From positions 62,001 through 126,000 of the forward strand of contig UCKU01000022.1 of the NCBI GenBank assembly GCA_900473185.1: DNA of 64,000 bases. The letters run 5' to 3'. Shown piece by piece: positions 1-64,000 of the stretch. Every line of letters begins with the position of its first letter. Position 1 is the stretch's first letter. The translations under genes were made by a program, and so were the position numbers. The notes under the pieces were generated by a model that was not told the origin of the DNA, searched no databases, and saw nothing but the letters and a program-made list of their open reading frames with translations. This DNA comes from Hyphomicrobiales bacterium. GTDB taxonomy: Bacteria > Pseudomonadota > Alphaproteobacteria > Rhizobiales > Rhizobiaceae.

Positions 1-131
1 TGCAACTTTCTGAAAGTGGCTTTATCGGCGAGCCGTTGCTCTTTTCGGTCGATGGTCGCCCGCTCGGTGGCGAAACGCTGGCAGGCGAGGAATATTTCCA
101 CGTCGTGGCACGCAAGCCGTCGCTCAGCTGA
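1..131 (+). CDS. C-terminal end of an unidentified protein (partial)
   Basis: An open frame enters from the left edge and ends at a TGA at 129-131, giving about 42 C-terminal residues that close with FHVVARKPSLS. No family can be named from this piece. Endings of the form FHVVARKP are seen in some SAM-dependent methyltransferases, but that is only an impression. The stop abuts the stop of the opposite-strand gene at 132, so the two genes converge with no gap. The rest of the gene lies outside the window. Confidence 0.5.
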   Translation, partial: QLSESGFIGEPLLFSVDGRPLGGETLAGEEYFHVVARKPSLS

Positions 132-293
132 TCAGCCGAAGCGCTCGGTCAGGAAGCCGGCGGGCGCCTTTTCACCAATGAGCCGATCGGTCTTATGTGT
201 GGTGACGGGGCCTTGCGGCTGATAGCTGATGGCGATGAGCAGACCGCAGGCGATTACGCCGCCAATTGCAAGCAGGGTCATTCGAATACGCAT
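132..293 (-). CDS. Small single-pass membrane protein, 53 residues
   Basis: The frame starts with ATG at 293 and ends at TGA at 132, too short for most gene callers. A basic start (MRIRM) is followed by a hydrophobic stretch at residues 6-23 (LLAIGGVIACGLLIAI) that could be a signal anchor. A polar C-terminal tail of about 30 residues follows. The topology suggests an inner-membrane protein with a periplasmic tail, or a poorly cleaved secreted protein. I do not recognise the family. It converges exactly with the left-edge gene and lies downstream of a terminator hairpin at 362-391, so it probably has its own promoter in 294-361. Confidence 0.6.
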   Translation of the reverse strand: MRIRMTLLAIGGVIACGLLIAISYQPQGPVTTHKTDRLIGEKAPAGFLTERFG

Positions 294-361
294 GACGGAT
301 ACTCCTGTTTTGCCGGTAAAACGCGGGAGAAATTCCGAAGTTCCTCATGCTTCAAAACAGT

Positions 362-391
362 AGACTCCGGGTGGGTCTCCAGCCGGAGTCT
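362..391 (-). terminator. Rho-independent terminator after the 399-542 remnant
   Basis: A 9-bp perfect stem (agactccgg at 362-370 with ccggagtct at 383-391) is followed on the minus strand by ACTGTTTTG. It lies 8 bases past the stop of the minus-strand remnant at 399-542, which suggests that this remnant was once an expressed gene. Confidence 0.6.
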
Positions 392-398
392 TCCTGTC

Positions 399-542
399 TT
401 AGCGGCAAATACGGATCTTCCTGATCACGGTTTCGCCGTGGCTATGGATGCGTTCCGTGCGGGTCACGCAATCATGCGACGGATGGATCATCGCGGCGCT
501 GTTCGGGGTTGGCGCAAAACGCGCCGTACGGTGGCGACCTGG
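399..542 (-). pseudogene. C-terminal remnant of a small secreted basic-protein gene
   Basis: The minus-strand frame is open from a TAG at 543-545 down to TAA at 399-401, about 47 codons. It ends with a segment carrying DCVTRTERIHS and GETVIRKIRICR. The same layout closes the intact 98-residue secreted protein at 51584-51880: a Cys-Val-Thr-Arg motif, then a Gly-Thr-Val basic stretch, then Arg-x-Cys near the end. The fragment lacks a signal peptide, and the only ATG (491) would give 30 residues. The upstream side runs straight into the 3' end of tRNA-Arg at 558, so the N-terminal part appears lost. A short functional protein cannot be excluded. A terminator follows at 362-391. Confidence 0.45.
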
Positions 543-557
543 CTATCGGTGAGAGAA

Positions 558-634
558 TGGTGATCCCGACGCGATTCGAACGCGTGACCCCCAGATTAGG
601 AATCTGGTGCTCTATCCTGCTGAGCTACGGGACC
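558..634 (-). tRNA. tRNA-Arg (anticodon CCT)
   Basis: The minus strand folds as a full cloverleaf of 77 nt including an encoded CCA. The acceptor arms are GGTCCCG and CGGGATC with discriminator A, the anticodon arm is CAGAT/ATCTG around a loop with CCT in the centre, and the T arm has ACGCG-TTCGAAT-CGCGT. It reads AGG codons. It is followed immediately by the gene remnant at 399-542. tRNA 3' ends are common integration sites, but no integrase or repeated att core is visible here. Confidence 0.96.
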
Positions 635-646
635 ACTTGGATGCCA

Positions 647-675
647 TGCATACAAAAGGCTTGGCAGGAAGCCAA
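647..675 (-). promoter_or_regulatory. Putative sigma-70 promoter of tRNA-Arg
   Basis: On the minus strand a -35 TTGGCT (670-675) and a -10 TATGCA (647-652) are separated by exactly 17 nt. The predicted start would be about 6 nt before the mature tRNA end at 634. The -35 box sits within the hairpin at 654-682 that terminates the preceding gene. Only partial consensus matches support it. Confidence 0.4.
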
Positions 676-682
676 GCCTTTT
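654..682 (-). terminator. Terminator of the M20 amidohydrolase gene
   Basis: A 12-bp perfect inverted repeat (654-665 with 671-682, loop aggaa) has A-run and T-run flanks inside its arms, so it can terminate transcription from either side. It lies about 25 bases past the amidohydrolase stop and about 20 bases before tRNA-Arg. Confidence 0.85.
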
Positions 683-706
683 CAGTGTTTCTAATGTCGT
701 TTCATC

Positions 707-1870
707 TCAGGCGCCGAGGCGCTGTTCGGCAAGGCGCACCCAGTAGGAAATGCCATGGGCGATTGCGTCGTCGTTGAAATCGTAGGCGGGGTTATGCAGG
801 CCGGCGGTGTCGCCGTTGCCGATGAAGATGAACGCGCCGGGGCGGGCGTTCAGCATGTAGGAGAAATCCTCGCCGCCCATCATCGGATCGACCTCAGGAT
901 TAACGTTGGCTTCGCCGGCAATGTCGGTGGCGATGGCGACGGCATGTTCCGTTTCATCCGCATGGTTGAAGGTGACGGGGTAGTTGCGGTGGAAGTTGAT
1001 GTCGGCTGCCGCACCATGGGCAGCGCAGATGCCTTCCACGACTTCGCGCAGGCGTGCTTCGGCCTGGGCGCGCACCTCGTCATCCAGCGTACGGATCGTG
1101 CCGGCGAAGGTTGCGTCATTGGGGATGACGTTATGGGCGAAGCCGGCATTGAACTTGGTGACGGAGACGACGACCGAACGTAGCGGATTGACGCTGCGCG
1201 AGGCGATCAGCTGCAGGTTCGAGACGATCTGCGCGCCGATTGCGATCGGATCGATCGTGCGGTGCGGCTGCGCCGCATGGCCGCCGCGGCCCTTGATGGT
1301 GATGGTGAATTCGTCGGTCGCCGCCATGATCGGCCCCTTGCGCGTGGCGAACTGGCCGACGGGCAGGCCCGGCAGATTATGCATGCCGTAGACTTCTTCG
1401 ATGCCAAAGCGTTCCATCATGCCGTCTTTGACCATCAGGTTGCCGCCGCCGCCGCCTTCTTCGGCGGGCTGAAAGATCACAGCGACATTGCCATTGAAGT
1501 TGCGGGTCTCTGCGAGATATTTCGCTGCACCCAGCAGCATGGCGGTATGGCCGTCATGACCGCAGGCGTGCATCTTGCCAGGTGTTTTCGATGCCCAGGG
1601 TTTGCCGGTGATTTCGGTGAGCGGCAGGGCATCCATATCGGCGCGCAGGCCGACCGTACGGCTGCCTTCGCCCTTGCCCTTGATGAGGCCGACGACGCCG
1701 GTGCGACCGATGCCGGTGACGACTTCGTCGACGCCGAATTCCTTAAGCTTTTCAGCAACGAAGGCAGCCGTATTTTCGACTGCGAAGAGAAGTTCCGGCC
1801 GCGCATGGATGTGACGGCGCCACTCTGCGACTTCGTCCTGAAGTTCGGCGGCTCTATTCAGAATCGGCAT
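707..1870 (-). CDS. M20 family metallo-amidohydrolase (hippurate/N-acyl amino acid hydrolase type)
   Basis: This 387-residue protein is a cytosolic peptidase M20D enzyme that hydrolyses N-acyl amino acids or related amides. The metal-site motifs appear in order: RADMDALP near residue 76, HACGHDGH near 101, QPAEEGGGGG near 134, GMHNLPG near 162 and GGEDFSYM near 332. The dimerisation (lid) domain lies between about 180 and 295 and contains GRGGHAAQPH. The length matches HipO/AmhX/carboxypeptidase Ss1 relatives, and the exact substrate cannot be read from sequence. The gene is monocistronic, bounded downstream by the hairpin at 654-682 and upstream by the divergent carboxypeptidase gene. Confidence 0.9.
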   Translation of the reverse strand: MPILNRAAELQDEVAEWRRHIHARPELLFAVENTAAFVAEKLKEFGVDEVVTGIGRTGVVGLIKGKGEGSRTVGLRADMDALPLTEITGKPWASKTPGKMHACGHDGHTAMLLGAAKYLAETRNFNGNVAVIFQPAEEGGGGGNLMVKDGMMERFGIEEVYGMHNLPGLPVGQFATRKGPIMAATDEFTITIKGRGGHAAQPHRTIDPIAIGAQIVSNLQLIASRSVNPLRSVVVSVTKFNAGFAHNVIPNDATFAGTIRTLDDEVRAQAEARLREVVEGICAAHGAAADINFHRNYPVTFNHADETEHAVAIATDIAGEANVNPEVDPMMGGEDFSYMLNARPGAFIFIGNGDTAGLHNPAYDFNDDAIAHGISYWVRLAEQRLGA

Positions 1871-2026
1871 TCTTGGCTTCCTGTGAATGAAATGCGTGGG
1901 GCCTGTCTGAAAGCATCACAAGGGCGTGATGCCTTGGAAATAACTTAGTCAATGACCTTTGCCATGTCATAGCCATATAGGGTAAATAGGGGAAGGTTTC
2001 GAGATAATTCCCTGAAGGACGAGCAC

Positions 2027-3160
2027 TTGTCGACGCGCCACGATCGTTTGTTCGCCGCTTTGCGGCCCTTTTCTTTTATAGCGACAGCAACAGCGGTTCT
2101 TGTCTCGTCCGTTACAATTGCTGAAGCCAATCCGCATATTCTCGTCGACGTACAGACCGGCCGGGTGCTGGAGCATGAAGAAGCCTTCCGCAAGTGGTAT
2201 CCGGCTTCACTCACCAAACTCATGACCGTTTATACGGTATTCGATGCGATCCGCTCCGGCCAGATCAACCTCGACACACCCGTTGTCATGAGCAAGCGCG
2301 CCGCGTCCGCGCCGCCCGCCAAGATGGGCTTCAAGCCGGGCCAGAAATTCACGCTCGACAGCGCGTTGAAGATCCTGATGGTGAAGTCGGCCAATGACAT
2401 CGCCGTCGCCGTTGCGGAAGCGGTCGGCGACACCCAGGAAGCTTTCGTCGTGCGCATGAATTCCGAGGCGGCGAAGCTTGGCATGTCGGATTCGCATTTC
2501 GTCAATCCGAACGGCCTGCCGGGCAACGGCCAGTATACGACGGCCCGCGACCTTGCGATCCTGACGGTGGCGCTGCGCCGCGACTTCCCGCAATATGCCG
2601 GTTATTTCTCGCTGGAAGGCTTCACGAACGGCAAGCAGAACGTTCCGAACATCAACATGCTGATCGGCCGCTTTGCCGGCGCCGATGGCATGAAGACCGG
2701 CTTTATCTGCGCTTCGGGCTTCAACCAGATCGGTTCTGCGACGCGCAACGGCCGCACGCTGGTTTCCGTCGTGCTCGGCACCGACAGCCTGGCGGCCCGC
2801 GCCGACGCCACCGCCAACCTGCTGCAGAAGGGCTTCACCACGCAGTTTGCGGCAAATGATACACTGGGTTCGCTGAGGCCCTACGGTCCGGGGCAGGACC
2901 AGGTGAACGACATCACGGCCGATATCTGCAGCGCCAAGGGCGCGAAGGTGCGCAGCGAAACGCGCGACGAGGTCGGCCGTATGAAGGTACAGTCGCCCTA
3001 TATTCACGAGATGGATCACGAGCCGCAATTCGTGTTCGCCGGCCTCATTCCGGGGCAGGATCCGCAGCCTGTTGCGCAGAACGACAAGACCGCCAAGGGT
3101 GACGCGGTCGAGGCGCTCGCCAATGTGCCGGTTCCGCTTCCACGGCCGAAATCCTTCTGA
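2027..3160 (+). CDS. D-alanyl-D-alanine carboxypeptidase (penicillin-binding protein, S11 family)
   Basis: This 377-residue protein is exported and trims the terminal D-Ala from peptidoglycan stem peptides. The N-terminus (about 1-35) is a signal peptide ending near AEA. The catalytic motifs are SLTK with the nucleophile Ser61, SAN near residue 120, and KTG near 223. The C-terminal stretch past about 330 is Pro/Ala-rich and has no clear membrane anchor. The start is a TTG at 2027 behind gaaggacgag, since no ATG is available before the signal sequence. The CobW gene follows after 8 bp, so the two are probably cotranscribed, although their functions are not obviously linked. Confidence 0.92.
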   Translation: MSTRHDRLFAALRPFSFIATATAVLVSSVTIAEANPHILVDVQTGRVLEHEEAFRKWYPASLTKLMTVYTVFDAIRSGQINLDTPVVMSKRAASAPPAKMGFKPGQKFTLDSALKILMVKSANDIAVAVAEAVGDTQEAFVVRMNSEAAKLGMSDSHFVNPNGLPGNGQYTTARDLAILTVALRRDFPQYAGYFSLEGFTNGKQNVPNINMLIGRFAGADGMKTGFICASGFNQIGSATRNGRTLVSVVLGTDSLAARADATANLLQKGFTTQFAANDTLGSLRPYGPGQDQVNDITADICSAKGAKVRSETRDEVGRMKVQSPYIHEMDHEPQFVFAGLIPGQDPQPVAQNDKTAKGDAVEALANVPVPLPRPKSF

Positions 3161-3168
3161 GGAAAACC

Positions 3169-4320
3169 ATGAGCACGTTTAGCGACAAGATCCCGGTCAC
3201 AATCCTGACCGGCTTCCTCGGCGCCGGAAAATCGACGCTTCTGAACCGTATTCTCAAAGATCCTGCCATGAAGGATGCGGCCGTCATCATCAACGAATTC
3301 GGCGATGTCGGCATCGACCATCTGCTGGTCGAAAGCTCCGGCGATTCCATCATCGAGCTCTCCGATGGCTGCCTCTGCTGCACCGTGCGCGGGGAACTGG
3401 TCGATACGCTGGCAAACCTCATGGATGCCGTGCAGACGGGCCGTGTGAAGCCGGTCAAGCGCGTGGTCATCGAAACCACCGGCCTTGCCGATCCGGCTCC
3501 CGTCATGCAGGCGATCATGGGTAACCCCATCATTGCGCAGAATTTCGAGCTCGATGGTGTGGTCACCGTCGTCGATGCCGTGAACGGCCTGCAGACCCTC
3601 GATAATCACGAAGAGGCGCGCAAGCAAGCGGCCGTCGCCGATCGGCTGATCGTTTCGAAACAGAGCATAGAAGGCGATACGGATGCGCTGATGGCACGTC
3701 TGCATGGCCTCAATCCGCGCGCCGCCATCATGGATGCCGACAGCGATGAGGCAGGCTCAGCGCGTATTTTCGTCAACGGGCTTTATGATCCCGGCACAAA
3801 AATCGCCGATGTCCGCCGCTGGCTGCATGATGAGGATGAGCATGAAGGGCATCATCATCACGACCATGGCCATGATCACGGTCATCACCACCATCATCAC
3901 CATGGCCACGAGCATCAGGACCCGCACGACGTCAATCGTCACGATGCGTCGATCCGCTCCTTCTCGATCATCGAGGAGAAGGCAATCGATCCGATGGCGC
4001 TCGAAATGTTCATCGATCTCCTGCGCTCGGCGCATGGGGAAAAGCTTCTGCGCATGAAGGCGATCATCGCCACATCAGATCGGCCGGAGAGGCCGCTGGT
4101 GCTGCATGGCGTCCAGAGCATCTTCCACCCGCCGGTGCGGCTTGCCGCCTGGCCGGACCCTGAGGATCGGCGCACGCGCATGGTGCTGATCACCAAGGAT
4201 CTGCCTGAGGCTTTCGTGAAAGATCTCTTCGATGCCTTCCTCGGCAAGCCGCGCATTGATACACCGGATCGCGCCGCGCTCAGCGACAATCCGCTCGCTA
4301 TTCCGGGCATGCGGATCTAA
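3169..4320 (+). CDS. CobW/COG0523 family GTPase with histidine-rich metal-binding loop
   Basis: This 383-residue G3E GTPase of the CobW/ZNG1/YjiA group is a cytosolic metallochaperone-type protein. The P-loop GFLGAGKS is at residues 15-22 and the metal-binding CLCC motif is at 68-71. The Walker B-like ETTGLADP follows near 105, and the C-terminal CobW domain begins near 265. A linker at about 219-252 is extremely His-rich, with runs of four and seven His among Asp and Gly. Family members serve in zinc, cobalt or nickel allocation, and the His-rich linker favours Zn or Ni/Co handling. I see no Zur-box-like palindrome upstream. Involvement in B12 synthesis is not implied by the family name alone. 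Confidence 0.88.
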   Translation: MSTFSDKIPVTILTGFLGAGKSTLLNRILKDPAMKDAAVIINEFGDVGIDHLLVESSGDSIIELSDGCLCCTVRGELVDTLANLMDAVQTGRVKPVKRVVIETTGLADPAPVMQAIMGNPIIAQNFELDGVVTVVDAVNGLQTLDNHEEARKQAAVADRLIVSKQSIEGDTDALMARLHGLNPRAAIMDADSDEAGSARIFVNGLYDPGTKIADVRRWLHDEDEHEGHHHHDHGHDHGHHHHHHHGHEHQDPHDVNRHDASIRSFSIIEEKAIDPMALEMFIDLLRSAHGEKLLRMKAIIATSDRPERPLVLHGVQSIFHPPVRLAAWPDPEDRRTRMVLITKDLPEAFVKDLFDAFLGKPRIDTPDRAALSDNPLAIPGMRI

Positions 4321-4332
4321 TCAGAAAAGGCT

Positions 4333-4557
4333 CTATCCCTTGCGGATCAGGAAACGGTGGCCGCGCTCGGTCTTCTCCGTGCTGAGGAGCTCGTGGCCGT
4401 CTTCATTGCAGAAATGCGGGATATCGATGACGGCAAGCGGATCGCTGGTATCGACGAGGATCATTGCACCGCTCGGCATAGCCGTCAGCTTCTTTCGCGT
4501 CTTGATGACGGGAAGCGGGCATTTCAGCCCGCGCAGATCGTAGAGAACGGCGTCCAA
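4333..4557 (-). CDS. TusA-like sulfurtransferase (SirA/YedF/YeeD family)
   Basis: This 74-residue protein has the TusA fold signature, with the conserved CPLPV motif and presumed persulfide-carrying Cys13 near the N-terminus (LRGLKCPLPV). Such proteins relay sulfur to tRNA thiolation, molybdenum cofactor or other acceptors in the cytosol. It starts 5 nt after the L,D-transpeptidase stop on the same strand, so it is the second gene of that unit. It converges with the CobW gene, leaving 12 bp between stops. Whether it is the tRNA 2-thiouridine TusA or a paralogue cannot be decided, since no TusBCDE genes are present. Confidence 0.87.
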   Translation of the reverse strand: MDAVLYDLRGLKCPLPVIKTRKKLTAMPSGAMILVDTSDPLAVIDIPHFCNEDGHELLSTEKTERGHRFLIRKG

Positions 4558-4562
4558 GCCGA

Positions 4563-5789
4563 TCAGTTCCTGGCCCAGAACTTCCAGAACGGCTTCTTGG
4601 TGGCGTCGGCGGTTTCCTGCGGCGCGGGCTCGGGCGCGGCATAGGCCAGCGGATTCTGCATCGGCACCGGAATATTGGCCGGCAGCGCTGCAGCGACGGT
4701 CGTGGCTTGAGCCTGCGTCGTCGGCGTCGCAGTCGCTACGGTCTTGGCAGCAACGCTCTTTGCGGCCTGATTGGCCATCATGTCTTCGAGTTCGGCAACC
4801 TTGACCATGCGGCCGGCTTCCAGCGACGTGCCCGTTGGAGCATAGGCGAGTTCACGACCCTTGCGCTGCTTGGCGACCACAGCCTTGCGTTCTGCTTCCG
4901 TCGGGTCGTACCAGGCAAGCCCGTCATATTTCTTCAGCGCCGTCTGATAATCGGCATCATAGGTCTTGCCGTAGGAGGCGAGCGCTGCCGTCAGCGCCGG
5001 CGGCGTAGACATGGCCGGGCAGGCGCCAGCCGGATTGAAGCTGCCACCATTCGTGGCCTGCTGGTTGAAGACGTATTTCTTCTCACAGACATTCACTTCC
5101 GGCGGGCGTTTGGTGACTTCGAAATTGTCGTAGCCGACCTTCAGCATCTTCCAGAAATCGTAGTTCTGATCGAGACGATGCTTGACCATGTTCTCGGCGG
5201 TCATGCGGAAGGGAAAGGCCTGAAGCTGGACGCTTTCCTGGCCACCCTTGAAGGCGTCACGGGCAAAGGCGTAGATTTCCAGAACCTGCTGATCGGTCAT
5301 CGAATAGCAGCCGGACGATGAGCAGGCACCGTGGATCATCAGGTCACTGCCGGTGCGACCGTTGACAGCATCATAGCGGTTCGGAAAACCGGTGTTGATC
5401 GCTAGATAATATTTGGAATTGGGGTTCAGGTTGGCGCGGCTCAGGTTGTAGAAGCCTTCCGGCGCCTGCCGGTCGCCGGTCTTGACCTTCGGGCCGAGCT
5501 TGCCGGACCAGGCGCAGATCTTGTAGCCTGCGATCTTCTCAAACCGGTTGTCCGTCTTCGCCTTCCAGACTTCCAGCGCACCTTCTTCCTTGAAGATGCG
5601 GATCATGATCGGCGAGTTGCGGTCCATGTTCTTGGCCGACATGTCGGCAAGGATGTGGGCGGGAAGCGGCTGCTCCACCTTGTTCTTGACGCTCGAAAGG
5701 TCGATGCCTTGAGCCGATTCCAATGCGTCATTGCAGCCGGTCAGAGCCAGCGCCATGAGCGAAACATAGGCAAAATGACGTATGCGCAT
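4563..5789 (-). CDS. L,D-transpeptidase family lipoprotein (YkuD domain, murein cross-linking)
   Basis: This 408-residue protein starts with a lipoprotein signal (LALTGCND, lipid-attachment Cys19), which places it in the periplasm anchored to a membrane. The YkuD/ErfK catalytic region spans roughly residues 60-215 and contains MIHGACSSSGCYSM with the conserved His and catalytic Cys. Family members form 3-3 cross-links or attach proteins to peptidoglycan, and such enzymes are abundant in Rhizobiales, which grow from the pole. The C-terminal third is Ala/Pro/Thr-rich and low in complexity, probably a flexible spacer. It leads a two-gene unit with the TusA-like gene. Confidence 0.88.
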   Translation of the reverse strand: MRIRHFAYVSLMALALTGCNDALESAQGIDLSSVKNKVEQPLPAHILADMSAKNMDRNSPIMIRIFKEEGALEVWKAKTDNRFEKIAGYKICAWSGKLGPKVKTGDRQAPEGFYNLSRANLNPNSKYYLAINTGFPNRYDAVNGRTGSDLMIHGACSSSGCYSMTDQQVLEIYAFARDAFKGGQESVQLQAFPFRMTAENMVKHRLDQNYDFWKMLKVGYDNFEVTKRPPEVNVCEKKYVFNQQATNGGSFNPAGACPAMSTPPALTAALASYGKTYDADYQTALKKYDGLAWYDPTEAERKAVVAKQRKGRELAYAPTGTSLEAGRMVKVAELEDMMANQAAKSVAAKTVATATPTTQAQATTVAAALPANIPVPMQNPLAYAAPEPAPQETADATKKPFWKFWARN

Positions 5790-5917
5790 TCAATCAGCCC
5801 ATCAATAATGCGACCCAACCCGCTTACGGAAACCGGGCGTAGCACGGAATCATAGGCGGCTTATACTTGATAAATCCTTACCAGCCTATGACTTGCGCCG
5901 ACGTGTCCTGCAAGCGC

Positions 5918-5935
5918 AATGTTACAGATAACATT
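5918..5935. promoter_or_regulatory. Perfect 7-bp palindrome, possible operator
   Basis: The arms AATGTTA and TAACATT are separated by CAGA in the 193-bp gap between accA and the L,D-transpeptidase gene. No T-run follows, so it looks more like a protein-binding site than a terminator. A second small hairpin (ggccaa/ttggcc, 5941-5955) lies beside it. It could control the L,D-transpeptidase operon or be chance. Confidence 0.25.
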
Positions 5936-5982
5936 ATTGTGGCCAAGATTTGGCCCCAATCGGCTGTGCCGGCCTGTGGAAC

Positions 5983-6936
5983 TTACAGATTGCGGCCCAT
6001 GGCGAGGAACTTCTGGCGGCGGTCGTTGCGCAGTTGTTCGCCGGAGCGGGAAGCCATTTCGGCAAGCGCGTTGGAGATCATATCGCCGGTGGCGGCGATG
6101 ACGCTGTCGGGATCGCGGTGGGCGCCGCCGAGCGGTTCGGGGATGATGCCGTCGATGACGCCGAGTGCCTTCAGGTCCTCCGCCGTGATCTTCATGTTGG
6201 TCGCAGCTTCCTTGGCGCGGGTGGAATCGCGCCAGAGGATCGAGGCTGCACCTTCCGGCGAGATGACGCTGTAGATCGAATGTTCGAGCATGTAGACGCG
6301 GTTGCCGGTGGCAATCGCGATCGCGCCGCCCGAGCCGCCTTCGCCGATGACGATCGAGATCAGCGGCACCTTCACGCCGAGGCACATCTCCGTCGAACGG
6401 GCGATGGCTTCGGCCTGACCGCGCTCTTCGGCGCCGACACCCGGATAGGCGCCTGCGGTATCGACGAGGGTGATGACCGGAAGCTGGAAACGGTCGGCCA
6501 TTTCGAGGATGCGGATCGCTTTGCGGTAACCTTCAGGACGGGCGCTGCCGAAATTGTGCTTCAGGCGGCTCTTGGTGTCGTTGCCCTTTTCCTGGCCGAT
6601 GACGGCGACCGGCTGGCCGCGGAAGCGGGCGAGACCTGCCTGGATGGCGGCATCCTCGGAAAACTTGCGGTCGCCGGCAAGCGGCGTGAATTCCTGGAAG
6701 AGCGTCTTGGCATAATCGACGAAATGCGGACGCTGCGGATGGCGCGCGACCTGCGTCTTCTGCCAGGCGTTGAGCTTCGAATAGATCTCGACGATTGCCT
6801 CGCGGACGCGGACTTCGAGCCTGCCGACTTCGTCGGAGGTGTCGATGCTTTCGTCTTCCGTTGCCAGCTTCTTAAGCTCGATGATCTTACCTTCGAGGTC
6901 GGAGATCGGCTTTTCGAAGTCGAGATAGTTGTGCAT
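5983..6936 (-). CDS. accA: Acetyl-CoA carboxylase carboxyltransferase subunit alpha
   Basis: This 317-residue protein is the alpha subunit of the carboxyltransferase, which with AccD moves CO2 from biotin-BCCP to acetyl-CoA to make malonyl-CoA for fatty acid synthesis. The N-terminal coiled segment ([15 protein letters not shown]) and the crotonase-like core are full length for the family. Diagnostic stretches include [19 protein letters not shown] and [12 protein letters not shown], which lines the active site. It lies 62 bp downstream of xerD on the same strand and ends in a gap without a strong terminator. The neighbouring accD is not in the window, as is usual. Confidence 0.97.
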
Positions 6937-6998
6937 GAGGTGCGTTTCCGTTCCTTGTGCGCGGGGCAGTTTCCTGGTTCCGCCCCTTGTCGCCGGTC

Positions 6999-7952
6999 CT
7001 ATTCGTGCTTTTTCGCCTGTTTTGCAAGGGGGTGGTGCGTATGGACGAGCTGCTGGAGGCGTTCTTCCAGAACATGCGTATAGATTTGTGTCGTCGAAAT
7101 GTCTGAATGGCCGAGGAGTTCCTGCACCACGCGCAGGTCCGCGCCATTGGCGAGAAGATGGCTGGCAAAGGCGTGCCGCATGACGTGCGGCGAAATCATC
7201 GACGGTGTGAGGCCGGCGCGGATTGCCAGATTCTTGAGATCGCGGGCGAAAACCTGGCGCGGCAAGTATCCCTCTTTCGAGGCGGCCGGGAAGAGCCAGG
7301 GGCTCTCCTGGGGCTGTTTTGATGCGGCGTTTTCAGACGCCAGCATGCGGCCGTAGGATTTCAGAGCGGCAATGGCCGATTGGGAAAGCGGTACCAGCCG
7401 CTCCTTGTTGCCCTTGCCGCGGATCATTAGGAAACGGCCTTCCTGATCGAGAACTCGGGCTGGAAGCGAGACGAGTTCGCTGACACGCATGCCGGTGGCA
7501 TAGAGCAGTTCCAGCAGCGCCAGCATGCGCATGCGATGAAGCTGGCCGGGGGCAGGGTCAGCGGCCTCGGTTTCTGCCTGAGTAAGCAGCTTGGTCACTT
7601 CCTCGACGCCCATCGTCTTCGGCAGGGAGCGGCCCTTCTTCGGCGCATCGAGAATGCCGGTCGGATCGTCGGTGCGCAGGCCCTCGGCATAGAGGAATTT
7701 GTAGAACTGCCGCATGGCGGCAAGGCGGCGGGCTTGCGAGGAGGGCTTGAAACCCTGCGCGGATAGCGAGCCGAGATAGGCGCCGAGATCGCCCGATGCC
7801 GCTTCGGTCAGGCGAATGCTGCGGCCGTGGAGGAAGGAGCGCAGGTCGTCCAGATCGCGTTCGTAGGACTGCAGCGTATTGACTGCAGCACCCCGCTCGG
7901 CACTCATCATTTCCAGGAATGATTCCACGTGGACGCGGCCGAGATCCTTCAT
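6999..7952 (-). CDS. xerD: Site-specific tyrosine recombinase XerD
   Basis: This 317-residue protein is a chromosome-dimer resolvase acting at dif with XerC. The N-terminal SAM-like core-binding domain covers about 1-105, including [19 protein letters not shown]. The catalytic domain carries the first Arg in TGMRVSELV, the HxxR box in [14 protein letters not shown], the second His in ELLGHSDIS and the nucleophile Tyr in TTQIYTHV. It is translated 4 nt after a 58-residue membrane protein gene, with a shared promoter probable at 8161-8188. No integrative element surrounds it and its length and context are those of the housekeeping gene, so I do not read it as a mobile integrase. Confidence 0.93.
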
Positions 7953-7956
7953 CGCG

Positions 7957-8133
7957 TCACTTCTTCGTGGTGTTGATCGTGCCTGTCGAGGGCGGGTTTA
8001 CCCGCTCGGAGGGGATGCGGATCGTCACATCACGTTCCTGCGGCTCGACGAAGGTGACGAGCGCCCACATCGCTCCATAGATCAGTCCGGCGATGACCGC
8101 CAAGACGGACAGGAAACGGATCAGGCTCGGCAT
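7957..8133 (-). CDS. Small membrane protein, 58 residues, cotranscribed with xerD
   Basis: The frame runs from ATG at 8133 to the stop at 7957 with a good ribosome-binding site (AAGGAGTAACC) before it. One hydrophobic helix covers about residues 5-30 ([20 protein letters not shown]), followed by a charged tail of about 28 residues ([20 protein letters not shown]). The predicted topology is a single-pass inner-membrane protein. The gene ends 4 nt before xerD, so they share a transcript. I cannot assign a function, though the position before xerD suggests a conserved rhizobial small protein. A longer upstream reading in the same frame has no supporting initiation site. Confidence 0.8.
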
Positions 8134-8160
8134 CCGGTTACTCCTTAGAACTCTGCTTCT

Positions 8161-8188
8161 GTTATAAGAAGCATGTTTGCAAGTGCAA
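8161..8188 (-). promoter_or_regulatory. Putative promoter of the 58-residue protein and xerD
   Basis: On the minus strand a -35 TTGCAC (8183-8188) and a -10 TATAAC (8161-8166) are separated by 16 nt. The -10 box ends 27 bp before the ATG at 8133. The match is good for a sigma-70 type site. Confidence 0.45.
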
Positions 8189-8225
8189 GAAGCGGCAGTG
8201 AGACCATGATTCCCTTGTCCGCGAC

Positions 8226-8254
8226 TTGACGCTACACCCGCATTTGTCGATACC
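8226..8254 (+). promoter_or_regulatory. Possible promoter of aroK-aroB
   Basis: A -35-like TTGACG at 8226-8231 and a weak -10-like GATACC at 8249-8254 have 17-nt spacing. They end 27 bp before the aroK ATG. The -10 agrees with consensus at only three positions, so this is tentative. Confidence 0.25.
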
Positions 8255-8281
8255 GTTTGCAAACAAAGTGTGAATGGACCG

Positions 8282-8872
8282 ATGAGTGAACCCCCAGTTT
8301 CCGTTGCAGACAGCCTGAGAGACAGAGCTCGCGCCGCGCTTGGTTCACGCAATCTGATCCTCGTCGGCCTTATGGGGGCCGGAAAATCCTCGGTCGGCCG
8401 CCTCGTTGCGCAGCAGCTCGGCGTTCCCTTCATCGACAGCGATATAGAGATCGAGCGCGTCTCGCGCATGACGATCACGGAGCTTTTCGCTGCCTATGGA
8501 GAAGAAGAGTTCCGGGCGCTCGAAGCGCGGGTGATGAAGCGTCTGCTGAAGGGCGGCCCGCGCGTCGTCTCTACCGGCGGCGGCGCCTTCATCAACGCCC
8601 GCACGCGCAGGCATATCAAGAAGGGCGGCCTTTCGGTCTGGCTGAAGGCCGATCTCGACGTGCTCTGGGAGCGGGTCAACAAGCGCGATACACGTCCGCT
8701 GCTGAAGACCGAAAACCCGAAGCAGACGCTCGAAAATCTGATGAACGCCCGCTACCCCGTTTATGCCGAAGCCGATCTCACGGTGCTTTCACGCGACGTG
8801 CGCAAGGAAGTCATGGCCGATGAAGTGCTGAGAGCCGTGGTCGAGGCCCAGAAGGAAAGTGCAGTATCATGA
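8282..8872 (+). CDS. aroK: Shikimate kinase
   Basis: This protein of about 196 residues phosphorylates shikimate with ATP in aromatic amino acid synthesis. The Walker A motif GLMGAGKSSVG lies near residue 30, the substrate-binding DSDIEIERVS near 52, STGGGAF near 96, and the RDTRPLL lid near 138. I took the ATG at 8282; a GTG at 8270 in the same frame would add four residues, and the ribosome-binding sites do not clearly separate the two. The stop overlaps the aroB start by 4 nt (ATGA), so the two enzymes are translationally coupled. Confidence 0.95.
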   Translation: MSEPPVSVADSLRDRARAALGSRNLILVGLMGAGKSSVGRLVAQQLGVPFIDSDIEIERVSRMTITELFAAYGEEEFRALEARVMKRLLKGGPRVVSTGGGAFINARTRRHIKKGGLSVWLKADLDVLWERVNKRDTRPLLKTENPKQTLENLMNARYPVYAEADLTVLSRDVRKEVMADEVLRAVVEAQKESAVS

Positions 8873-9999
8873 ACGCGATCACCTCCGCTTCCGCCGTCCG
8901 CAAGGTGCATGTACCGCTTGGCGAACGCGCCTACGACATTCTGATCGGGCCGGGGCTGATTGCCAGCGCCGGGGGCGAGATCGGCTCGCGGCTCAAGGGC
9001 CGCAAGGCGGCGATCATCACCGACGAGCATGTGGCGCCGCTTTATCTCGATGCCTTGAAGGCGAGCCTCGATGCCGCCGGTATCGTCTCGGCTGATGTCG
9101 TGCTGCCGGCCGGAGAGAAGACCAAGAGTTTCGAGCATCTGATCAATGTCTGCGACAAGGTTCTCGAAGCGCGCGTCGAACGCAATGACTATGTCATCGC
9201 GCTCGGTGGCGGCGTCATCGGTGACCTCTCGGGTTTTGCGGCCGGCATCGTCAGGCGCGGCGTGCGCTTCGTACAGGTACCAACCTCGCTGCTCGCCCAG
9301 GTGGATTCCTCCGTCGGCGGCAAGACCGGCATCAATAGCCGCCACGGCAAGAACCTCATCGGCGTCTTCCATCAGCCGGATCTGGTTCTCGCCGATACCG
9401 ATGTCCTGAATTCCCTGAGCGAACGCGAATTCCGCGCCGGTTATGCCGAAGTCGCCAAGTATGGCCTGATCGACAAGCCGGATTTCTTCGCCTGGCTGGA
9501 GAACAACTGGCAGGCGGTTTTTGCAGGCGGTTCGGCGCGTATCGAAGCGATTGCCGTCAGCTGCCAGGCGAAGGCGGATGTCGTGGTTGCCGACGAGCGG
9601 GAAAACGGCCCGCGGGCGCTGCTCAATCTCGGCCACACTTTCGGCCACGCGCTGGAGGCCGCGACCGCCTATGACAGCAGCCGGCTGGTTCATGGTGAAG
9701 GCGTTTCGATTGGCATGGTGCTGGCGCATGAATTTTCAGCGCGCATGAACCTTGCGAGCCCTGATGATGCCCGCCGCGTCGAGGCGCATCTGAAGGCTGT
9801 CGGCCTGCCGACCCGCCTGTCGGAAATCCCGGGCAACCTGCCGCCAGCCGAAGTGCTGATGGATGCGATTGCGCAGGACAAGAAAGTCAAGGGCGGTAAG
9901 CTTACCTTCATTCTCACCCGCGGCATCGGCCAGTCCTTCGTCGCCGATGACGTGCCTGCTTCCGAAGTAATCAGCTTTCTGAAGGAAAAACATCCCTGA
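8869..9999 (+). CDS. aroB: 3-dehydroquinate synthase
   Basis: This 376-residue enzyme converts DAHP to 3-dehydroquinate, the second step of the shikimate pathway, using NAD and a divalent metal. The NAD-binding region carries ALGGGVIGDLSGFAAG and VPTSLLAQVDSSVGGKT, and the metal site includes LGHTFGHALE and VHGEGVSIGM. The length is typical. It overlaps aroK by 4 nt, and its TGA shares one base with the ATG of the following CorC-like gene, so the three form one operon. The aroK-aroB-CorC order recurs across Rhizobiales. Confidence 0.97.
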   Translation: MNAITSASAVRKVHVPLGERAYDILIGPGLIASAGGEIGSRLKGRKAAIITDEHVAPLYLDALKASLDAAGIVSADVVLPAGEKTKSFEHLINVCDKVLEARVERNDYVIALGGGVIGDLSGFAAGIVRRGVRFVQVPTSLLAQVDSSVGGKTGINSRHGKNLIGVFHQPDLVLADTDVLNSLSEREFRAGYAEVAKYGLIDKPDFFAWLENNWQAVFAGGSARIEAIAVSCQAKADVVVADERENGPRALLNLGHTFGHALEAATAYDSSRLVHGEGVSIGMVLAHEFSARMNLASPDDARRVEAHLKAVGLPTRLSEIPGNLPPAEVLMDAIAQDKKVKGGKLTFILTRGIGQSFVADDVPASEVISFLKEKHP

Positions 10000-11309
10000 T
10001 GTCAGTCGAGGGCACCCTGGCGTTTTTATCGGTCTACTGGCCGGAGATCGTTTCGATCGTGGCTCTGGTGCTGATGTCTGCGTTCTTTTCGGGATCCGAA
10101 ACCGCGCTGACCGCCGTTTCGAGAAGCCGGATCCATACACTGGAAGCCAATGGCGATGAGCGCGCCGGTCTCGTCAGAACCCTCATCGAGCGTCGTGACC
10201 GGCTGATCGGTGCGCTGCTGATCGGCAATAATCTCGCCAACATCCTGTCGTCATCACTGGCGACAAGCGTATTTCTGGGGATCTTCGGCAATTCCGGTGT
10301 GGCACTGGCAACGCTTGCCATGACGATCATCCTCGTCATCTTTGCAGAAGTGCTGCCGAAGAGCTGGGCGATCTCCACGCCTGAGCGTTTTGCTCTCAAT
10401 GTTGCGATGCCGACGCGGCTCTTCGTCGCCGTTGTCGGACCGCTCTCTTCCTTCGTCAACGCGATCGTACGCCGGATCCTCGGTCTTTTCGGGATCAACC
10501 TGTCGCGCGAAGTCTCGATGCTGTCAGCGCATGAGGAGCTGCGCGGCGCCGTCGACCTGCTGCATCGCGAAGGTTCCGTTGTGAAGGCCGACCGTGACCG
10601 TCTTGGCGGAGTGCTCGATCTCGGTGAGCTCGAGCTTTCCGATATCATGGTCCACCGGATGGCGATGCGGGCGATCAATGCCGACGATCCGCCGGAATCC
10701 GTGGTCCGAGTGATCCTCGAAAGCCCCTATACACGCATGCCGCTGTGGCGCGGTACGATCGACAACATCATCGGCGTCGTACACGCCAAGGATCTGTTGC
10801 GGGCGCTCGCCGAGCCAAATATGGAGCCGCAGCAGCTCGACATCGTGAAGATCGCCCAGAAACCCTGGTTCGTGCCTGACAGCACCAATCTTGAAGACCA
10901 GCTCAATGCCTTCCTGCGCCGCAAGCAGCATTTCGCCGTCGTCGTCGACGAATATGGCGAGGTGCAGGGCGTCGTGACGCTCGAGGACATTCTGGAGGAG
11001 ATCGTCGGCGATATCTCCGACGAGCACGATATTGATATACAGGGTGTGCGCCAGGAGGCCGACGGCTCCATCGTCGTCGATGGTGGCGTATCAATCCGCG
11101 ATCTCAACCGCGCGCTGGACTGGAACCTGCCGGACGAGGAAGCCACGACGATCGCCGGTCTCGTCATCCATGAATCGATGACCATTCCCGAAGAGCGGCA
11201 GGCCTTCACCTTCTACGGCAAGCGCTTCGTCGTCATGAAGCGGGAAAAGAACCGTATCACCAAGCTGCGCATCCGCCCCGCCGAGGAAGACGAGACCAAG
11301 CCCGCCTGA
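9999..11309 (+). CDS. HlyC/CorC (CNNM-type) transporter protein with CBS domains
   Basis: This 436-residue inner-membrane protein has the CorB/CorC/CNNM layout. The DUF21 transmembrane domain covers about 10-190, with three to four helices and the motif SAFFSGSETALTAVSRSR. Two CBS domains follow at roughly 205-335 (ending YGEVQGVVTLEDILEEIVGD), then a C-terminal CorC_HlyC domain at about 350-430. Family members mediate Mg2+ (or Co2+) efflux or tolerance. The E. coli style haemolysin name is historical. It is the third gene of the aroK operon by one-base overlap; a metabolic reason for that linkage is not evident. Confidence 0.9.
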   Translation: MSVEGTLAFLSVYWPEIVSIVALVLMSAFFSGSETALTAVSRSRIHTLEANGDERAGLVRTLIERRDRLIGALLIGNNLANILSSSLATSVFLGIFGNSGVALATLAMTIILVIFAEVLPKSWAISTPERFALNVAMPTRLFVAVVGPLSSFVNAIVRRILGLFGINLSREVSMLSAHEELRGAVDLLHREGSVVKADRDRLGGVLDLGELELSDIMVHRMAMRAINADDPPESVVRVILESPYTRMPLWRGTIDNIIGVVHAKDLLRALAEPNMEPQQLDIVKIAQKPWFVPDSTNLEDQLNAFLRRKQHFAVVVDEYGEVQGVVTLEDILEEIVGDISDEHDIDIQGVRQEADGSIVVDGGVSIRDLNRALDWNLPDEEATTIAGLVIHESMTIPEERQAFTFYGKRFVVMKREKNRITKLRIRPAEEDETKPA

Positions 11310-11367
11310 CCAAGATTTCCGTTACCGGCGGCATTTCCGTGCGCCGGCTCATCCTACAGGATCTGAC

Positions 11368-11847
11368 ATGTTCGACATTCTCTGGCGATCCGTCGCCATC
11401 GGCATCGGGGCAACCGTCCTCATGGATATCTGGGCGATCCTGCTCGCAAAGCTCGGCGTGACGTCGTCGCCGAACTGGGCGCCAGCCGGCCGCTGGTTCT
11501 GGCATCTCGGCAAGGGCAAGGTCTTTCACGATAATATCGCTGACGCCGCGCCTTATGCCAGCGAGCTGGCGCTCGGCTGGATCGGCCACTACGCGGTCGG
11601 AATCCTCTACGGCATTCTGCTGGCGATCTTCGTCGGTCCGGCCTGGTTTGCCGAGCCGATTTTCCTGCCGGCCTGGATTCTCGGCATCGTCACTGTCGGC
11701 GCTGGCTGGTTCCTGATGCAGCCGGGGCTTGGGCTTGGCTGGGCGGCTTCGAAGACGCCGAACCCCACGAAGGTCCGGGTGCTCAATCTGCTCGCCCATA
11801 CCGTCTTCGGTTTCGGGCTTTACGCGACGGCGCTCATTATCCGCTAG
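11368..11847 (+). CDS. DUF2938 family membrane protein
   Basis: This 159-residue protein has four hydrophobic segments at about 5-27, 68-95, 100-122 and 140-158, separated by short loops. The first loop contains PNWAPAGRWFWHLGKGKVFHD, a conserved stretch of DUF2938 proteins, whose function is unknown. Its TAG stop at 11845-11847 forms the left tip of a palindromic repeat that fills the gap to the convergent bolA gene. It lies 58 bp after the CorC-like gene and may be transcribed with it. Confidence 0.8.
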   Translation: MFDILWRSVAIGIGATVLMDIWAILLAKLGVTSSPNWAPAGRWFWHLGKGKVFHDNIADAAPYASELALGWIGHYAVGILYGILLAIFVGPAWFAEPIFLPAWILGIVTVGAGWFLMQPGLGLGWAASKTPNPTKVRVLNLLAHTVFGFGLYATALIIR

Positions 11848-11908
11848 AGCAATTCACGTAAAAGTGCGCCGCGGTTTTGCGTCCGGAATTGCGTGAAAGT
11901 AGGCTCTA
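11845..11908. repeat. Palindromic intergenic repeat, copy A
   Basis: The tips TAGAGC and GCTCTA, the inner pair CACG/CGTG and the core GCGTCCGGAATTGCGTG form an imperfect palindrome of 64 bp. Related sequence recurs at 27197-27242 and 54161-54225, with a shared core resembling AATTCCGGACGCAAAACCG. Here the repeat spans exactly from the stop of DUF2938 to the stop of bolA and supplies both TAG codons. It resembles the abundant small palindromes of rhizobial genomes, but I have not matched it to a named class. Confidence 0.8.
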
Positions 11909-12187
11909 CCAGCGCGTCGGTTCGCCCGGCGCTGCTGGCTCGACGGCCAATGCGTGAAGCCCGGCATCCAGCTCGGGCTTCAAGAGGTCGGTGATCGCCC
12001 TATGCCGTTGCAGCCGAGACATGCCGACGAATTTTGCAGAGACAATGCGAACGCGCATATGCGTCTCACCGGTGCCCGTGATGTCCGGCTGGTGGCCGGC
12101 GTGCAGATGGCTCTCGTTGATGACGGAGAGGCGTTCGGGTGCGAAGGTCGCCTTGAGCTTCTCTTCTATGCTGGTCTGGAGTGTCAT
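11906..12187 (-). CDS. BolA family protein
   Basis: This 93-residue protein has the BolA fold. The start is ATG at 12187 (MTLQTSIEEKL); a longer frame from 12250 lacks support. The conserved region includes ESHLHAGH and the helix-turn segment VSAKFVGMSRLQRHRAI, which carries the conserved His and basic residues. BolA proteins pair with monothiol glutaredoxins in Fe-S and iron homeostasis and in rhizobia influence iron responses and envelope shape. The gene is divergent from the J-domain gene with 105 bp between starts. Its stop lies inside palindromic repeat copy A. Confidence 0.88.
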   Translation of the reverse strand: MTLQTSIEEKLKATFAPERLSVINESHLHAGHQPDITGTGETHMRVRIVSAKFVGMSRLQRHRAITDLLKPELDAGLHALAVEPAAPGEPTRW

Positions 12188-12292
12188 CACCGAGTCTTCT
12201 GAGTTCACGAAAAAGGTTCCCACCAAGCCAGCAACATTCCCGTTTGTCAATTCTTGTTGTCATCAGTCAGCAGCCCCATAATTAGCGCCGTC

Positions 12293-12913
12293 ATGAGACT
12301 TGATTCCAAATACTTCGATCGCATCCGAACGCGCCGCAGGCGAGAGCAGGAGCCCGAACAGGCGCCTCCAAGCTGTCAGTGGGACGGCTGCGACAAAAAA
12401 GGCACGCATCGCGCTCCTGTGGGACGCAATGCGGAAGGCCAGTTCTTTTTGTTCTGTTTCGAGCACGTCAAGGACTACAACAAGGGATACAATTATTTCT
12501 CCGGCCTCTCGGACGGCGAAATTGCACGCTACCAGAAGGAGGCGATCACCGGTCATCGCCCCACCTGGACGGTCGGCGTCAACAAGGATGCCAAGAACAG
12601 CCCGCTGCATGCCGAAGTTCGCTCCGGCGCCTATTCGCGCGTGCGTGATCCCTTCGGTTTCGTGAAGGAAGGTGGCGGCAAGGGCAGCGGCCCGCGTTTT
12701 CCGCAGGCCCGCAAGCTGAAATCGCTGGAAGCCAAGGCTTTCGATACGATGGGACTTGCAGCGAACGCCACCTCGGCGGAGATCAAGAGCAAGTACAAGG
12801 AACTGGTCAAGAAGCATCACCCCGATGCGAATGGCGGCGATCGCGGCTCGGAAGAACGTTTCCGTGCCGTCATCCAGGCCTATCAATTATTGAAGCAGAA
12901 CGGTTTTTGTTAA
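12293..12913 (+). CDS. J-domain (DnaJ-like) protein
   Basis: This 206-residue protein begins at ATG 12293 (MRLDSKYFDRI). Its C-terminal 65 residues form a J domain with the HPD motif in VKKHHPDANGG, so it should stimulate an Hsp70 ATPase. The N-terminal part has a small possible metal-binding region (CQWDGCDKKGTHRAP) and an aromatic segment (FLFCFEHVKDYNKGYNYF) typical of alphaproteobacterial DnaJ-class proteins found next to bolA and cobS. It lacks the Gly/Phe and zinc-finger regions of true DnaJ. The client is unknown. Confidence 0.85.
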   Translation: MRLDSKYFDRIRTRRRREQEPEQAPPSCQWDGCDKKGTHRAPVGRNAEGQFFLFCFEHVKDYNKGYNYFSGLSDGEIARYQKEAITGHRPTWTVGVNKDAKNSPLHAEVRSGAYSRVRDPFGFVKEGGGKGSGPRFPQARKLKSLEAKAFDTMGLAANATSAEIKSKYKELVKKHHPDANGGDRGSEERFRAVIQAYQLLKQNGFC

Positions 12914-13226
12914 TTCCCGTCCTTGCTCTTAAGCTTCAATCGGGTATGGTCCTCATCGGCTGAGGCCGCAGGCAACCGCGGCATACATATTTGTGCGTTT
13001 TCCCGACATCGCCTCTGCCGACCTTCCGGACGCGGCGTTTCTTGTCCGGGACTCTTTCAAGAATGCTCGCCAGCGGTCATCATCCCGCCGAGGTTTCGTT
13101 TCAGTCCCGGAGAAGTATCGCCGACGTTCCGACCCTTGGAGAACGCGGAAAAGATACTGCGGCGCCATGGTTGCGCAATGGCTGAGATAGTGTGGTCGGG
13201 TGACCGTCACCCGCCTTGGAGACATG
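12914..13226. other. 313-bp gap before cobS with no supported gene
   Basis: Several short frames overlap on both strands here, but none has a convincing start site or a recognisable product. I looked for a cobalamin riboswitch because cobS follows and found no B12-box-like conserved core. The ribosome-binding site ttggag of cobS lies at the right end. Nothing else stands out. Confidence 0.5.
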
Positions 13227-14219
13227 ATGAGCAAGATTGACCTTGATATTTCCGAACTGCCCGATACCACCGTTTCGGTCCGGGAGGTCTTCGGCATCGA
13301 TTCCGACATTCGTGTGCCCGCCTACAGCAAGGGTGACGCCTATGTTCCGGATCTCGACTCCGACTATCTCTTCGACCGCGAGACGACGCTCGCGATCCTT
13401 GCCGGCTTTGCCCATAACCGACGCGTGATGATCTCCGGCTACCACGGCACGGGCAAGTCTTCGCATATCGAGCAGGTTGCCGCGCGCCTCAACTGGCCTT
13501 GCGTGCGTATCAACCTCGACAGCCATGTCAGCCGTATCGATCTCGTCGGCAAGGACGCGATCGTCGTCAAGGACGGGCTGCAGGTCACCGAATTCAAGGA
13601 CGGCATCCTGCCCTGGGCCTACCAGCACAATGTCGCGCTCGTCTTCGACGAATACGATGCCGGCCGCCCGGACGTGATGTTCGTCATCCAGCGCGTGCTG
13701 GAATCCTCCGGCCGCCTGACGCTGCTCGACCAGAGCCGTGTCATCCGTCCTCATCCGGCCTTCCGCCTGTTTGCGACCGCCAACACCATCGGTCTTGGCG
13801 ATACGACGGGCCTCTATCACGGCACGCAGCAGATCAACCAGGCGCAGATGGACCGCTGGTCGATCGTCTCGACGCTGAACTATCTGCCGCACGACCACGA
13901 AGTGAATATCGTCGCCGCCAAGGTGAAGAGCTTCGGCAAGGACAAGGAAGGCCGCGATACGGTTTCCAAGATGGTTCGTGTTGCGGATCTCACGCGCGCG
14001 TCGTTCATGAACGGTGATCTCTCCACGGTCATGAGCCCGCGTACCGTCATCACCTGGGCCGAGAATGCCGAGATCTTCGGCGATATCGCTTTCGCCTTCC
14101 GCGTCACCTTCCTCAACAAGTGCGACGAGCTGGAGCGTCCTCTGGTGGCCGAGCACTATCAGCGCGCCTTCGGCGTGGAACTGAAGGAAAGTGCCGCCAA
14201 CATCGTGCTGGGAGCTTAA
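13227..14219 (+). CDS. cobS: Aerobic cobaltochelatase subunit CobS
   Basis: This 330-residue AAA+ ATPase is one of the three subunits (CobN, CobS, CobT) that insert cobalt into hydrogenobyrinic acid a,c-diamide in aerobic B12 synthesis. Walker A is [13 protein letters not shown] near residue 74 and Walker B is LVFDEYDAG. The sensor region reads [14 protein letters not shown]. The N-terminus [18 protein letters not shown] is diagnostic of CobS. ATG 13227 is preferred over 13224 because of its spacing to GGAG. cobT follows 12 bp later. CobN is not in this window, which is usual because it sits in the main cob cluster. Confidence 0.95.
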
Positions 14220-14231
14220 GGCCAGTCGATC

Positions 14232-16133
14232 ATGGCATCTCGTGGTGACAATTCGAAAGCAAAGCCTGGTGCGCCCGTCGATGTCGAGCCGTTGCGGCGG
14301 GCGATAACGGGCTGCGTGCGCGCAATCGCGGGCGATGACCAGGTCGAGGTAGCCTTCGCCAATGAGCGTCCCGGCATGACGGGCGAGCGCATCCGCCTGC
14401 CGGAGCTTTCCAAGCGTCCGACGGCGCATGAGCTGGCGGTGACGCGTGGCCTTGGCGATTCCATGGCACTGCGTATCGCCTGTCACGACGAGAAGGTCCA
14501 TTCCAGCATGGCGCCGCAGGGCTCGGATGCCCGGGCGATCTTCGACGCCGTCGAGCAGGCGCGCGTGGAATCGATCGGTTCGCTGCGGATGGAAGGCATG
14601 GCCGCCAATCTGCGTTCCATGACCGAGGAGAAGTACGCTAAGGCGAATTTCACCGGCATCGAACGACAGGAAGATGCGCCGATCGGCGAGGCTGTCGCCA
14701 TGATGGTGCGCGAAAAGCTCACCGGCCAGAAGCCGCCGGCTTCGGCCGGAAAAGTTCTCGACCTGTGGCGTTCCTTCATCGAAGACAAGGCTGGCGGCGA
14801 GCTCAACAATCTCACCGGTGTCATCAACGATCAGCAGGCCTTCTCCAAGGTCATCCGCAATATGCTTTCGGCCATGGAAATGGCCGAGGAATATGGCGAT
14901 GACGACAGCGATCCTGATGCCGACGATCAGTCCAACGAGGATGATCAACCGACGGGCGACGAGCAGAACGAGGATGAGGTCGATGAGGATGCCGGCAGCG
15001 ATGCCGCACCCGTCGAAGATAGCGAAGTCTCCGACGAGCAGATGGAGGACGGCGAAACCGAAGGTGCCGAAATCTCCGACGACGACATGATGGAAGAGGG
15101 CGACGACGATTCCGAGACGCCGGGCGAAACCCGCCGTCCGAACACGCCGTTTGCTGATTTCAATGAAAAGGTCGATTACCACGTCTATACGGAGGAATTC
15201 GACGAGATCATCACGGCCGAAGAGCTGTGCGATGCCGCCGAACTGGAGCGCCTGCGCGCCTTTCTCGACAAGCAGCTCGCGCATCTTCAGGGCGCTGTCG
15301 GCCGGCTTGCCAATCGCCTGCAGCGCAAGCTGATGGCGCAGCAGAACCGTTCCTGGGATTTCGATCTCGAGGAAGGCTATCTCGATACGGCCCGTCTGCA
15401 GCGCATCATCATCGATCCGACGCAACCGCTCTCCTTCAAGATGGAGCGCGACACGCAGTTCCGCGATACGGTCGTGACATTGCTGATCGACAATTCCGGC
15501 TCCATGCGCGGGCGACCGATCACGGTTGCCGCGACCTGCGCCGATATCCTGGCGCGCACGCTGGAGCGCTGCGGCGTCAAGGTAGAGATCCTCGGCTTCA
15601 CGACGAAGGCCTGGAAAGGTGGTCAGGCACGCGAGAACTGGCTTGCCAATGGCAAGCCGCAGACGCCCGGCCGTCTCAACGACCTGCGTCACATCGTCTA
15701 CAAGTCGGCCGATGCCCCGTGGCGGCGGGCGCGCACCAATCTCGGCCTGATGATGCGCGAAGGCCTGCTCAAGGAAAACATCGATGGCGAGGCGCTGATC
15801 TGGGCGCATAATCGCCTGCTGGCGCGGCGCCAGCAGCGCCGCATCCTGATGATGATTTCGGATGGTGCGCCGGTCGATGATTCCACGCTGTCGGTCAATC
15901 CGGGCAATTATCTGGAGCGGCATCTGCGCGCCGTGATCGAACAGATCGAGACGCGTTCTCCGGTCGAGCTCCTGGCAATCGGCATCGGCCATGACGTGAC
16001 GCGTTACTATCGCCGCGCCGTGACGATCGTCGATGCGGACGAGCTTGCCGGCGCCATGACCGAGCAGCTTGCCGAATTGTTCGAGGACCATGCCGCACAG
16101 CCGCGTGGTGGCCGCCTGCGCCGCGCTGGCTGA
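14232..16133 (+). CDS. cobT: Aerobic cobaltochelatase subunit CobT
   Basis: This 633-residue partner of CobS forms the chelatase ring complex. Residues about 1-215 are a conserved N-terminal domain. A highly acidic low-complexity linker with many Asp/Glu lies at about 218-300, and a C-terminal von Willebrand A domain starts near 410. Its MIDAS motif DNSGSMRG lies near 420, with later conserved SDGAPVDDS. The layout parallels the BchD subunit of magnesium chelatase. The gene is 12 bp downstream of cobS in the same operon. A 996-codon open frame on the opposite strand across cobS-cobT is a shadow of its codon usage. Confidence 0.95.
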
Positions 16134-16156
16134 TACAGTTTCGGGGAAACATCCGC

Positions 16157-17155
16157 ATGGCGTTTGAAAACCTGTCCCGCGCGGCTCTGCTCGTTCTTGG
16201 CCTCGCGACAGGTTTGTCAGGCGCTCATGCGGGCGAGCCTGCGAAGATCATCAGCCGCAAGATTTCGGATTTCCATATCGGTCGCGACGAAACCCGCTTC
16301 GGCCCCTTGGAATTTATCGGCGGGCTGGAGATGGTGTCGAACAATTCCCTCTTCGGCTCGCTTTCCTCCGTCCGCATGCGCCCTGACGGCAACAGTTTCA
16401 TCGGCGTGCTCGATACCGGGCACTGGCTGACGGGCAGCATCGAGCGCGATGCCAAAGGCAGGCTGTCCGGTCTTTCCGGTGTCGAGATCACGCCGATGCG
16501 GGATCGTGTTGGCCGGATCTATGAGGGAAAGGGGCGCATGGATGCCGAAGGGCTCGCGCTCGATGGCGACCGGATTCTCGTTTCCTTCGAGCAGGATCAT
16601 CGCGTCGACGTCTATCCGGATCCCGGTTTTCTCGACTCGCGTTCCTTGTCGACGGTCGGGATCCTCATTCCCCGCGACGAGATGCGGGCAAACCGCGGCA
16701 TTGAAACCGTTGTCGTAGCCCCCGCCTCGAGCCGGCTGAAAGGCGCGCCCGTAATCGTGGCGGAGCGTAGCCTCGACGAGGACGGCAACCGGCTTGCGGC
16801 TATTCTGGGCGGGCCGCTGAAGGGGCAGTTCACGGTCGAGAAGGATGGCAGCTTCGATGTGACTGACGGTGCCTTCCTGCCGGATGGTGACCTGCTGCTG
16901 CTGGAGCGGCGCTTCAACATGGCCGAAGGTATCGGCATGCGCATTCGCCGCATCAAGGGAGCAGACATCGAGCCCGGCGCCATCGTGAACGGCGAGCTGC
17001 TCGTCGAGGGCAACTTCAATTACAATATCGATAATATGGAAGGGCTCGATGCCTTCCAGGCAGCCGATGGCACGACGCATATCATCCTGGTGTCTGACGA
17101 CAATCACTCCATTCTGCAGCGCAATCTGATGCTGGAGTTCCGGCTGGTCGATTGA
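16157..17155 (+). CDS. Secreted esterase-like protein of the phytase-like family
   Basis: This 332-residue protein starts with a signal peptide (about 1-25, cleavage after AHA), so it is periplasmic or secreted. The rest is a beta-propeller-like sequence matching the esterase-like activity of phytase family (PF13449 type), with GVLDTGHWLTG, MDAEGLALDGDRILVSFEQDHRV and a C-terminal NMEGLDAF. Family substrates are poorly defined, and phytase or esterase activity should not be assumed. It starts 23 bp after cobT and may be read through with it. A functional connection with cobalt chelation is not evident. Confidence 0.82.
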   Translation: MAFENLSRAALLVLGLATGLSGAHAGEPAKIISRKISDFHIGRDETRFGPLEFIGGLEMVSNNSLFGSLSSVRMRPDGNSFIGVLDTGHWLTGSIERDAKGRLSGLSGVEITPMRDRVGRIYEGKGRMDAEGLALDGDRILVSFEQDHRVDVYPDPGFLDSRSLSTVGILIPRDEMRANRGIETVVVAPASSRLKGAPVIVAERSLDEDGNRLAAILGGPLKGQFTVEKDGSFDVTDGAFLPDGDLLLLERRFNMAEGIGMRIRRIKGADIEPGAIVNGELLVEGNFNYNIDNMEGLDAFQAADGTTHIILVSDDNHSILQRNLMLEFRLVD

Positions 17156-17234
17156 GCGGCCATCGAACGGCTGTCATAACTCTGCGCTATCCGGTCTATC
17201 CCCTCGCGGACAATACCCTTTAAGAGAGCGTATC

Positions 17235-17795
17235 ATGCACATCCATATCACGGGAGCCTCGGGCTCCGGCACGACCACGCTTGGCCTGGCGCTGGCCGAG
17301 CTGCTCGGCATCCGTCATCTCGATACAGATCATTTCTTCTGGATGCCGACCGATCCGCCCTTCACGACGCAGCGCGAGGTTGGGGCGCGTATCGCGATGC
17401 TCAGGCAAGAAGCGCTGCCGGATGCCGGTTGGGTGCTTTCCGGCTCGGCAGTGAAATGGGGTGCGGAATTCGAGCCGCTCTACGATCTGGTGGTCTTTCT
17501 GAGGATCGATCCTATCGCGCGTATGGAGCGCATCCGTAAGCGCGAGGAGGAGCACTACGGCGAGAGGATCAGGCCCGGTGGCGACATGGCGGTGAAAAGC
17601 CGCGAATTCATGGATTGGGCAGAGAGCTACGATACGGCGGGACCGGAACGTAGAAGTCTCGTTGGACATGAAGAGTGGCTGAAGACGCTCACAAGGCCGA
17701 TCTTGCGGCTCGATTCATCACGGCCTGTCGGAGAACTCGTTGCGGAGGTGCTGAGCCACCCGGCGGTCATTGCAGGGCGCCCGCAGGCGTCGTGA
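17235..17795 (+). CDS. Adenylate kinase-like P-loop protein
   Basis: This 186-residue cytosolic protein has Walker A GASGSGTTTLG at residues 7-17 and a short kinase-like body. An acceptor region HLDTDHFFWMPTDPP and a basic lid-type helix with RMERIRKREEEHYGERI follow. The arrangement resembles the FlaR/adenylate-kinase-related small P-loop proteins annotated as AAA family ATPases, and no substrate can be named. A ribosome-binding site (taagagag) lies near the ATG at 17235. It converges with the queuosine-transporter gene, with two hairpins in the gap. Confidence 0.75.
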   Translation: MHIHITGASGSGTTTLGLALAELLGIRHLDTDHFFWMPTDPPFTTQREVGARIAMLRQEALPDAGWVLSGSAVKWGAEFEPLYDLVVFLRIDPIARMERIRKREEEHYGERIRPGGDMAVKSREFMDWAESYDTAGPERRSLVGHEEWLKTLTRPILRLDSSRPVGELVAEVLSHPAVIAGRPQAS

Positions 17796-17827
17796 GATCT
17801 GCAGTTGGCGCTGTGATTGGTGGGTGC

Positions 17828-17856
17828 GGGCTGGTTGCAAGGTCTGCAGCCAGCCC
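17828..17856. terminator. 12-bp stem-loop between convergent genes
   Basis: The arms gggctggttgca and tgcagccagccc (one G-U pair) enclose a 5-nt loop. A second stem (17869-17879 with 17891-17900, one bulge) follows. Neither has a clean T-run, so this is a structured convergent junction that probably terminates transcription from one or both sides. Confidence 0.5.
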
Positions 17857-17952
17857 GTCCAGCATTCATGATCAGAGCGTTTTCCTGGGTCGCTCGATCA
17901 GAAGTGATCTCCATCCAAAGCGAGGAGCAAGGTGGGGAATGCGGAAGGGTAT

Positions 17953-18588
17953 TTACCGTGCCGCGGCGGATTGCATCGGGCGCAGCACGTTCATGAGTGC
18001 GCCATAGGGCAGCAACATCACCAGGCCGACAAGCATCTTCACCGAGAAATCGCCGAGTGCCCAGGAGATCCAGCGCGGAGCTTCCGTGGAGAGGACGCCG
18101 AAGATCGGCGCATTTTCCAGCGCAAAGGGTTCGTTCGGGCCGAGGAAGACGAAGAAGGCGGCAAAGGACAGCGAAAAGAACATCACCGTATCCAGCGCCG
18201 AACCGATCAGCGAGCCGACGAGCGGTGCGCGCCACCAGGCCTGACGACGCAGGCGGTTGAAGACGGCGATATCGAGAAGCTGGCCGGCGAGATAGGCTGA
18301 GCCGGAGGCGATCGCGATACGCGGCACCGCGGTGAAGAAAGAAAGCGCCACACCAACCACAAAGCCGGCGAAGACCACCTTGCGCGCAGCCTGCGGGCCG
18401 AACTGGCGGTTCGTCAGATCGGTGATCAGGAAGGCGATCGGATAGGAGAAGGCGCCCCAGGTGAGAATGTCGGCGAGATTGATGCCGGCAATCGCCGCGT
18501 TCAGCGGAAACTGGACGAGGAAGTTGGAGGCGACGACGACGAGCGTCATCAGGGCGACATAGGCAAACGTATAGCGGGTCTTCAGCAT
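17953..18588 (-). CDS. Queuosine precursor transporter (VUT/YhhQ family)
   Basis: This 211-residue inner-membrane protein has six hydrophobic helices. The conserved family stretches are SNFLVQFPL, ADILTWGAFSYPIAFLITDLTNRQFGPQAAR and the later GSLIGSALDTVMFF. YhhQ-type proteins import 7-deazaguanine precursors (preQ0, preQ1) used to make queuosine in tRNA. Its start ATG at 18588 follows AGGA and a run of A. Between it and rpmB lie two hairpins, at 18662-18696 and 18629-18654. It is the only queuosine-pathway transporter here, although GluQ at 45725 acts on queuosine-related tRNA. Confidence 0.9.
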   Translation of the reverse strand: MLKTRYTFAYVALMTLVVVASNFLVQFPLNAAIAGINLADILTWGAFSYPIAFLITDLTNRQFGPQAARKVVFAGFVVGVALSFFTAVPRIAIASGSAYLAGQLLDIAVFNRLRRQAWWRAPLVGSLIGSALDTVMFFSLSFAAFFVFLGPNEPFALENAPIFGVLSTEAPRWISWALGDFSVKMLVGLVMLLPYGALMNVLRPMQSAAAR

Positions 18589-18597
18589 TTTTTTATC

Positions 18598-18614
18598 CTG
18601 GGTGATGCCACCAG
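18598..18614 (-). promoter_or_regulatory. Small hairpin overlapping the ribosome-binding site of the VUT gene
   Basis: On the minus strand CTGGTG and CACCCAG pair around GCAT with one bulged C. The 3' arm overlaps the AGGA ribosome-binding site 7 nt before the ATG. Such a hairpin could dampen translation. It does not match a preQ1 aptamer well: the loop is too short and the pseudoknot pairing is unclear. Confidence 0.25.
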
Positions 18615-18628
18615 TTCGAGTAAAAATT

Positions 18629-18654
18629 CCAGGCTGGAACTAGGGCCAACCTGG
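18629..18654 (-). terminator. Second hairpin with T-run between rpmB and the VUT gene
   Basis: The arms ccaggctgg and ccaacctgg (one G-U pair) enclose an 8-nt loop. The minus strand continues with AATTTTTA, the form of an intrinsic terminator. It stands 8 bp after the first rpmB terminator, so it is either a backup terminator or an attenuator in the VUT leader. Confidence 0.6.
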
Positions 18655-18661
18655 CAAAGCA

Positions 18662-18696
18662 AAAGGCTTGTCCGGATATTATCCGTGCAAGCCTTT
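18662..18696 (-). terminator. Terminator of rpmB
   Basis: A 9-bp outer stem (aaaggcttg with caagccttt) continues into an inner cggat/atccg stem. On the minus strand it is followed by a T-rich TTGCTTTG. It lies 30 bases after the rpmB stop. Confidence 0.8.
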
Positions 18697-18725
18697 CAAA
18701 GCTCTAGAAGGACGTGGGCCGAAGC

Positions 18726-19022
18726 TTAAGCAGCAGCGGCTTCAGCGGTCTTCTTGACGATCTGACGACGCAGCAGACGGGCGCGCATCGAAAGTTCGCC
18801 TTCGTTAGCCTTCAGCAGGAAGGCATCAAGGCCGCCACGATGCTCGACGGAACGAAGAGCAGCAGCCGAAACGCGAAGACGGTAACGCTGGCCGAGCGCG
18901 TCGGAGATCAGCGTAACCTGGCACAGGTTCGGGAGGAACCGGCGCTTGGTCTTGTTGTTGGCATGGCTGACATTGTTACCAGTCAGGACTGCCTTGCCGG
19001 TCAATTCGCACATGCGGGACAT
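18726..19022 (-). CDS. rpmB: 50S ribosomal protein L28
   Basis: This 98-residue basic ribosomal protein begins [24 protein letters not shown], which is typical of alphaproteobacterial L28, with ATG at 19022. The C-terminal extension ending in an alanine run (KKTAEAAAA) is normal for this group. The gene stands alone on the minus strand, with a good promoter at 19118-19146 and a terminator at 18662-18696. A 112-residue reading from 19064 adds an N-terminal stretch without homology. Confidence 0.97.
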
Positions 19023-19117
19023 GGAACACCTATTTCTTGTTTTTCTCGGGCCATTGAATGACAATCCGGCAACGACCGGCTGCGCAATCCATCAGGCCAT
19101 GATTGGAAAGTTGCGGT

Positions 19118-19146
19118 TCTATAGTCAGACCGGTCGCGCGCGTCAA
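19118..19146 (-). promoter_or_regulatory. Promoter of rpmB
   Basis: On the minus strand TTGACG (19141-19146) and TATAGA (19118-19123) are separated by exactly 17 nt. This is a near-consensus housekeeping promoter about 95 bp upstream of the rpmB start. Confidence 0.65.
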
Positions 19147-19264
19147 GCCAAACCTTGGCCTTTCCCGCAATTCTGTCAAAAAGCTGCTGTTTTCTTCGCA
19201 ATGCGGCAGGAGTATAGACCGCAGTGCAAGGGCGCAAGCGGCCCGGCAAGACAAGGCTCTCACC

Positions 19265-20047
19265 ATGGCTCATCTGGGCAGACGGATTTTAGTTTCGGCA
19301 TTTGCGGCGCTTCTGGCCTTGCCGGCCGGCGCGAGCGAAGTGCAACACCGCACGGAGTACAAGGTAGCCCTTGCCGGCCTGACGATCGCGCGGGCTGCCT
19401 TTCTCACCAAGATCGAAGACGATCACAGCTACAAAATCGACGGTGACATCAAATCGGCCGGGCTTGCCGATCTCGTCACCGACATCCTGGCAAAGACCAG
19501 CGTTACCGGGGTGGTACGCGACGACCGGCTGCAGGCGGCAAAATATGTCCTCTATTACAAGACCGGCAAAAAGGTTCGCACCTATGAGGTCAGCTACCGC
19601 AACGGCAATATCGTTTCGGCCACCACGACACCGGAGCCGCGCCGACCGAAGGAATGGATTCCGGTAACACAGGGCGATATGCGCTCTGTGCTCGATCCGA
19701 TTTCGGGGCTCATCTTCACCGGCGATACCGATGTCTGCTCGCAGAAGCTGCCGATCTTCGACGGCGAGACGCGCATGGACCTCGTGCTTTCACCGAAAGG
19801 CGACGAGGATTTCTCGACTGATGGCTTCAAAGGCAAGGCGACCGTCTGCGGCGTGCGCTTCATTCCGCGCTCCGGCTACAAGAAGGGCCGCAAGGATCTC
19901 GTCTACCTCAGCAAGAGTAACCGCATGGAAATCTGGTTTGCCAAGGCGGAGGCGGCAAATGTATATGCTCCGGTCTACGTCCGCATTCCTACGGAGTACG
20001 GGACGGTGACGATCACGGCTGTGAAGTACGGCCGCGTGAACAGCTGA
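19265..20047 (+). CDS. Exported DUF3108 protein
   Basis: This 260-residue protein starts at ATG 19265 with a signal peptide (MAHLGRRILVSAFAALLALPAGA), so it is predicted to be periplasmic. The body matches DUF3108, with a beta-rich N-terminal region (TEYKVALAGLTIARAAF) and a late segment RKDLVYLSKSNRMEIWFAKAEA. The function is unknown, but the fold is thought to resemble lipoprotein carrier or outer-membrane assembly proteins. Two Cys residues (VCSQKL and TVCGVRF) could form a disulfide. It is divergent from rpmB, and the DMT exporter follows after 33 bp. Confidence 0.82.
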   Translation: MAHLGRRILVSAFAALLALPAGASEVQHRTEYKVALAGLTIARAAFLTKIEDDHSYKIDGDIKSAGLADLVTDILAKTSVTGVVRDDRLQAAKYVLYYKTGKKVRTYEVSYRNGNIVSATTTPEPRRPKEWIPVTQGDMRSVLDPISGLIFTGDTDVCSQKLPIFDGETRMDLVLSPKGDEDFSTDGFKGKATVCGVRFIPRSGYKKGRKDLVYLSKSNRMEIWFAKAEAANVYAPVYVRIPTEYGTVTITAVKYGRVNS

Positions 20048-20080
20048 CGGAGCTTTCGTAAGTCTCCGCGAGGGGGACAG

Positions 20081-20977
20081 GTGAAGCTTCGGGCAACGTT
20101 GATCGGTTTTACGGCCATTCTGATGTGGTCGTTCCTGGCGCTCTTTACGGCCGCCTCCGGCAAGATGCCGCCATTCCAGCTTTCGGCCATCTGCTTTGCC
20201 ATCGGCAGCATTCCCGGCATTCTCGTGCTCATCTTCAACCCGTCGCGGATCGCGCTCCTGAAGCAGCCGGCAAAGGTCTGGATCACGGGCATTGCCGGCC
20301 TGTTCGGCTACCATTTCCTCTATTTCACGGCGCTGAGAAACGCGCCGGCCGTCGAGGCGGGATTGATTGCCTATCTCTGGCCGTTGCTGATTGTCGTCGG
20401 TTCGGCACTGCTGCCGGGCGAGAGGCTGCGCTGGTACCACATCGTCGGCGCTCTGGCCGGTCTGGGCGGCACCTTCATGATCGTCGGGCGCAACGGCATC
20501 GATTTCGACGGTGCCTATGCCGTCGGTTATGGGGCGGCCTTCCTCTGCGCCTTCACATGGTCGGGCTATTCGCTGCTGACGCGGCGTTTCGATGCCGTCT
20601 CCACCGATGTGGTCACCGGCTTCTGCCTTGCGACATCGGTGCTTTCGCTACTCTGCCATCTGGGACTTGAGACAACGGTCTGGCCGGAGACGAGCTTCGA
20701 ATGGCTTGCGGTGGTCGGCCTCGGTCTCTTTCCGGTGGGAGCTGCCTTCTATGCCTGGGACCATGGGGTCAAGAACGGCGACATCCAGATCCTTGGTGCC
20801 GCAAGTTACGCCGCGCCGCTGCTTTCGACACTGATCCTGACTGTTTTCGGCATTGCCGAGCCCAGCTGGCGCATCGCGCTTGCCTGCCTGCTGATCACGG
20901 GTGGTGCGGTGCTTGCGGCACAAGAGATGTTCCGCCGCAAGCCACAGATGCAGCCGGTCACAGCCGAGCAGGCCTAG
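20081..20977 (+). CDS. EamA/DMT-family exporter (YddG-like)
   Basis: This 298-residue inner-membrane protein has about ten helices arranged as two EamA repeats (about 1-135 and 145-285). The N-terminal segment ATLIGFTAILMWSFLAL and the motif VEAGLIAYLWPLLIVV resemble the aromatic amino acid exporter YddG, although substrate assignment by eye is weak. The start is GTG at 20081 after gagggggac. Its last 4 nt overlap the stop of the convergent cupin gene. Proximity to aromatic pathway genes (hisC, tyrC at 23-25 kb) is loose context only. Confidence 0.82.
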   Translation: MKLRATLIGFTAILMWSFLALFTAASGKMPPFQLSAICFAIGSIPGILVLIFNPSRIALLKQPAKVWITGIAGLFGYHFLYFTALRNAPAVEAGLIAYLWPLLIVVGSALLPGERLRWYHIVGALAGLGGTFMIVGRNGIDFDGAYAVGYGAAFLCAFTWSGYSLLTRRFDAVSTDVVTGFCLATSVLSLLCHLGLETTVWPETSFEWLAVVGLGLFPVGAAFYAWDHGVKNGDIQILGAASYAAPLLSTLILTVFGIAEPSWRIALACLLITGGAVLAAQEMFRRKPQMQPVTAEQA

Positions 20978-21414
20978 ATAATACCGGGCTTCCAGTCCGG
21001 CGGCGCCATCTCGAATTTGGAAAACTCAAAGCCGGGCGCCACCGTGCAGCCGACTAGAGTATAGTCGCCGAGCGTCTCGGCCGATTGCCACCAATTGGCA
21101 GGGATGATGGCCTGCGGCCGCTCACCGCCGGCGATATCCGGGCCGAGCTTCAGCGTCTCGCTGTGGCGACCGTCTCCGGAGCGGTGCAGTGCGAGCGGCG
21201 CGCCCGCATAGTAATGCCAGACCTCTGCCGCATCATGGACACGGTGCCAGTGCGAGCGCTCTCCCCTTGCGAGCAGATAGTAGATCGCCGTCGAATGGCC
21301 GCGTTCGCCGCCATTGATGTCGCGGAAGGTCTGTGCATACCAGCCGCCTTCGGGGTGCGGCTGCATGCTAAGCTCGCGGATGATCTCCTCGGTAGTGAGT
21401 TCTCTCCCGGCCAT
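20974..21414 (-). CDS. Cupin family protein (DUF985)
   Basis: This 146-residue cytosolic protein is a single cupin domain of the DUF985 type. Conserved pieces are LSMQPHPEGGWYAQTFRD, STAIYYLLARGERSHWHRV with the probable metal-binding His pair, AEVWHYYAGAPL and IIPANWWQSAE. Some relatives bind sugars or act as epimerase-like enzymes, but no reaction is established. It starts 3 nt after the gloB stop on the same strand, so it is the second gene of a gloB operon. The role may be in carbonyl detoxification, but that is inference from context only. Confidence 0.85.
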   Translation of the reverse strand: MAGRELTTEEIIRELSMQPHPEGGWYAQTFRDINGGERGHSTAIYYLLARGERSHWHRVHDAAEVWHYYAGAPLALHRSGDGRHSETLKLGPDIAGGERPQAIIPANWWQSAETLGDYTLVGCTVAPGFEFSKFEMAPPDWKPGII

Positions 21415-21417
21415 GTC

Positions 21418-22188
21418 CTAGAAATTGTCCTTGCGCTTGCGGATTTCGGCGAAGACCTCTTCATTGGTCTTGCCTTCCATCAGCAGATTGCGGCGGACGG
21501 CGGGATCGGCCGCGCGCAGGAAGGGATTGGTTTCCTTTTCGAGTGCCAGCGTCGTCGGAATAGTGAACTTGCCTTCAGCCCGCAACGCTTCGATTTCTGC
21601 CGCGCGGCTCTTCAGGCGCTCATTGCCGGGATCGATGGTGACCGCAAAACGGGCGTTGGAGAGCGTATATTCGTGGCCGAAATAGACGGCGGTCTCATCC
21701 GGAAGAACGGCAAGCTTCTGCAGCGAATGCCACATGTCGGCGGCGGGGCGTTCGAACAGGCGGCCGCAGCCGAGCGCAAAGAGCGTATCAGCGGCAAAGA
21801 GCAGCTTGTCGTCGGCAAAGTGATAGCAGATGTGGCCGGCAGTATGGCCGGGCGTTTCGATGATGTTGACTATATGGTCGCCGAAGAGGAAGCTGTCGCC
21901 GTCGCCCACCGTCTTGTCGAGGCCGGGAATCGCCACCGCTTCGTTGACCGGGCCGATGATCTCCAGGCCGTACTGTTCCTTCAGCGCCAGGTTGCCTTCC
22001 ACGTGGTCGATATGGTGATGGGTCGTGAAGATATGGGTGATGGTCCAGCCACGGCGCACAGCAGCAGCTTCCACGGCTGCCGCATCAGGCGCGTCGATCG
22101 AGGCGGTCTGCCCCGTTTCCGGGTCATGGACGAGAACGCCGAAATTGTCGCTGCGGCAGAGAAAAACTTCTAATTCCAAAGGTTTCAT
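21418..22188 (-). CDS. gloB: Hydroxyacylglutathione hydrolase (glyoxalase II)
   Basis: This 256-residue metallo-beta-lactamase-fold enzyme hydrolyses S-lactoylglutathione to lactate and glutathione in methylglyoxal detoxification. The metal-binding THHHIDH motif is at residues 56-62, with further ligands in [13 protein letters not shown] and [12 protein letters not shown]. The C-terminal glyoxalase II domain carries [14 protein letters not shown] and ETNPFLRA, the glutathione-contacting part. It leads an operon with the cupin gene and is divergent from the methyltransferase gene, 90 bp away. Confidence 0.95.
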
Positions 22189-22278
22189 CGTTCAAATAGT
22201 CCCTTATCCCTCGTACTGACCGGGAATGTAGAGGTTCCGGCCTTGAAGTCCAACCGGTCACTGATAACATTTGTCTTA

Positions 22279-23019
22279 ATGCACGCCGATATCGTCGACC
22301 TTCGCCAATTCTATCATTCCGAGCTTGGACACATGGCCGAGCAGTCGATAGCCATGGCGCTGTCGTCGCTCTGGGTGCGCCTGCCGCAGGAGCGGCTTGT
22401 GGGCATTGGTTATTCCGTGCCCTTCCTCGACCGGTTCCAGGCCGATACGGAGCGCACCTTCGCTTTCATGCCGGCGGGACAAGGGGCTGTGAACTGGCCT
22501 GTCGGTTCGCTTTCTTCCACCGCATTGATCTTCGACGAGGAATTGCCGCTGCCGGATTCCTCGATCGACCGGGTGCTGATGGTGCATTCGCTGGAATTTG
22601 CCGAAAGCCCGCGCGAGACGCTGAAGGAACTCTGGCGGGTGCTGGCGCCGGGCGGACGCCTCGTTATCGTCGTGCCGAACCGCCGTGGTGTCTGGGCACG
22701 TATGGAGCATACGCCTTTCGGCTCCGGCCGGCCCTATTCGCGCGGCCAGCTGACCCATCTGCTGCGCGAGACCAATTTCACGCCAGGCGCGACAGCCGAG
22801 GCGCTGTTCTTCCCGCCGTCGAAACTGCGCGCCGTGCTGCGCCTGCGCCGCGGCTTCGAGCGGATCGGCCGCACGCTCTGGCCGGCTTTCTCCGGCGTCA
22901 TTATCGTCGAGGCGCAGAAGCGGCTTTACCAGGGTCTGCCGGTGGCCGTGCGTGCCTCGCGGCGCGTTTTCGTGCCCGTGCTTGCACCGCATGGCGTGCC
23001 GACCACACGCAGCCGCTAG
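22279..23019 (+). CDS. Class I SAM-dependent methyltransferase
   Basis: This protein of about 246 residues starts at ATG 22279 (MHADIVDLRQFYHSELG); a TTG at 22243 in frame would add 12 residues. The SAM-binding motif I is atypical: the region around VGIGYSVPF replaces the usual acidic glycine loop. Later segments ALIFDEELPLPDSSIDRVLMVHSLEF and LKELWRVLAPGGRLVIVVPN match motifs of Methyltransf_11. The C-terminus is basic. This is a conserved rhizobial protein next to gloB, and its substrate is unknown. Confidence 0.8.
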   Translation: MHADIVDLRQFYHSELGHMAEQSIAMALSSLWVRLPQERLVGIGYSVPFLDRFQADTERTFAFMPAGQGAVNWPVGSLSSTALIFDEELPLPDSSIDRVLMVHSLEFAESPRETLKELWRVLAPGGRLVIVVPNRRGVWARMEHTPFGSGRPYSRGQLTHLLRETNFTPGATAEALFFPPSKLRAVLRLRRGFERIGRTLWPAFSGVIIVEAQKRLYQGLPVAVRASRRVFVPVLAPHGVPTTRSR

Positions 23020-23106
23020 GCGCCGCAGCACTCGACAAAATCGCCATTCCGCTTTAATTGCACTCAAGTCTTTCGCCGGCTTTCCGGTAATTTCCAAGGT
23101 CGATCC

Positions 23107-24216
23107 ATGAGTGTTGAGATGAGCAAGCCCGTTCCGCGTCCCGGTATTCTGGATATTGCAGCCTATGTGCCGGGCAAGGAGCACGCACCGGGTGTGGCCC
23201 GCGTCTACAAGCTCTCCTCCAACGAGACGCCGCTTGGCGCGAGCCCCAAGGCGATCGAAGCATTCAAGGCGGCCGCAGGTAATCTCGAGCGTTATCCCGA
23301 CGGACAGGCGCATGAGTTGCGCGCGGCAATCGCTTCAGTGCACGGCCTCAACCCGGCAAACATCCTGTGCGGCAACGGCTCCGACGAGCTGCTCGGCTTG
23401 CTCTGCCATGTCTATCTCGGCCCCGGCGACGAAGGCATCATCACCGAGCACGGCTTCCTCGTCTACAAGATCCAGATCATGGGCGCGGGTGCGACGCCTG
23501 TCGTGGTCAAGGAAAAGAACCACACTGTCGATGTCGATGCGATCCTTGCTGCGGTGACAGACAAGACGAAGATCGTCTTCATCGCCAATCCCGGCAATCC
23601 GACCGGCACTTATATTCCGGTCAGCGAGATCCGCCGTCTGCAGGCCGGCCTGCCGAAGCACGTCGTTCTCGTGCTCGATGCAGCCTATGCGGAATATGTT
23701 CGCCGCAACGACTATGAAGCTGGTATCGAGGTCGTTTCGTCCAACGCCAATGTCGTCATGACCCGCACCTTCTCGAAGATCTATGGTCTTGCGGCGCTGC
23801 GTGTCGGCTGGATATATGCGCCGGCTGAGATTATCGATGCGCTGAATCGTGTGCGCGGGCCTTTCAACATGAATGCGCCGGCAATCGCCGCGGGCGCTGC
23901 CGCGATCCGCGACCAGTCCTTCATTCAGGATGTCGCGTCTTTCAACCTGATGTGGATCGAGAAGCTGACGAGCGCATTCGAGGCCATCGGTCTGGAGGTC
24001 ACGCCATCGGTTACCAACTTCGTTCTCATCCATTTCCCCGATATCGACGGCAAGCGGGCAGCGGATGCCGATGAATTTCTGACGAGCCGCGGCTATATCC
24101 TGCGCGCGGTGCGCGGCTACGGCTTTCCCAACTCGCTGCGGATGAGCGTCGGTCCGGAAGAAGCCAACCACGGCGTCATCGCGGCGCTTGGCGAATTCAT
24201 GGGACGCAAGGCATGA
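23107..24216 (+). CDS. hisC: Histidinol-phosphate aminotransferase
   Basis: This 369-residue PLP enzyme transaminates histidinol phosphate in histidine synthesis and often also aromatic keto acids. Fold-type I motifs are [44 protein letters not shown] and [17 protein letters not shown] with the PLP-binding Lys. The tyrC gene overlaps its stop by 4 nt. That pairing with arogenate/prephenate dehydrogenase suggests that this copy serves tyrosine and phenylalanine synthesis at least as much as histidine. It is preceded by caaggtcgatcc. Confidence 0.93.
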
Positions 24217-25139
24217 CAGCGCAGTTCAATCGTATCACCCTGATCGGCATCGGCCTGATTGGCTCTTCGCTCGCCCATGACATCAAGCGTCTGGGCCTTG
24301 CCGATGAAGTCGTCGTCGCTACACGCAGTGCCGAGACGCTGAAGCGTGCTGAAGAGCTGAAGCTCGGCGATCGCTATACGACCTCGTCGGCAGAGGCGGT
24401 AAAGGATGCCGATCTCGTGATTGTTTCGGTGCCGGTCGGCGCCTCCGAAAGCGTGGCGAAAGAGATCGCCGGCAGCCTGAAACCCGGCGCGATCGTTACC
24501 GATGTCGGTTCCACCAAGGCTTCGGTGATCGCGCAGATGCAGCCGCATATGCCTGACCATGTGCATTTCATTGCTGGCCATCCGATCGCGGGTACGGAAA
24601 AGTCCGGCCCGGATGCAGGCTTCCCCGGCCTGTTTCAGGGACGTTGGTGCATCTTGACACCGCTCGAAGGAACTGACCCGACAGCGCTGAAGACGTTGCG
24701 CAGCTTCTGGGAAGCACTTGGCTCCCGAGTCGACGAGATGGACGCCCAGCATCATGACAAGGTGCTCGCGATCGTGTCCCATCTGCCGCATCTCATAGCC
24801 TACAATATTGTCGGCACGGCCGACGATCTTGAGACAGTGACGGAATCGGAAGTTATCAAATATTCCGCCTCCGGCTTCCGCGATTTCACCCGTCTTGCCG
24901 CATCAGATCCGACGATGTGGCGCGACGTCTGCCTGCACAATCGCGATGCGATCCTGGAAATGCTGGCGCGTTTCTCGGAAGATCTCGCCTATCTGCAGCG
25001 GGCGATCCGCTGGGGCGAGGGCGACAAGATTTTCGAACTCTTTACCCGCACCCGTGCCATCCGCCGCTCGATCGTCCAGGCTGGCCAGGATGTGGATGCG
25101 CCGGACTTCGGCCGCCCGCATCCGCTGGAAAAGAAATAG
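24213..25139 (+). CDS. tyrC: Prephenate/arogenate dehydrogenase
   Basis: This 308-residue NAD(P)-dependent enzyme carries out the oxidative step of tyrosine synthesis. The dinucleotide site [18 protein letters not shown] is at the N-terminus, and [11 protein letters not shown] and [18 protein letters not shown] form the conserved active-site region. It is shorter than the bifunctional TyrA (no chorismate mutase or ACT domain). Its ATG overlaps the hisC stop by 4 nt, which indicates translational coupling. Whether it prefers prephenate or arogenate cannot be read here. Confidence 0.92.
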
Positions 25140-25143
25140 TCTC

Positions 25144-25563
25144 ATGGTGGAGGTCGCAAAGCCGGGCCAGGCGGACAAGGAATGGCTGCTTCGCGAAGAT
25201 CATCATGTCGGCGAGGCCTGGATTTCGCGCTGCATCGATCTCGGCGAATATCTGATCGCCCGTGAGCAAGGTGAGATTGTCGGCTTCCTGCGCTTCTCCC
25301 GCTTCTGGGGCAGGATTCCCTATATGGAAATGATCCGGGTGCTGGATGGCCATCGCCGGTCCGGCGCCGGCACGGCGCTGTTTCTCGCCTGGGAAACGGC
25401 GATGCGCGAGAGCGGCGCGCGTCTTTTGATGACTTCGAGCGAGTGCGATGAAAGCCGTCCGCAGGATTGGCATCGCCGCAACGGCTTTTCTGAAACCGGA
25501 TCGATCGAACTGCCCGGCATCCAGACGGTGCCGGAAGTCTTCTTCCTAAAAAAACTCGATTAA
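25144..25563 (+). CDS. GNAT family N-acetyltransferase
   Basis: This 139-residue protein starts at ATG 25144, 4 nt after the tyrC stop. It has the GNAT fold with the acetyl-CoA loop in HRRSGAGTALFLAWE and the following strand-helix LLMTSSECDES. The C-terminal WHRRNGFSETGSIELPG is typical of the Acetyltransf_1 family. Substrate and target are unknown. Coupling to hisC-tyrC may reflect cotranscription only. Its last 4 nt overlap the stop of the convergent DUF2125 gene. Confidence 0.85.
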   Translation: MVEVAKPGQADKEWLLREDHHVGEAWISRCIDLGEYLIAREQGEIVGFLRFSRFWGRIPYMEMIRVLDGHRRSGAGTALFLAWETAMRESGARLLMTSSECDESRPQDWHRRNGFSETGSIELPGIQTVPEVFFLKKLD

Positions 25564-26576
25564 ACCGGCGGGATCTTGCCGAGCGGGATGAAGCCGCTCA
25601 CCGTTGCGTTGCCGTGATCGACGACCAGATCGACCGAAACCTTGTCGCCGCCGCCGGCAAGCGCCTTCAGGAGCTTCGTCGCCGTATCGACGGTCGATGC
25701 CACCTCGGGGAAGGCCTCCTTGATGCTTTTGCCCCAGGGCCCGAGCTGCTCGATCTCCAGCTTGAACTTGCCCGAGAGGAAGCCCTGTTCGTCGAAGGCG
25801 AAGGGGCCGGAGATGGTCATCACCTTGCCGTCGCCGATATCGGCGACGATGCGGCGAAGCTCGCCCTGAGAGCCGTGGATGCCTTGTTCGTCGGTGCCGT
25901 CGATCATTCCGGCCTTGCCAATCAGCGTCAGGTCGGCGCTGGCGGAGAATTTCGGGAAGACCTGCGGCCAGTCCTTGATAACAGCATTGGCGTTTTCGAC
26001 CGAGATTGCGCCGTCAAGATCCGCTCCGTTCTGCCGCAGGTGGATCTCGGTGCGGGCGGCATCGAAATTGACAGTCTGCCCGGTAAAGGAGGAGATGGCC
26101 ACGGCCTTCAGCCCGTCGATGACGGTCGAGGTACGATCGATGCCCTGCGCCTTGGTGACGAGGCTCGATTGCAGATTGTCCCATTGGGCATTGACGGTCA
26201 GGCCCTGCGCGGTGCGGATCTCGGCCGGGGAGTCGAGTTCCCAGACGATATGGCCGGGGGCATAGACCTGGGCGGCGGAGCGAAGCGCGCCGAAGGTGGC
26301 GGAAATACCATTCACATTGTCATCCACATCCACCTTGGAGCAGAAAAGTCCGATGCGGAAAGGAAAGCCGCGGAATTCGATATCGGAGCACTCGCCGCTC
26401 ACGCCCACTTCGGCACGGGGAGCGATTGCGGTCAGAACGGTCTGTTTCAGCGCAGAGGCCGCATAGAACCAGCCGCCTGTATAGAGAGCGATCACCAGAA
26501 GGATAGCGCCGCCCAGCAACCAGAATTTCCTGCCGCTACTGTATTGGCCGCTGCCGGATTGGCTTGACGCTGCCAT
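25560..26576 (-). CDS. DUF2125 membrane-anchored protein
   Basis: This 338-residue protein starts at ATG 26576, 6 nt after GGAG; an upstream TTG at 26588 is less likely. One hydrophobic helix at about 19-41 (FWLLGGAILLVIALYTGGWFY) anchors it to the inner membrane, with the large remainder in the periplasm. That remainder matches DUF2125, a family of alphaproteobacterial proteins of unknown function with weak similarity to AsmA-like or lipid-transfer beta-rich proteins. Key pieces are CSDIEFRGFPFRIGLFCSKV and YAPGHIVWELDSPAEI. It is divergent from the ChaC gene with a 49-bp gap. Confidence 0.82.
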   Translation of the reverse strand: MAASSQSGSGQYSSGRKFWLLGGAILLVIALYTGGWFYAASALKQTVLTAIAPRAEVGVSGECSDIEFRGFPFRIGLFCSKVDVDDNVNGISATFGALRSAAQVYAPGHIVWELDSPAEIRTAQGLTVNAQWDNLQSSLVTKAQGIDRTSTVIDGLKAVAISSFTGQTVNFDAARTEIHLRQNGADLDGAISVENANAVIKDWPQVFPKFSASADLTLIGKAGMIDGTDEQGIHGSQGELRRIVADIGDGKVMTISGPFAFDEQGFLSGKFKLEIEQLGPWGKSIKEAFPEVASTVDTATKLLKALAGGGDKVSVDLVVDHGNATVSGFIPLGKIPPV

Positions 26577-26625
26577 GATGTTCTCCAATGGTGAGAGCGA
26601 AATCTGATTTGATCTGGCGTGCGAT

Positions 26626-27159
26626 ATGGACGAATTTTGGGTATTTGGCTACGGCTCGTTGATGTGGAATCCGGGCTTCGAATTCGTCGAGCGGTCGCAA
26701 GCCCTGGTTTATGGCTACCGGCGCTCGCTCTGCGTCCGTTCTTTCGTGCATCGCGGCAGCCGCGAAAATCCCGGCCTTGTTCTCGGCCTCGACAGGGGCG
26801 GTGCCTGCCGCGGCATGGCGTTTCGCGTCGCACCAGAGAATTGGGACGAGGTGGTCGATTATCTGCGCGCCCGCGAACTCGTCACAAACGTCTATCTGGA
26901 ACGGCATCTGCCGCTGCAGCTTCCGGATGGTCGCAGCGCGCGGGCGGTCGCCTATGTGGTCGATCGCGCCCATGAGCAATATGCCGGCGCGCTGGATGCG
27001 CTTGCCGCCGCGCGGATCGTCAATGTCTCTGTCGGCCAGTCGGGCCCGAACGATGCCTATGTCTTCAATACGCTCGCGCATTTGAAGGAGATGGGCATTC
27101 GCGACCAGTGGCTGGAACAGGTGGTCGAGGAAGTCACGCGGCTGCGTGCCGTGGCTTAG
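26626..27159 (+). CDS. ChaC-like gamma-glutamylcyclotransferase
   Basis: This 177-residue cytosolic enzyme probably cleaves gamma-glutamyl groups, most likely from glutathione, releasing 5-oxoproline. The N-terminal FGYGSLMWNPGFEF is the diagnostic substrate-binding loop, and the catalytic Glu is expected within LRARELVTNVYLER. The length matches the ChaC1/2 class. The TAG stop at 27157-27159 begins a perfect hairpin that terminates the gene, then a palindromic repeat leads to the convergent plsC. Confidence 0.92.
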   Translation: MDEFWVFGYGSLMWNPGFEFVERSQALVYGYRRSLCVRSFVHRGSRENPGLVLGLDRGGACRGMAFRVAPENWDEVVDYLRARELVTNVYLERHLPLQLPDGRSARAVAYVVDRAHEQYAGALDALAAARIVNVSVGQSGPNDAYVFNTLAHLKEMGIRDQWLEQVVEEVTRLRAVA

Positions 27160-27181
27160 ATCCTTTCCCAGAAAGGATCTA
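27157..27181 (+). terminator. Perfect 11-bp terminator beginning at the chaC stop codon
   Basis: The arms TAGATCCTTTC and GAAAGGATCTA enclose CCA, and the T-rich stretch tctctttgtttt follows. The first three bases are the TAG stop of the ChaC gene itself. Confidence 0.85.
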
Positions 27182-27196
27182 TCTCTTTGTTTTCAT

Positions 27197-27242
27197 GTAA
27201 TTCCGACGCAAACCGCCGCACGCTTTTGCCGGAATTGCTTCA
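27197..27242. repeat. Palindromic intergenic repeat, copy B
   Basis: The core AATTCCGACGCAAACCGCCG and the far arm TTTTGCCGGAATTGCT match copies A and C, with a few substitutions. The right end supplies the TCA that is the plsC stop codon on the minus strand (27240-27242). Together with the hairpin at 27157-27181, the gap between two convergent genes is filled from stop to stop. Confidence 0.8.
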
Positions 27243-28037
27243 AGCCGTCGCGGCCTTTGCCTTGCGCAATTCGGCCAGCCGCTCTACCGCCGTCGGCGGC
27301 AGCGGCACATGCGGGTTGTGTTCGACCGTGTCGATCAGAAGCTGATCGCTGGCGCTTTCCGTCACGTCGATCAGATGGGCGAAGAAGGCGTCGGGATCCA
27401 TGCCAGGCATAATGGGCGGCAGGATCTGTACCTTGAAATGACCAGGATAACGCATGGTGCTGCGGCGCGGCCAGAACAGACCGGGATGCATGACGATGGG
27501 TACGACCGGGAGCTGCAGGTCGCGATACATGCGGGCGATGCCATATTTGTACATTGGCTCGGCACCCGGTGGGCGTCGCGTGCCCTCGGGATAGATGATG
27601 AGCTGGCGGCCGGTGGCGAGTTCTTCCTTGGTGCGCTTCAGTACCTCCACCATCACCTTGCCGCGCGCGCCACGATCGACCGGGATCATGCGCTGCCTCT
27701 TGGCGTACCAGCCGAAAAGCGGGATCCACATCAGCTCGCGCTTGAGGATATAGACAGGGTCCTTGAGGTTGGGCAGCAGCGCATAAGTATCCCAGAAGGA
27801 CTGATGCTTCGGTGAAATGATGTAGCTGCCGTCAGGCAGGTTCTCCAAGCCCTCGATCTCGAAGGTGGTGCCGACGATCACTCGCATCAGCCAGTGGTTC
27901 GAGCGCGCCCAGTTCTTGGGAACGTTGTAGGCGAGCTTGCGCGGCGCGATGAAGTAGAAAGGGGAGAGCACGATCATCCTGATGATGAGGTTAGCATAGA
28001 AGATCGTGTTGAACAGAACGGAACGCAGGGCGATCAT
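27240..28037 (-). CDS. plsC: 1-acyl-sn-glycerol-3-phosphate acyltransferase
   Basis: This 265-residue enzyme adds the second acyl chain to lysophosphatidic acid to form phosphatidic acid. It begins at ATG 28037 behind GGGAAAG, with an N-terminal hydrophobic helix at 5-25. The acyltransferase boxes are SPKHQSFWDTYAL (HX4D), VDRGARGK and YPEGTRRPPG, and VVPIVMHPGLFW completes the pocket. It is the fourth gene of an ftsE-ftsX-ydcF-plsC run on the minus strand, with 89 bp between it and ydcF. Its stop codon lies inside palindromic repeat copy B. Confidence 0.92.
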   Translation of the reverse strand: MIALRSVLFNTIFYANLIIRMIVLSPFYFIAPRKLAYNVPKNWARSNHWLMRVIVGTTFEIEGLENLPDGSYIISPKHQSFWDTYALLPNLKDPVYILKRELMWIPLFGWYAKRQRMIPVDRGARGKVMVEVLKRTKEELATGRQLIIYPEGTRRPPGAEPMYKYGIARMYRDLQLPVVPIVMHPGLFWPRRSTMRYPGHFKVQILPPIMPGMDPDAFFAHLIDVTESASDQLLIDTVEHNPHVPLPPTAVERLAELRKAKAATA

Positions 28038-28126
28038 GAAACTTTCCCGAGGCACGGTCACGCCGATCGGCCTACACGATATTGCCTGTCAGAAAAAGCG
28101 TCTGATTGCCGAAGCGCGTAAAAGCC

Positions 28127-28840
28127 TCAGTTCTGATCGGCCAGGCTGGCGGAACGCAGGCCGGTATGGCGCAGGCCGACGATGTTGCGCCCGCCTGCCA
28201 GCAGCACCTTGGCATATTCGGCCAGCATGACGCGCAAGGCGTTCGGATCGGTGAACCAATCGCGTGTCTTCAGATCGGAATTGACGACGGGATAGGGAAT
28301 GAACTCGATGTCAGGATCGACATAGGAGAGTTCGGCGAGACTGCGCGGCATGTGGTAGTTGTTGGTGACGACGAGGATGCTCTTATAACCCTTTGCATGG
28401 ATCCAGTTCGAGGCTTCCTCGGCGTTTCCGATCGTATCGAGCGCGTCATAGCCGATGTCGACACAGCAGGAAAAGAGATCGGCGGACCCTTGAGTCATCC
28501 TGCGGATCTGCTTCGGCGTGGTGGAGGGATGCGCACCAGAGATCAGCAGCCGCCTGCCGGCGCCTTTCTGCAGGAGCTCGACGGCCTGATCGATACGCTG
28601 GTAGCCGCCGGTCAGCACGATGATTGCGTCGGCCCGCGGCTCGGCAGGGGGCTTCAGGGTCGTCACCGAATCTGCAAAGCGTAAAAAGCCGACGAAGATC
28701 AGCGCGGCGATCAACACGCAGGAAAAGCCCATCCAGCGTAAGACGCGACGGATTGGGCCGCGCCGCGGCGAGACGTTCTCGGGGCGTTCAAGCTCCGGGT
28801 CAGGGCGAATCGAATTGCGTGTCGTATGGCCCATCGTCAT
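28127..28840 (-). CDS. YdcF/ElyC-like DUF218 membrane protein
   Basis: This 237-residue protein has a single N-terminal membrane helix at about 37-53 and a periplasmic or cytosolic DUF218 domain. Motifs include ADAIIVLTGGYQRIDQAVELL, LLISGAHPST and ILVVTNNYHMPRSLAEL, which match YdcF, SanA and ElyC. Relatives are linked to envelope biogenesis and undecaprenyl-carrier use, but the reaction is unclear. It lies 67 bp downstream of ftsX on the same strand and upstream of plsC, which supports an envelope role. Confidence 0.85.
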   Translation of the reverse strand: MTMGHTTRNSIRPDPELERPENVSPRRGPIRRVLRWMGFSCVLIAALIFVGFLRFADSVTTLKPPAEPRADAIIVLTGGYQRIDQAVELLQKGAGRRLLISGAHPSTTPKQIRRMTQGSADLFSCCVDIGYDALDTIGNAEEASNWIHAKGYKSILVVTNNYHMPRSLAELSYVDPDIEFIPYPVVNSDLKTRDWFTDPNALRVMLAEYAKVLLAGGRNIVGLRHTGLRSASLADQN

Positions 28841-28907
28841 GAATCGTGATTATACGCTGATTGCGGCGCAGAACAGACGGTTTCATGGCAAAACGGCATG
28901 GCTGCTA

Positions 28908-29930
28908 CTAATTCACGATGCCGTCCGCACGCGTCGGATCGGAACGCAATGTATCGATTTCATAGATCGTGCGCATGACGGTGAGCCGCGCCGTCAGCGT
29001 CGTCAGCAGTGCGATCACGATCATCGTCGCTAAGATGCCGAGATAGCCGAGGGCGCCAACCGAAAAAGTGCCGAAGAGGGCCGTTGCCTGATCGGTCTCG
29101 GGCGTGGCGATCGTCTTGCTTTGCAGGAAGCCGGCGCCGGCGAAAAAGAGGGCGGCCAGTGCACTGCCGATGGCCGAACCCTTGAGGCTGATTTTTAGGA
29201 AATGCTTCTGGAATTCCGTTGCGACGAACGAGCTCTCGGCGCCGACAAAATGCAACACTTCGACGATATGGCGGTTGCCCGAGAGCACGCCACGCGTGGC
29301 AAAGACTACTGTCAGCACCATGGCAGCGAAAACGAGCAGCAGGATGCCGGTGCCGATCATGACCGTCGTGCGGGCCATCGCTACCAGCCGGTCGACCCAG
29401 GTACGGTGGTCATCGAGGAAGGCCTGCGGAATGCTTTCCTTCAGAAGGTCCCGCATTGCCGCAAAGTCGGGTGGATGGCTCTCGTCAATGGTGATGATGA
29501 CGAGGCGCGGCACGGGAAGTTCCTTGATGTCCAGGCCGCTGCCGAGCCATGGCTCCAGAAGGCGTGCAGTGGCGGCTTCATCGACGATCTGACCACTCTT
29601 CGTGCCGACGAAGGTCAGCGCGATATCGCGGGCCTGAACGAGGGCTTTTTCCATGTCCATGTTATCGTCGGGCTTGATCTGAATGGTGACTTCGCGAGAG
29701 ATCTGGCTTTCCCAGCTCGCCGCCGTCGAGCGAACCATGCTGACGCCGCCGAGCGTCAGGCAGGCAAGGAAGGCCATGATGGCGATGACAACCGTCAGCG
29801 CATTGCCCTGAATGTTTGATGGCGGCAGGATCGGTGCCGTGGGGCGCACGCGCATCTCCGGCCGCTTGGGCTGCTGGGCAGGGGCAGCGGCTGGCGCCTT
29901 TGCGCGGGTCCTGGTGGGCGTTTTAGTCAT
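28908..29930 (-). CDS. ftsX: Cell division protein FtsX (ABC transporter-like permease)
   Basis: This 340-residue inner-membrane protein pairs with FtsE to couple divisome state to peptidoglycan hydrolases. An N-terminal Pro/Ala/Arg-rich cytosolic tail of about 40 residues precedes the first helix (about 43-65). A large periplasmic loop covers about 66-180, and three further helices lie at about 190-215, 240-262 and 290-315. The sequence IDTLRSDPTRADGIV ends the protein. It overlaps ftsE by 8 nt. The length is slightly greater than in E. coli (352 there), with the typical rhizobial N-tail. Confidence 0.93.
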   Translation of the reverse strand: MTKTPTRTRAKAPAAAPAQQPKRPEMRVRPTAPILPPSNIQGNALTVVIAIMAFLACLTLGGVSMVRSTAASWESQISREVTIQIKPDDNMDMEKALVQARDIALTFVGTKSGQIVDEAATARLLEPWLGSGLDIKELPVPRLVIITIDESHPPDFAAMRDLLKESIPQAFLDDHRTWVDRLVAMARTTVMIGTGILLLVFAAMVLTVVFATRGVLSGNRHIVEVLHFVGAESSFVATEFQKHFLKISLKGSAIGSALAALFFAGAGFLQSKTIATPETDQATALFGTFSVGALGYLGILATMIVIALLTTLTARLTVMRTIYEIDTLRSDPTRADGIVN

Positions 29931-30582
29931 AAATATCGAGATGCCCTTCCGAGAGGATCATGCGGCGGGCTTCCACCTGGTCCATCAGCGAGAGATCGTG
30001 GGTGGCGATCACCACCGCGGTGCCTAGACGGTTGAGTTCCATGAAGAGGTTCAGAAGGCGTTTGGCCATCGGTGGATCGACGTTGCCGGTCGGCTCGTCG
30101 GCGAGCAGCACTTCCGGCCGGTCCATCAGCGCGCGGGCGATTGCGGCACGCTGTTTCTCACCGCCCGAGAGCACCGGCGGCAGCACGTTGATGCGTTCGC
30201 CGAGCCCGACCCATTTCAAAAGTTCAAGCACATCGGTCTTGTAGGTGCTTTCATCCTTGCCGCGCACGCGAAGCGGCAGGGCCACATTCTCATAGGTCGT
30301 CAGATGGTCGAGGAGACGAAAATCCTGAAAGACGATACCGACGCGGCGGCGCAGCAGCGGCAGTTCCGGCCGCGGGATCTCGGATATGTCGCGCCCAAAC
30401 ATGCGGATCAGGCCGCGGGTCGGCTGCAGCGACATGAAGAGCAGGCGCAGCAGCGTGGTCTTGCCGGCGCCGGACGGGCCAGTCAGAAACTGGAAGGACT
30501 TTTTCGGGATGTCGAAAGTCAGGTCCCGGAGAATTTCCGGGCCCATGCCATATCGCAAACCGACATTCTCGAAGTGGATCAA
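29923..30582 (-). CDS. ftsE: Cell division ATP-binding protein FtsE
   Basis: This 219-residue ABC ATPase drives FtsX. Walker A is TGPSGAGKTTLLRL at about 34-47, the signature LSGGEKQRAAIAR lies near 136, Walker B VLLADEPTGNVD near 158 and the switch His is in IATHDLSL. The start codon appears to be TTG at 30582 (MIHFENVGLRYGMG), since no ATG fits the family N-terminus. It is first in a run with ftsX, ydcF and plsC. The upstream region contains two GTTAAC/TTAACC sites and a TTAACCAT site resembling CtrA half-sites. Confidence 0.95.
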   Translation of the reverse strand: MIHFENVGLRYGMGPEILRDLTFDIPKKSFQFLTGPSGAGKTTLLRLLFMSLQPTRGLIRMFGRDISEIPRPELPLLRRRVGIVFQDFRLLDHLTTYENVALPLRVRGKDESTYKTDVLELLKWVGLGERINVLPPVLSGGEKQRAAIARALMDRPEVLLADEPTGNVDPPMAKRLLNLFMELNRLGTAVVIATHDLSLMDQVEARRMILSEGHLDIYD

Positions 30583-30622
30583 CGGGGTAGCTCAGTCTTT
30601 CGTGGTTTCACCGCATGACTTG

Positions 30623-30640
30623 TTAACCAACACCGTTAAC
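30623..30640. promoter_or_regulatory. Pair of TTAAC sites upstream of ftsE
   Basis: TTAACC at 30623-30628 and TTAAC at 30636-30640 are spaced 9 bp apart after the first TTAA. The alphaproteobacterial cell-cycle regulator CtrA binds TTAA-N7-TTAA and the shorter TTAACCAT in rhizobia. Spacing here is two longer than consensus, so this is only suggestive. Confidence 0.3.
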
Positions 30641-30694
30641 AGCAGGTAAATTTTGCCGGAAAGACGCCCGTTTGATGGCGATCTTTGCGAAGCA

Positions 30695-30702
30695 TTAACC
30701 AT
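30695..30702 (+). promoter_or_regulatory. TTAACCAT site (CtrA-type half-site)
   Basis: An exact TTAACCAT stands 87 bp upstream of the start at 30789 in the ftsE divergent region. The same octamer recurs upstream of the CpdR-like gene at 32133. This is the half-site preferred by rhizobial CtrA, but it may occur by chance. Confidence 0.35.
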
Positions 30703-30788
30703 TGAAATTTACGACTGGGCTGGATTCGTTTCAATGCCAAGATTGTCTTGGGCAGCGAAACCATGTGGACATCCGAGAGGTCGCCACC

Positions 30789-31454
30789 ATGGAAGCATCC
30801 TCCTTCAGACGACCGGCCGCTGGCCGGGCCTATGATTTTCTGCCGCCGGAGCGGGTTATCCGCCAACCGCGCCGCATGCCGCGCAGGGATGACGTTGCCG
30901 ATGCCGAATTCGTTGTCGTCGGCAAGGCGCGGCCGCAAGGTGCATCTGCCGGTGCCCGCGACGCGACCCGAAACGACAATCGTCGTCGTAGTGTCCCGCC
31001 CAAGACCCAGCCTCCGGTCTTGCTTGCCACCGCTGCTGCGGTCTTGCGTGGCATGGAGGTCTGGCTGCAACAGGCGTCGCTGCGGGGCTTTGCGGCACTG
31101 GTGATCTCGCTCTTCGTGCTGGTCTTCGGGCTTGCCGGCGGATTTTCCGGTCTTTCGAAGAGTGGAGCGTCGCCGGCTACTACGCTCCACTTCTCGCATG
31201 TGACGATTACCCCGCGCGACGCCAATGGCATGCGCATCCTGCTGATCAACGGCATCATCGAGAACGAAAGCGGCGTCACACAACAGGTCAAGCCGATCCG
31301 CGCCGATCTCGTCGCCGACGAGCGATTGACCGCCAGCATCGTCATCGCGCCGCCGACGGATGCCATTTATGCCGGCCAGAGCCGCGGCTTTTCGGCCCGC
31401 GTGCAGCATGCCGGCGGCAAGGTGCCGGATATCAGGCTTTCGTTCATGCCTTGA
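30789..31454 (+). CDS. Single-pass membrane protein of unknown function near ftsEX
   Basis: This protein of about 221 residues is read from ATG 30789 (MEASSFRRPAAGRAYDF); the frame is open upstream to 30702 but without a good start. An Arg/Pro-rich cytosolic N-terminus of about 110 residues carries many charged residues. One membrane helix follows near 103-120 (LRGFAALVISLFVLVFGLAGG). The C-terminal part is beta-rich (LHFSHVTITPRDANGM, LLINGIIENESGV). A FxxTxxD-like soluble domain suggests an FHA or DUF3426-like zinc-ribbon-associated periplasmic domain, but I cannot name it with certainty. It is divergent from ftsE and precedes hpt. Confidence 0.7.
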   Translation: MEASSFRRPAAGRAYDFLPPERVIRQPRRMPRRDDVADAEFVVVGKARPQGASAGARDATRNDNRRRSVPPKTQPPVLLATAAAVLRGMEVWLQQASLRGFAALVISLFVLVFGLAGGFSGLSKSGASPATTLHFSHVTITPRDANGMRILLINGIIENESGVTQQVKPIRADLVADERLTASIVIAPPTDAIYAGQSRGFSARVQHAGGKVPDIRLSFMP

Positions 31455-31565
31455 GCGCCGAGGCGCGTTTTTGGGTTGATCGATGGGAAAAACCTGTCTC
31501 TCCGGGGTGTTTCGCCGGAATTAATGTGCTAACGGCTTACCCTTCATTTTACGGAGCAAGCCTTT

Positions 31566-32108
31566 ATGCCTGTCGTGCGCGGAAAAAACATCGAGCCGCT
31601 CTTCACTGCCGAGCAGATCGCCGAGCGCAATCATTCCATGGCGCAGGATATCGCCGCCGGCCCGACGAAGGACCTGCTGGTCATCGCCGTGCTCAAGGGC
31701 TCCTTCATTTTTGCGGCCGACCTGCTGCGCGCTCTGCATGATACCGGCCTTGCTCCTGAGGTCGAGTTCATCACGCTTTCGAGCTATGGCGCGGGCACGG
31801 TTTCGCAGGGCGTGCGCATCGTCAAGGATATCGACAGCGACGTAAAGGACCGTGATGTCCTGCTGATCGACGACATTCTCGAATCCGGCCGTACGCTGCG
31901 GTTTGCCAAGGAATTGCTCTATGAACGCGGCGCGCGCAACGTGACGATCGCCGTACTGCTCGACAAGCGGGTCAAGCGCAAGGAAGAGCTGGAAGCGGAC
32001 TATGTTGGCTTCGAATGCCCCGACTATTTCGTTGTCGGCTACGGCATGGACGTCGCCTATGCCTTCCGCGAGCTCCCCTTCGTCGGCGTGGTTACCGGTG
32101 ACGCGTAA
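31566..32108 (+). CDS. hpt: Hypoxanthine phosphoribosyltransferase
   Basis: This 180-residue purine salvage enzyme converts hypoxanthine (and often guanine) plus PRPP to the nucleotide. The PRPP-binding motif VLLIDDILESGRTLRF and the nearby VLKGSFIFAADLL are diagnostic, and FVVGYGMDVAYAFREL at the C-terminus matches the family. A ribosome-binding site (acggagcaa) precedes ATG 31566. It sits between the DUF-like membrane protein and the CpdR-like regulator, 119 bp before the latter. Confidence 0.94.
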   Translation: MPVVRGKNIEPLFTAEQIAERNHSMAQDIAAGPTKDLLVIAVLKGSFIFAADLLRALHDTGLAPEVEFITLSSYGAGTVSQGVRIVKDIDSDVKDRDVLLIDDILESGRTLRFAKELLYERGARNVTIAVLLDKRVKRKEELEADYVGFECPDYFVVGYGMDVAYAFRELPFVGVVTGDA

Positions 32109-32132
32109 GGCGTCCTGCTTCAAGACGGCTTG

Positions 32133-32140
32133 TTAACCAT
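32133..32140 (+). promoter_or_regulatory. TTAACCAT site upstream of the CpdR-like gene
   Basis: An exact TTAACCAT lies 88 bp before the CpdR-like start, just after the hpt stop. It equals the rhizobial CtrA half-site. cpdR is reported to be a CtrA target in related bacteria, which makes this more plausible than a random match. Confidence 0.4.
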
Positions 32141-32227
32141 TCCGTCGATCGGCTTGGCATGTTTACCGATCGCTAGGGAACCGCATGCGATCTCCGTCGC
32201 GGGGCATGACGACGGAGCAATGCACAG

Positions 32228-32587
32228 ATGGCAAAAATTCTGATCACGGAAGATGAGGATTCCCTTCGTACTTTCGTAGCCCGGGCACTACGCCTTGACG
32301 GTCATGAGACCGATGAAGCCGCCGATGGGGCGGAAGGGCTGGAAAAGCTGAAGGGTGGCAGCTACGATCTGCTGCTTTCCGATATCCGTATGCCGGTCAT
32401 GGACGGCATCGAACTGGCGCATCAGGCGAAGGACGCCTTTCCGGCGCTGAAAATCCTGCTGATGACGGGCTATGCCGAACAGCGCGAACGGGCCGACGAC
32501 CTCGCCGCAAAAATCATCGATGTCGTGCCTAAGCCGTTCGCGTTGCCGGACATCCGCAAGGCCGTAGCACGGGCGCTAGTGGCCTGA
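32228..32587 (+). CDS. cpdR: CpdR-like single-domain response regulator
   Basis: This 119-residue protein is a lone receiver domain with no output domain. The acidic pair ED lies at 8-10, the phospho-acceptor is Asp52 in LLLSDIRMPVMDG, the conserved Thr lies in LLMTGYAEQ and Lys in VVPKPFALPD. CpdR proteins receive phosphate from the CckA-ChpT relay and, when unphosphorylated, bring substrates such as CtrA to ClpXP. The hpt-cpdR order occurs in many Rhizobiaceae. The symbol is a family-level assignment, because DivK-type relatives also look similar. Confidence 0.78.
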   Translation: MAKILITEDEDSLRTFVARALRLDGHETDEAADGAEGLEKLKGGSYDLLLSDIRMPVMDGIELAHQAKDAFPALKILLMTGYAEQRERADDLAAKIIDVVPKPFALPDIRKAVARALVA

Positions 32588-32600
32588 CGTTTATGGCCCG

Positions 32601-32621
32601 GGCGTGCCTCCAAGGCACGCC
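32601..32621. terminator. 8-bp hairpin between convergent cpdR and TIGR02302 genes
   Basis: The arms ggcgtgcc and ggcacgcc enclose tccaa. The T-run is poor on both strands, but its place between two converging stops fits a shared terminator. Confidence 0.55.
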
Positions 32622-32642
32622 AAAAGCCTCATCCTCCCAGCA

Positions 32643-35276
32643 TCACTGAATATCCAGCAGCCGTTCGAGATATTGTCGCTCGATCGCCTGGGTCGGATTG
32701 TTGCCGAGCTTTTCGCGGATAGCGTCGAGAATCTCTCGGGCGCGCTGAACGTCGATCTCGTCGGGTATCTTCACGTCGTTGTTCATATCCGGCCCGAGGT
32801 CGGTCTGGCGCGGACGGCCGAGCGGATCACGGCCGTTCTGGTTGCCCTGGCCAAGCTGGCCGTTCGGGCCCTGCTGTCCTTGTTGACCCTGCTGGGCCTG
32901 CATCATCTGGCTCATCATGTCACGTGCGCCCTGACGCAGCGCTTCGAGAGCCCGGCCCTGGCCTTCCACGGCACTGCTGCCGTTGCCCTGGCCGAGGTCA
33001 CGGCCGGCACCTTCCATTTCGCGCTGTGCCTGACCGAAGCCTTCGCCTGGCTTCATACCCATATCGCCAAGGCTCTTCTGCAGTTCCTGCAACTGCTTGC
33101 CGAGCGCGTCCTGCTGGCCACGGAGCTGCTTTAACGCTTCGCGCAGTTGCTCGGCCGTCATCTGGTCGCCGGGCTGTTGGCCTTGCTGCTCCTGCTGGCC
33201 CTGCTGTTGTTGCTGCTGGCCTTCCTCGCCCGGCATCATGTCGTCCATGTTGGGATCGCCACGCTGCATGCGGTCGCGAAGCTGCTGGTCGAGGCGGAAA
33301 GTCTCCTCCATCAGCTTCTGCTGGTCGCGCAGGATCTGGCCGAGCTTGTTCATCTGCTGAGTCAGTTGGCTGTTTTCCTGCTGCTGGCCGCGCTGCGGGC
33401 GAGCGGTCTGCAGGTTGTTCATCAGCCGCTGCAGATCGGAGAGCATCTGCTGGGCGGCATCGCGATTGCCGGAGCGTGCCAGGTTTTCGATCTGGTCCAT
33501 CATGCGCTGGAGATCCTGCTGGCGCAGGAAATTCTGGGCATTCTGGTTCGGCTGCATCGGCATGTTCTGCAGGCGTTGGGCGAGCTCGTTCATATAATCC
33601 TGCATCGCCTTGCGCAGCTCATCCATCAATTTCTTGATTTCGGCGTCCGGAGCATTGCGGTTCAGCGCATCGGCAAGGTTCTGCTGGGCGTCGCGCAGTC
33701 GCCGTTCGGCCAGCGAAAGATCACCTTCCTCGATGCCAAGGGCGATGTCCCAGAGATGCTGGGCTGTATCCTTGAGCTGTTCATCACCCTTGGCGAGCTT
33801 CATGCGGGTCAGCGCGGACTCGATCAGCAGGTAGTGGGTGGTGTTCGGGATGGTCTCCTCGGGCCGGATCGTCAGGGCTTCGTTGAGCGCGATCGCCTCG
33901 GGCATCTTACGGGTATCGAGAGCGAAGGTCTGGCGCTCTTCGGCGACGGCCGCAGCCAGTGGCTCGCTGAACGGACGCGACGGCATGATCATCTCATAGG
34001 GCGGGCTGCGGCCCGTCTGCCCGGCGGCATCCTTGGCGACGAGGGTGATGCGCACGCGTTTGCCGGCCAGCGGATGTTCGGTCAGGTTCTTGCTCGTCAG
34101 ACCCTTGCCGTCACGGGCGTTGCGACGGGGAATGTCCAGCCGGAATTCCGGCAGCGGATAGAGCGGCGTTGCGGCCGGATCGGATTCGACCGGTAGGATC
34201 TCGGCATGAGCCTCCTGCACGCCGTAATCGTCTTTCACCGTAAAGCCGATTTCCAACGCGCCGTTGACGGCGCGGCGCGGCATGCCGTCGAAGGCGATTT
34301 CCGGCGCCTTGTCGGGGAGCACGTCGAAAGCCCAGGTGCGGCCGTTTGCCTGCAGTGCGCCATTCTCCTCGAGCTTCATGATGTGCGTCTGCGCCATCAG
34401 CTGAGGTGCGACTGGAACGCCCGAAGCCTGTTGGGCATCGGCATTTGCGGCCGGCTGCTGCGGCCGGGTGTCTTCCTGAACAGCGATTTCCTGGCTTTCG
34501 CCATTGGCCTTCCTGAACAGCACCTTCTCGGCCGATTGGCCGCCGCTGACGCGCACCGTCAGGCTGGAAAACTGCGGAACACCGATTGGCGCCTGTTCAC
34601 TGCCATCGGCCGTCAGATAGATCGGCGCGCGGCCGGTATAGGGGGGCGGGGTCACCCATGCGTCGACACGCACGGCCGGATTGCTCGTAACCTGTGCGGG
34701 GGCAGGCTGAAATGCGTCGGCGACGGAGCCGCCGTTGATGGACAGCGAATAACCAAACGCTGTGACAACAAGCAGCGCCGGAATGGCACGCAACGCGAAG
34801 CGGTCGTGCCGGGCGATATCGGGTCGCGGCATGCCGGCGTCCAATGTCGCGATCTTCCGCGCCATGCGCGTCTGGTGTTCACGCCACAAGGCGCGGGAGA
34901 AGGGCGTATCGAAGGCGGGCTCATCTTCCTGCACCATGACCGGCTGATGCGGCAGGCCGTTGCGCTCTTCCAGCATGCGGTCGGCGTCGACAACCTGTGG
35001 CCAGCGAAGATTGCGGAACGGCAGCAGGGAAACAAGGAAGCCGGCAGCAAAGGCGATCAGGAGCAGGACACGCAGCCAGTCCGGTACAAAGCGGAAGAAG
35101 CCGAACCAGGAGATCGAGAGATAAATCGCAATGACGGAAAGGGCGGGCACCAGCAACGGAAGGATCTGCTCGGCAAAAAGCACGATCCGGGCCAGGAAGC
35201 GTTTTGCCGCCACCAGCCGCGCAAGAGAGGGTTGAAGCGCGAATGCGCCTTTCTTCTGCCTTGCGGGGCTTGTCAT
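32643..35276 (-). CDS. TIGR02302 family giant membrane protein with Q/M-rich coiled-coil tail
   Basis: This 877-residue protein starts at ATG 35276 (MTSPARQKKGAFALQ). Two N-terminal hydrophobic helices (about 36-60 and 65-85) and a third near 160 place it in the inner membrane with a large periplasmic region. This region includes a family stretch ending near VDAWVTPPPYTGRAP. The C-terminal third (about 570-850) is dominated by Gln, Met and Gly with charged heptads, a likely coiled coil. TIGR02302 proteins are alphaproteobacterial, of unknown function, and recur beside lysA-argH. The lysA gene is upstream on the same strand, 168 bp away. Confidence 0.88.
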   Translation of the reverse strand: MTSPARQKKGAFALQPSLARLVAAKRFLARIVLFAEQILPLLVPALSVIAIYLSISWFGFFRFVPDWLRVLLLIAFAAGFLVSLLPFRNLRWPQVVDADRMLEERNGLPHQPVMVQEDEPAFDTPFSRALWREHQTRMARKIATLDAGMPRPDIARHDRFALRAIPALLVVTAFGYSLSINGGSVADAFQPAPAQVTSNPAVRVDAWVTPPPYTGRAPIYLTADGSEQAPIGVPQFSSLTVRVSGGQSAEKVLFRKANGESQEIAVQEDTRPQQPAANADAQQASGVPVAPQLMAQTHIMKLEENGALQANGRTWAFDVLPDKAPEIAFDGMPRRAVNGALEIGFTVKDDYGVQEAHAEILPVESDPAATPLYPLPEFRLDIPRRNARDGKGLTSKNLTEHPLAGKRVRITLVAKDAAGQTGRSPPYEMIMPSRPFSEPLAAAVAEERQTFALDTRKMPEAIALNEALTIRPEETIPNTTHYLLIESALTRMKLAKGDEQLKDTAQHLWDIALGIEEGDLSLAERRLRDAQQNLADALNRNAPDAEIKKLMDELRKAMQDYMNELAQRLQNMPMQPNQNAQNFLRQQDLQRMMDQIENLARSGNRDAAQQMLSDLQRLMNNLQTARPQRGQQQENSQLTQQMNKLGQILRDQQKLMEETFRLDQQLRDRMQRGDPNMDDMMPGEEGQQQQQQGQQEQQGQQPGDQMTAEQLREALKQLRGQQDALGKQLQELQKSLGDMGMKPGEGFGQAQREMEGAGRDLGQGNGSSAVEGQGRALEALRQGARDMMSQMMQAQQGQQGQQGPNGQLGQGNQNGRDPLGRPRQTDLGPDMNNDVKIPDEIDVQRAREILDAIREKLGNNPTQAIERQYLERLLDIQ

Positions 35277-35444
35277 CAATCCGGTCTCCGCGATCTGGTG
35301 TTCAGGGAACAGAGGGCGCTTCCGGCGATTGCTGGGCAATACGCTCACGAAAGAAAAGGATAACACTCTTTGTGGCGAAGGCGAGGGCGAGCACCCGTCA
35401 ATACCGGTTTTTCCCGTGTGGTCGCCAAAAAGTGATTGCGACTT

Positions 35445-36713
35445 TTAGTCCAGCCAGGCCGGAACGGAATCGAGACCGATCAGCTCCGAATAGGTGCGGC
35501 GAGGACGAACCACATGGAATTCGTCACCCTTGACCAGGACTTCAGGCACCAGAAGGCGGCTGTTATAGGTGCCGGCCTGGACTGCGCCATAGGCGCCGGC
35601 AGTGCCGACGGCCAGGAGGTCGCCGGGCTTCGGGGGCGCCATTTCCCGGTCGAGCGCGAGGTAATCGCCAGTCTCGCAGACGGGGCCGACGACATCGGCG
35701 CGGATGCGCGGCGCATTGGCGGCCGAAATCACTACGGGGCGGATCTCGTGATAGGCCTCATAGAGTGTCGGGCGGATAAGGTCGTTCATCGCGCCGTCGA
35801 CGATCACAAAGGTCTTCTCGCCGCCATCCTTCACATAGATGACTTCGGTCACGAGGATACCGGCATTGCCGACGATCAGGCGGCCAGGCTCGGTAATGAT
35901 CTTGCAGTTCAGAGCGCGAAGCTGGTTCTTGACGATCGCGGCATAGGCGTCCGGCAGTGGCGGCGGGTTGTTGTCGTCCTTGTAGGGAATGCCGAGACCG
36001 CCGCCGATGTCGACGTGGTGGATGTTATGGCCGTCGGCGCGCAGCGTGTTGACCAGATCGTGCAGCAGCTTGAAGGCATCGTCGAAGGGCTGCAGCTCAG
36101 TGATCTGGCTGCCGATATGCATGTCGATGCCGGTTACTTCGATGCCGGGCAGGCTGGCGGCGCGGGCATAGATGGCCCGGGCGCGCTCCCAGGAGATGCC
36201 GAACTTGTTTTCCTTCTTGCCGGTCGAAATTTTCGCATGGGTGCGGGCATCGACATCGGGATTGATGCGGAAGGAAACAGGTGCCTTCTTGCCGGCGCGC
36301 ACGGCACGCTGATTGAGGACTTCGAGTTCCGGTTCGGATTCGACATTGAAGCAGTAGATGCCGGCTTCGAGTGCGTAGTCCATCTCATTCGGTGTTTTGC
36401 CGACGCCGGAAAACATGATGCGATTGGCGGGTATTCCGGCTGCAAGCGCGCGACGCAACTCGCCTTCGGAAACCACATCGATGCCGGCACCGAGCCGGCC
36501 GAGCGTCTTCAGCACGGCCTGGTTCGAATTGGCCTTCATTGCATAGCAGACCATGGAATCGACATCGCCGAAGGCTTCGGAGAAGACCCGGTAATGGCGC
36601 TCGAGCGTTGCTGTCGAATAGACGTAGAAGGGCGTGCCGACCGCCTTGGCGATCTCGGGAACGGGAACGTTCTCGGCGTAGAGAATGCCGTCGCGGTACT
36701 CGAAATGGTTCAC
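35445..36713 (-). CDS. lysA: Diaminopimelate decarboxylase
   Basis: This 422-residue PLP enzyme decarboxylates meso-diaminopimelate to L-lysine, the last lysine step. The PLP Lys lies in VCYAMKANSNQAVL (Lys near 60), the dimer-interface and phosphate-binding regions are SGVGKTPNEM and HVDIGGGLGIPY, and EPGRLIVGNAGIL with CETGDYLALDR closes the active site. The length is standard. It follows a short lipoprotein gene and argH on the minus strand. Together these form the conserved argH-lipoprotein-lysA group. Confidence 0.96.
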   Translation of the reverse strand: MNHFEYRDGILYAENVPVPEIAKAVGTPFYVYSTATLERHYRVFSEAFGDVDSMVCYAMKANSNQAVLKTLGRLGAGIDVVSEGELRRALAAGIPANRIMFSGVGKTPNEMDYALEAGIYCFNVESEPELEVLNQRAVRAGKKAPVSFRINPDVDARTHAKISTGKKENKFGISWERARAIYARAASLPGIEVTGIDMHIGSQITELQPFDDAFKLLHDLVNTLRADGHNIHHVDIGGGLGIPYKDDNNPPPLPDAYAAIVKNQLRALNCKIITEPGRLIVGNAGILVTEVIYVKDGGEKTFVIVDGAMNDLIRPTLYEAYHEIRPVVISAANAPRIRADVVGPVCETGDYLALDREMAPPKPGDLLAVGTAGAYGAVQAGTYNSRLLVPEVLVKGDEFHVVRPRRTYSELIGLDSVPAWLD

Positions 36714-36725
36714 GGTAGCCGGGCC

Positions 36726-36920
36726 TTAGAGAAGAGGATCGAGAATGAAGGGCTTATCGACGGTGCCGGGTTGTTTCGTCGGCTTGGAGATATCGCCGCC
36801 CTTCGTTGCATTGGCGCTCGGCGGATCGAGGTCGCCCTTGCGGCCGCATCCGGCAACGGCAAGGCCGATGACGGCAAAAACCACCGTAAGGCGGATGAAA
36901 TGCGGCAAGCTCATCTGCAT
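36726..36920 (-). CDS. Small lipoprotein (LptM-like)
   Basis: This 64-residue protein has a lipoprotein signal (VFAVIGLAVAGCGRKGDL) with lipid-attachment Cys near position 24, followed by a polar Pro/Lys-rich tail ending FILDPLL. The start is ATG 36920 behind GAGGATATTC. Small CGxKGPL-type lipoproteins next to lysA are called LptM (YifL) in enterobacteria, where they assist LptD maturation in outer-membrane assembly. The CGRKGDL motif here fits that family. It lies between argH and lysA, 12 bp before lysA. Confidence 0.85.
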   Translation of the reverse strand: MQMSLPHFIRLTVVFAVIGLAVAGCGRKGDLDPPSANATKGGDISKPTKQPGTVDKPFILDPLL

Positions 36921-37059
36921 GAATATCCTCATTCGGGCACGGGGCACTGGCTGGCATCTTCATAGCGAAGTTTATCAGCCTTGTGCACCCCGATTGTTGA
37001 AGCTTCGGCCTGTGTGCATTTCCGGGTGGCGAACGGTCGCCATTTCACCCGGAAATGCC

Positions 37060-38463
37060 TTAATTGCGAGCGCGCCAATAGGCGATCTGCTTCCTGACTT
37101 CCGAAGGTGCTGTGCCGCCGAAGCTTTTGCGGCTGGCGACCGAAGCTTCGACCGTCAGCACGTCATAGACCTTGTCGGTGATGGCGAGATTGATTGCCTG
37201 CAGATCGGCGAGCGGAAGCTCCGAGAGATCGCAGCCCTTGCTTTCGGCAAGTGCGACGGCGCGGCCGGTGACGTGGTGGGCGTCGCGGAAGGGAAGGCCT
37301 GCCTCACGCACTAGCCAGTCGGCGAGATCCGTCGCGGTCGAATAACCGGATCCGGCAGCCGCTTTCATGCGTGCCGTATTGATGGTCATGTCGCGCACCA
37401 TGCCGGTCATGGCGGCAATCGCGAGTTCCAGGCTTTCGGCAGCGTCGAAGACCTGTTCCTTGTCTTCCTGCATGTCCTTGGAATAGGCGAGCGGCAGGCC
37501 CTTCATGATCGTCAGCAGTGCGATCAGCGAGCCGTTGATACGGCCGGTCTTGGCGCGCACCAGTTCAGCCGCATCGGGGTTCTTCTTCTGCGGCATGATG
37601 GAGGAACCGGTGGAGAAGGCGTCGGAGAGGCGCACGAAGCCGAATTGCGGCGTCGACCAGATGACGATCTCTTCAGCGAGGCGCGACAGATGCACGGAGC
37701 AGATCGCCGCAATCGCCAGGAATTCGATGGCGAAGTCGCGATCGGAAACGGTGTCGATCGAGTTGCGGGTCGGTTCGCGGAAACCAAGTGCCTTTGCCGT
37801 CATGTGACGGTCAATCGGATAGCCGGTGCCGGCAAGCGCCGCTGCACCGATCGGGCTTTCGTCCAGATGTTCGATCGCATGGCGAACGCGGGAACGATCG
37901 CGGCCGAACATTTCCACATAGGCCATGCAGTGATGGCCGAAGGTGACCGGCTGGGCGGTCTGCAGATGCGTGAAGCCGGGCATGACGCTGTCTGCATGTT
38001 CCTCGGCACGGTCGAGGAAGGCTGCAATCAGGTTCGTCAGCATGGCCTCGGTCTTCTGCAGCTCTTCCTTCACCCAGAGGCGGAAGTCGAGCGCTACCTG
38101 GTCATTGCGCGAGCGGGCAGTGTGAAGGCGACCGGCGGCGGGGCCGATCAGGGTCGCAAGCCTGGCCTCGACATTCATGTGAATGTCTTCGAGTTGACGA
38201 GAGAACTCGAAATTGCCGCTTTCGATTTCTGACAGGATCGTGTTTAGCCCGTGAACGATCTTGTCCTTATCGTCTGATGAAATGATGCCTTGATGAGCGA
38301 GCATCGTGGCGTGGGCGATCGATCCGCGGATATCCTGGGCAAACAGCTTCTTGTCGAAACCGATCGAGGCATTTATCTCCTCCATGATCGCATCGGGGCC
38401 GGAGGCGAAACGTCCGCCCCACATCTGGTTGGAGGATTTGGTGTCCGTGTTGTCCTCGGCCAT
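37060..38463 (-). CDS. argH: Argininosuccinate lyase
   Basis: This 467-residue enzyme splits argininosuccinate into arginine and fumarate, the last arginine step. The N-terminus [15 protein letters not shown] is diagnostic. The catalytic regions [31 protein letters not shown] and the signature [15 protein letters not shown] are intact. ATG 38463 is the start; the longer frame from 38538 lacks family similarity. It is divergent from tlpA, with only 26 bp between the two start codons, so the promoters must overlap each other or the coding regions. Confidence 0.97.
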
Positions 38464-38489
38464 GGAAGATGCCCGTCCTGGAGAATGAA

Positions 38490-39152
38490 ATGACGACGAA
38501 AAAACCCTTCGGCCTGCCGTCCGTGAAACTGATCGCAATCGCTGCCGTTGCTGGCATCGTTGCCGGTGCGGCAGCGGTATACGTGAAGGAGACGGGCATT
38601 GGCAATGGCGTCAGTGGTACGGCCTCGGCCGAATGCCCGCTGACGAAGGAGCGCGCCGTCAACCTGACGCCGCTCATGAAGGGGCAGGTCGCCGCGATGG
38701 TTGCTGCCAATCAGCCGAGGAAGCTCGAAACCGTCGCCTTCAACGGCCCTGACGGCAAGCCGATGACGCTCGATCATTTCGCTGGCAAGACGGTGCTTCT
38801 CAATCTCTGGGCCACTTGGTGTGTGCCCTGCCGCGAGGAGATGCCGGCGCTGAATGCGCTGGAGAAGGAGATGGGCAGCGACAAGTTCCAGGTCGTGCCC
38901 GTCAATATCGACACGGGTGACGATGAGAAGCCGAAGGCGTTTCTCAGCGAAATCGGTGTGGATGCTTTGCAGCTCTACCGTGACAATACGATCGGTGTTT
39001 TCAACAGCCTGAAGAAGGAAGGCCTGGCCTTCGGTCTTCCGGTGACGCTGCTGATCGATGACAAGGGTTGCCTGATCTCAGCCATGAATGGTCCGGCCGC
39101 CTGGGACAGCGAAGACGCCAAGGCGTTGATCAAGGGTGCTGTCCGGTCGTAA
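38490..39152 (+). CDS. tlpA: Membrane-anchored thiol:disulfide interchange protein TlpA
   Basis: This 220-residue protein starts at ATG 38490 after GGAG. A helix at about 9-30 anchors it in the inner membrane, and the thioredoxin domain faces the periplasm with the active site [13 protein letters not shown]. In rhizobia TlpA reduces copper-handling proteins and the CuA site during cytochrome oxidase assembly. An extra Cys ([12 protein letters not shown]) precedes the domain. The gene is divergent from argH, a stable arrangement in alphaproteobacteria. Confidence 0.93.
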
Positions 39153-39161
39153 GACTGCCGG

Positions 39162-39254
39162 TCAGGAGTCACCGGATCCGCGGATGAGGAAGACACCCGC
39201 AAGTCCGATGAGGACGCAGCACTGCAGTAGAAACATCGGCAATTCGCTCGACAT
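39162..39254 (-). CDS. 30-residue single-pass membrane protein
   Basis: The minus-strand frame from ATG 39254 to TGA 39162 encodes 30 residues, mostly a hydrophobic helix (MFLLQCCVLIGLAGVFLI) with a short RGSGDS tail. The start is preceded by an excellent ribosome-binding site (GGGAGGAAATACC). It is the last gene after etfB-etfA-hbd on the same strand, 78 bp past the hbd stop, and its stop is 9 bp from the convergent tlpA stop. The frame is too short for routine gene calling. The pair of adjacent Cys in the helix is notable. No family can be named. Confidence 0.65.
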   Translation of the reverse strand: MSSELPMFLLQCCVLIGLAGVFLIRGSGDS

Positions 39255-39332
39255 GGTATTTCCTCCCGTTCACGGCAAGGAAAGCACTTCGCGGGCGTTT
39301 GTTCCATTCGCCCGTTCAGGCGATGGCCCGGC

Positions 39333-40214
39333 TTAGCGGGTCGGAACAGGTGTTTCGCCACGATAGTCGTAGAAGCCGCGGCCGGATTTGCGGCCGAGCC
39401 AGCCGGCTTCAACATATTTCACTAGTAGCGGGCAAGGGCGGTATTTGCTGTCGGCGAGGCCGTCATGCAACACCTGCATGATCGACAGGCAAGTATCGAG
39501 GCCGATGAAATCGGCAAGCTGCAGCGGGCCCATCGGATGGTTGGCGCCGAGCTTCATAGCGGTATCGATGGCATCGACCGTACCGACACCTTCGTACAGC
39601 GTGTAGATCGCTTCGTTGATCATCGGCAGCAGGATGCGGTTGACGATGAAGGCCGGGAAATCCTCGGCGACCGTGACGGTCTTTTCCAGCGATGCGACGA
39701 ATTCCCTGGCGGCAGAGAAGGTTGCTTCCTCAGTCGCGATGCCGCGCACCAGCTCCACGAGCTTCATGACCGGAACCGGGTTCATGAAGTGGATGCCCAT
39801 GAAGCGCTCGGGGCGGTCTGTCGCGGCCGCAAGGCGTGTGATCGACAGCGAGGAGGTGTTGGTGGCAAGGATCGCTTCCGGCTTCAGTACCGGACAGACC
39901 TGCGCATAAATCTTGCGCTTGACGCTTTCATCCTCGGTCGCCGCCTCGATCACAAGATCGGAGCGGGCGAGATCGTTGACATCGGCTGAGCCGGTAATGC
40001 ACGCAAGCGCTGCACTGCGCTCTTCATCGGTCATCTTGCCGTTCGTCACCTGACGCGCAAAATTGCCGTTGATGGTGGCAAGGCCGGACTCGATACGATC
40101 CTGCGACAGATCGTAGATGTGAACCTTGTATCCTGCGGCGGCCGAAACATGTGCGATGCCGCAGCCCATCTGGCCCGCACCGATGATACCAATATTCTTC
40201 AACACCGCGCTCAT
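39333..40214 (-). CDS. hbd: 3-hydroxybutyryl-CoA dehydrogenase
   Basis: This 293-residue NAD-dependent dehydrogenase interconverts 3-hydroxybutyryl-CoA and acetoacetyl-CoA, serving PHB or acyl-CoA turnover. The N-terminus NIGIIGAGQMGCGIAHVSAAAGYKV is the NAD-binding fold, the catalytic region HFMNPVPVMKLVELV contains the His-Asn pair, and the C-terminal helical domain has RILLPMINEAIY. The start is taken at ATG 40214. It follows etfA by 147 bp on the same strand, so a common transcript is likely but not certain. Confidence 0.93.
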   Translation of the reverse strand: MSAVLKNIGIIGAGQMGCGIAHVSAAAGYKVHIYDLSQDRIESGLATINGNFARQVTNGKMTDEERSAALACITGSADVNDLARSDLVIEAATEDESVKRKIYAQVCPVLKPEAILATNTSSLSITRLAAATDRPERFMGIHFMNPVPVMKLVELVRGIATEEATFSAAREFVASLEKTVTVAEDFPAFIVNRILLPMINEAIYTLYEGVGTVDAIDTAMKLGANHPMGPLQLADFIGLDTCLSIMQVLHDGLADSKYRPCPLLVKYVEAGWLGRKSGRGFYDYRGETPVPTR

Positions 40215-40361
40215 CTCCAACCCCCGCCCGGCATACACCCCCGCGCTGCCGGTATTTTTATATGAAATTGCCGGACGAAAGATCGCCCGGCAAAAGTAGT
40301 AGACCGATAGAAGACAATTTTCCAGTCATTCGCAAGTGCGAAAAGAAGGCAATCTGCCCGA

Positions 40362-41291
40362 TCAGAGGGCTTTTTCGAGCTCCGGCAGGACGTCGAAGAG
40401 ATCGGCGACAAGTCCATAGTCGGCAATCTGAAAGATCGGAGCTTCCTCGTCCTTGTTGATCGCAACGATAACCTTCGAGTCCTTCATGCCGGCGAGATGC
40501 TGGATGGCGCCAGAGATGCCGCAGGCAATATAGAGCTGCGGGGCGACGACCTTGCCGGTCTGGCCGACCTGCCAGTCGTTCGGGGCGTAGCCGGCATCGA
40601 CGGCGGCACGGGAAGCACCGACGGCTGCACCGAGCTTGTCGGCGACCGGCAGGATGACTTCCTTGAACTTTTCGGCGGAGCCGAGCGCGCGACCGCCGGA
40701 AATGATGATCTTGGCGGAGGTCAGTTCCGGTCGCTCGGAGGCCGACAGCGCGTCGGACACGAAATTCGAAAGACCCGGATCAGAAACGGCCGGAATCACG
40801 TCGACGGCAGCCGAACCGCCCTCGGAAGCCGATGCGAAAGAGGCGGTGCGCACGGTGATGACCTTCTTGGCGTCGGTCGCCTGCACCGTCTGGATCGCAT
40901 TGCCGGCATAGATCGGGCGCTTGAAGGTGTCGGGCGAAACCACTTCGATGATTTCGGAGACCTGGGCGGCGTCGAGGAGTGCTGCGACACGCGGCATGAC
41001 GTTCTTGCCGGTGGAGGTGGCGGCGGTGACGATCGTGTCGTAGCTGCCGGCCAGTGAAACGATCAGGTCGGCGAGCGGTTCGGCAAGGTTGTTGGCGAGC
41101 TCGTCGCTTTCGGCGAGCAGCACCTTAGAGACACCGGAGAGCTTGGCAGCTGCGTCGGCGGCGGCTTTTGCACCCTTGCCGGCGACGAGAACGTGGATGT
41201 CACCACCGATCTGAGACGCAGCCGTCAGGGCCTTGGCAGTCTGGTCGGAAAGGCTCGCGTTGTCGTGGTCAGCCAGAAGAAGAATGGCCAT
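40362..41291 (-). CDS. etfA: Electron transfer flavoprotein subunit alpha
   Basis: This 309-residue FAD-binding subunit receives electrons from acyl-CoA dehydrogenases and passes them to ETF-quinone oxidoreductase. The C-terminal FAD-binding domain carries [37 protein letters not shown] and [17 protein letters not shown]. It follows etfB by 24 bp on the minus strand in the usual B-A order. Length and motifs are those of the housekeeping ETF rather than the FixB paralogue. Confidence 0.95.
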
Positions 41292-41315
41292 TATCGTGTT
41301 CTCCCTTTCCAGATC

Positions 41316-42065
41316 TCAGAGTACGCCGGCTTCGTTCTTGAGCTTGTCGACAAGCTCGGCGACCGACTTCACCTTCACGCCTGCCTTGCGGCCCGACGGT
41401 TCTTCCGTTTTCAGCACCTTGAGGCGCGGCGCGGTGGAGACGCCGAAATCAGCCGGGCTCTTCTTGTCGAGCGGCTTCTTCTTCGCCTTCATGATGTTTG
41501 GCAGCGTTGCGTAGCGCGGCTCGTTCAAGCGCAGGTCGGTCGTCACGACGGCCGGAAGCTTGACCTTGATCGTCTGCAGGCCACCGTCGATCTCACGGGT
41601 GACAGTGGCGCTATCGCCGGCGATCTCGACCTTGGAGGCGAAGGTCGCCTGGGCGGCGCCGAGAAGGGCTGCAAGCATCTGGCCGGTCTGGTTGCTATCA
41701 TCGTCGATCGCCTGCTTGCCGACGATGATCAGGCCTGGCTTTTCGGCGTCGGCAACACCCTTGAGGATCTTTGCGACGGCGAGCGGCTCGACGGCGTCAT
41801 CGGTCTCGACGAGGATGGCGCGGTCGGCACCCATGGCGAGCGCGGTGCGCAAAGTTTCTTCGGCCTTGGCCGGGCCGATCGAGACGACGACCACTTCCTC
41901 GGCCTTGCCGGCTTCCTTCAGGCGAAGGGCCTCCTCAACCGAAATCTCGTCGAACGGGTTCATCGACATCTTGACGTTGGCAAGGTCGACGCCCGATCCA
42001 TCCGGCTTGACGCGGATCTTCACGTTGTAATCGACAACGCGCTTGACTGGGACGAGAATTTTCAT
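41316..42065 (-). CDS. etfB: Electron transfer flavoprotein subunit beta
   Basis: This 249-residue AMP-binding subunit pairs with EtfA. The N-terminal [22 protein letters not shown] and the conserved [22 protein letters not shown], with the family signature near [16 protein letters not shown], identify it. It is the first gene of etfB-etfA-hbd on the minus strand. Upstream, at 42231-42246, stands a palindrome resembling the binding site of LiuR-type regulators of acyl-CoA catabolism, about 166 bp before the start. Confidence 0.95.
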
Positions 42066-42230
42066 GGGGTCCTTCCTTCGAACAGAGATGGGCCTTCAAC
42101 AGAGACTTCTGGGAAAATGCGCGCTTGGACGCTGCTCCGATTGTCGAATGGCGACATGGATACGCGTTTTTCCTCCAAATACAACGCTTCCGTAACGCAG
42201 CCAGTCGATTTGGATGGCAATATATTAACG

Positions 42231-42246
42231 TTTACGTTCACGTCAA
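42231..42246. promoter_or_regulatory. LiuR-like palindromic operator upstream of etfBA
   Basis: TTTACGTTCACGTCAA has arms TTTACGT and ACGTCAA matching at six of seven positions. LiuR, a MerR-family repressor of branched-chain amino acid and acyl-CoA catabolism genes in proteobacteria, is described as binding TTnACGTnnACGTnAA-type sites. A wider near-palindrome (ATATTAACG at 42222-42230 with CGTCAATAT at 42241-42249) encloses it and reaches the stop codon of the rhomboid gene. Confidence 0.45.
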
Positions 42247-42248
42247 TA

Positions 42249-43034
42249 TTAAAGCTTGTCCCGTCCCCAGGGCAGGCGCGGCGGCACGGGCATGCCGGAG
42301 GCGGTGACACGGATGGGGACCGGCCGATCGCGAACGGCACGTGGTGTGACGATCTGCCGGTCGAAGAGCGGCACGCCCGGCCGGCGCAGGATCAGAATGA
42401 GCAGGGCGCCAGCGATGATGCCGCCGACATGCGCGCCCCACGAGACGTTACCGTCAGGATCGACCAACAGCATGAAAAACTGCTGACCAACCCAGAGCAG
42501 GAGTGGGATGAAGGCCGGCAGCGGCAATGGTACGCGGAAAAAGACCAGCACCCAGACCCGCACGCGCGGATGCAGCATCAGATAGGCCGCCACCACGCCG
42601 GAAATTGCGCCCGATGCACCGACGAGAGGCGCTTCCGATGTCGTCGACAGCAGACCGTGGCAAAGGGCACCGGCGGCAGCGCAGGCGAGGTAGAAGATGA
42701 GGAAACGCAGATGTCCCATTGCATCCTCGACATTGTCGCCGAAGACCCAGAGGAAGATCATGTTGCCGGCAAGATGCCAGAAGCCTGTGTGGATGAAGGA
42801 ATAGGTGATGTAGGTGGCAGCTTCCGGCACGATCTCCAGTCCTGGCGCCAGCATCGCATGGCCGAAGATGATAGCCGGGATATAGCCGAGGCCGATGGTT
42901 GCCGCCTGCGCGACTTGATCGCTTTCGACTGCCGTGAAGATCCAGGCGGCGATGTTCGCCGCCATCAGCCCGAGTGTGACCCACTGAACCCTAATGTGTT
43001 TCAGCGTGTTGGCATCGTGCAGCGGTATGAACAT
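42249..43034 (-). CDS. Rhomboid family intramembrane serine protease
   Basis: This 261-residue inner-membrane protease starts at ATG 43034 (MFIPLHDANTLKHIRVQ). It has about six helices. The catalytic Ser lies in PLVGASGAISG, the catalytic His in VSWGAHVGGIIAG and the conserved HLAGNMIFLWVFGDNVED loop marks the first part of the active site. The C-terminal 45 residues are Arg/Pro-rich and probably cytosolic. Substrates are unknown. It is last in a minus-strand run after the SDR, HIG1 and PduO genes. Confidence 0.92.
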   Translation of the reverse strand: MFIPLHDANTLKHIRVQWVTLGLMAANIAAWIFTAVESDQVAQAATIGLGYIPAIIFGHAMLAPGLEIVPEAATYITYSFIHTGFWHLAGNMIFLWVFGDNVEDAMGHLRFLIFYLACAAAGALCHGLLSTTSEAPLVGASGAISGVVAAYLMLHPRVRVWVLVFFRVPLPLPAFIPLLLWVGQQFFMLLVDPDGNVSWGAHVGGIIAGALLILILRRPGVPLFDRQIVTPRAVRDRPVPIRVTASGMPVPPRLPWGRDKL

Positions 43035-43071
43035 GAAGGCCTGCCCCCGGGCGATCGTGACGGCTGCGAAC

Positions 43072-43650
43072 CTACCTGTTTTTTCCGGGAACCCAAAGCA
43101 CATCTGCCTTGCCGCCATTATTTGCATGACGGGAAGCTACGAACAGGAAATCGGAGAGGCGGTTGACGTATTGAAGTGCTGCGGCGCTGACGATTTCTCC
43201 GTCGCTTCGGGCAAGCGCCACCATCAGCCGTTCGGCGCGGCGTGCGATCGTGCGGGCGAGGTGCAGATGGGCGGCCGCGGCGCTGCCGCCAGGCAAAACG
43301 AAGGATTTCAGCGGCTGCAGTTCGGCATTCAGCCTGTCGATATCCTGCTCCAGCCGTGTGACCTGGCTTTCGACGATGCGCAGCGGCTCGTAAGCCGGCG
43401 GCTCAGCGGTTTCAGGCGTGGCCAGATCGGCGCCGAGATCGAAGAGGTCGTTCTGGATCAGCGCCAGCATGGCGTCGAGTTCGGCTAGGTCTGCCGTATG
43501 CAGCCTTGCGACGCCGATCGCCGAATTGGTTTCGTCGATGGTTCCGTAGGCCTCGACGCGCGTATCGTGTTTGGCGCGGCGCTGGCCGGAGACCAGCGCG
43601 GTCGTGCCGTCATCGCCGGTTCTGGTGTAGATCTTGTTGAGCTTTACCAT
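43072..43650 (-). CDS. PduO-type cob(I)alamin adenosyltransferase
   Basis: This 192-residue protein transfers adenosyl from ATP to cob(I)alamin to make coenzyme B12. The N-terminal YTRTGDDGTTALVSGQR is the ATP-binding signature, followed by VEAYGTIDETNSAIG and, near the C-terminus, RRAERLMVALAR and LQYVNRLSDFLFVASRHAN. These match the PduO (not CobA/BtuR) class. It complements CobS and CobT elsewhere in the window. It lies 14 bp downstream of the HIG1 gene and 37 bp upstream of the rhomboid gene. Confidence 0.93.
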   Translation of the reverse strand: MVKLNKIYTRTGDDGTTALVSGQRRAKHDTRVEAYGTIDETNSAIGVARLHTADLAELDAMLALIQNDLFDLGADLATPETAEPPAYEPLRIVESQVTRLEQDIDRLNAELQPLKSFVLPGGSAAAAHLHLARTIARRAERLMVALARSDGEIVSAAALQYVNRLSDFLFVASRHANNGGKADVLWVPGKNR

Positions 43651-43664
43651 CGCCGGCTCGCAGA

Positions 43665-43868
43665 TCAGCTCGGGCGTCCGCCGCCGGTCAGCCAGAGCGT
43701 CAGCATGATCAGGATGACGGCGATCGCCTGCAGCAGCACGCGCAGCTGCATCAGCTTGTTGGAAAGGTTCGCATCGCCACCCTTCATCATGTTGAACAGG
43801 CCGCGGATCAGTACGAGGGCGACGAGGCCCATGACGATGATCGCGATGACGTAGGTGACTGTGGACAT
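43665..43868 (-). CDS. Twin-transmembrane HIG1-domain protein
   Basis: This 67-residue protein has two hydrophobic helices at about 5-27 and 46-62, joined by a polar loop (FNMMKGGDANLSNKLMQLRV). The QLRVLLQAIAVILIML segment matches the HIG1/hypoxia-induced domain that in mitochondria and alphaproteobacteria stabilises cytochrome oxidase. An inner-membrane site is expected. The gene lies 18 bp after the SDR gene and 14 bp before the PduO gene, so all four genes to the rhomboid appear to be one operon. Confidence 0.85.
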   Translation of the reverse strand: MSTVTYVIAIIVMGLVALVLIRGLFNMMKGGDANLSNKLMQLRVLLQAIAVILIMLTLWLTGGGRPS

Positions 43869-43886
43869 GGCAGTCTCTTTTCTTCT

Positions 43887-44720
43887 TCAGTCCGTCCAGC
43901 GCATCAGGCGGTAGAAGAGATTGGCCGGAAGCAGCCTCTTCAACAATATGCCCTGTTTAGCCGGAATCGTTACGGGATAATGTGGCTTCGGATTTTTCGA
44001 GTTCAATGCACGCGTCAATACTGCATAGACCGCCTCGGGGCCAAGTTTGTGGCGGTTGACCGGGCCCGAGCCTTCAAGGCGGGCAAGCTGTCTGCGGTAT
44101 TCGACCGCATGGGGCGAGTTTTCCAGGTCGACATGTTCTTTGATCTTTACCAGCGCGTTTGCCGTAAAGCGGCTGGTGATCGGTCCCGGCTCAATCAGGC
44201 TCACATGAATGCCGCTTCCCTGCAGTTCCATGCGCAGGGTGATGCTCAAGCCTTCGAGCGCGAATTTCGAGGCCGTGTAGGCGCCGCGATAGCGGTAGGG
44301 CACGAGGCCGAGAATTGAGGAACATTGCACGATGCGCCCCTGGCCGTGCCGGCGCATGAAGGGAATGACCAGCCTGGTCAGCTCGTGCCAGCCAAAGACA
44401 TTGGTCTCGAACTGGTCGCGCAGCGCCTGCGTCGACAAATCTTCTACCGCTCCCGGCTGCCCATAGGCGCCATTGTTGAACAGTGCATCGATCCTGCCTC
44501 CGCTGCGCTCGGCCACTGCACTCACCAGTGCCGAGATCGTCTCGGGCTGTGTGTAGTCCATTAGGAAAGCTTCGATGCCGTCTGCTTCAAGCGACGACAG
44601 ATCCTCGACCTTGCGTACTGTGGCGAAGACACGCCAGCCGCCCGCTTTCAGGGCGCGCGCGCAATAAGCGCCGATGCCGGAAGAGCATCCGGTCACGACG
44701 ATGGTGCGCTGATCGGCCAT
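43887..44720 (-). CDS. Short-chain dehydrogenase/reductase
   Basis: This 277-residue classical SDR has the cofactor motif TGCSSGIGAYCARAL near residue 11, the catalytic YTASK near 156 with the preceding Ser in CSSILGLV, and FNNGAYG in place of the common NNAG. The C-terminal tail TIPAKQGILLKRLLPANLFYRLMRW is basic and amphipathic, suggesting membrane contact. The substrate is unknown. It starts the run SDR, HIG1, PduO, rhomboid and is divergent from the YihY gene with 68 bp between starts. Confidence 0.88.
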   Translation of the reverse strand: MADQRTIVVTGCSSGIGAYCARALKAGGWRVFATVRKVEDLSSLEADGIEAFLMDYTQPETISALVSAVAERSGGRIDALFNNGAYGQPGAVEDLSTQALRDQFETNVFGWHELTRLVIPFMRRHGQGRIVQCSSILGLVPYRYRGAYTASKFALEGLSITLRMELQGSGIHVSLIEPGPITSRFTANALVKIKEHVDLENSPHAVEYRRQLARLEGSGPVNRHKLGPEAVYAVLTRALNSKNPKPHYPVTIPAKQGILLKRLLPANLFYRLMRWTD

Positions 44721-44788
44721 TCAATGATTCCTGTACAAAGTGGGACTCGTTTCCCATATTCGCGGGAAGGATACAATTGGGAAGCCGA

Positions 44789-45760
44789 ATGCCGAAATTC
44801 CTGCGCACGCTCTATGATGTGGTCTACGATGCCATCTGCCATCTCATCGAGGACGACGGCTTTGCCATGGCAAGCCATGTGGCGCTTTCCACTCTGCTTG
44901 CGGTCTTTCCCTTCCTGATCTTCGGCACTGCGCTTGCCAATTTTCTTGGCGCCGACCAGTTTTCCACCACGGCCATCCATCTGATCTTTGATACATGGCC
45001 GGAAGCCATCGCCAAGCCGCTGGCCGACCAGGTGGTGCAGGTGTTGACGATCCCTCGCGGCGGGCTGCTGACCATCTCTGTGCTTGCAGCTGCCTATTTC
45101 GCCTCGAACGGTGTCGAGGCGCTCAGAATCTCGTTGAATCGTGCTTATCGCGTGCAAGAGACACGGCCCTGGTACTTCACGCGCCTTGCCAGCCTTGGCT
45201 ATGTCTTCATCGCTGTGATCATCTTTGCGGCCATCAGCATTCTGCTCGTGGCAGTTCCTGTTGGTCTTGACTATGCGCGCGACTGGCTGCTGCATAACGA
45301 CACGCTCGAATGGCTTCCCGTCACGATCCGTCAATGGTTGCCCATTATCGTCGACACACTCGAAATTGTTTTCAGCTGGCGCATTTATGGCACGCTCGTC
45401 ATGCTGACGATTGCCCTGCTTGTCGTCCATCTCTGGTTACCCGCCGGCAAGCGTCGCGTTTTCGACGTCGTTCCAGGCGTGTTTCTGACCTTGGTGCTCT
45501 GGCTCGTCGGCGCGCTGATCTTTGCCTATTATCTTGCGACCTTTGCCAATTACACGGCCACCTATGCCGGTCTGGCATCTGTCATGATCGTGCTGATCTT
45601 TCTCTACATGGTGGGTGTCATCTTCATCGTGGGCGCGGAGATCAATGCGGCGCTCATGAAGTTCCGGGTGCTGCGCAATTTCTCGCGAACTTTCTCGGTG
45701 GTCGGACGTGACCACACTGCTGATTCAAAGTCCGACAAGACGGCGAATATCGGCAGCTGA
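44789..45760 (+). CDS. YihY/BrkB family inner-membrane protein
   Basis: This 323-residue protein has six hydrophobic segments in the YihY order. It begins MPKFLRTLYDVVYDAI, and its first helix includes MASHVALSTLLAVFPFLIFGTALANF. Later conserved pieces are GLLTISVLAAAYFASNGVEALRISLNRAY and IFAYYLATFANYTATYAGLASVMIVLIFLY. The old label ribonuclease BN is wrong for this family, whose function is unknown. ATG 44789 lies just after gggaagc; a TTG at 44777 is in frame. Its last 36 bp overlap the 3' end of the convergent gluQ gene. Confidence 0.87.
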   Translation: MPKFLRTLYDVVYDAICHLIEDDGFAMASHVALSTLLAVFPFLIFGTALANFLGADQFSTTAIHLIFDTWPEAIAKPLADQVVQVLTIPRGGLLTISVLAAAYFASNGVEALRISLNRAYRVQETRPWYFTRLASLGYVFIAVIIFAAISILLVAVPVGLDYARDWLLHNDTLEWLPVTIRQWLPIIVDTLEIVFSWRIYGTLVMLTIALLVVHLWLPAGKRRVFDVVPGVFLTLVLWLVGALIFAYYLATFANYTATYAGLASVMIVLIFLYMVGVIFIVGAEINAALMKFRVLRNFSRTFSVVGRDHTADSKSDKTANIGS

Positions 45761-46606
45761 CAGCCCTTTGGCACGCAGCTCCGCAAGGCCGGTATCACCC
45801 TCGCTCTTGGAAAGCTTGCGGCCATCTGCATCCACGACGAGGCGATGATGATAGTAGACGGGCTGCGGCAGGTTGAGCAGGTTTTGCAGCAGCCTGTGCA
45901 CCGAGGTGGCGTGGAAGAGGTCGAGACCGCGCACGACATGGGTCACGCCCTGCAGCGCATCATCGATGACCACGGAGAGATGATAGCTCGAGGGCGCATC
46001 CGAGCGTGAGAGAACGACGTCGCCCCAAGCGGCGGGCTCTGCCAGGATTTCGCCCTTTCGTTCATCGCCGGTCTCTATCCAAAACAGCGGTTCGCCGATC
46101 AGATCCAGTGCCCTGTTCATGTTGAGCCGCCATGCATGTTTGAGACCGGAGACCAGCATCGTATCGCGTTCTTCATCGCTGCGGTCACGGTCGTCGGCTG
46201 GATAGTGCGGCGTGCCATCCGGATCTCGCGGCCAGGACTCACCCATTCTCTCATAGGCGGCGACGCGTGTTTTGACCTCGCTGCGCGTCAGGAAGGAGGG
46301 ATAGACCAGTCCGCGTTCGATCAGTGAATGAAGGGCTGCCTGGTATTCGGAGAAATGTTCCTGCTGGCGACGGACCGGCTGTTCCCATTCAATGCCCAGC
46401 CACTGGAGATCGGCGTAGATACCGGCCTCGAATTCGGGCGTGCAGCGCGTCAGATCGATGTCTTCGATACGCAGCAGCAGCCGTCCGTCTGCGGCCCTGG
46501 CCATGTCGTCGTTCAGGAAAGCCGACAGCGCGTGACCGAGATGCAGAGGCCCATTGGGGCTCGGGGCGAAACGGAAGACGGGTTTTTGACGCGGAGTCGT
46601 GATCAT
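45725..46606 (-). CDS. gluQ: Glutamyl-Q tRNA(Asp) synthetase
   Basis: This 293-residue protein is a truncated glutamyl-tRNA synthetase paralogue that attaches glutamate to queuosine in tRNA-Asp. The class I signature GPLHLGHALSAF starts near residue 19, and KLSKSEGDTGL lies near 265. It lacks the anticodon-binding domain of GltX, as expected. The start is ATG 46606; ATG 46621 in frame is possible. It overlaps the convergent YihY gene by 36 bp and is divergent from the glycosylase gene with about 13 bp between starts. The window also has a queuosine-precursor transporter at 17953. Confidence 0.93.
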   Translation of the reverse strand: MITTPRQKPVFRFAPSPNGPLHLGHALSAFLNDDMARAADGRLLLRIEDIDLTRCTPEFEAGIYADLQWLGIEWEQPVRRQQEHFSEYQAALHSLIERGLVYPSFLTRSEVKTRVAAYERMGESWPRDPDGTPHYPADDRDRSDEERDTMLVSGLKHAWRLNMNRALDLIGEPLFWIETGDERKGEILAEPAAWGDVVLSRSDAPSSYHLSVVIDDALQGVTHVVRGLDLFHATSVHRLLQNLLNLPQPVYYHHRLVVDADGRKLSKSEGDTGLAELRAKGLSAADIRRLVGL

Positions 46607-46619
46607 GCTTTCTTCTGGC

Positions 46620-47291
46620 ATGGATTTGAAGCGATCGCGAGGCAAGGTGCGGGTCATCAGCAATGAAAAGGATATTGAAGAGGGGCTTGCCGCTCTTCTC
46701 GTTCTCGATCCACGGCTCGTGCCGATTGCCAGTGAGGCCGGCCCTGTCCCGCTGAGGCTGCGCGAGCCGGGCTTTGCCGGCCTTGCTCATATCATCGTTT
46801 CGCAGATGGTGTCGCGCGCCAGCGCCGAGGCGATCTGGCGGCGGATGCAGCCGGCGAGCGGACTGCTAAGCGCGGAATCTTACATATTGCTTCATCCAGA
46901 TGCCTGGCGCGAGTTTGGGCTATCGCGCGCCAAGGCCGATACGTTGACGCGGACTGCGCAGGCGGTCGCATCCGGACGAATCAATTTGCAGACCCTGGTC
47001 CAGAAACCGCCTGGCGAAGCGCTCGCAGAACTGACGGCTCAGAAGGGAATCGGGCCATGGACGGCAGAGGTCTATCTGATGTTCTGCGGCGGCCATGTGG
47101 ACGTGTTTCCTGCGGGTGACGTGGCGCTTCAGGCGGCGGTTGCTGCGGCATTCGGTCTCGCTGAACGCCCGCAAGCCAAAGTACTTACAGGGCTTGCGGA
47201 AATCTGGTCACCCTGGCGCTCGGTCGCAGCCCGGCTTTTCTGGGCTTATTACGCCGCAAAAATGCGTCGCGACGTGCTGCCGATCGGCTAA
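46620..47291 (+). CDS. DNA-3-methyladenine glycosylase II (AlkA-like, HhH-GPD)
   Basis: This protein of about 223 residues excises alkylated bases in base excision repair. The helix-hairpin-helix ELTAQKGIGPWTAEVYLMF is followed by the catalytic Asp region HVDVFPAGDVALQ, the hallmark of the AlkA branch (no Fe-S cluster). The N-terminal beta domain of E. coli AlkA is missing, as in many alphaproteobacterial forms. The start is uncertain: ATG 46620, ATG 46605 or a GTG at 46647 behind gaggcaag are all in frame. It is divergent from gluQ. Confidence 0.85.
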   Translation: MDLKRSRGKVRVISNEKDIEEGLAALLVLDPRLVPIASEAGPVPLRLREPGFAGLAHIIVSQMVSRASAEAIWRRMQPASGLLSAESYILLHPDAWREFGLSRAKADTLTRTAQAVASGRINLQTLVQKPPGEALAELTAQKGIGPWTAEVYLMFCGGHVDVFPAGDVALQAAVAAAFGLAERPQAKVLTGLAEIWSPWRSVAARLFWAYYAAKMRRDVLPIG

Positions 47292-47403
47292 TGGACACCT
47301 TCCCTCAATTTGCCTTTATCCCCTGAATTTATTGGACTTCACAATCCTGTAACAACCGGCCTAATATACAGGTGCAGATGCCGAATCGATCCAGGAGGGC
47401 TCC

Positions 47404-47961
47404 TTGACGATTGCAGTCTCACCACAGGCCCTGCCAGCGCTCGTCCTGAACGCTGACTACCGGCCACTGAGTTATTACCCCTTGTCGCTCTGGTCCTGGC
47501 AGGACGCGATCAAGGCGGTATTTCTCGACCGTGTGAACATTATCGCGGAATATGAGCATGAGGTTTCCTCACCGAGCTTCTCGATGCGGCTGCCGAGTGT
47601 CGTGTGCCTAAAAACTTACGTTCAGCCGTCCCGCAATCCCGCCTTTACCCGCTTCAACGTCTTCCTGCGCGACAGGTTCGAGTGCCAGTATTGCGGCGCT
47701 CATGACGATCTGACCTTCGACCACGTTATCCCGCGCGCTCATGGCGGCGAGACGACCTGGGAGAATGTCGTGGCGGCCTGTTCGCCCTGCAATCTGCGCA
47801 AGGGCAGCAAGCTTCCGAAGCAGGCAAGCATGTTCCCGGCGCAGAAGCCGTACCAGCCGACTGTGCAGGATCTGCACAATAACGGCCGGCTCTTCCCGCC
47901 GAACTACCTGCATGACAGCTGGCTCGACTACCTCTACTGGGATACCGAGCTACAGCCGTGA
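47404..47961 (+). CDS. HNH endonuclease
   Basis: This 185-residue protein starts at TTG 47404 behind the strong ribosome-binding site aggaggg. Its N-terminal half (LPALVLNADYRPLSYYPLSLWSWQDAIKAVFL) is the conserved domain of the alphaproteobacterial HNH family. The HNH core is CQYCGAHDDLTFDHVIPRAHGG with a following W-x-N-x-V and CSPCNLRKG, so both zinc Cys pairs and the catalytic His are intact. No restriction-modification or phage genes are nearby. It is likely a chromosomal HNH protein of unknown target rather than part of a defence island. Confidence 0.92.
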   Translation: MTIAVSPQALPALVLNADYRPLSYYPLSLWSWQDAIKAVFLDRVNIIAEYEHEVSSPSFSMRLPSVVCLKTYVQPSRNPAFTRFNVFLRDRFECQYCGAHDDLTFDHVIPRAHGGETTWENVVAACSPCNLRKGSKLPKQASMFPAQKPYQPTVQDLHNNGRLFPPNYLHDSWLDYLYWDTELQP

Positions 47962-48031
47962 TGCGTTGGTTCGAAGTCCTTGGTTTACGCAGTCGTTAAC
48001 TGCGCATTTCTGCGCGACGTGCTTTAAGCGC

Positions 48032-48547
48032 TTACGCAGTCTTCTTCACACTCCAGAAGGCGAAGGCTGCGAGGATCAGGCTCGCGATCACATTCCAGCC
48101 CGCAAAGGACAGGCCGAGAACGCGCAGTGCCGCATCCGTGCAGGACGGCCCCTTGATCGTGTTCAGCTCGCCCAGGAGATCGCCGGCATTGGTAGTCATG
48201 CTGCTTGCGGTGGTCGAGCAGGTGGCCGGACCTGCCCAGAAGTGCCATTCCACACCTGCGTGATAGACGCCCATGCCGGCGCCGACGAGCATGAGGATGC
48301 CAACGGCAAGAATGATGGCGCGCGTCATCCAGTTCGGCAGGCCGATGAGGGCGGCCACCGCGCCGACGATCGCGATCGGAATCCCATAATAATAGGGCTG
48401 GCGCTGCAGCAGGCAGAGCGCACAGGGAATATAGCCGCCGATATACTGGAAGCCGAGAGCCGTTCCGACGACCACTGCCATGGCAACGGCAAGCAGCAAC
48501 GAGAGGGTGAAGCCCGGGCGGGCAAGCGGCGAGGTGGTGGCATTCAT
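48032..48547 (-). CDS. dsbB: Disulfide bond formation protein B
   Basis: This 171-residue inner-membrane protein has four helices. It reoxidises DsbA with quinone. The first Cys pair is in IPCALCLLQRQPYYYGI, and the second periplasmic loop carries two Cys within WAGPATCSTTASSM and IKGPSCTDAAL. ATG 48547 is the start; a longer frame from 48580 lacks support. It lies 22 bp downstream of the YqaA-family gene on the same strand. Confidence 0.9.
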   Translation of the reverse strand: MNATTSPLARPGFTLSLLLAVAMAVVVGTALGFQYIGGYIPCALCLLQRQPYYYGIPIAIVGAVAALIGLPNWMTRAIILAVGILMLVGAGMGVYHAGVEWHFWAGPATCSTTASSMTTNAGDLLGELNTIKGPSCTDAALRVLGLSFAGWNVIASLILAAFAFWSVKKTA

Positions 48548-48569
48548 GGCGGAACTCCGCGAAGTTGGC

Positions 48570-49160
48570 TCAGTGGGCAAAGTATCGGTAGGCGATATAT
48601 AGCACGATCACGACCGCCGCGCCGATGCCGACGATCTGGCCGAGGCGCTTCTCGATGAAGTGGCGGATCGGCTCGCCGTAACGACGCAGCAGCCAGGCAA
48701 GGAACAGGAAGCGGGCACCGCGGGCGATGATCGCCGAAACGATGAAGAGCGGCAGGCTAACATGGATGACGCCGGACAGGATCGTGACGATCTTGATCGG
48801 CGGCAGATGCGCGAGACCTGAGGTGACGAGCAGCAGCAGGATCGTCTCGTAAGTGACGTAGGATTTCATCTGCTCGAATTGATCGAGCTTTCCATAGAAT
48901 TCCAGAACCGGTCGTGCCACGGTTTCGTAGGCAAAATAGCCAAGCGCCCAGCCGGCGATGCCGCCCAGCACCGATGCGACAGTGGCGACGAGCGCGTAGC
49001 GATAGGAGCGTTCGGGCTTGGCAAGCGCCATCGGCAGAAAGAGCACGTCAGCGGGAACCAGAAAGACGGAGCTTTCGACGAAGGCGATGACGGCGAGCCA
49101 GACTTCGGCTGATTTCTTCGAGGCCAGAGACATGGTCCAGTCGTAAAGTCTGCGGAGCAT
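48570..49160 (-). CDS. YqaA/DedA-superfamily inner-membrane protein
   Basis: This 196-residue protein starts at ATG 49160 behind AAAGGGAACGG. It has about four helices and a VTT-like domain with AFVESSVFLVPADVLFLPMALAKPER and later HLPPIKIVTILSGVI. Relatives of the YqaA/DedA superfamily work in lipid or undecaprenyl phosphate flipping. The exact function here is not known. It is upstream of dsbB on the minus strand and divergent from the small hypothetical at 49360. Confidence 0.85.
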   Translation of the reverse strand: MLRRLYDWTMSLASKKSAEVWLAVIAFVESSVFLVPADVLFLPMALAKPERSYRYALVATVASVLGGIAGWALGYFAYETVARPVLEFYGKLDQFEQMKSYVTYETILLLLVTSGLAHLPPIKIVTILSGVIHVSLPLFIVSAIIARGARFLFLAWLLRRYGEPIRHFIEKRLGQIVGIGAAVVIVLYIAYRYFAH

Positions 49161-49359
49161 CCGTTCCCTTTCTCTGTTGCGACGCACAAAGCATTAGGGG
49201 GCGATCATGACGCTGTAAATGCTCGGGCTGTGGCTTCCCGGCATTCGCGCTGAAAATTTTCGTGATCTGATGCAGGCATTCCCTCCCAAGATCTTGCGGG
49301 ATGGCAAAAGCGCCAAACTACGTCAGGCTGGGTTGTCGTTCGACGAATCCGGGCATGTC

Positions 49360-49659
49360 ATGAAATTCAGGGTCATAGAGGGCGGGCTGAGTTCCGCAGG
49401 AGAGCGGGATAGGCAAGCGAGCGGTCGTGGGCCGGAGCGCGAGGATATCAGGCGCGAGGCGGCTCGTCGTTTGAGCGCCAGCGGCTATCACCGTTCCCGC
49501 ATTATGGAAGCAGCCGGCGTGCCGATGCCGCCGGCGTTCCAATATTTCGCCATGCAGATCGGGTTCGCTGCAGATGCCATCTGCCGGCTCGATCCCATCC
49601 CGGCCGATTTTCGTTCTGATCTTTACTGGCCGAAGCTGGATGAAACTGCGACGGCGTGA
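49360..49659 (+). CDS. Conserved hypothetical protein, about 99 residues
   Basis: The frame is open from 49219, but the more likely start is ATG 49360 (MKFRVIEGGLSSAG), as the preceding 47 codons lack features. The protein is soluble and Arg-rich in the middle (EREDIRREAARRLSASGYHRSRIMEA), with a possible helix-turn-helix-like segment. It ends PIPADFRSDLYWPKLDETATA. Similar short proteins occur in rhizobia, but I cannot name a domain. Its stop lies 21 bp before the convergent antiporter stop. Confidence 0.6.
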   Translation: MKFRVIEGGLSSAGERDRQASGRGPEREDIRREAARRLSASGYHRSRIMEAAGVPMPPAFQYFAMQIGFAADAICRLDPIPADFRSDLYWPKLDETATA

Positions 49660-49680
49660 TCGGGTTTGCGCTCCGACCGC

Positions 49681-51426
49681 TTACGACAGGTCCATGGATT
49701 TTTCCCACTGCTGGCGCATGACGTTCATTTCGGTGCGCTTCTGCGCCATTTCGCTGACGATGGCGCGAAGGTTCGGGTGGCGAGACATGAACATGTTGAA
49801 GTCACGCCGTTCCAGCACTTCGAACTGGCAGAAATCGACGGCGGTGACATCGGCCGTACGGCGTCCGCCGCTGAGCAGCGCCATTTCGCCGAAGAAGGCA
49901 CCGGGCTCAAGCCGTACCGCGCCGCTTGCCAAGCGCACCTCCACTGCGCCGGAGGAGATGAAATACATGCTGTCGCCGCGGTCGCCGCGGCGGATGACGC
50001 GTTCGCCGGGCGAGGCGAGTTTGGGGTTGAACAGCAAGAGCAGTTCCTCAAGCGCATCCTCGCCAACTTCGGAGAAAAGCGGGAAGGTCTCGACCAGCTG
50101 CTGGATCCGCAGATGATGCTGGCGTGCGCGCTCCTCGCCGAGCGCCCTGATCTTTTCCAATTCCCGTGCCAGGGCGTCCTGGTTTTTCCGGCCGTAGCTT
50201 TCATGTAGGCGCGGCCATTTCACCCTGATCTTGCGGTTCAGCTTCTCGGCCACGAAGATGACGAGCGGGTTCAGCGTGATGGAAAGGATTGCGGCGGCAA
50301 GAATCAGATCCTGTCCTTCATGCGGCAGGAGCCCGAGCGAAACGCCAAGGCCGGCAAGGATGAAGGAGAATTCGCCGATCTGGGCAAGGCCGCCGGCGGC
50401 CGTCAGGCCCATGCCGATCGGATAGCGCAACAGGACGACAATACCAAAAGAGATGATTGCCTTACCGACGATGATCAGTGCCAAAGCACTGATCACAGCC
50501 AGAGGATGCTGCACAATGATCGACGGATCGAAGAGCATGCCGACGGAAACGAAAAACAGCACCGAGAAGGCATTCTGCAGCGGCAGGGAATCGGCGGCGG
50601 CGCGATGGCTGAGATGAGATTCGCTCATGACCACGCCAGCGAAGAAGGCGCCGAGCGCAAAGGAAACGCCAAAGATTGCCGCCGAGCCGAAGGCGATGCC
50701 GAGCGCGATGGCGAGCACGGTGAGCGTGAAGAGTTCACGCGAGCCGGTGCGGGCAATCAGCGTCAAAAGCCAGGGCACGATGCGCGGCCCAAGGAAGATC
50801 GCCATGGCGGCAAAGGCTGCGACTTTCAGCAAGGTGAGTGCGATGGTGACCGAAAGCGGCAGGTCGAGACCATGCGAGCCGACGTCGCTCGCATGGCCGC
50901 CCAGAAGTTCGGCGAGGGCCGGCAGCAGCACGAGCGCCAGAACCATCGCGAGATCCTCGACGATCAACCAGCCGACGGCCACGCGCCCGCCGGCGGTATT
51001 GACGAGGTTGCGCTCTTCCAGCGCTTTCAGGAGCACGACGGTGCTGGCAACCGAAAGGCTGAGGCCGAAGACGATGCCGGCGCCGAGGCTCCAGCCCCAG
51101 AGTTCGCCGAGGCCGACGCCGAGCAGGGTGGCAAACAGGATCTGGCCGATCGCGCCCGGCACGGCTATGCCGCGCACGGCCAAAAGATCGGATGCGGAGA
51201 AGTGCAGACCGACGCCGAACATCAGCAGGATCACGCCCATTTCGGCGAGTTGGCTCGCAAGCTCCGTGTCGGCCACAAAGCCCGGTGTGAACGGTCCCAT
51301 GAGAATGCCGGCGAAGAGATAGCCGACCAGTGGCGGCAGTCGCAGCCTGTCGGCGCAATAGCCAAGAACCGCCGCAAAGACGAAGCTTATGGCTACTGTC
51401 GCAATGAGTCCCGCTTCCTGATGCAT
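49681..51426 (-). CDS. CPA2 cation:proton antiporter with C-terminal cyclic nucleotide-binding domain
   Basis: This 581-residue inner-membrane protein has about twelve helices over residues 5-390 in the Kef/YbaL pattern. They include GYLFAGILMGPFTPGF, the conserved WLIVEDLAMVLALVLLP ion-pathway segment and AGGLAQIGEFSFILAGLG. Instead of the usual TrkA-N NAD-binding domain, the C-terminus (about 455-565) is a cNMP-binding fold with RVIRRGDRGDSMYFISSGAVEV and PGAFFGEMALLSGGRRTADVTA. The regulator could be cAMP or another ligand. ATG 51426 is preceded by GAGAGGGCTG. The gene stands alone. Confidence 0.9.
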   Translation of the reverse strand: MHQEAGLIATVAISFVFAAVLGYCADRLRLPPLVGYLFAGILMGPFTPGFVADTELASQLAEMGVILLMFGVGLHFSASDLLAVRGIAVPGAIGQILFATLLGVGLGELWGWSLGAGIVFGLSLSVASTVVLLKALEERNLVNTAGGRVAVGWLIVEDLAMVLALVLLPALAELLGGHASDVGSHGLDLPLSVTIALTLLKVAAFAAMAIFLGPRIVPWLLTLIARTGSRELFTLTVLAIALGIAFGSAAIFGVSFALGAFFAGVVMSESHLSHRAAADSLPLQNAFSVLFFVSVGMLFDPSIIVQHPLAVISALALIIVGKAIISFGIVVLLRYPIGMGLTAAGGLAQIGEFSFILAGLGVSLGLLPHEGQDLILAAAILSITLNPLVIFVAEKLNRKIRVKWPRLHESYGRKNQDALARELEKIRALGEERARQHHLRIQQLVETFPLFSEVGEDALEELLLLFNPKLASPGERVIRRGDRGDSMYFISSGAVEVRLASGAVRLEPGAFFGEMALLSGGRRTADVTAVDFCQFEVLERRDFNMFMSRHPNLRAIVSEMAQKRTEMNVMRQQWEKSMDLS

Positions 51427-51583
51427 CAGCCCTCTCAAAATGCCTGCGGCCGGCACTTTAGGATGAAGCGCCGGCAAAGTTAAAGAGTTGATTTGGATGG
51501 ATTAGGCTTAAATGGCCGGCTTTTTGAGCGGAACTACTAAGCTCCCGTGTCGTTGCCTATACATCACGACAAGGAGAAGAGAT

Positions 51584-51880
51584 ATGCGAAAGATCATCAT
51601 CAACTGTGCAATCGCTGTCCTTGCCCTGGGCTCGGCCGCAGCGCCTGCAATGGCAGACAGCGTGACGGTCATGCGCGAGCGTGCCTATGACGGTTATGAC
51701 CATTATGACCGTGACCGGGCTCGGCCCGGCGTTACCATCAGTGATCGCGGCATTACGTTCGGCGCGGTGCGCGAACGGGATCGCTGGCGCGATCGGGACC
51801 GTGACCGTTGCGTCACGCGCAGCGTGACCCGTCAGACCGATGAAGGCACTGTCACAAAAACGGTCAGACGGTGTGATTGA
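51584..51880 (+). CDS. Small secreted Arg/Asp-rich protein, 98 residues
   Basis: The start is ATG 51584 behind aaggagaagag. A signal peptide (about 1-24, ending PAMADS) leads to a mature part of 74 residues rich in Asp, Arg and Tyr (YDGYDHYDRDRARPG, RERDRWRDRDRDR). It ends with CVTRSVTRQTDEG and VTKTVRRCD, whose two Cys may form a disulfide. The same C-terminal layout is seen in the remnant at 399-542. I know this type as small periplasmic proteins of Rhizobiales with unknown function. Confidence 0.75.
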   Translation: MRKIIINCAIAVLALGSAAAPAMADSVTVMRERAYDGYDHYDRDRARPGVTISDRGITFGAVRERDRWRDRDRDRCVTRSVTRQTDEGTVTKTVRRCD

Positions 51881-51998
51881 ACAGCAGGCTGAGGGGCGGC
51901 ATCCCACTCCGCCGGAACTTCGGCATCGTCCGCCAACGCTCATGCCCTCGCCCTCTGGGGCGTGGGCGAAGTTTAAAATCCATTTATTCAGAGATATT

Positions 51999-52083
51999 TG
52001 GTGCCCCATGCCGGGGTCGAACCAGCACTTCTTTCGAAACTCGATTTTGAGTCGAGCGCGTCTACCAATTCCGCCAATGGGGC
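51999..52083 (-). tRNA. tRNA-Leu (anticodon CAA)
   Basis: The minus strand folds as an 85-nt tRNA with encoded CCA, acceptor GCCCCAT/ATGGGGC with discriminator A, and a long variable arm as expected for leucine. The anticodon loop CTCAAAA carries CAA, reading UUG codons. The T-arm sequence is GGTTCGACCCC. Neither neighbour is an integrase. Confidence 0.96.
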
Positions 52084-52102
52084 AGCGAAATACGAGGCGG
52101 CT

Positions 52103-52131
52103 GTCTAACATGCGTTCGCCCGCGCGTGCAA
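52103..52131 (-). promoter_or_regulatory. Possible promoter of tRNA-Leu
   Basis: On the minus strand TTGCAC (52126-52131) and TTAGAC (52103-52108) are 17 nt apart, about 20 bp upstream of the mature tRNA. The -10 is weak. The -35 lies in the loop of the hairpin at 52115-52144. Confidence 0.3.
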
Positions 52132-52144
52132 GACGGCGGGCGAA
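52115..52144. terminator. 9-bp hairpin after the MFS gene
   Basis: The arms ttcgcccgc and gcgggcgaa enclose 12 nt. It lies 24 bases after the MFS stop on the minus strand, with no T-run on that side. A short T-run (gttttgg) follows on the plus strand. Confidence 0.45.
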
Positions 52145-52168
52145 GTTTTGGCGTTTAGAAATCGAGGT

Positions 52169-53464
52169 TTAGTGGGCAACTGCCTCACTCGGGGCGGTCA
52201 GGCTGGATTTCTTCAGCGTAATCGCCAGGACCGAGGCCAGCAGGCAGAAGGCGCCGGCAATGAAGAAGGCCGGCAGGTAGCTTTCCAGCGCCGTGCGCGA
52301 CAGGCCTGCGCCGTAAGCCGCGGTAGCAGCACCAAGCTGGTGCCCGGCGAAGACCCAGCCGAAGACGAGGCCGGCTTTTTCACGGCCGAAGCGGTCGGCG
52401 GCGATCTTGACGGTCGGTGGTACGGTGGCGATCCAGTCCAAGCCGTAGAAGACGGCGAAGATGGACAGGCCGTAGAAGCTGAAATCGCTGAAAGGCAGGA
52501 AGAGCAGCGAGAGTCCGCGCAGGCCATAATACCAGAAGAGCAGCCAGCGATTGTCGAAGCGGTCGGAAAGCCAGCCGGAGCCGATGGTACCGAAGAAATC
52601 GAAGATGCCCATGACGGCTAGAACGCTGGCGGCTGCGACCGGCATGATGCCGAAATCGCCGCAGAGTGTGACGAAATGCGTCTGGATAAGGCCGTTGGTG
52701 CTCAGCCCGCAGATGAAGAAGGTGGCAAACAGGATCCAAAAGGTCGAGGTCGTTGAAATGTCCCTGAGAACCGTCATCGGCGTTGCAAGCGCTGCGCCGA
52801 GGGTGCCGCGGGCCGGGGCCGGCGTCACTTGGGTTTCGCCGACCGAGGGCAGGTTTACGTCCGAGGGGCGGTCACGCATAAAGAGCAGCACGAGAAGAGC
52901 CGCGACCATGATCATGGCGCAGACGAAGAAGACCGTGGCGCGCCAGCCGTAGCGTTCGGTCAGTTCGGCCATCAGCGGCAGGAAAACGAGCTGGCCGGTT
53001 GCCGAGCTTGCCGAGAGCATGCCGACGACAAGGCCGCGATGCTTGACGAACCAGCGCGTGGAAATCGTGGCCGCCAGCACCATAGCCGTCAGGCCCGTGC
53101 CGAAGCCGACGACGATGCCCCAGAGCGCCAGCAGATGCCAAAGCTTGGTCATAAACAGCGAGCCGACGAAGCCCGCGCCGATGAGGGCGAGTGCGAAGAC
53201 GATGACCTTGCGGACGCCGAAATAGTTCATGAAGGCTGCCGCAAACGGACCCATCAGGCCGAAGAGGATCAGGCGGATGGCGAGGGCGGAGGAGATTTGC
53301 GAGGTTTCCCAGCCGAATTCGTCCTGCAGCGGCTTGATGAGGACACCCGGCGCGCCCATCGCGCCGGCGGTTACCAGCATGGTCAGGAAGGTGGCGGCGA
53401 CGACAACCCATCCATAGTGAATGTTTCGCCGGGCAAGGGATGATGCAAGGACTGCAGAGACCAT
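52169..53464 (-). CDS. MFS transporter
   Basis: This 431-residue protein has twelve predicted helices of the major facilitator superfamily. The N-terminal HYGWVVVAATFLTMLVTAG and the loop with ISTRWFVKHRGLVVGML (the MFS-A motif region) are clear, and a central cytosolic loop separates two six-helix halves. The substrate cannot be read. It is divergent from a TetR regulator, and two palindromes in the shared 126-bp gap are probable operators, so it is likely an efflux or uptake system controlled by that repressor. ATG 53464 is preferred over 53470. Confidence 0.88.
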   Translation of the reverse strand: MVSAVLASSLARRNIHYGWVVVAATFLTMLVTAGAMGAPGVLIKPLQDEFGWETSQISSALAIRLILFGLMGPFAAAFMNYFGVRKVIVFALALIGAGFVGSLFMTKLWHLLALWGIVVGFGTGLTAMVLAATISTRWFVKHRGLVVGMLSASSATGQLVFLPLMAELTERYGWRATVFFVCAMIMVAALLVLLFMRDRPSDVNLPSVGETQVTPAPARGTLGAALATPMTVLRDISTTSTFWILFATFFICGLSTNGLIQTHFVTLCGDFGIMPVAAASVLAVMGIFDFFGTIGSGWLSDRFDNRWLLFWYYGLRGLSLLFLPFSDFSFYGLSIFAVFYGLDWIATVPPTVKIAADRFGREKAGLVFGWVFAGHQLGAATAAYGAGLSRTALESYLPAFFIAGAFCLLASVLAITLKKSSLTAPSEAVAH

Positions 53465-53512
53465 GGGCAAATTCCGTTTATGACGTGAGGACCATATACA
53501 AGACCGCTTTAC

Positions 53513-53555
53513 ATGACGGTCATCATATTTGTTGCGTATTGATGATGGACATCAT
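53513..53555. promoter_or_regulatory. Two palindromic sites between the MFS and TetR genes
   Basis: ATGAC-G-GTCAT at 53513-53523 and ATGATG-GA-CATCAT at 53542-53555 are both perfect inverted repeats. They are two small TetR-type operators in the divergent gap, each placed where it could block transcription towards both genes. Confidence 0.6.
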
Positions 53556-53590
53556 ATAAATTGTCAAGCGACCATTTCCGGAGACGAAAA

Positions 53591-54163
53591 ATGCGGGTCA
53601 GCCGCGAGAAATTTGCAGAAAACCGCGAGAAGATCCTGACGGTGGCCAGCGTGCTCTTCCGCGAGAACGGGTTCGACGGCGTCGGCGTCGCCGACATCAT
53701 GAAGGCCGCGGGTCTTACGCATGGCGGGTTCTACGGCCATTTCGAATCGAAGGACGACCTTGCGCTGGAGGTCAGCCGCAAGCTGATCGAGCGCGTGGAA
53801 GAACGCTGGCGTGAGCTGATTTCCGGCGAGCCAGACCGGCCGCTTCAAGCGCTGCTCGATCATTACATCCATTGGCGCACGGTCGACGATCCCGGCGGAA
53901 GCTGCGTATTCGCCTCCTTGATCCAGGAAGTCAGCCGCAGCGAAGGTGCAGTTCGTGCGACCTTCAGCGAGGGGCTGTCCACGCTGGTCGATGTACTAAA
54001 GGAGGTGGTGTCGGGTGCGACGGAGGAAGAGCGCCGCGCCAATGCGACGACGACGCTTTCATCGATGATGGGCGCCGTCATTCTTGCCCGCGCGGTCGAG
54101 GATCGGGCGCTTGCCGAGCAGTTCCTGGTCACGATGCGCCTCAAGCTCGACCCGGCGCAGTAA
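53591..54163 (+). CDS. TetR/AcrR family transcriptional regulator
   Basis: This 190-residue repressor has an N-terminal helix-turn-helix at about 10-60 (REKILTVASVLFRENGFDGVGVADIMKAAGLTHGGFYGHF, written here as a description of the DNA-binding helices). A variable ligand-binding C-terminal domain follows, containing DDPGGSCVFASLIQEVSRS, similar to the TetR_C_33 or NemR-like group. ATG 53591 is close to the operator palindromes. The likely target is the divergent MFS gene and its own promoter. Its TAA stop begins palindromic repeat copy C. Confidence 0.88.
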   Translation: MRVSREKFAENREKILTVASVLFRENGFDGVGVADIMKAAGLTHGGFYGHFESKDDLALEVSRKLIERVEERWRELISGEPDRPLQALLDHYIHWRTVDDPGGSCVFASLIQEVSRSEGAVRATFSEGLSTLVDVLKEVVSGATEEERRANATTTLSSMMGAVILARAVEDRALAEQFLVTMRLKLDPAQ

Positions 54164-54225
54164 TCCCAAAGCATTCACGCAATTCCGGACGCAAAACCGC
54201 TGCGCGCTTTTACTGGGATTGCTTA
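54161..54225. repeat. Palindromic intergenic repeat, copy C
   Basis: TAATCCCA at 54161-54168 pairs with TGGGATT near 54213-54219 around the shared core CGCAATTCCGGACGCAAAAC. The repeat runs exactly from the TetR TAA stop to the TAA stop of the methyltransferase on the minus strand (54223-54225), so both stops are contained in it. Confidence 0.8.
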
Positions 54226-55017
54226 GTCGCGGAAGGCGATCATCGCGTGGCTTTCGACGATTTCGGTGAAGGTGCCGTCCGGCGACAGAGCGGCGAGCTC
54301 GCTGCGGAAGGCTGCCTCGAATTCCTCTGTCTTGTCGCCTAGCGCCTGTGGAGAGGTAACGGACATGGAAAAGGCGCGGCCGATGATATCCTCCGTTCCG
54401 ATTACCCGTTCGTTGACGATGCCGATGCGTTCGAGGCTGCGGAAGGGGGAGCGCAGCAGAATTGCCTCATGCGGCCCGAATTCCTGCGCGCGGCGTAGTT
54501 TGCGCTCGGCGCTTTTTTCCGGCGAATAGGTCTCCGACAGTTGACGCAGCACGTCACGCCAATCCGGTGTCGCTGCGATATGTCTGTCGGAGAAGAGGAC
54601 GACGGCTCCGCCCGGATCGATGAGCTTGTCTAGGATAGCAAGCGTCGTCGGGCGGTCCATCCAATGGAAGGAGCGGCCCAGGACAGCAAGCTTCAGCGGC
54701 GCCAGATCCGGGTTGAGATCGTAAGAGGAGCCCTGGATGAGCCTTATCCTCACGGCGGCTTCGGCTGCATTTTCGCGCGCGGCATCCAGCATTTCCGGCT
54801 CGGGATCGACCCCGATCACATCAGCACCGGCGAGGCGTGCGAAGGCGACGCCGAGCGGTCCTGGTCCGCAGCCGAGATCGAGCACACGATCGCCCGATTT
54901 CAGGCCGGTGCGTTCGGTGACGCGTTCGATCAGCCTGTCCGGATAGGGGACACGGAAGCGGTTGTAGTAGACGGCAGTGGTGCGAAAGCGGCGGGCTTCG
55001 AAAGGAACGATAATCAT
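54223..55017 (-). CDS. Class I SAM-dependent methyltransferase
   Basis: This 264-residue protein has the SAM motif I VLDLGCGPGPLGVAFARL near residue 46, motif II VIGVDPEPEMLDAAREN near 68 and a motif IV-like FHWMDRPTTLAIL. The order and length match Methyltransf_25-type enzymes. The substrate is unknown. The start ATG at 55017 follows AGGATCGTCCGG. It converges with the TetR gene over repeat copy C and lies alone on the minus strand. Confidence 0.85.
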   Translation of the reverse strand: MIIVPFEARRFRTTAVYYNRFRVPYPDRLIERVTERTGLKSGDRVLDLGCGPGPLGVAFARLAGADVIGVDPEPEMLDAARENAAEAAVRIRLIQGSSYDLNPDLAPLKLAVLGRSFHWMDRPTTLAILDKLIDPGGAVVLFSDRHIAATPDWRDVLRQLSETYSPEKSAERKLRRAQEFGPHEAILLRSPFRSLERIGIVNERVIGTEDIIGRAFSMSVTSPQALGDKTEEFEAAFRSELAALSPDGTFTEIVESHAMIAFRD

Positions 55018-55252
55018 CCGGACGATCCTCTGTTTGTCGCAAACCGCTAAGGCTCAACTGTGACCGGCTCGTGATGGTTTCTTGGATCGCGCACGCCCGG
55101 CCCCGAAAGAGGTGACACCCAGCGCCAGAGCGGCATGATCTGCTTCAATAGGTCGCGGCCGAACTCACACAGCAGGCACCCGTCTGGAAGTCCTGATATC
55201 GGGAAAGGAATGAGCCTCCCTCGACATCGGCGGAGGGAGGCTGTCACGTCAC
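55018..55252. other. 235-bp gap with a terminator and no supported gene
   Basis: A minus-strand frame of 66 codons (55047-55247) has no ribosome-binding site and no recognisable product. Apart from the hairpin at 55214-55241, nothing stands out. Confidence 0.4.
55214..55241 (-). terminator. Terminator of the aldo/keto reductase gene
   Basis: The arms gcctccctc and gagggaggc form a perfect 9-bp stem just past the reductase stop. A modest T-rich stretch (ATTCCTTTCCC) follows on the minus strand. Confidence 0.6.
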
Positions 55253-56233
55253 TTATTTGAAGCCGGCGACGTTGTGCGGGATGTAGGGTGCTTCGAGTGC
55301 GGCGATATCATCGGCGCTGAGTTTCACGGTCAGCGCGCCGACGGCGTCCGTCAGGTGTTGCGCCTTGGAAGCGCCGATGATCGGGGCGGTTACGGCGCTC
55401 TTCTGCAGGATCCAGGCGGTGGCGACCTGCGCACGGGAAACGCCATGGGCCTTGGCGATTTCGGCGACCTTCTCGACGATCTTGCGATCGGCATCTTCGG
55501 CCTGCTTATAGAGCGTCTTGCCGAATTCATCGGTTTCGCTGCGGTTGGTCTTCTCATCCCAGTCACGGGTCAGGCGGCCGCGGGCAAGCGGGCTCCAGGG
55601 AATGACGGCGATCTTCTGGTCCTCGCAGAAAGGCAGCATTTCGCGCTCTTCCTCGCGGTAGAGCAGGTTTACGTGGTCCTGCATGCTGACGAATTCCGTC
55701 CAGCCATTGAGGCGCGAGGTGTAGAGCGCCTTGGCGAACTGCCAGGAATACATGGAGGAAGCGCCGATATAACGCGCCTTTCCGGCTTTCACGACATCAT
55801 GGAGGGCTTCCAGCGTTTCCTCGATCGGTGTCGTGTAGTCCCAGCGGTGGATCTGGTAGAGGTCGACGTAATCAGTGCCGAGGCGGCGCAGGCTGTTGTC
55901 TATTTCGTCGAAGATCGCCTTGCGCGACAGGCCGGCGCCATTCGGCCCGGGCCGCATGCGGTTGAAGACCTTGGTCGCGAGCACGATATCCTCGCGCTTG
56001 GCGAAATCCTTGATGGCGCGGCCGACGATCTCCTCGGAGGAGCCATTGGAATAGGTGTTGGCCGTGTCGAGGAAATTGATGCCGAGATCGATCGCCTGTT
56101 TGAGGAGCGCGCGGCTTTCCTCTTCCGGTAGGCTCCAGGCGTGGTTTCCGCGGTTGGGATCGCCATAGGTCATGCAGCCGAGGCAGATCTTCGAGACTTC
56201 GAGACCGGTCTTCCCGAGTTTTACATATTCCAT
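55253..56233 (-). CDS. Aldo/keto reductase
   Basis: This 326-residue NADPH-dependent oxidoreductase of the YajO/GPR-like branch has the catalytic set in order: Asp and Tyr in FLDTANTYSNG, Lys in VLATKVFNRM and His in DLYQIHRWDY. NADP contacts are expected in AVIPWSPLARGRLTRDW and the C-terminal PIIGASKAQHL. The physiological substrate is not known. The start is ATG 56233, preceded by GGAGC, and a terminator lies at 55214-55241. Confidence 0.9.
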   Translation of the reverse strand: MEYVKLGKTGLEVSKICLGCMTYGDPNRGNHAWSLPEEESRALLKQAIDLGINFLDTANTYSNGSSEEIVGRAIKDFAKREDIVLATKVFNRMRPGPNGAGLSRKAIFDEIDNSLRRLGTDYVDLYQIHRWDYTTPIEETLEALHDVVKAGKARYIGASSMYSWQFAKALYTSRLNGWTEFVSMQDHVNLLYREEEREMLPFCEDQKIAVIPWSPLARGRLTRDWDEKTNRSETDEFGKTLYKQAEDADRKIVEKVAEIAKAHGVSRAQVATAWILQKSAVTAPIIGASKAQHLTDAVGALTVKLSADDIAALEAPYIPHNVAGFK

Positions 56234-56450
56234 GAAAGTGCTCCGCGATGAATTTCAGCGACTCCCCAGGCGCATGCACATGATGTAGCGCAGAAATCGC
56301 GGAAGTCTCAGCGAGCCTAGCGGAGAATGTGTTTTGCAGTTAGCGCAATAATACCTGATGAGCGGGCGGAATGTCGTCTTATCCTTGCGGGTTACACCGC
56401 TTGCGCATTCGGTCGGTGAGGTGTTAGCTGGTGCAGCATTTTACCGGATC

Positions 56451-58094
56451 ATGCCCATGAAACTGCCGCCCGGCGATCGATATGACACGCTCTACCGCGA
56501 TTTCTCCTGGCAGATATCAGAGGATTTCAATATCGGCCGCGCCGTCTGCGATGATTGGGCCGCGCGTGATCCTGATCGCGTCTGCCTCGAACATTTCAGT
56601 CCCGACAGCAACCATCTGTCGTTGACCTATGGCGAGCTTGCCGCCCGCTCCTCATCCTTCGCCAATGCGCTTTCGGCACTTGGTATCGGCAAGGGGGATC
56701 GTGTGGCGCTGCTCCTGCCGCAATCCTTCGAGACGGTCATTTCGCATGTGGCGATCTACAAGATGGGCGCGATCGCGCTGCCGCTTGCGCTGCTTTTCGG
56801 GGTCGAGGCGCTGGAGTACCGGCTGAAGGCTGCAGGTGCGACAGCTGTCGTCACCAATGGTTTCGGGCTTGGACGCATCAACCAGATCCGCGACCGACTG
56901 CCTGACGTCAAACATGTCATCAGCGTCGAAGCAGCCTCCGCAAGCACGCTCGGCTTTGCCGATCTGGTTTCCGCCCATTCTCCCACTTTCGAAATTGCGC
57001 AGTCAGGCCCCGACGAGCCAGCGCTGATGATCTTCACGTCGGGCACGACGGGGCCGCCGAAGGGCGCGCTGCATGGCCACCGGGTACTCGCAGGTCATAT
57101 TCCCGGCATGCAGTTTGCCCATGAGGGTTTCCCGCAGGCGGGAGACAAGGTCTGGACGCCGTCTGACTGGGCCTGGGCCGGCGGGCTGCTCAATGCGCTG
57201 CTGCCGAGCCTGCTGCTCGGCGTGCCTGTTGTTTCCTCGCCGGCACAGAAATTCGATGCGGACATCGCCTATCGCATCATGGCCGAGATGAAGGTGCGTA
57301 ATGCCTTCATTCCGCCAACGGCGCTGCGGCTCCTGAAATCCGTCGAGGAGCCGCGCTCGAAATACGATCTCGTGCTGCGCACCATCGGTTCGGCAGGTGA
57401 ATCCCTGGGGCGCGAGACCTATGAGTGGGTGCGCCGTACGCTCGGCGTTACCGTCAATGAATTTTACGGGCAGACGGAGTGCAATTTCGTGCTGTCTTCG
57501 AGCGCTGCCTTCGGGGTGACGAAGGCCGGTGCAATCGGGCGTGCTTCGCCCGGCCACAGGGTGGCTGTTGTCAGCGACGAGGGTGACGAGCTGCCGGTGG
57601 GCGAGCAGGGGCAGATCGCTATCGCCAGCCCCGATCCGGTAATGTTCCTGGGTTATTGGAACGATCCTGAGGCGACGGCGAGGAAATATGCCAGGGGCTG
57701 GCTGCTGACCGGCGATATCGGCCGGCAGGATGCTGAGGGCTATGTCACCTTTGCAGGGCGCGACGATGATGTCATCACCTCGTCGGGGTATCGCATAGGG
57801 CCTGCAGAGATCGAGGACTGTCTTATAGGCCATCCGGCCGTCCAGCTTGCTGCGGCCGTCGGCAAGCCCGATGCGATGCGTACGGAGATCGTCAAGGCCT
57901 ATATCGTGCTTTCGCCGGGCTACAGCCCGAGTGCGGAGCTGGCAGCGGAAATCCGGGACTGGGTGAAAACCCGGCTTTCGATGCACGAATATCCGCGCGA
58001 GGTCGAATTCGTCGATGCGCTGCCGCTGACGACTACAGGCAAGGTTATTCGCCGGCTGTTGCGGGAGAAGGCTGCGGCGGAAGCTGAAAACTAA
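56451..58094 (+). CDS. AMP-dependent acyl-CoA synthetase
   Basis: This 547-residue adenylate-forming enzyme makes acyl-CoA from a carboxylate, ATP and CoA. The AMP-binding P-loop is IFTSGTTGPPKGALHGH, the A5 motif is NEFYGQTECNF, A7 lies in GWLLTGDIGRQ and the catalytic Lys is in LPLTTTGKVIRRLL. The N-terminus (YRDFSWQISEDFNIGRAVCDDWAARDPDRV) matches acetyl/propionyl or medium-chain synthetases. The start is ATG 56451 or 56457. Its last 4 nt overlap the stop of the convergent acyltransferase gene. Confidence 0.9.
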   Translation: MPMKLPPGDRYDTLYRDFSWQISEDFNIGRAVCDDWAARDPDRVCLEHFSPDSNHLSLTYGELAARSSSFANALSALGIGKGDRVALLLPQSFETVISHVAIYKMGAIALPLALLFGVEALEYRLKAAGATAVVTNGFGLGRINQIRDRLPDVKHVISVEAASASTLGFADLVSAHSPTFEIAQSGPDEPALMIFTSGTTGPPKGALHGHRVLAGHIPGMQFAHEGFPQAGDKVWTPSDWAWAGGLLNALLPSLLLGVPVVSSPAQKFDADIAYRIMAEMKVRNAFIPPTALRLLKSVEEPRSKYDLVLRTIGSAGESLGRETYEWVRRTLGVTVNEFYGQTECNFVLSSSAAFGVTKAGAIGRASPGHRVAVVSDEGDELPVGEQGQIAIASPDPVMFLGYWNDPEATARKYARGWLLTGDIGRQDAEGYVTFAGRDDDVITSSGYRIGPAEIEDCLIGHPAVQLAAAVGKPDAMRTEIVKAYIVLSPGYSPSAELAAEIRDWVKTRLSMHEYPREVEFVDALPLTTTGKVIRRLLREKAAAEAEN

Positions 58095-59368
58095 CCGCGG
58101 CCGGCAAGCGACATGATCTTCTCGCGGAGCATCTTCGCCATGTTGCGGGTGCTGCGGTACATATGAAGCTGGGCTGCGACCTGTCGCATGTCGCGGTCGC
58201 CGTTCTGGGTGAGGCCGATCACCAGTGTGCCCATCTCCTCGCGTTCCTGCCAGAAGCGGCTCATGATCGGATGATCGGAGACGGCGCAGGAATCCGAACG
58301 TACGACATTGGCGTCGTCGAGATGCCATTCGGTCAGTTCGCTCATCAACAGCTTGCCCGGCGAATAGCGGGAGTAGCTTTCGTCATAGGCGGTCTTCCAG
58401 GTATAGGCCTCGCCGCCCATCATCAGCACGACCACGGCGGCGATCGCCTTGCCGTTAATGTCGATCGTGTGGATGCGCACGGCATCGACTTCCGCCAGAT
58501 TGGAGACGGCCTCGCGGGCGAAGGCGGTGTGATAGCGGTCGGTCACCAGCGCGCTGCGGCGCTTGCCTTTCCAGCCGCCGGCCTCCAGCGCCAGGAATTC
58601 CTCGAAGCGCATGTGAATCTCGCGCGGCTGGCGGGCAACGGTGTGGACGACCGTGCCGAGCTCATCGAGCAGCCGCCACTGGCGGCGCATCTCGCGCTGG
58701 TGAGAGGAGGATATGGTGCGGCCAAGATAGACCATGGCGTCGTCATCGCTCTGCAGCATCGGCCGCTCATAGGGATTGGCGACGGTCAGCGGCAGGTTGC
58801 GGCTAAGCGCTACTGCCTTTGCCATGCGCACGAAGATGCCGTTCAGCCGGACGTCCGGCAGCACCAGCGTACCCGGCAAACCGAGGTCCGGCGTGATCAG
58901 GCCTTCGAAGAGGTTGTCCAGCGTCTCCGCCGCGTCCTCGGCATCGACCAAGGGGGTGCCGAGCGGACCGAAGCTATTTGCCCAACCGCGGATGATCGAC
59001 GGGCCGACGGCGAAGCCGGGCTTATCGACAGAGAAGGGCATGAGCAGGCGCATGCGGCTGCGATGTTCGTTCTCGTCGCGGATGATCGCGAAATTGACCT
59101 GCCGGTCTTCCAACCGCGGCATGGCAGGCGCCAGGAAACGGCCACTGAAGAAGACGTTCGGCTCCATCGCGCGGTTGGAGAGGAAGTCCAATTCTTCCTG
59201 CAGATCGTAACCCAGCTTACCAGGGTAAAGGCAGAGTTCGCGCCCTAGCCGGCCGATTTCGATCCGGGCTTCAGCCTGCGGCGCTTCGAACTTGAGCGCG
59301 GCAAGATCGTGAACCATGCGGTTCGCGTTGCTGTCGGTGCTCTCGGTGATGGGTGGTATACGCACCAT
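58091..59368 (-). CDS. FemAB/CelD-like GNAT acyltransferase (BioF2-like)
   Basis: This 425-residue protein has a duplicated GNAT fold of the CelD/BcsL/FemAB type, with FLALEAGGWKGKRRSALVTDRYHTAFAREA as the diagnostic C-terminal segment. It continues with VVVLMMGGEAYTWKTAYDESYSRYSPGKLL. Such enzymes transfer acyl or aminoacyl groups during polysaccharide or peptidoglycan modification. Its ATG directly abuts the TAG of the flippase gene, so it is the second gene of a two-gene unit. It overlaps the convergent acyl-CoA synthetase by 4 nt. The acceptor is unknown, but the flippase partner points to a surface glycan. Confidence 0.82.
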   Translation of the reverse strand: MVRIPPITESTDSNANRMVHDLAALKFEAPQAEARIEIGRLGRELCLYPGKLGYDLQEELDFLSNRAMEPNVFFSGRFLAPAMPRLEDRQVNFAIIRDENEHRSRMRLLMPFSVDKPGFAVGPSIIRGWANSFGPLGTPLVDAEDAAETLDNLFEGLITPDLGLPGTLVLPDVRLNGIFVRMAKAVALSRNLPLTVANPYERPMLQSDDDAMVYLGRTISSSHQREMRRQWRLLDELGTVVHTVARQPREIHMRFEEFLALEAGGWKGKRRSALVTDRYHTAFAREAVSNLAEVDAVRIHTIDINGKAIAAVVVLMMGGEAYTWKTAYDESYSRYSPGKLLMSELTEWHLDDANVVRSDSCAVSDHPIMSRFWQEREEMGTLVIGLTQNGDRDMRQVAAQLHMYRSTRNMAKMLREKIMSLAGRG

Positions 59369-60784
59369 CTATCGGGCTCTCATTTCTGGCGTTGCGGCGG
59401 AAGGGATTGCGAAGGCGAAAAGCGTAAAGCCGAGTGCGCGGCGCACGAAGACATGCAGCAGGATCGCTTCCACGGCCATGGCGGAGGCCGTGGCGATCGC
59501 CGTGCCGACGATGCCGTAGTGCGGGATCAGCAGGATATTGAGGCCGACATTGGCGGCGAGCGCTCCGGCATAAAGGGCGACGCAGAGGTTCTGCTTGCCT
59601 GCCATCATCAGCAGCGTCTCGGCGGGACCGACCAGCGCCTTAGTGAGGATGCCGGCCAGCAGGATCGCCATCAGCATATAACCGGCCGTGAATGCGCCGC
59701 CGAAAAGCGACAGCAGCAGATGCCCTGCCGCCAGGACCGCGAGACCGACGGCGAGGGCAGGCCAGAACGTCCAGCGGGCAGCATCGATAGCCGCAGCCGC
59801 GAGATCGGCCCGGTTGCCTTCGGCGATAATCAAGGAGAAGCGCGGGCCGGAGGCGGCTTTCACCGAGAAATTGATGAAATGCACCAGAGCCATGGTCTTG
59901 GCTGCTGCGAAGTAGATCGCGACGTCATGCGGCTCCAGGAAGATGCCGACGATCACGACATCGGAATTGGTGAGCAGGAAGCTCACGCCTTCGATCAGGA
60001 AGATCGGGAAGGCAACGCCCAGCCATTCCACGAAATCCACCTTGCGGGGGCCGGTATCGTAGTGCTTGCGCATCCGATGGAGGGTGGCGACATATTGGCC
60101 GAGTGCGGTGACGAAGGTTGCCGCGAGTGCCGCCTGCATGGCGGTGACTGCCGTGTGCGGTGCGCCGAAGAAGATCGCAGTCAGCATGAAAAGGATGATG
60201 AGGATCGGCCTGACAATATACACCGGACTGAGCGCCATGACGGGCCAATGATTGGCCCGCGACGTGCCCTCGAGAATGTCGCCGAGCGCGATCATCGGCA
60301 TGGCCATCAGGCCGAGGAAGATCGGCACCAGATAATAGCTCTCGATTCTGTCGCCGAGGAAATGCAGGCCGAGCATGCCGGCGATGAGAACGGTCGTACC
60401 CGAGAGCAGCGCGAAAACGCGCGCGGTGCCGGTCAGGCCGCGGATTTCGGCGAAGGCGCCGGCGGCGCGATATTGCGGCAGGAAGCGGACGATCGCGGTG
60501 TGAAAACCGAGGCAGGAAAGATCGCCGCAGAGGACGACCAGCACCCAGACGAAAACGAAGATGCCGTATTCATATTCGCCCATCAGCCGGGCGAGCACAA
60601 TTTGCGACAGGAAGGCGAGGGCTGCGCTCAGGATGCGGATTGAAAAGGCGATCAGCGCCATGCGCTGTGCGGCTGCCTTGTCACCCCGTTCGGTCATCAC
60701 GGCGGCGAGCATGCGCATCACGCGGCCGGCGATCGGCCGCAGCCCCGCGGGCAGCATTTTTTCCGCTGTTTCTATGACCGCCAT
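59369..60784 (-). CDS. Polysaccharide flippase (MOP/Wzx-like, oligosaccharide flippase family)
   Basis: This 471-residue inner-membrane protein has about twelve to fourteen helices of the MOP superfamily. The N-terminus includes AFLSQIVLARLMGEYEYGIFVFVWVL and later helices contain GVSFLLTNSDVVIVGIFLEPHDVAIYFAA, typical of polysaccharide biosynthesis flippases. It probably moves lipid-linked oligosaccharides across the inner membrane. It is the first gene before the CelD-like acyltransferase, with the stop and start directly adjacent. ATG 60784 is taken; a TTG at 60796 is in frame. No glycosyltransferases are nearby. Confidence 0.87.
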   Translation of the reverse strand: MAVIETAEKMLPAGLRPIAGRVMRMLAAVMTERGDKAAAQRMALIAFSIRILSAALAFLSQIVLARLMGEYEYGIFVFVWVLVVLCGDLSCLGFHTAIVRFLPQYRAAGAFAEIRGLTGTARVFALLSGTTVLIAGMLGLHFLGDRIESYYLVPIFLGLMAMPMIALGDILEGTSRANHWPVMALSPVYIVRPILIILFMLTAIFFGAPHTAVTAMQAALAATFVTALGQYVATLHRMRKHYDTGPRKVDFVEWLGVAFPIFLIEGVSFLLTNSDVVIVGIFLEPHDVAIYFAAAKTMALVHFINFSVKAASGPRFSLIIAEGNRADLAAAAIDAARWTFWPALAVGLAVLAAGHLLLSLFGGAFTAGYMLMAILLAGILTKALVGPAETLLMMAGKQNLCVALYAGALAANVGLNILLIPHYGIVGTAIATASAMAVEAILLHVFVRRALGFTLFAFAIPSAATPEMRAR

Positions 60785-60920
60785 TTTAACACGCAAAACT
60801 CTAGGGGCAGGGCATTCGCACCGGCAAGTCTTGCCAGATCAGAGTTAAGAAACGGTATGCCCAACGTGGCGGCGTTGCCTGCCACGGTGATCCATAATTG
60901 GGCGGAAATTACCCAAGAAA

Positions 60921-60942
60921 AATGGCGCCCGAAGGCGCCATT
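60921..60942 (-). terminator. Intrinsic terminator of secA
   Basis: A 9-bp perfect stem (aatggcgcc with ggcgccatt, loop cgaa) is followed on the minus strand by TTTTTCTTGG. It begins 1 bp after the secA stop. This is a textbook terminator. Confidence 0.92.
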
Positions 60943-60943
60943 C

Positions 60944-63661
<2,718 letters not shown>

Positions 63662-63775
63662 ATGACTGGTCCTTTCTGAATATTCTTCCCCGACGTTTCT
63701 TATTCGCTACCCAGCCGAAAAACAGGCGCACGCTTGAAAACGCCCGGAAACTGTTCTGGACGCGAGGTTGCGTGA

Positions 63776-63804
63776 CAGATAAGAGGGGGGGCAAATGATG
63801 TCAA
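63776..63804 (-). promoter_or_regulatory. Promoter of secA
   Basis: On the minus strand a perfect -35 TTGACA (63799-63804) and -10 TATCTG (63776-63781) are 17 nt apart. It ends 115 bp upstream of the secA start, leaving a moderate leader. Confidence 0.65.
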
Positions 63805-63863
63805 CGGATTTGGCTGATATAGAAAGGCCACATTCCGGTGTTGAAGGCTGTTTTCGGGCTGGA

Positions 63864-63893
63864 TTCACGAAAGCTGAAGCCGGCGGGTATAAT
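63864..63893 (+). promoter_or_regulatory. Possible promoter of the foldase gene
   Basis: TTCACG at 63864-63869 and a perfect TATAAT at 63888-63893 are 18 nt apart. The expected start would fall at about 63900, almost on the ribosome-binding site of the gene at 63910, so the transcript would be nearly leaderless. Confidence 0.35.
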
Positions 63894-63909
63894 TGTGAAG
63901 GGTTATTTG

Positions 63910-64000
63910 ATGTTGAGCACCAACAAACTTGCTGCGCTGGCGTTTACGGCCTTCGTCGCCTTCCAGGCTCCGGCCTATGCCGATGATGCCGTCGTCGCCA
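63910..64000 (+). CDS. N-terminus of an exported protein, probably a peptidyl-prolyl isomerase (partial)
   Basis: The frame opens at ATG 63910 behind gaaggg and runs off the right edge. The 30 visible residues form a signal peptide (MLSTNKLAALAFTAFVAF) with a probable cleavage after AYA, then DDAVVA. In rhizobia the gene divergent from secA encodes a parvulin-type peptidyl-prolyl isomerase of the periplasm, and the short mature start fits that. The identity is inferred from position only. Confidence 0.55.
   Translation, partial: MLSTNKLAALAFTAFVAFQAPAYADDAVVA

Follow-up and report, generated by a model that had tools for sequence, protein, structure and literature searches.

Small subunits of oxidases and transporters, such as CydX, CydH, KdpF, AcrZ and CcoM, have about 30–50 residues, consist of one helix and pack against a large membrane protein. 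Type I toxin peptides are likewise short and hydrophobic, and are encoded by isolated genes at varying sites. In Sinorhizobium meliloti 2011, the sections of Hadjeras et al. (2023, PMC10117765) that concern SEP6 describe a protein of less than 30 residues with one predicted helix that was new to the annotation. They report support by Ribo-seq and Western blot, recovery chiefly from the P100 fraction, which contains membranes and ribosomes, and conservation in Hyphomicrobiales. Here we describe a gene of comparable size in a stretch of 64,000 nucleotides from a member of the Rhizobiaceae; the whole stretch is called the window.

Locus and reading frame

The locus comprises the following features:

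39162–39254, minus strand: small membrane-protein gene, 30 codons, predicted single helix (open reading frame, coding selection, family profile, predicted helix)
39255–39268, minus strand: Shine-Dalgarno region CGGGAGGAAATACC, directly 5' of the ATG
39269–39317, minus strand: stretch conserved in an alignment of 41 upstream regions (GGCGAATGGAAC ... TGCTTTCC), probably the gene's own promoter
39333–40238, minus strand: hbd, 3-hydroxybutyryl-CoA dehydrogenase, a neighbour not judged to be a functional partner
38469–39152, plus strand: tlpA, thiol:disulfide interchange protein, convergent neighbour

The frame runs from 39254 to 39162, starts with ATG, stops with TGA and encodes MSSELPMFLLQCCVLIGLAGVFLIRGSGDS. 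The preliminary description had placed it behind etfB-etfA-hbd, with a near-perfect ribosome-binding site and a tidy end 9 bp from the convergent tlpA stop, and all three statements held. CGGGAGGAAATACC directly precedes the ATG, 78 bp separate it from the hbd stop, and 9 bp (39153–39161) lie between the stop of the small gene and that of tlpA at 39152. The gene order etfB-etfA-hbd, small frame and convergent tlpA was read from the ORFs; hbd and TlpA matched the NCBIfam profiles NF005715 and NF047696. The annotation of Rhizobium sp. NLR16a has the same locus order, with no gene listed for the small frame.

Evidence for a protein-coding gene

The 30-codon frame is a real gene, selected as a protein. 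Twenty distinct homologous sequences from the same place, fetched by hbd and picked for carrying the small gene, had 9/6/25 variable sites on codon positions 1/2/3 and a dN/dS of about 0.10. Pairwise comparison of 40 distinct DNA sequences of the clade gave 6646 synonymous against 2181 non-synonymous codon differences (75 % synonymous). For a random subset of 20 sequences the synonymous fraction was 0.73, whereas shuffling the columns 200 times gave 0.24 on average (sd 0.06) and never more than 0.43. As expected, synonymous differences also prevailed, though less strongly (5582/3868), in the antisense frame whose third positions mirror those of the coding frame; no synonymous excess was present in the remaining four frames in the same 40-sequence test. 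Of 124 distinct homologous ORFs, 118 had an SD-like core at most 22 nt from the start; among the loci fetched from other sites, two had a GTG start (L112, L153) and a few had no good Shine-Dalgarno sequence. The synonymous-substitution tests and the conserved upstream stretch described below place the gene beyond chance. The earlier claim of an unrecognised small membrane-protein gene is well supported as regards the gene, its membrane part being a prediction.

Distribution of the family

Two profiles were used, A2 from the clade of the window (12 rows) and the wider A4 (30 rows). Each matched 103 of the 148 genomes of the genus, A4 finding nothing in the other 45. A2, built from the hbd-site clade only, independently picked up the relatives at other sites. 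The window protein, itself a row of A4, belongs to the family by a whole-length profile match with the P6 and Q11 core; its genome scored 68.2 bits (E 5.5e-18) against A4. At least 76 bits were reached by 55 genomes of the genus, and the best-scoring 30, all checked, had the gene directly behind hbd with tlpA near. A further 48 genomes contained a lower-scoring relative (23–65 bits with A2); 47 of them were fetched and none grouped with the hbd site. There is normally one match per genome, the weak second matches in two genomes (G001, G373; E near 0.01) lying inside long frames.

In a sample of 297 Rhizobiaceae genomes A4 matched 19, five from the genus, twelve clear cases from other genera and two doubtful ones (E 0.004–0.005, inside long frames). 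Among 347 genomes of the order there were six matches, and no clear family member outside Rhizobiaceae was found by A4 in this set; the sole outside match (E 0.008) lay inside a 529-residue frame. Carriers include Rhizobium, Pararhizobium, Sinorhizobium/Ensifer (S. meliloti, S. medicae, S. fredii and others), Neorhizobium, Shinella and Mycoplana, the last two also belonging to Rhizobiaceae. A plasmid collection yielded eight records with a match, none of which lists a feature at the match position. In three of the six examined hardly any gene is annotated. The other three, from S. meliloti Ak57, R. ruizarguesonis TP23 and Rhizobium sp. NLR16a, are informative: they are rich in genes but have none at the match, as far as their incomplete PLSDB gene tables go.

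Searches of sequence libraries gave no Pfam match for the protein family, no match in phage records and nothing significant in NCBIfam (four weak lines, best E 0.021) or PHROGs (three weak lines, best E 0.029 for phrog_15718, 4/30 members); these weak lines were taken as chance for hydrophobic peptides. Five PDB sequences were listed at E up to 10 (E 0.35–2), none significant and designed membrane channels among them, and were taken as compositional likeness. No Rfam family reached its gathering score in 38000–42500. The string WPMFILQ was absent from the open-access papers searched, supplements lying outside that search, and the small gene is not mentioned in the accessible parts of PMC2881028 (R. 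etli ncRNAs), PMC3892343 (R. etli EcfG) and PMC5498481 (Clr). The locus tag smc04267, considered as a neighbour of the small gene, was rejected, as the literature passages available assign it to LpsS.

Protein sequence and predicted structure

The family proteins have 25–31 residues, a single predicted helix and the core [WLT]PMF[IL][LM]Q[CS]...GLxG...IR. A helix from residue 4 to 28 was predicted for the protein with a mean pLDDT of 84, and the best 19-residue Kyte-Doolittle mean, starting at residue 6, was 2.36; both agree with the single hydrophobic helix of the preliminary description. In A4 (30 members) P6 and Q11 are invariant, and M7, G17, L18, I24 and R25 are conserved in at least 90 %. 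A larger table of 68 distinct proteins was gathered by a pattern that demands M1 (ATG), P6 and Q11, so these columns are uninformative there and the invariance of P6 and Q11 rests on A4. Position 5 is Trp in 44 of the 68 proteins, and Leu in the window protein; position 12 is Cys in 49, Ser in 15 and Ala in 4, and 18 proteins contain no Cys at all. The adjacent Cys residues noted earlier are typical of the clade of the window (13 of 16 distinct proteins) but occur in none of the 52 other proteins. With the second Cys confined to this clade, a redox Cys pair, or a link to TlpA through such a pair, is no feature of the family.

Genomic neighbourhoods and site history

The 133 sites were reduced to 98 distinct loci, which fall into about 29 neighbourhoods (purC, fixP, lpxXL and others) when loci with two neighbour ORFs in common within 3.5 kb are grouped together. 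The count is approximate because one group, of 17 loci, was assembled by chaining sites that differ, and the hbd site, with 10 loci, is sampled too thinly. For the grouping of loci from other sites, the chance hits L160 and L161 were dropped from 60 fetched loci. L158, from Rhizobium sp. Leaf453 and the same place as L242, was kept; it has an in-frame TAG after 10 residues, as codon 11 at the otherwise invariant Gln11, and its remaining frame is recognisable, as in a decaying copy. The largest group has 23 loci, with purC and a GGDEF/EAL protein in its representative L109. There the small gene is divergent from the GGDEF/EAL c-di-GMP-type protein (L109, 2507–4840), of which homologues occur in 22 of the 60 fetched loci. 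In the group of 17 loci, 16 from Sinorhizobium/Ensifer, fixP is directly upstream in nine and a lipid A lauroyl acyltransferase in three, the fixP family being confirmed by profile for L237 only. In this locus, from S. fredii USDA 205 (1398–7760), the small gene is situated between fixNOQP, encoding the cbb3 oxidase, and fixG, with gaps of 130 bp to fixP and about 1.1 kb to fixG.

The hbd site is found in one clade of the genus only. Within this clade the small gene lies 78–207 bp from hbd; in 9 of 30 checked loci the gap has grown from about 80 to 112–207 bp. Eleven loci of the genus have no small gene behind hbd; six of these genomes carry it elsewhere (L026–L031) and five are without it. 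In the same eleven loci tlpA follows hbd at 16–160 bp in six and gave a partial match in one, while the fetched flanks of the other four showed no tlpA; with this mixed result, the empty site is clean only in some. An intergenic repeat (about GAATCTGAAAGATCGCGAC, on either strand), which is reminiscent of the rhizobial RIME elements, lies behind hbd in L019, L020 and L021 and directly before the small gene in L225.

When 63 etfA-hbd sequences were placed in a tree, loci of the same site type grouped into clades; parsimony needs 10 changes, compared with at least 28 in 200 label shuffles, and absences of the gene are nested at two places inside the hbd-site clade. The tree represents one locus with site labels set by hand, two outgroups labelled 'none' unchecked and some weak nodes (0.47 at one base). 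As the site types follow host phylogeny, the gene is mostly inherited vertically, its site having changed near the clade bases rather than being freely traded.

Upstream region

About 50 bp upstream of the gene are conserved in the hbd clade (GGCGAATGGAMC ... TGCTTTCC; alignment of 41 sequences), and this stretch stays with the small gene where the distance to hbd has grown. Five of the 29 neighbourhoods have a CCTAYRT box, a pattern chosen after the sequences had been inspected, 20–40 nt upstream of the ATG; shuffling gave 0.1 on average and 2 at most. An upstream stretch that travels with the gene, together with this box, argues for an own promoter; thus the small gene probably has its own short upstream control region. 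The promoter scan gave no sigma-70 match.

The strict EcfG motif is absent upstream of the small gene: this general stress motif of R. etli is given as GGAAC-N16-CGTT in the part of PMC3892343 that deals with it, and the window reads GGAAC-N16-CTTT. The 41 upstream regions contain GGAAC in 13, GGACC in 21 and neither in 7. GGAAC-N15..18-[CG]GTT occurred in 1 of 29 neighbourhoods. Eight of the 29 neighbourhoods contain the form GGAAC-N18/19-TT, as quoted in an available passage of PMC6011840; among the representatives it occurs in 4 of 29, compared with a shuffle mean of 0.4 (maximum 3). This counts as no more than a lead, because the relaxed EcfG pattern was devised with the window already in view and the strict form does not match.

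Proposed function and alternatives

According to these computations the gene is selected as a protein, normally single-copy, widespread in the genus and tied to no one neighbour. We consider it fairly probable that it encodes an autonomous inner-membrane peptide that binds, in trans, a membrane partner encoded elsewhere. From the sequence we infer an own promoter, membrane insertion, orientation, action in trans and partner binding. A stand-alone gene, probably with its own control region, would give rise to a 30-residue peptide of the inner membrane, crossing it once with residues about 6–24; by the positive-inside rule, the N-terminus would be outside and Arg/Lys25 at the inner face. The peptide may pack against its partner as a regulatory or accessory subunit, with contact through the conserved Pro6, Met7, Gln11, Cys/Ser12 and Gly17-x-x-Gly20. 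The free genomic position speaks against a fixed operon partner. In the 45 of the 148 genus genomes in which the profile has no match, the putative partner would work without the peptide or be lost with it. More tentatively, a Rhizobiaceae-specific peptide might tune a core membrane complex common to free-living and symbiotic rhizobia, encoded as one autonomous cassette that moved to new sites near the bases of major clades and was not tied to the operon of its partner.

The sequence is equally compatible with a homo-oligomer in place of partner binding.

A small accessory subunit of a terminal oxidase (cbb3 or bd), of a size like CydX or CcoM, has a small chance of being correct. The gene follows fixP in 9 of 17 loci of the Sinorhizobium/Ensifer group, and ccoN is commoner in carriers (73/103) than in non-carriers (16/45), a comparison uncorrected for phylogeny. 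Manual comparison of the ccoN and bd tables with the carrier list showed that 30 of the 103 carriers are without an over-cut-off ccoN (one of them, G036, has ccoN fragments) and five are without a PF01654 match (bd subunit I). An obligatory co-occurrence with either gene was thus not found in the 103 carriers, and a dedicated cbb3-oxidase subunit is unlikely because of the 30 carriers without over-cut-off ccoN. No small oxidase or transporter subunit was among the five PDB sequences listed, although at 30 residues such a search tests similarity to solved CydX- or CydH-type subunits only weakly.

A hydrophobic type I toxin peptide silenced by an antisense RNA is quite improbable. Size, one hydrophobic helix, isolated position and changing sites fit such a peptide; the gene is normally in single copy per genome and keeps specific polar and proline residues, and the Rfam search of 38000–42500 detected no family at gathering score. 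Conservation of polar and helix-packing residues is better explained by a defined contact, as proposed for the partner-binding peptide, than by a non-specific toxin.

The preliminary description had suggested that the small protein serves acyl-CoA oxidation or the ETF-quinone step as a membrane partner. Co-transcription with etfB-etfA-hbd is suggested by the 30 best-scoring loci of the genus, in all of which the gene comes next after hbd on the same strand and tlpA is close by; the 20 dN/dS loci are also behind hbd, though fetched by hbd and chosen for the gene. Conservation behind hbd is thus confirmed within the clade; outside it the gene is lost or elsewhere. The gene lies near purC, fixP, lpxXL and others in other genomes, six of the eleven hbd loci without it come from genomes with the gene elsewhere, and the gap to hbd is not constant within the clade (78–207 bp). 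No linkage to etfBA-hbd holds across the family in the 98 loci and the 63-sequence tree. Since relatives sit beside quite different genes, the place behind fatty-acid genes says little about function, and an ETF partner is very unlikely. Assigning a function by neighbourhood was tried and abandoned: hbd, fixP, lpxXL, purC and the GGDEF/EAL protein were each seen, and none holds family-wide.

A non-coding small RNA, to which the nucleotide conservation upstream would point, or a chance frame can practically be dismissed in view of the synonymous excess in the coding frame, the dN/dS of about 0.10 and relatives at 46–93 % protein identity.

Comparison with known systems

Short single-helix proteins missed by annotation are a known kind; this family is itself new to the libraries searched, and annotation tends to miss it. 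It presents a clear case of misleading guilt by neighbourhood, as the label of fatty-acid, oxidase or lipid A gene varies by strain. The family alignment can be used to inspect existing ribosome-profiling data of S. meliloti (GSE206492), a species in which strain 4H41 has a 28-residue member (L232). The gene for the 28-residue S. meliloti protein is flanked by that of the lipid A lauroyl acyltransferase on one side and by convergent VOC/SRPBCC genes on the other. Compared by description, from the sections on SEP6, the family resembles this protein in size, single predicted helix and novelty to annotation; SEP6 is reported as conserved in Hyphomicrobiales, whereas the small family was found in Rhizobiaceae only. 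SEP6 may be the family member of S. meliloti, but its reported conservation counts against this identity. CydX, CydH, KdpF, AcrZ and CcoM are alike in size and single helix, but no such partner is regularly encoded alongside the small gene. Type I toxin peptides share shortness, hydrophobicity and varying sites, whereas the small gene is single-copy with specific conserved residues.
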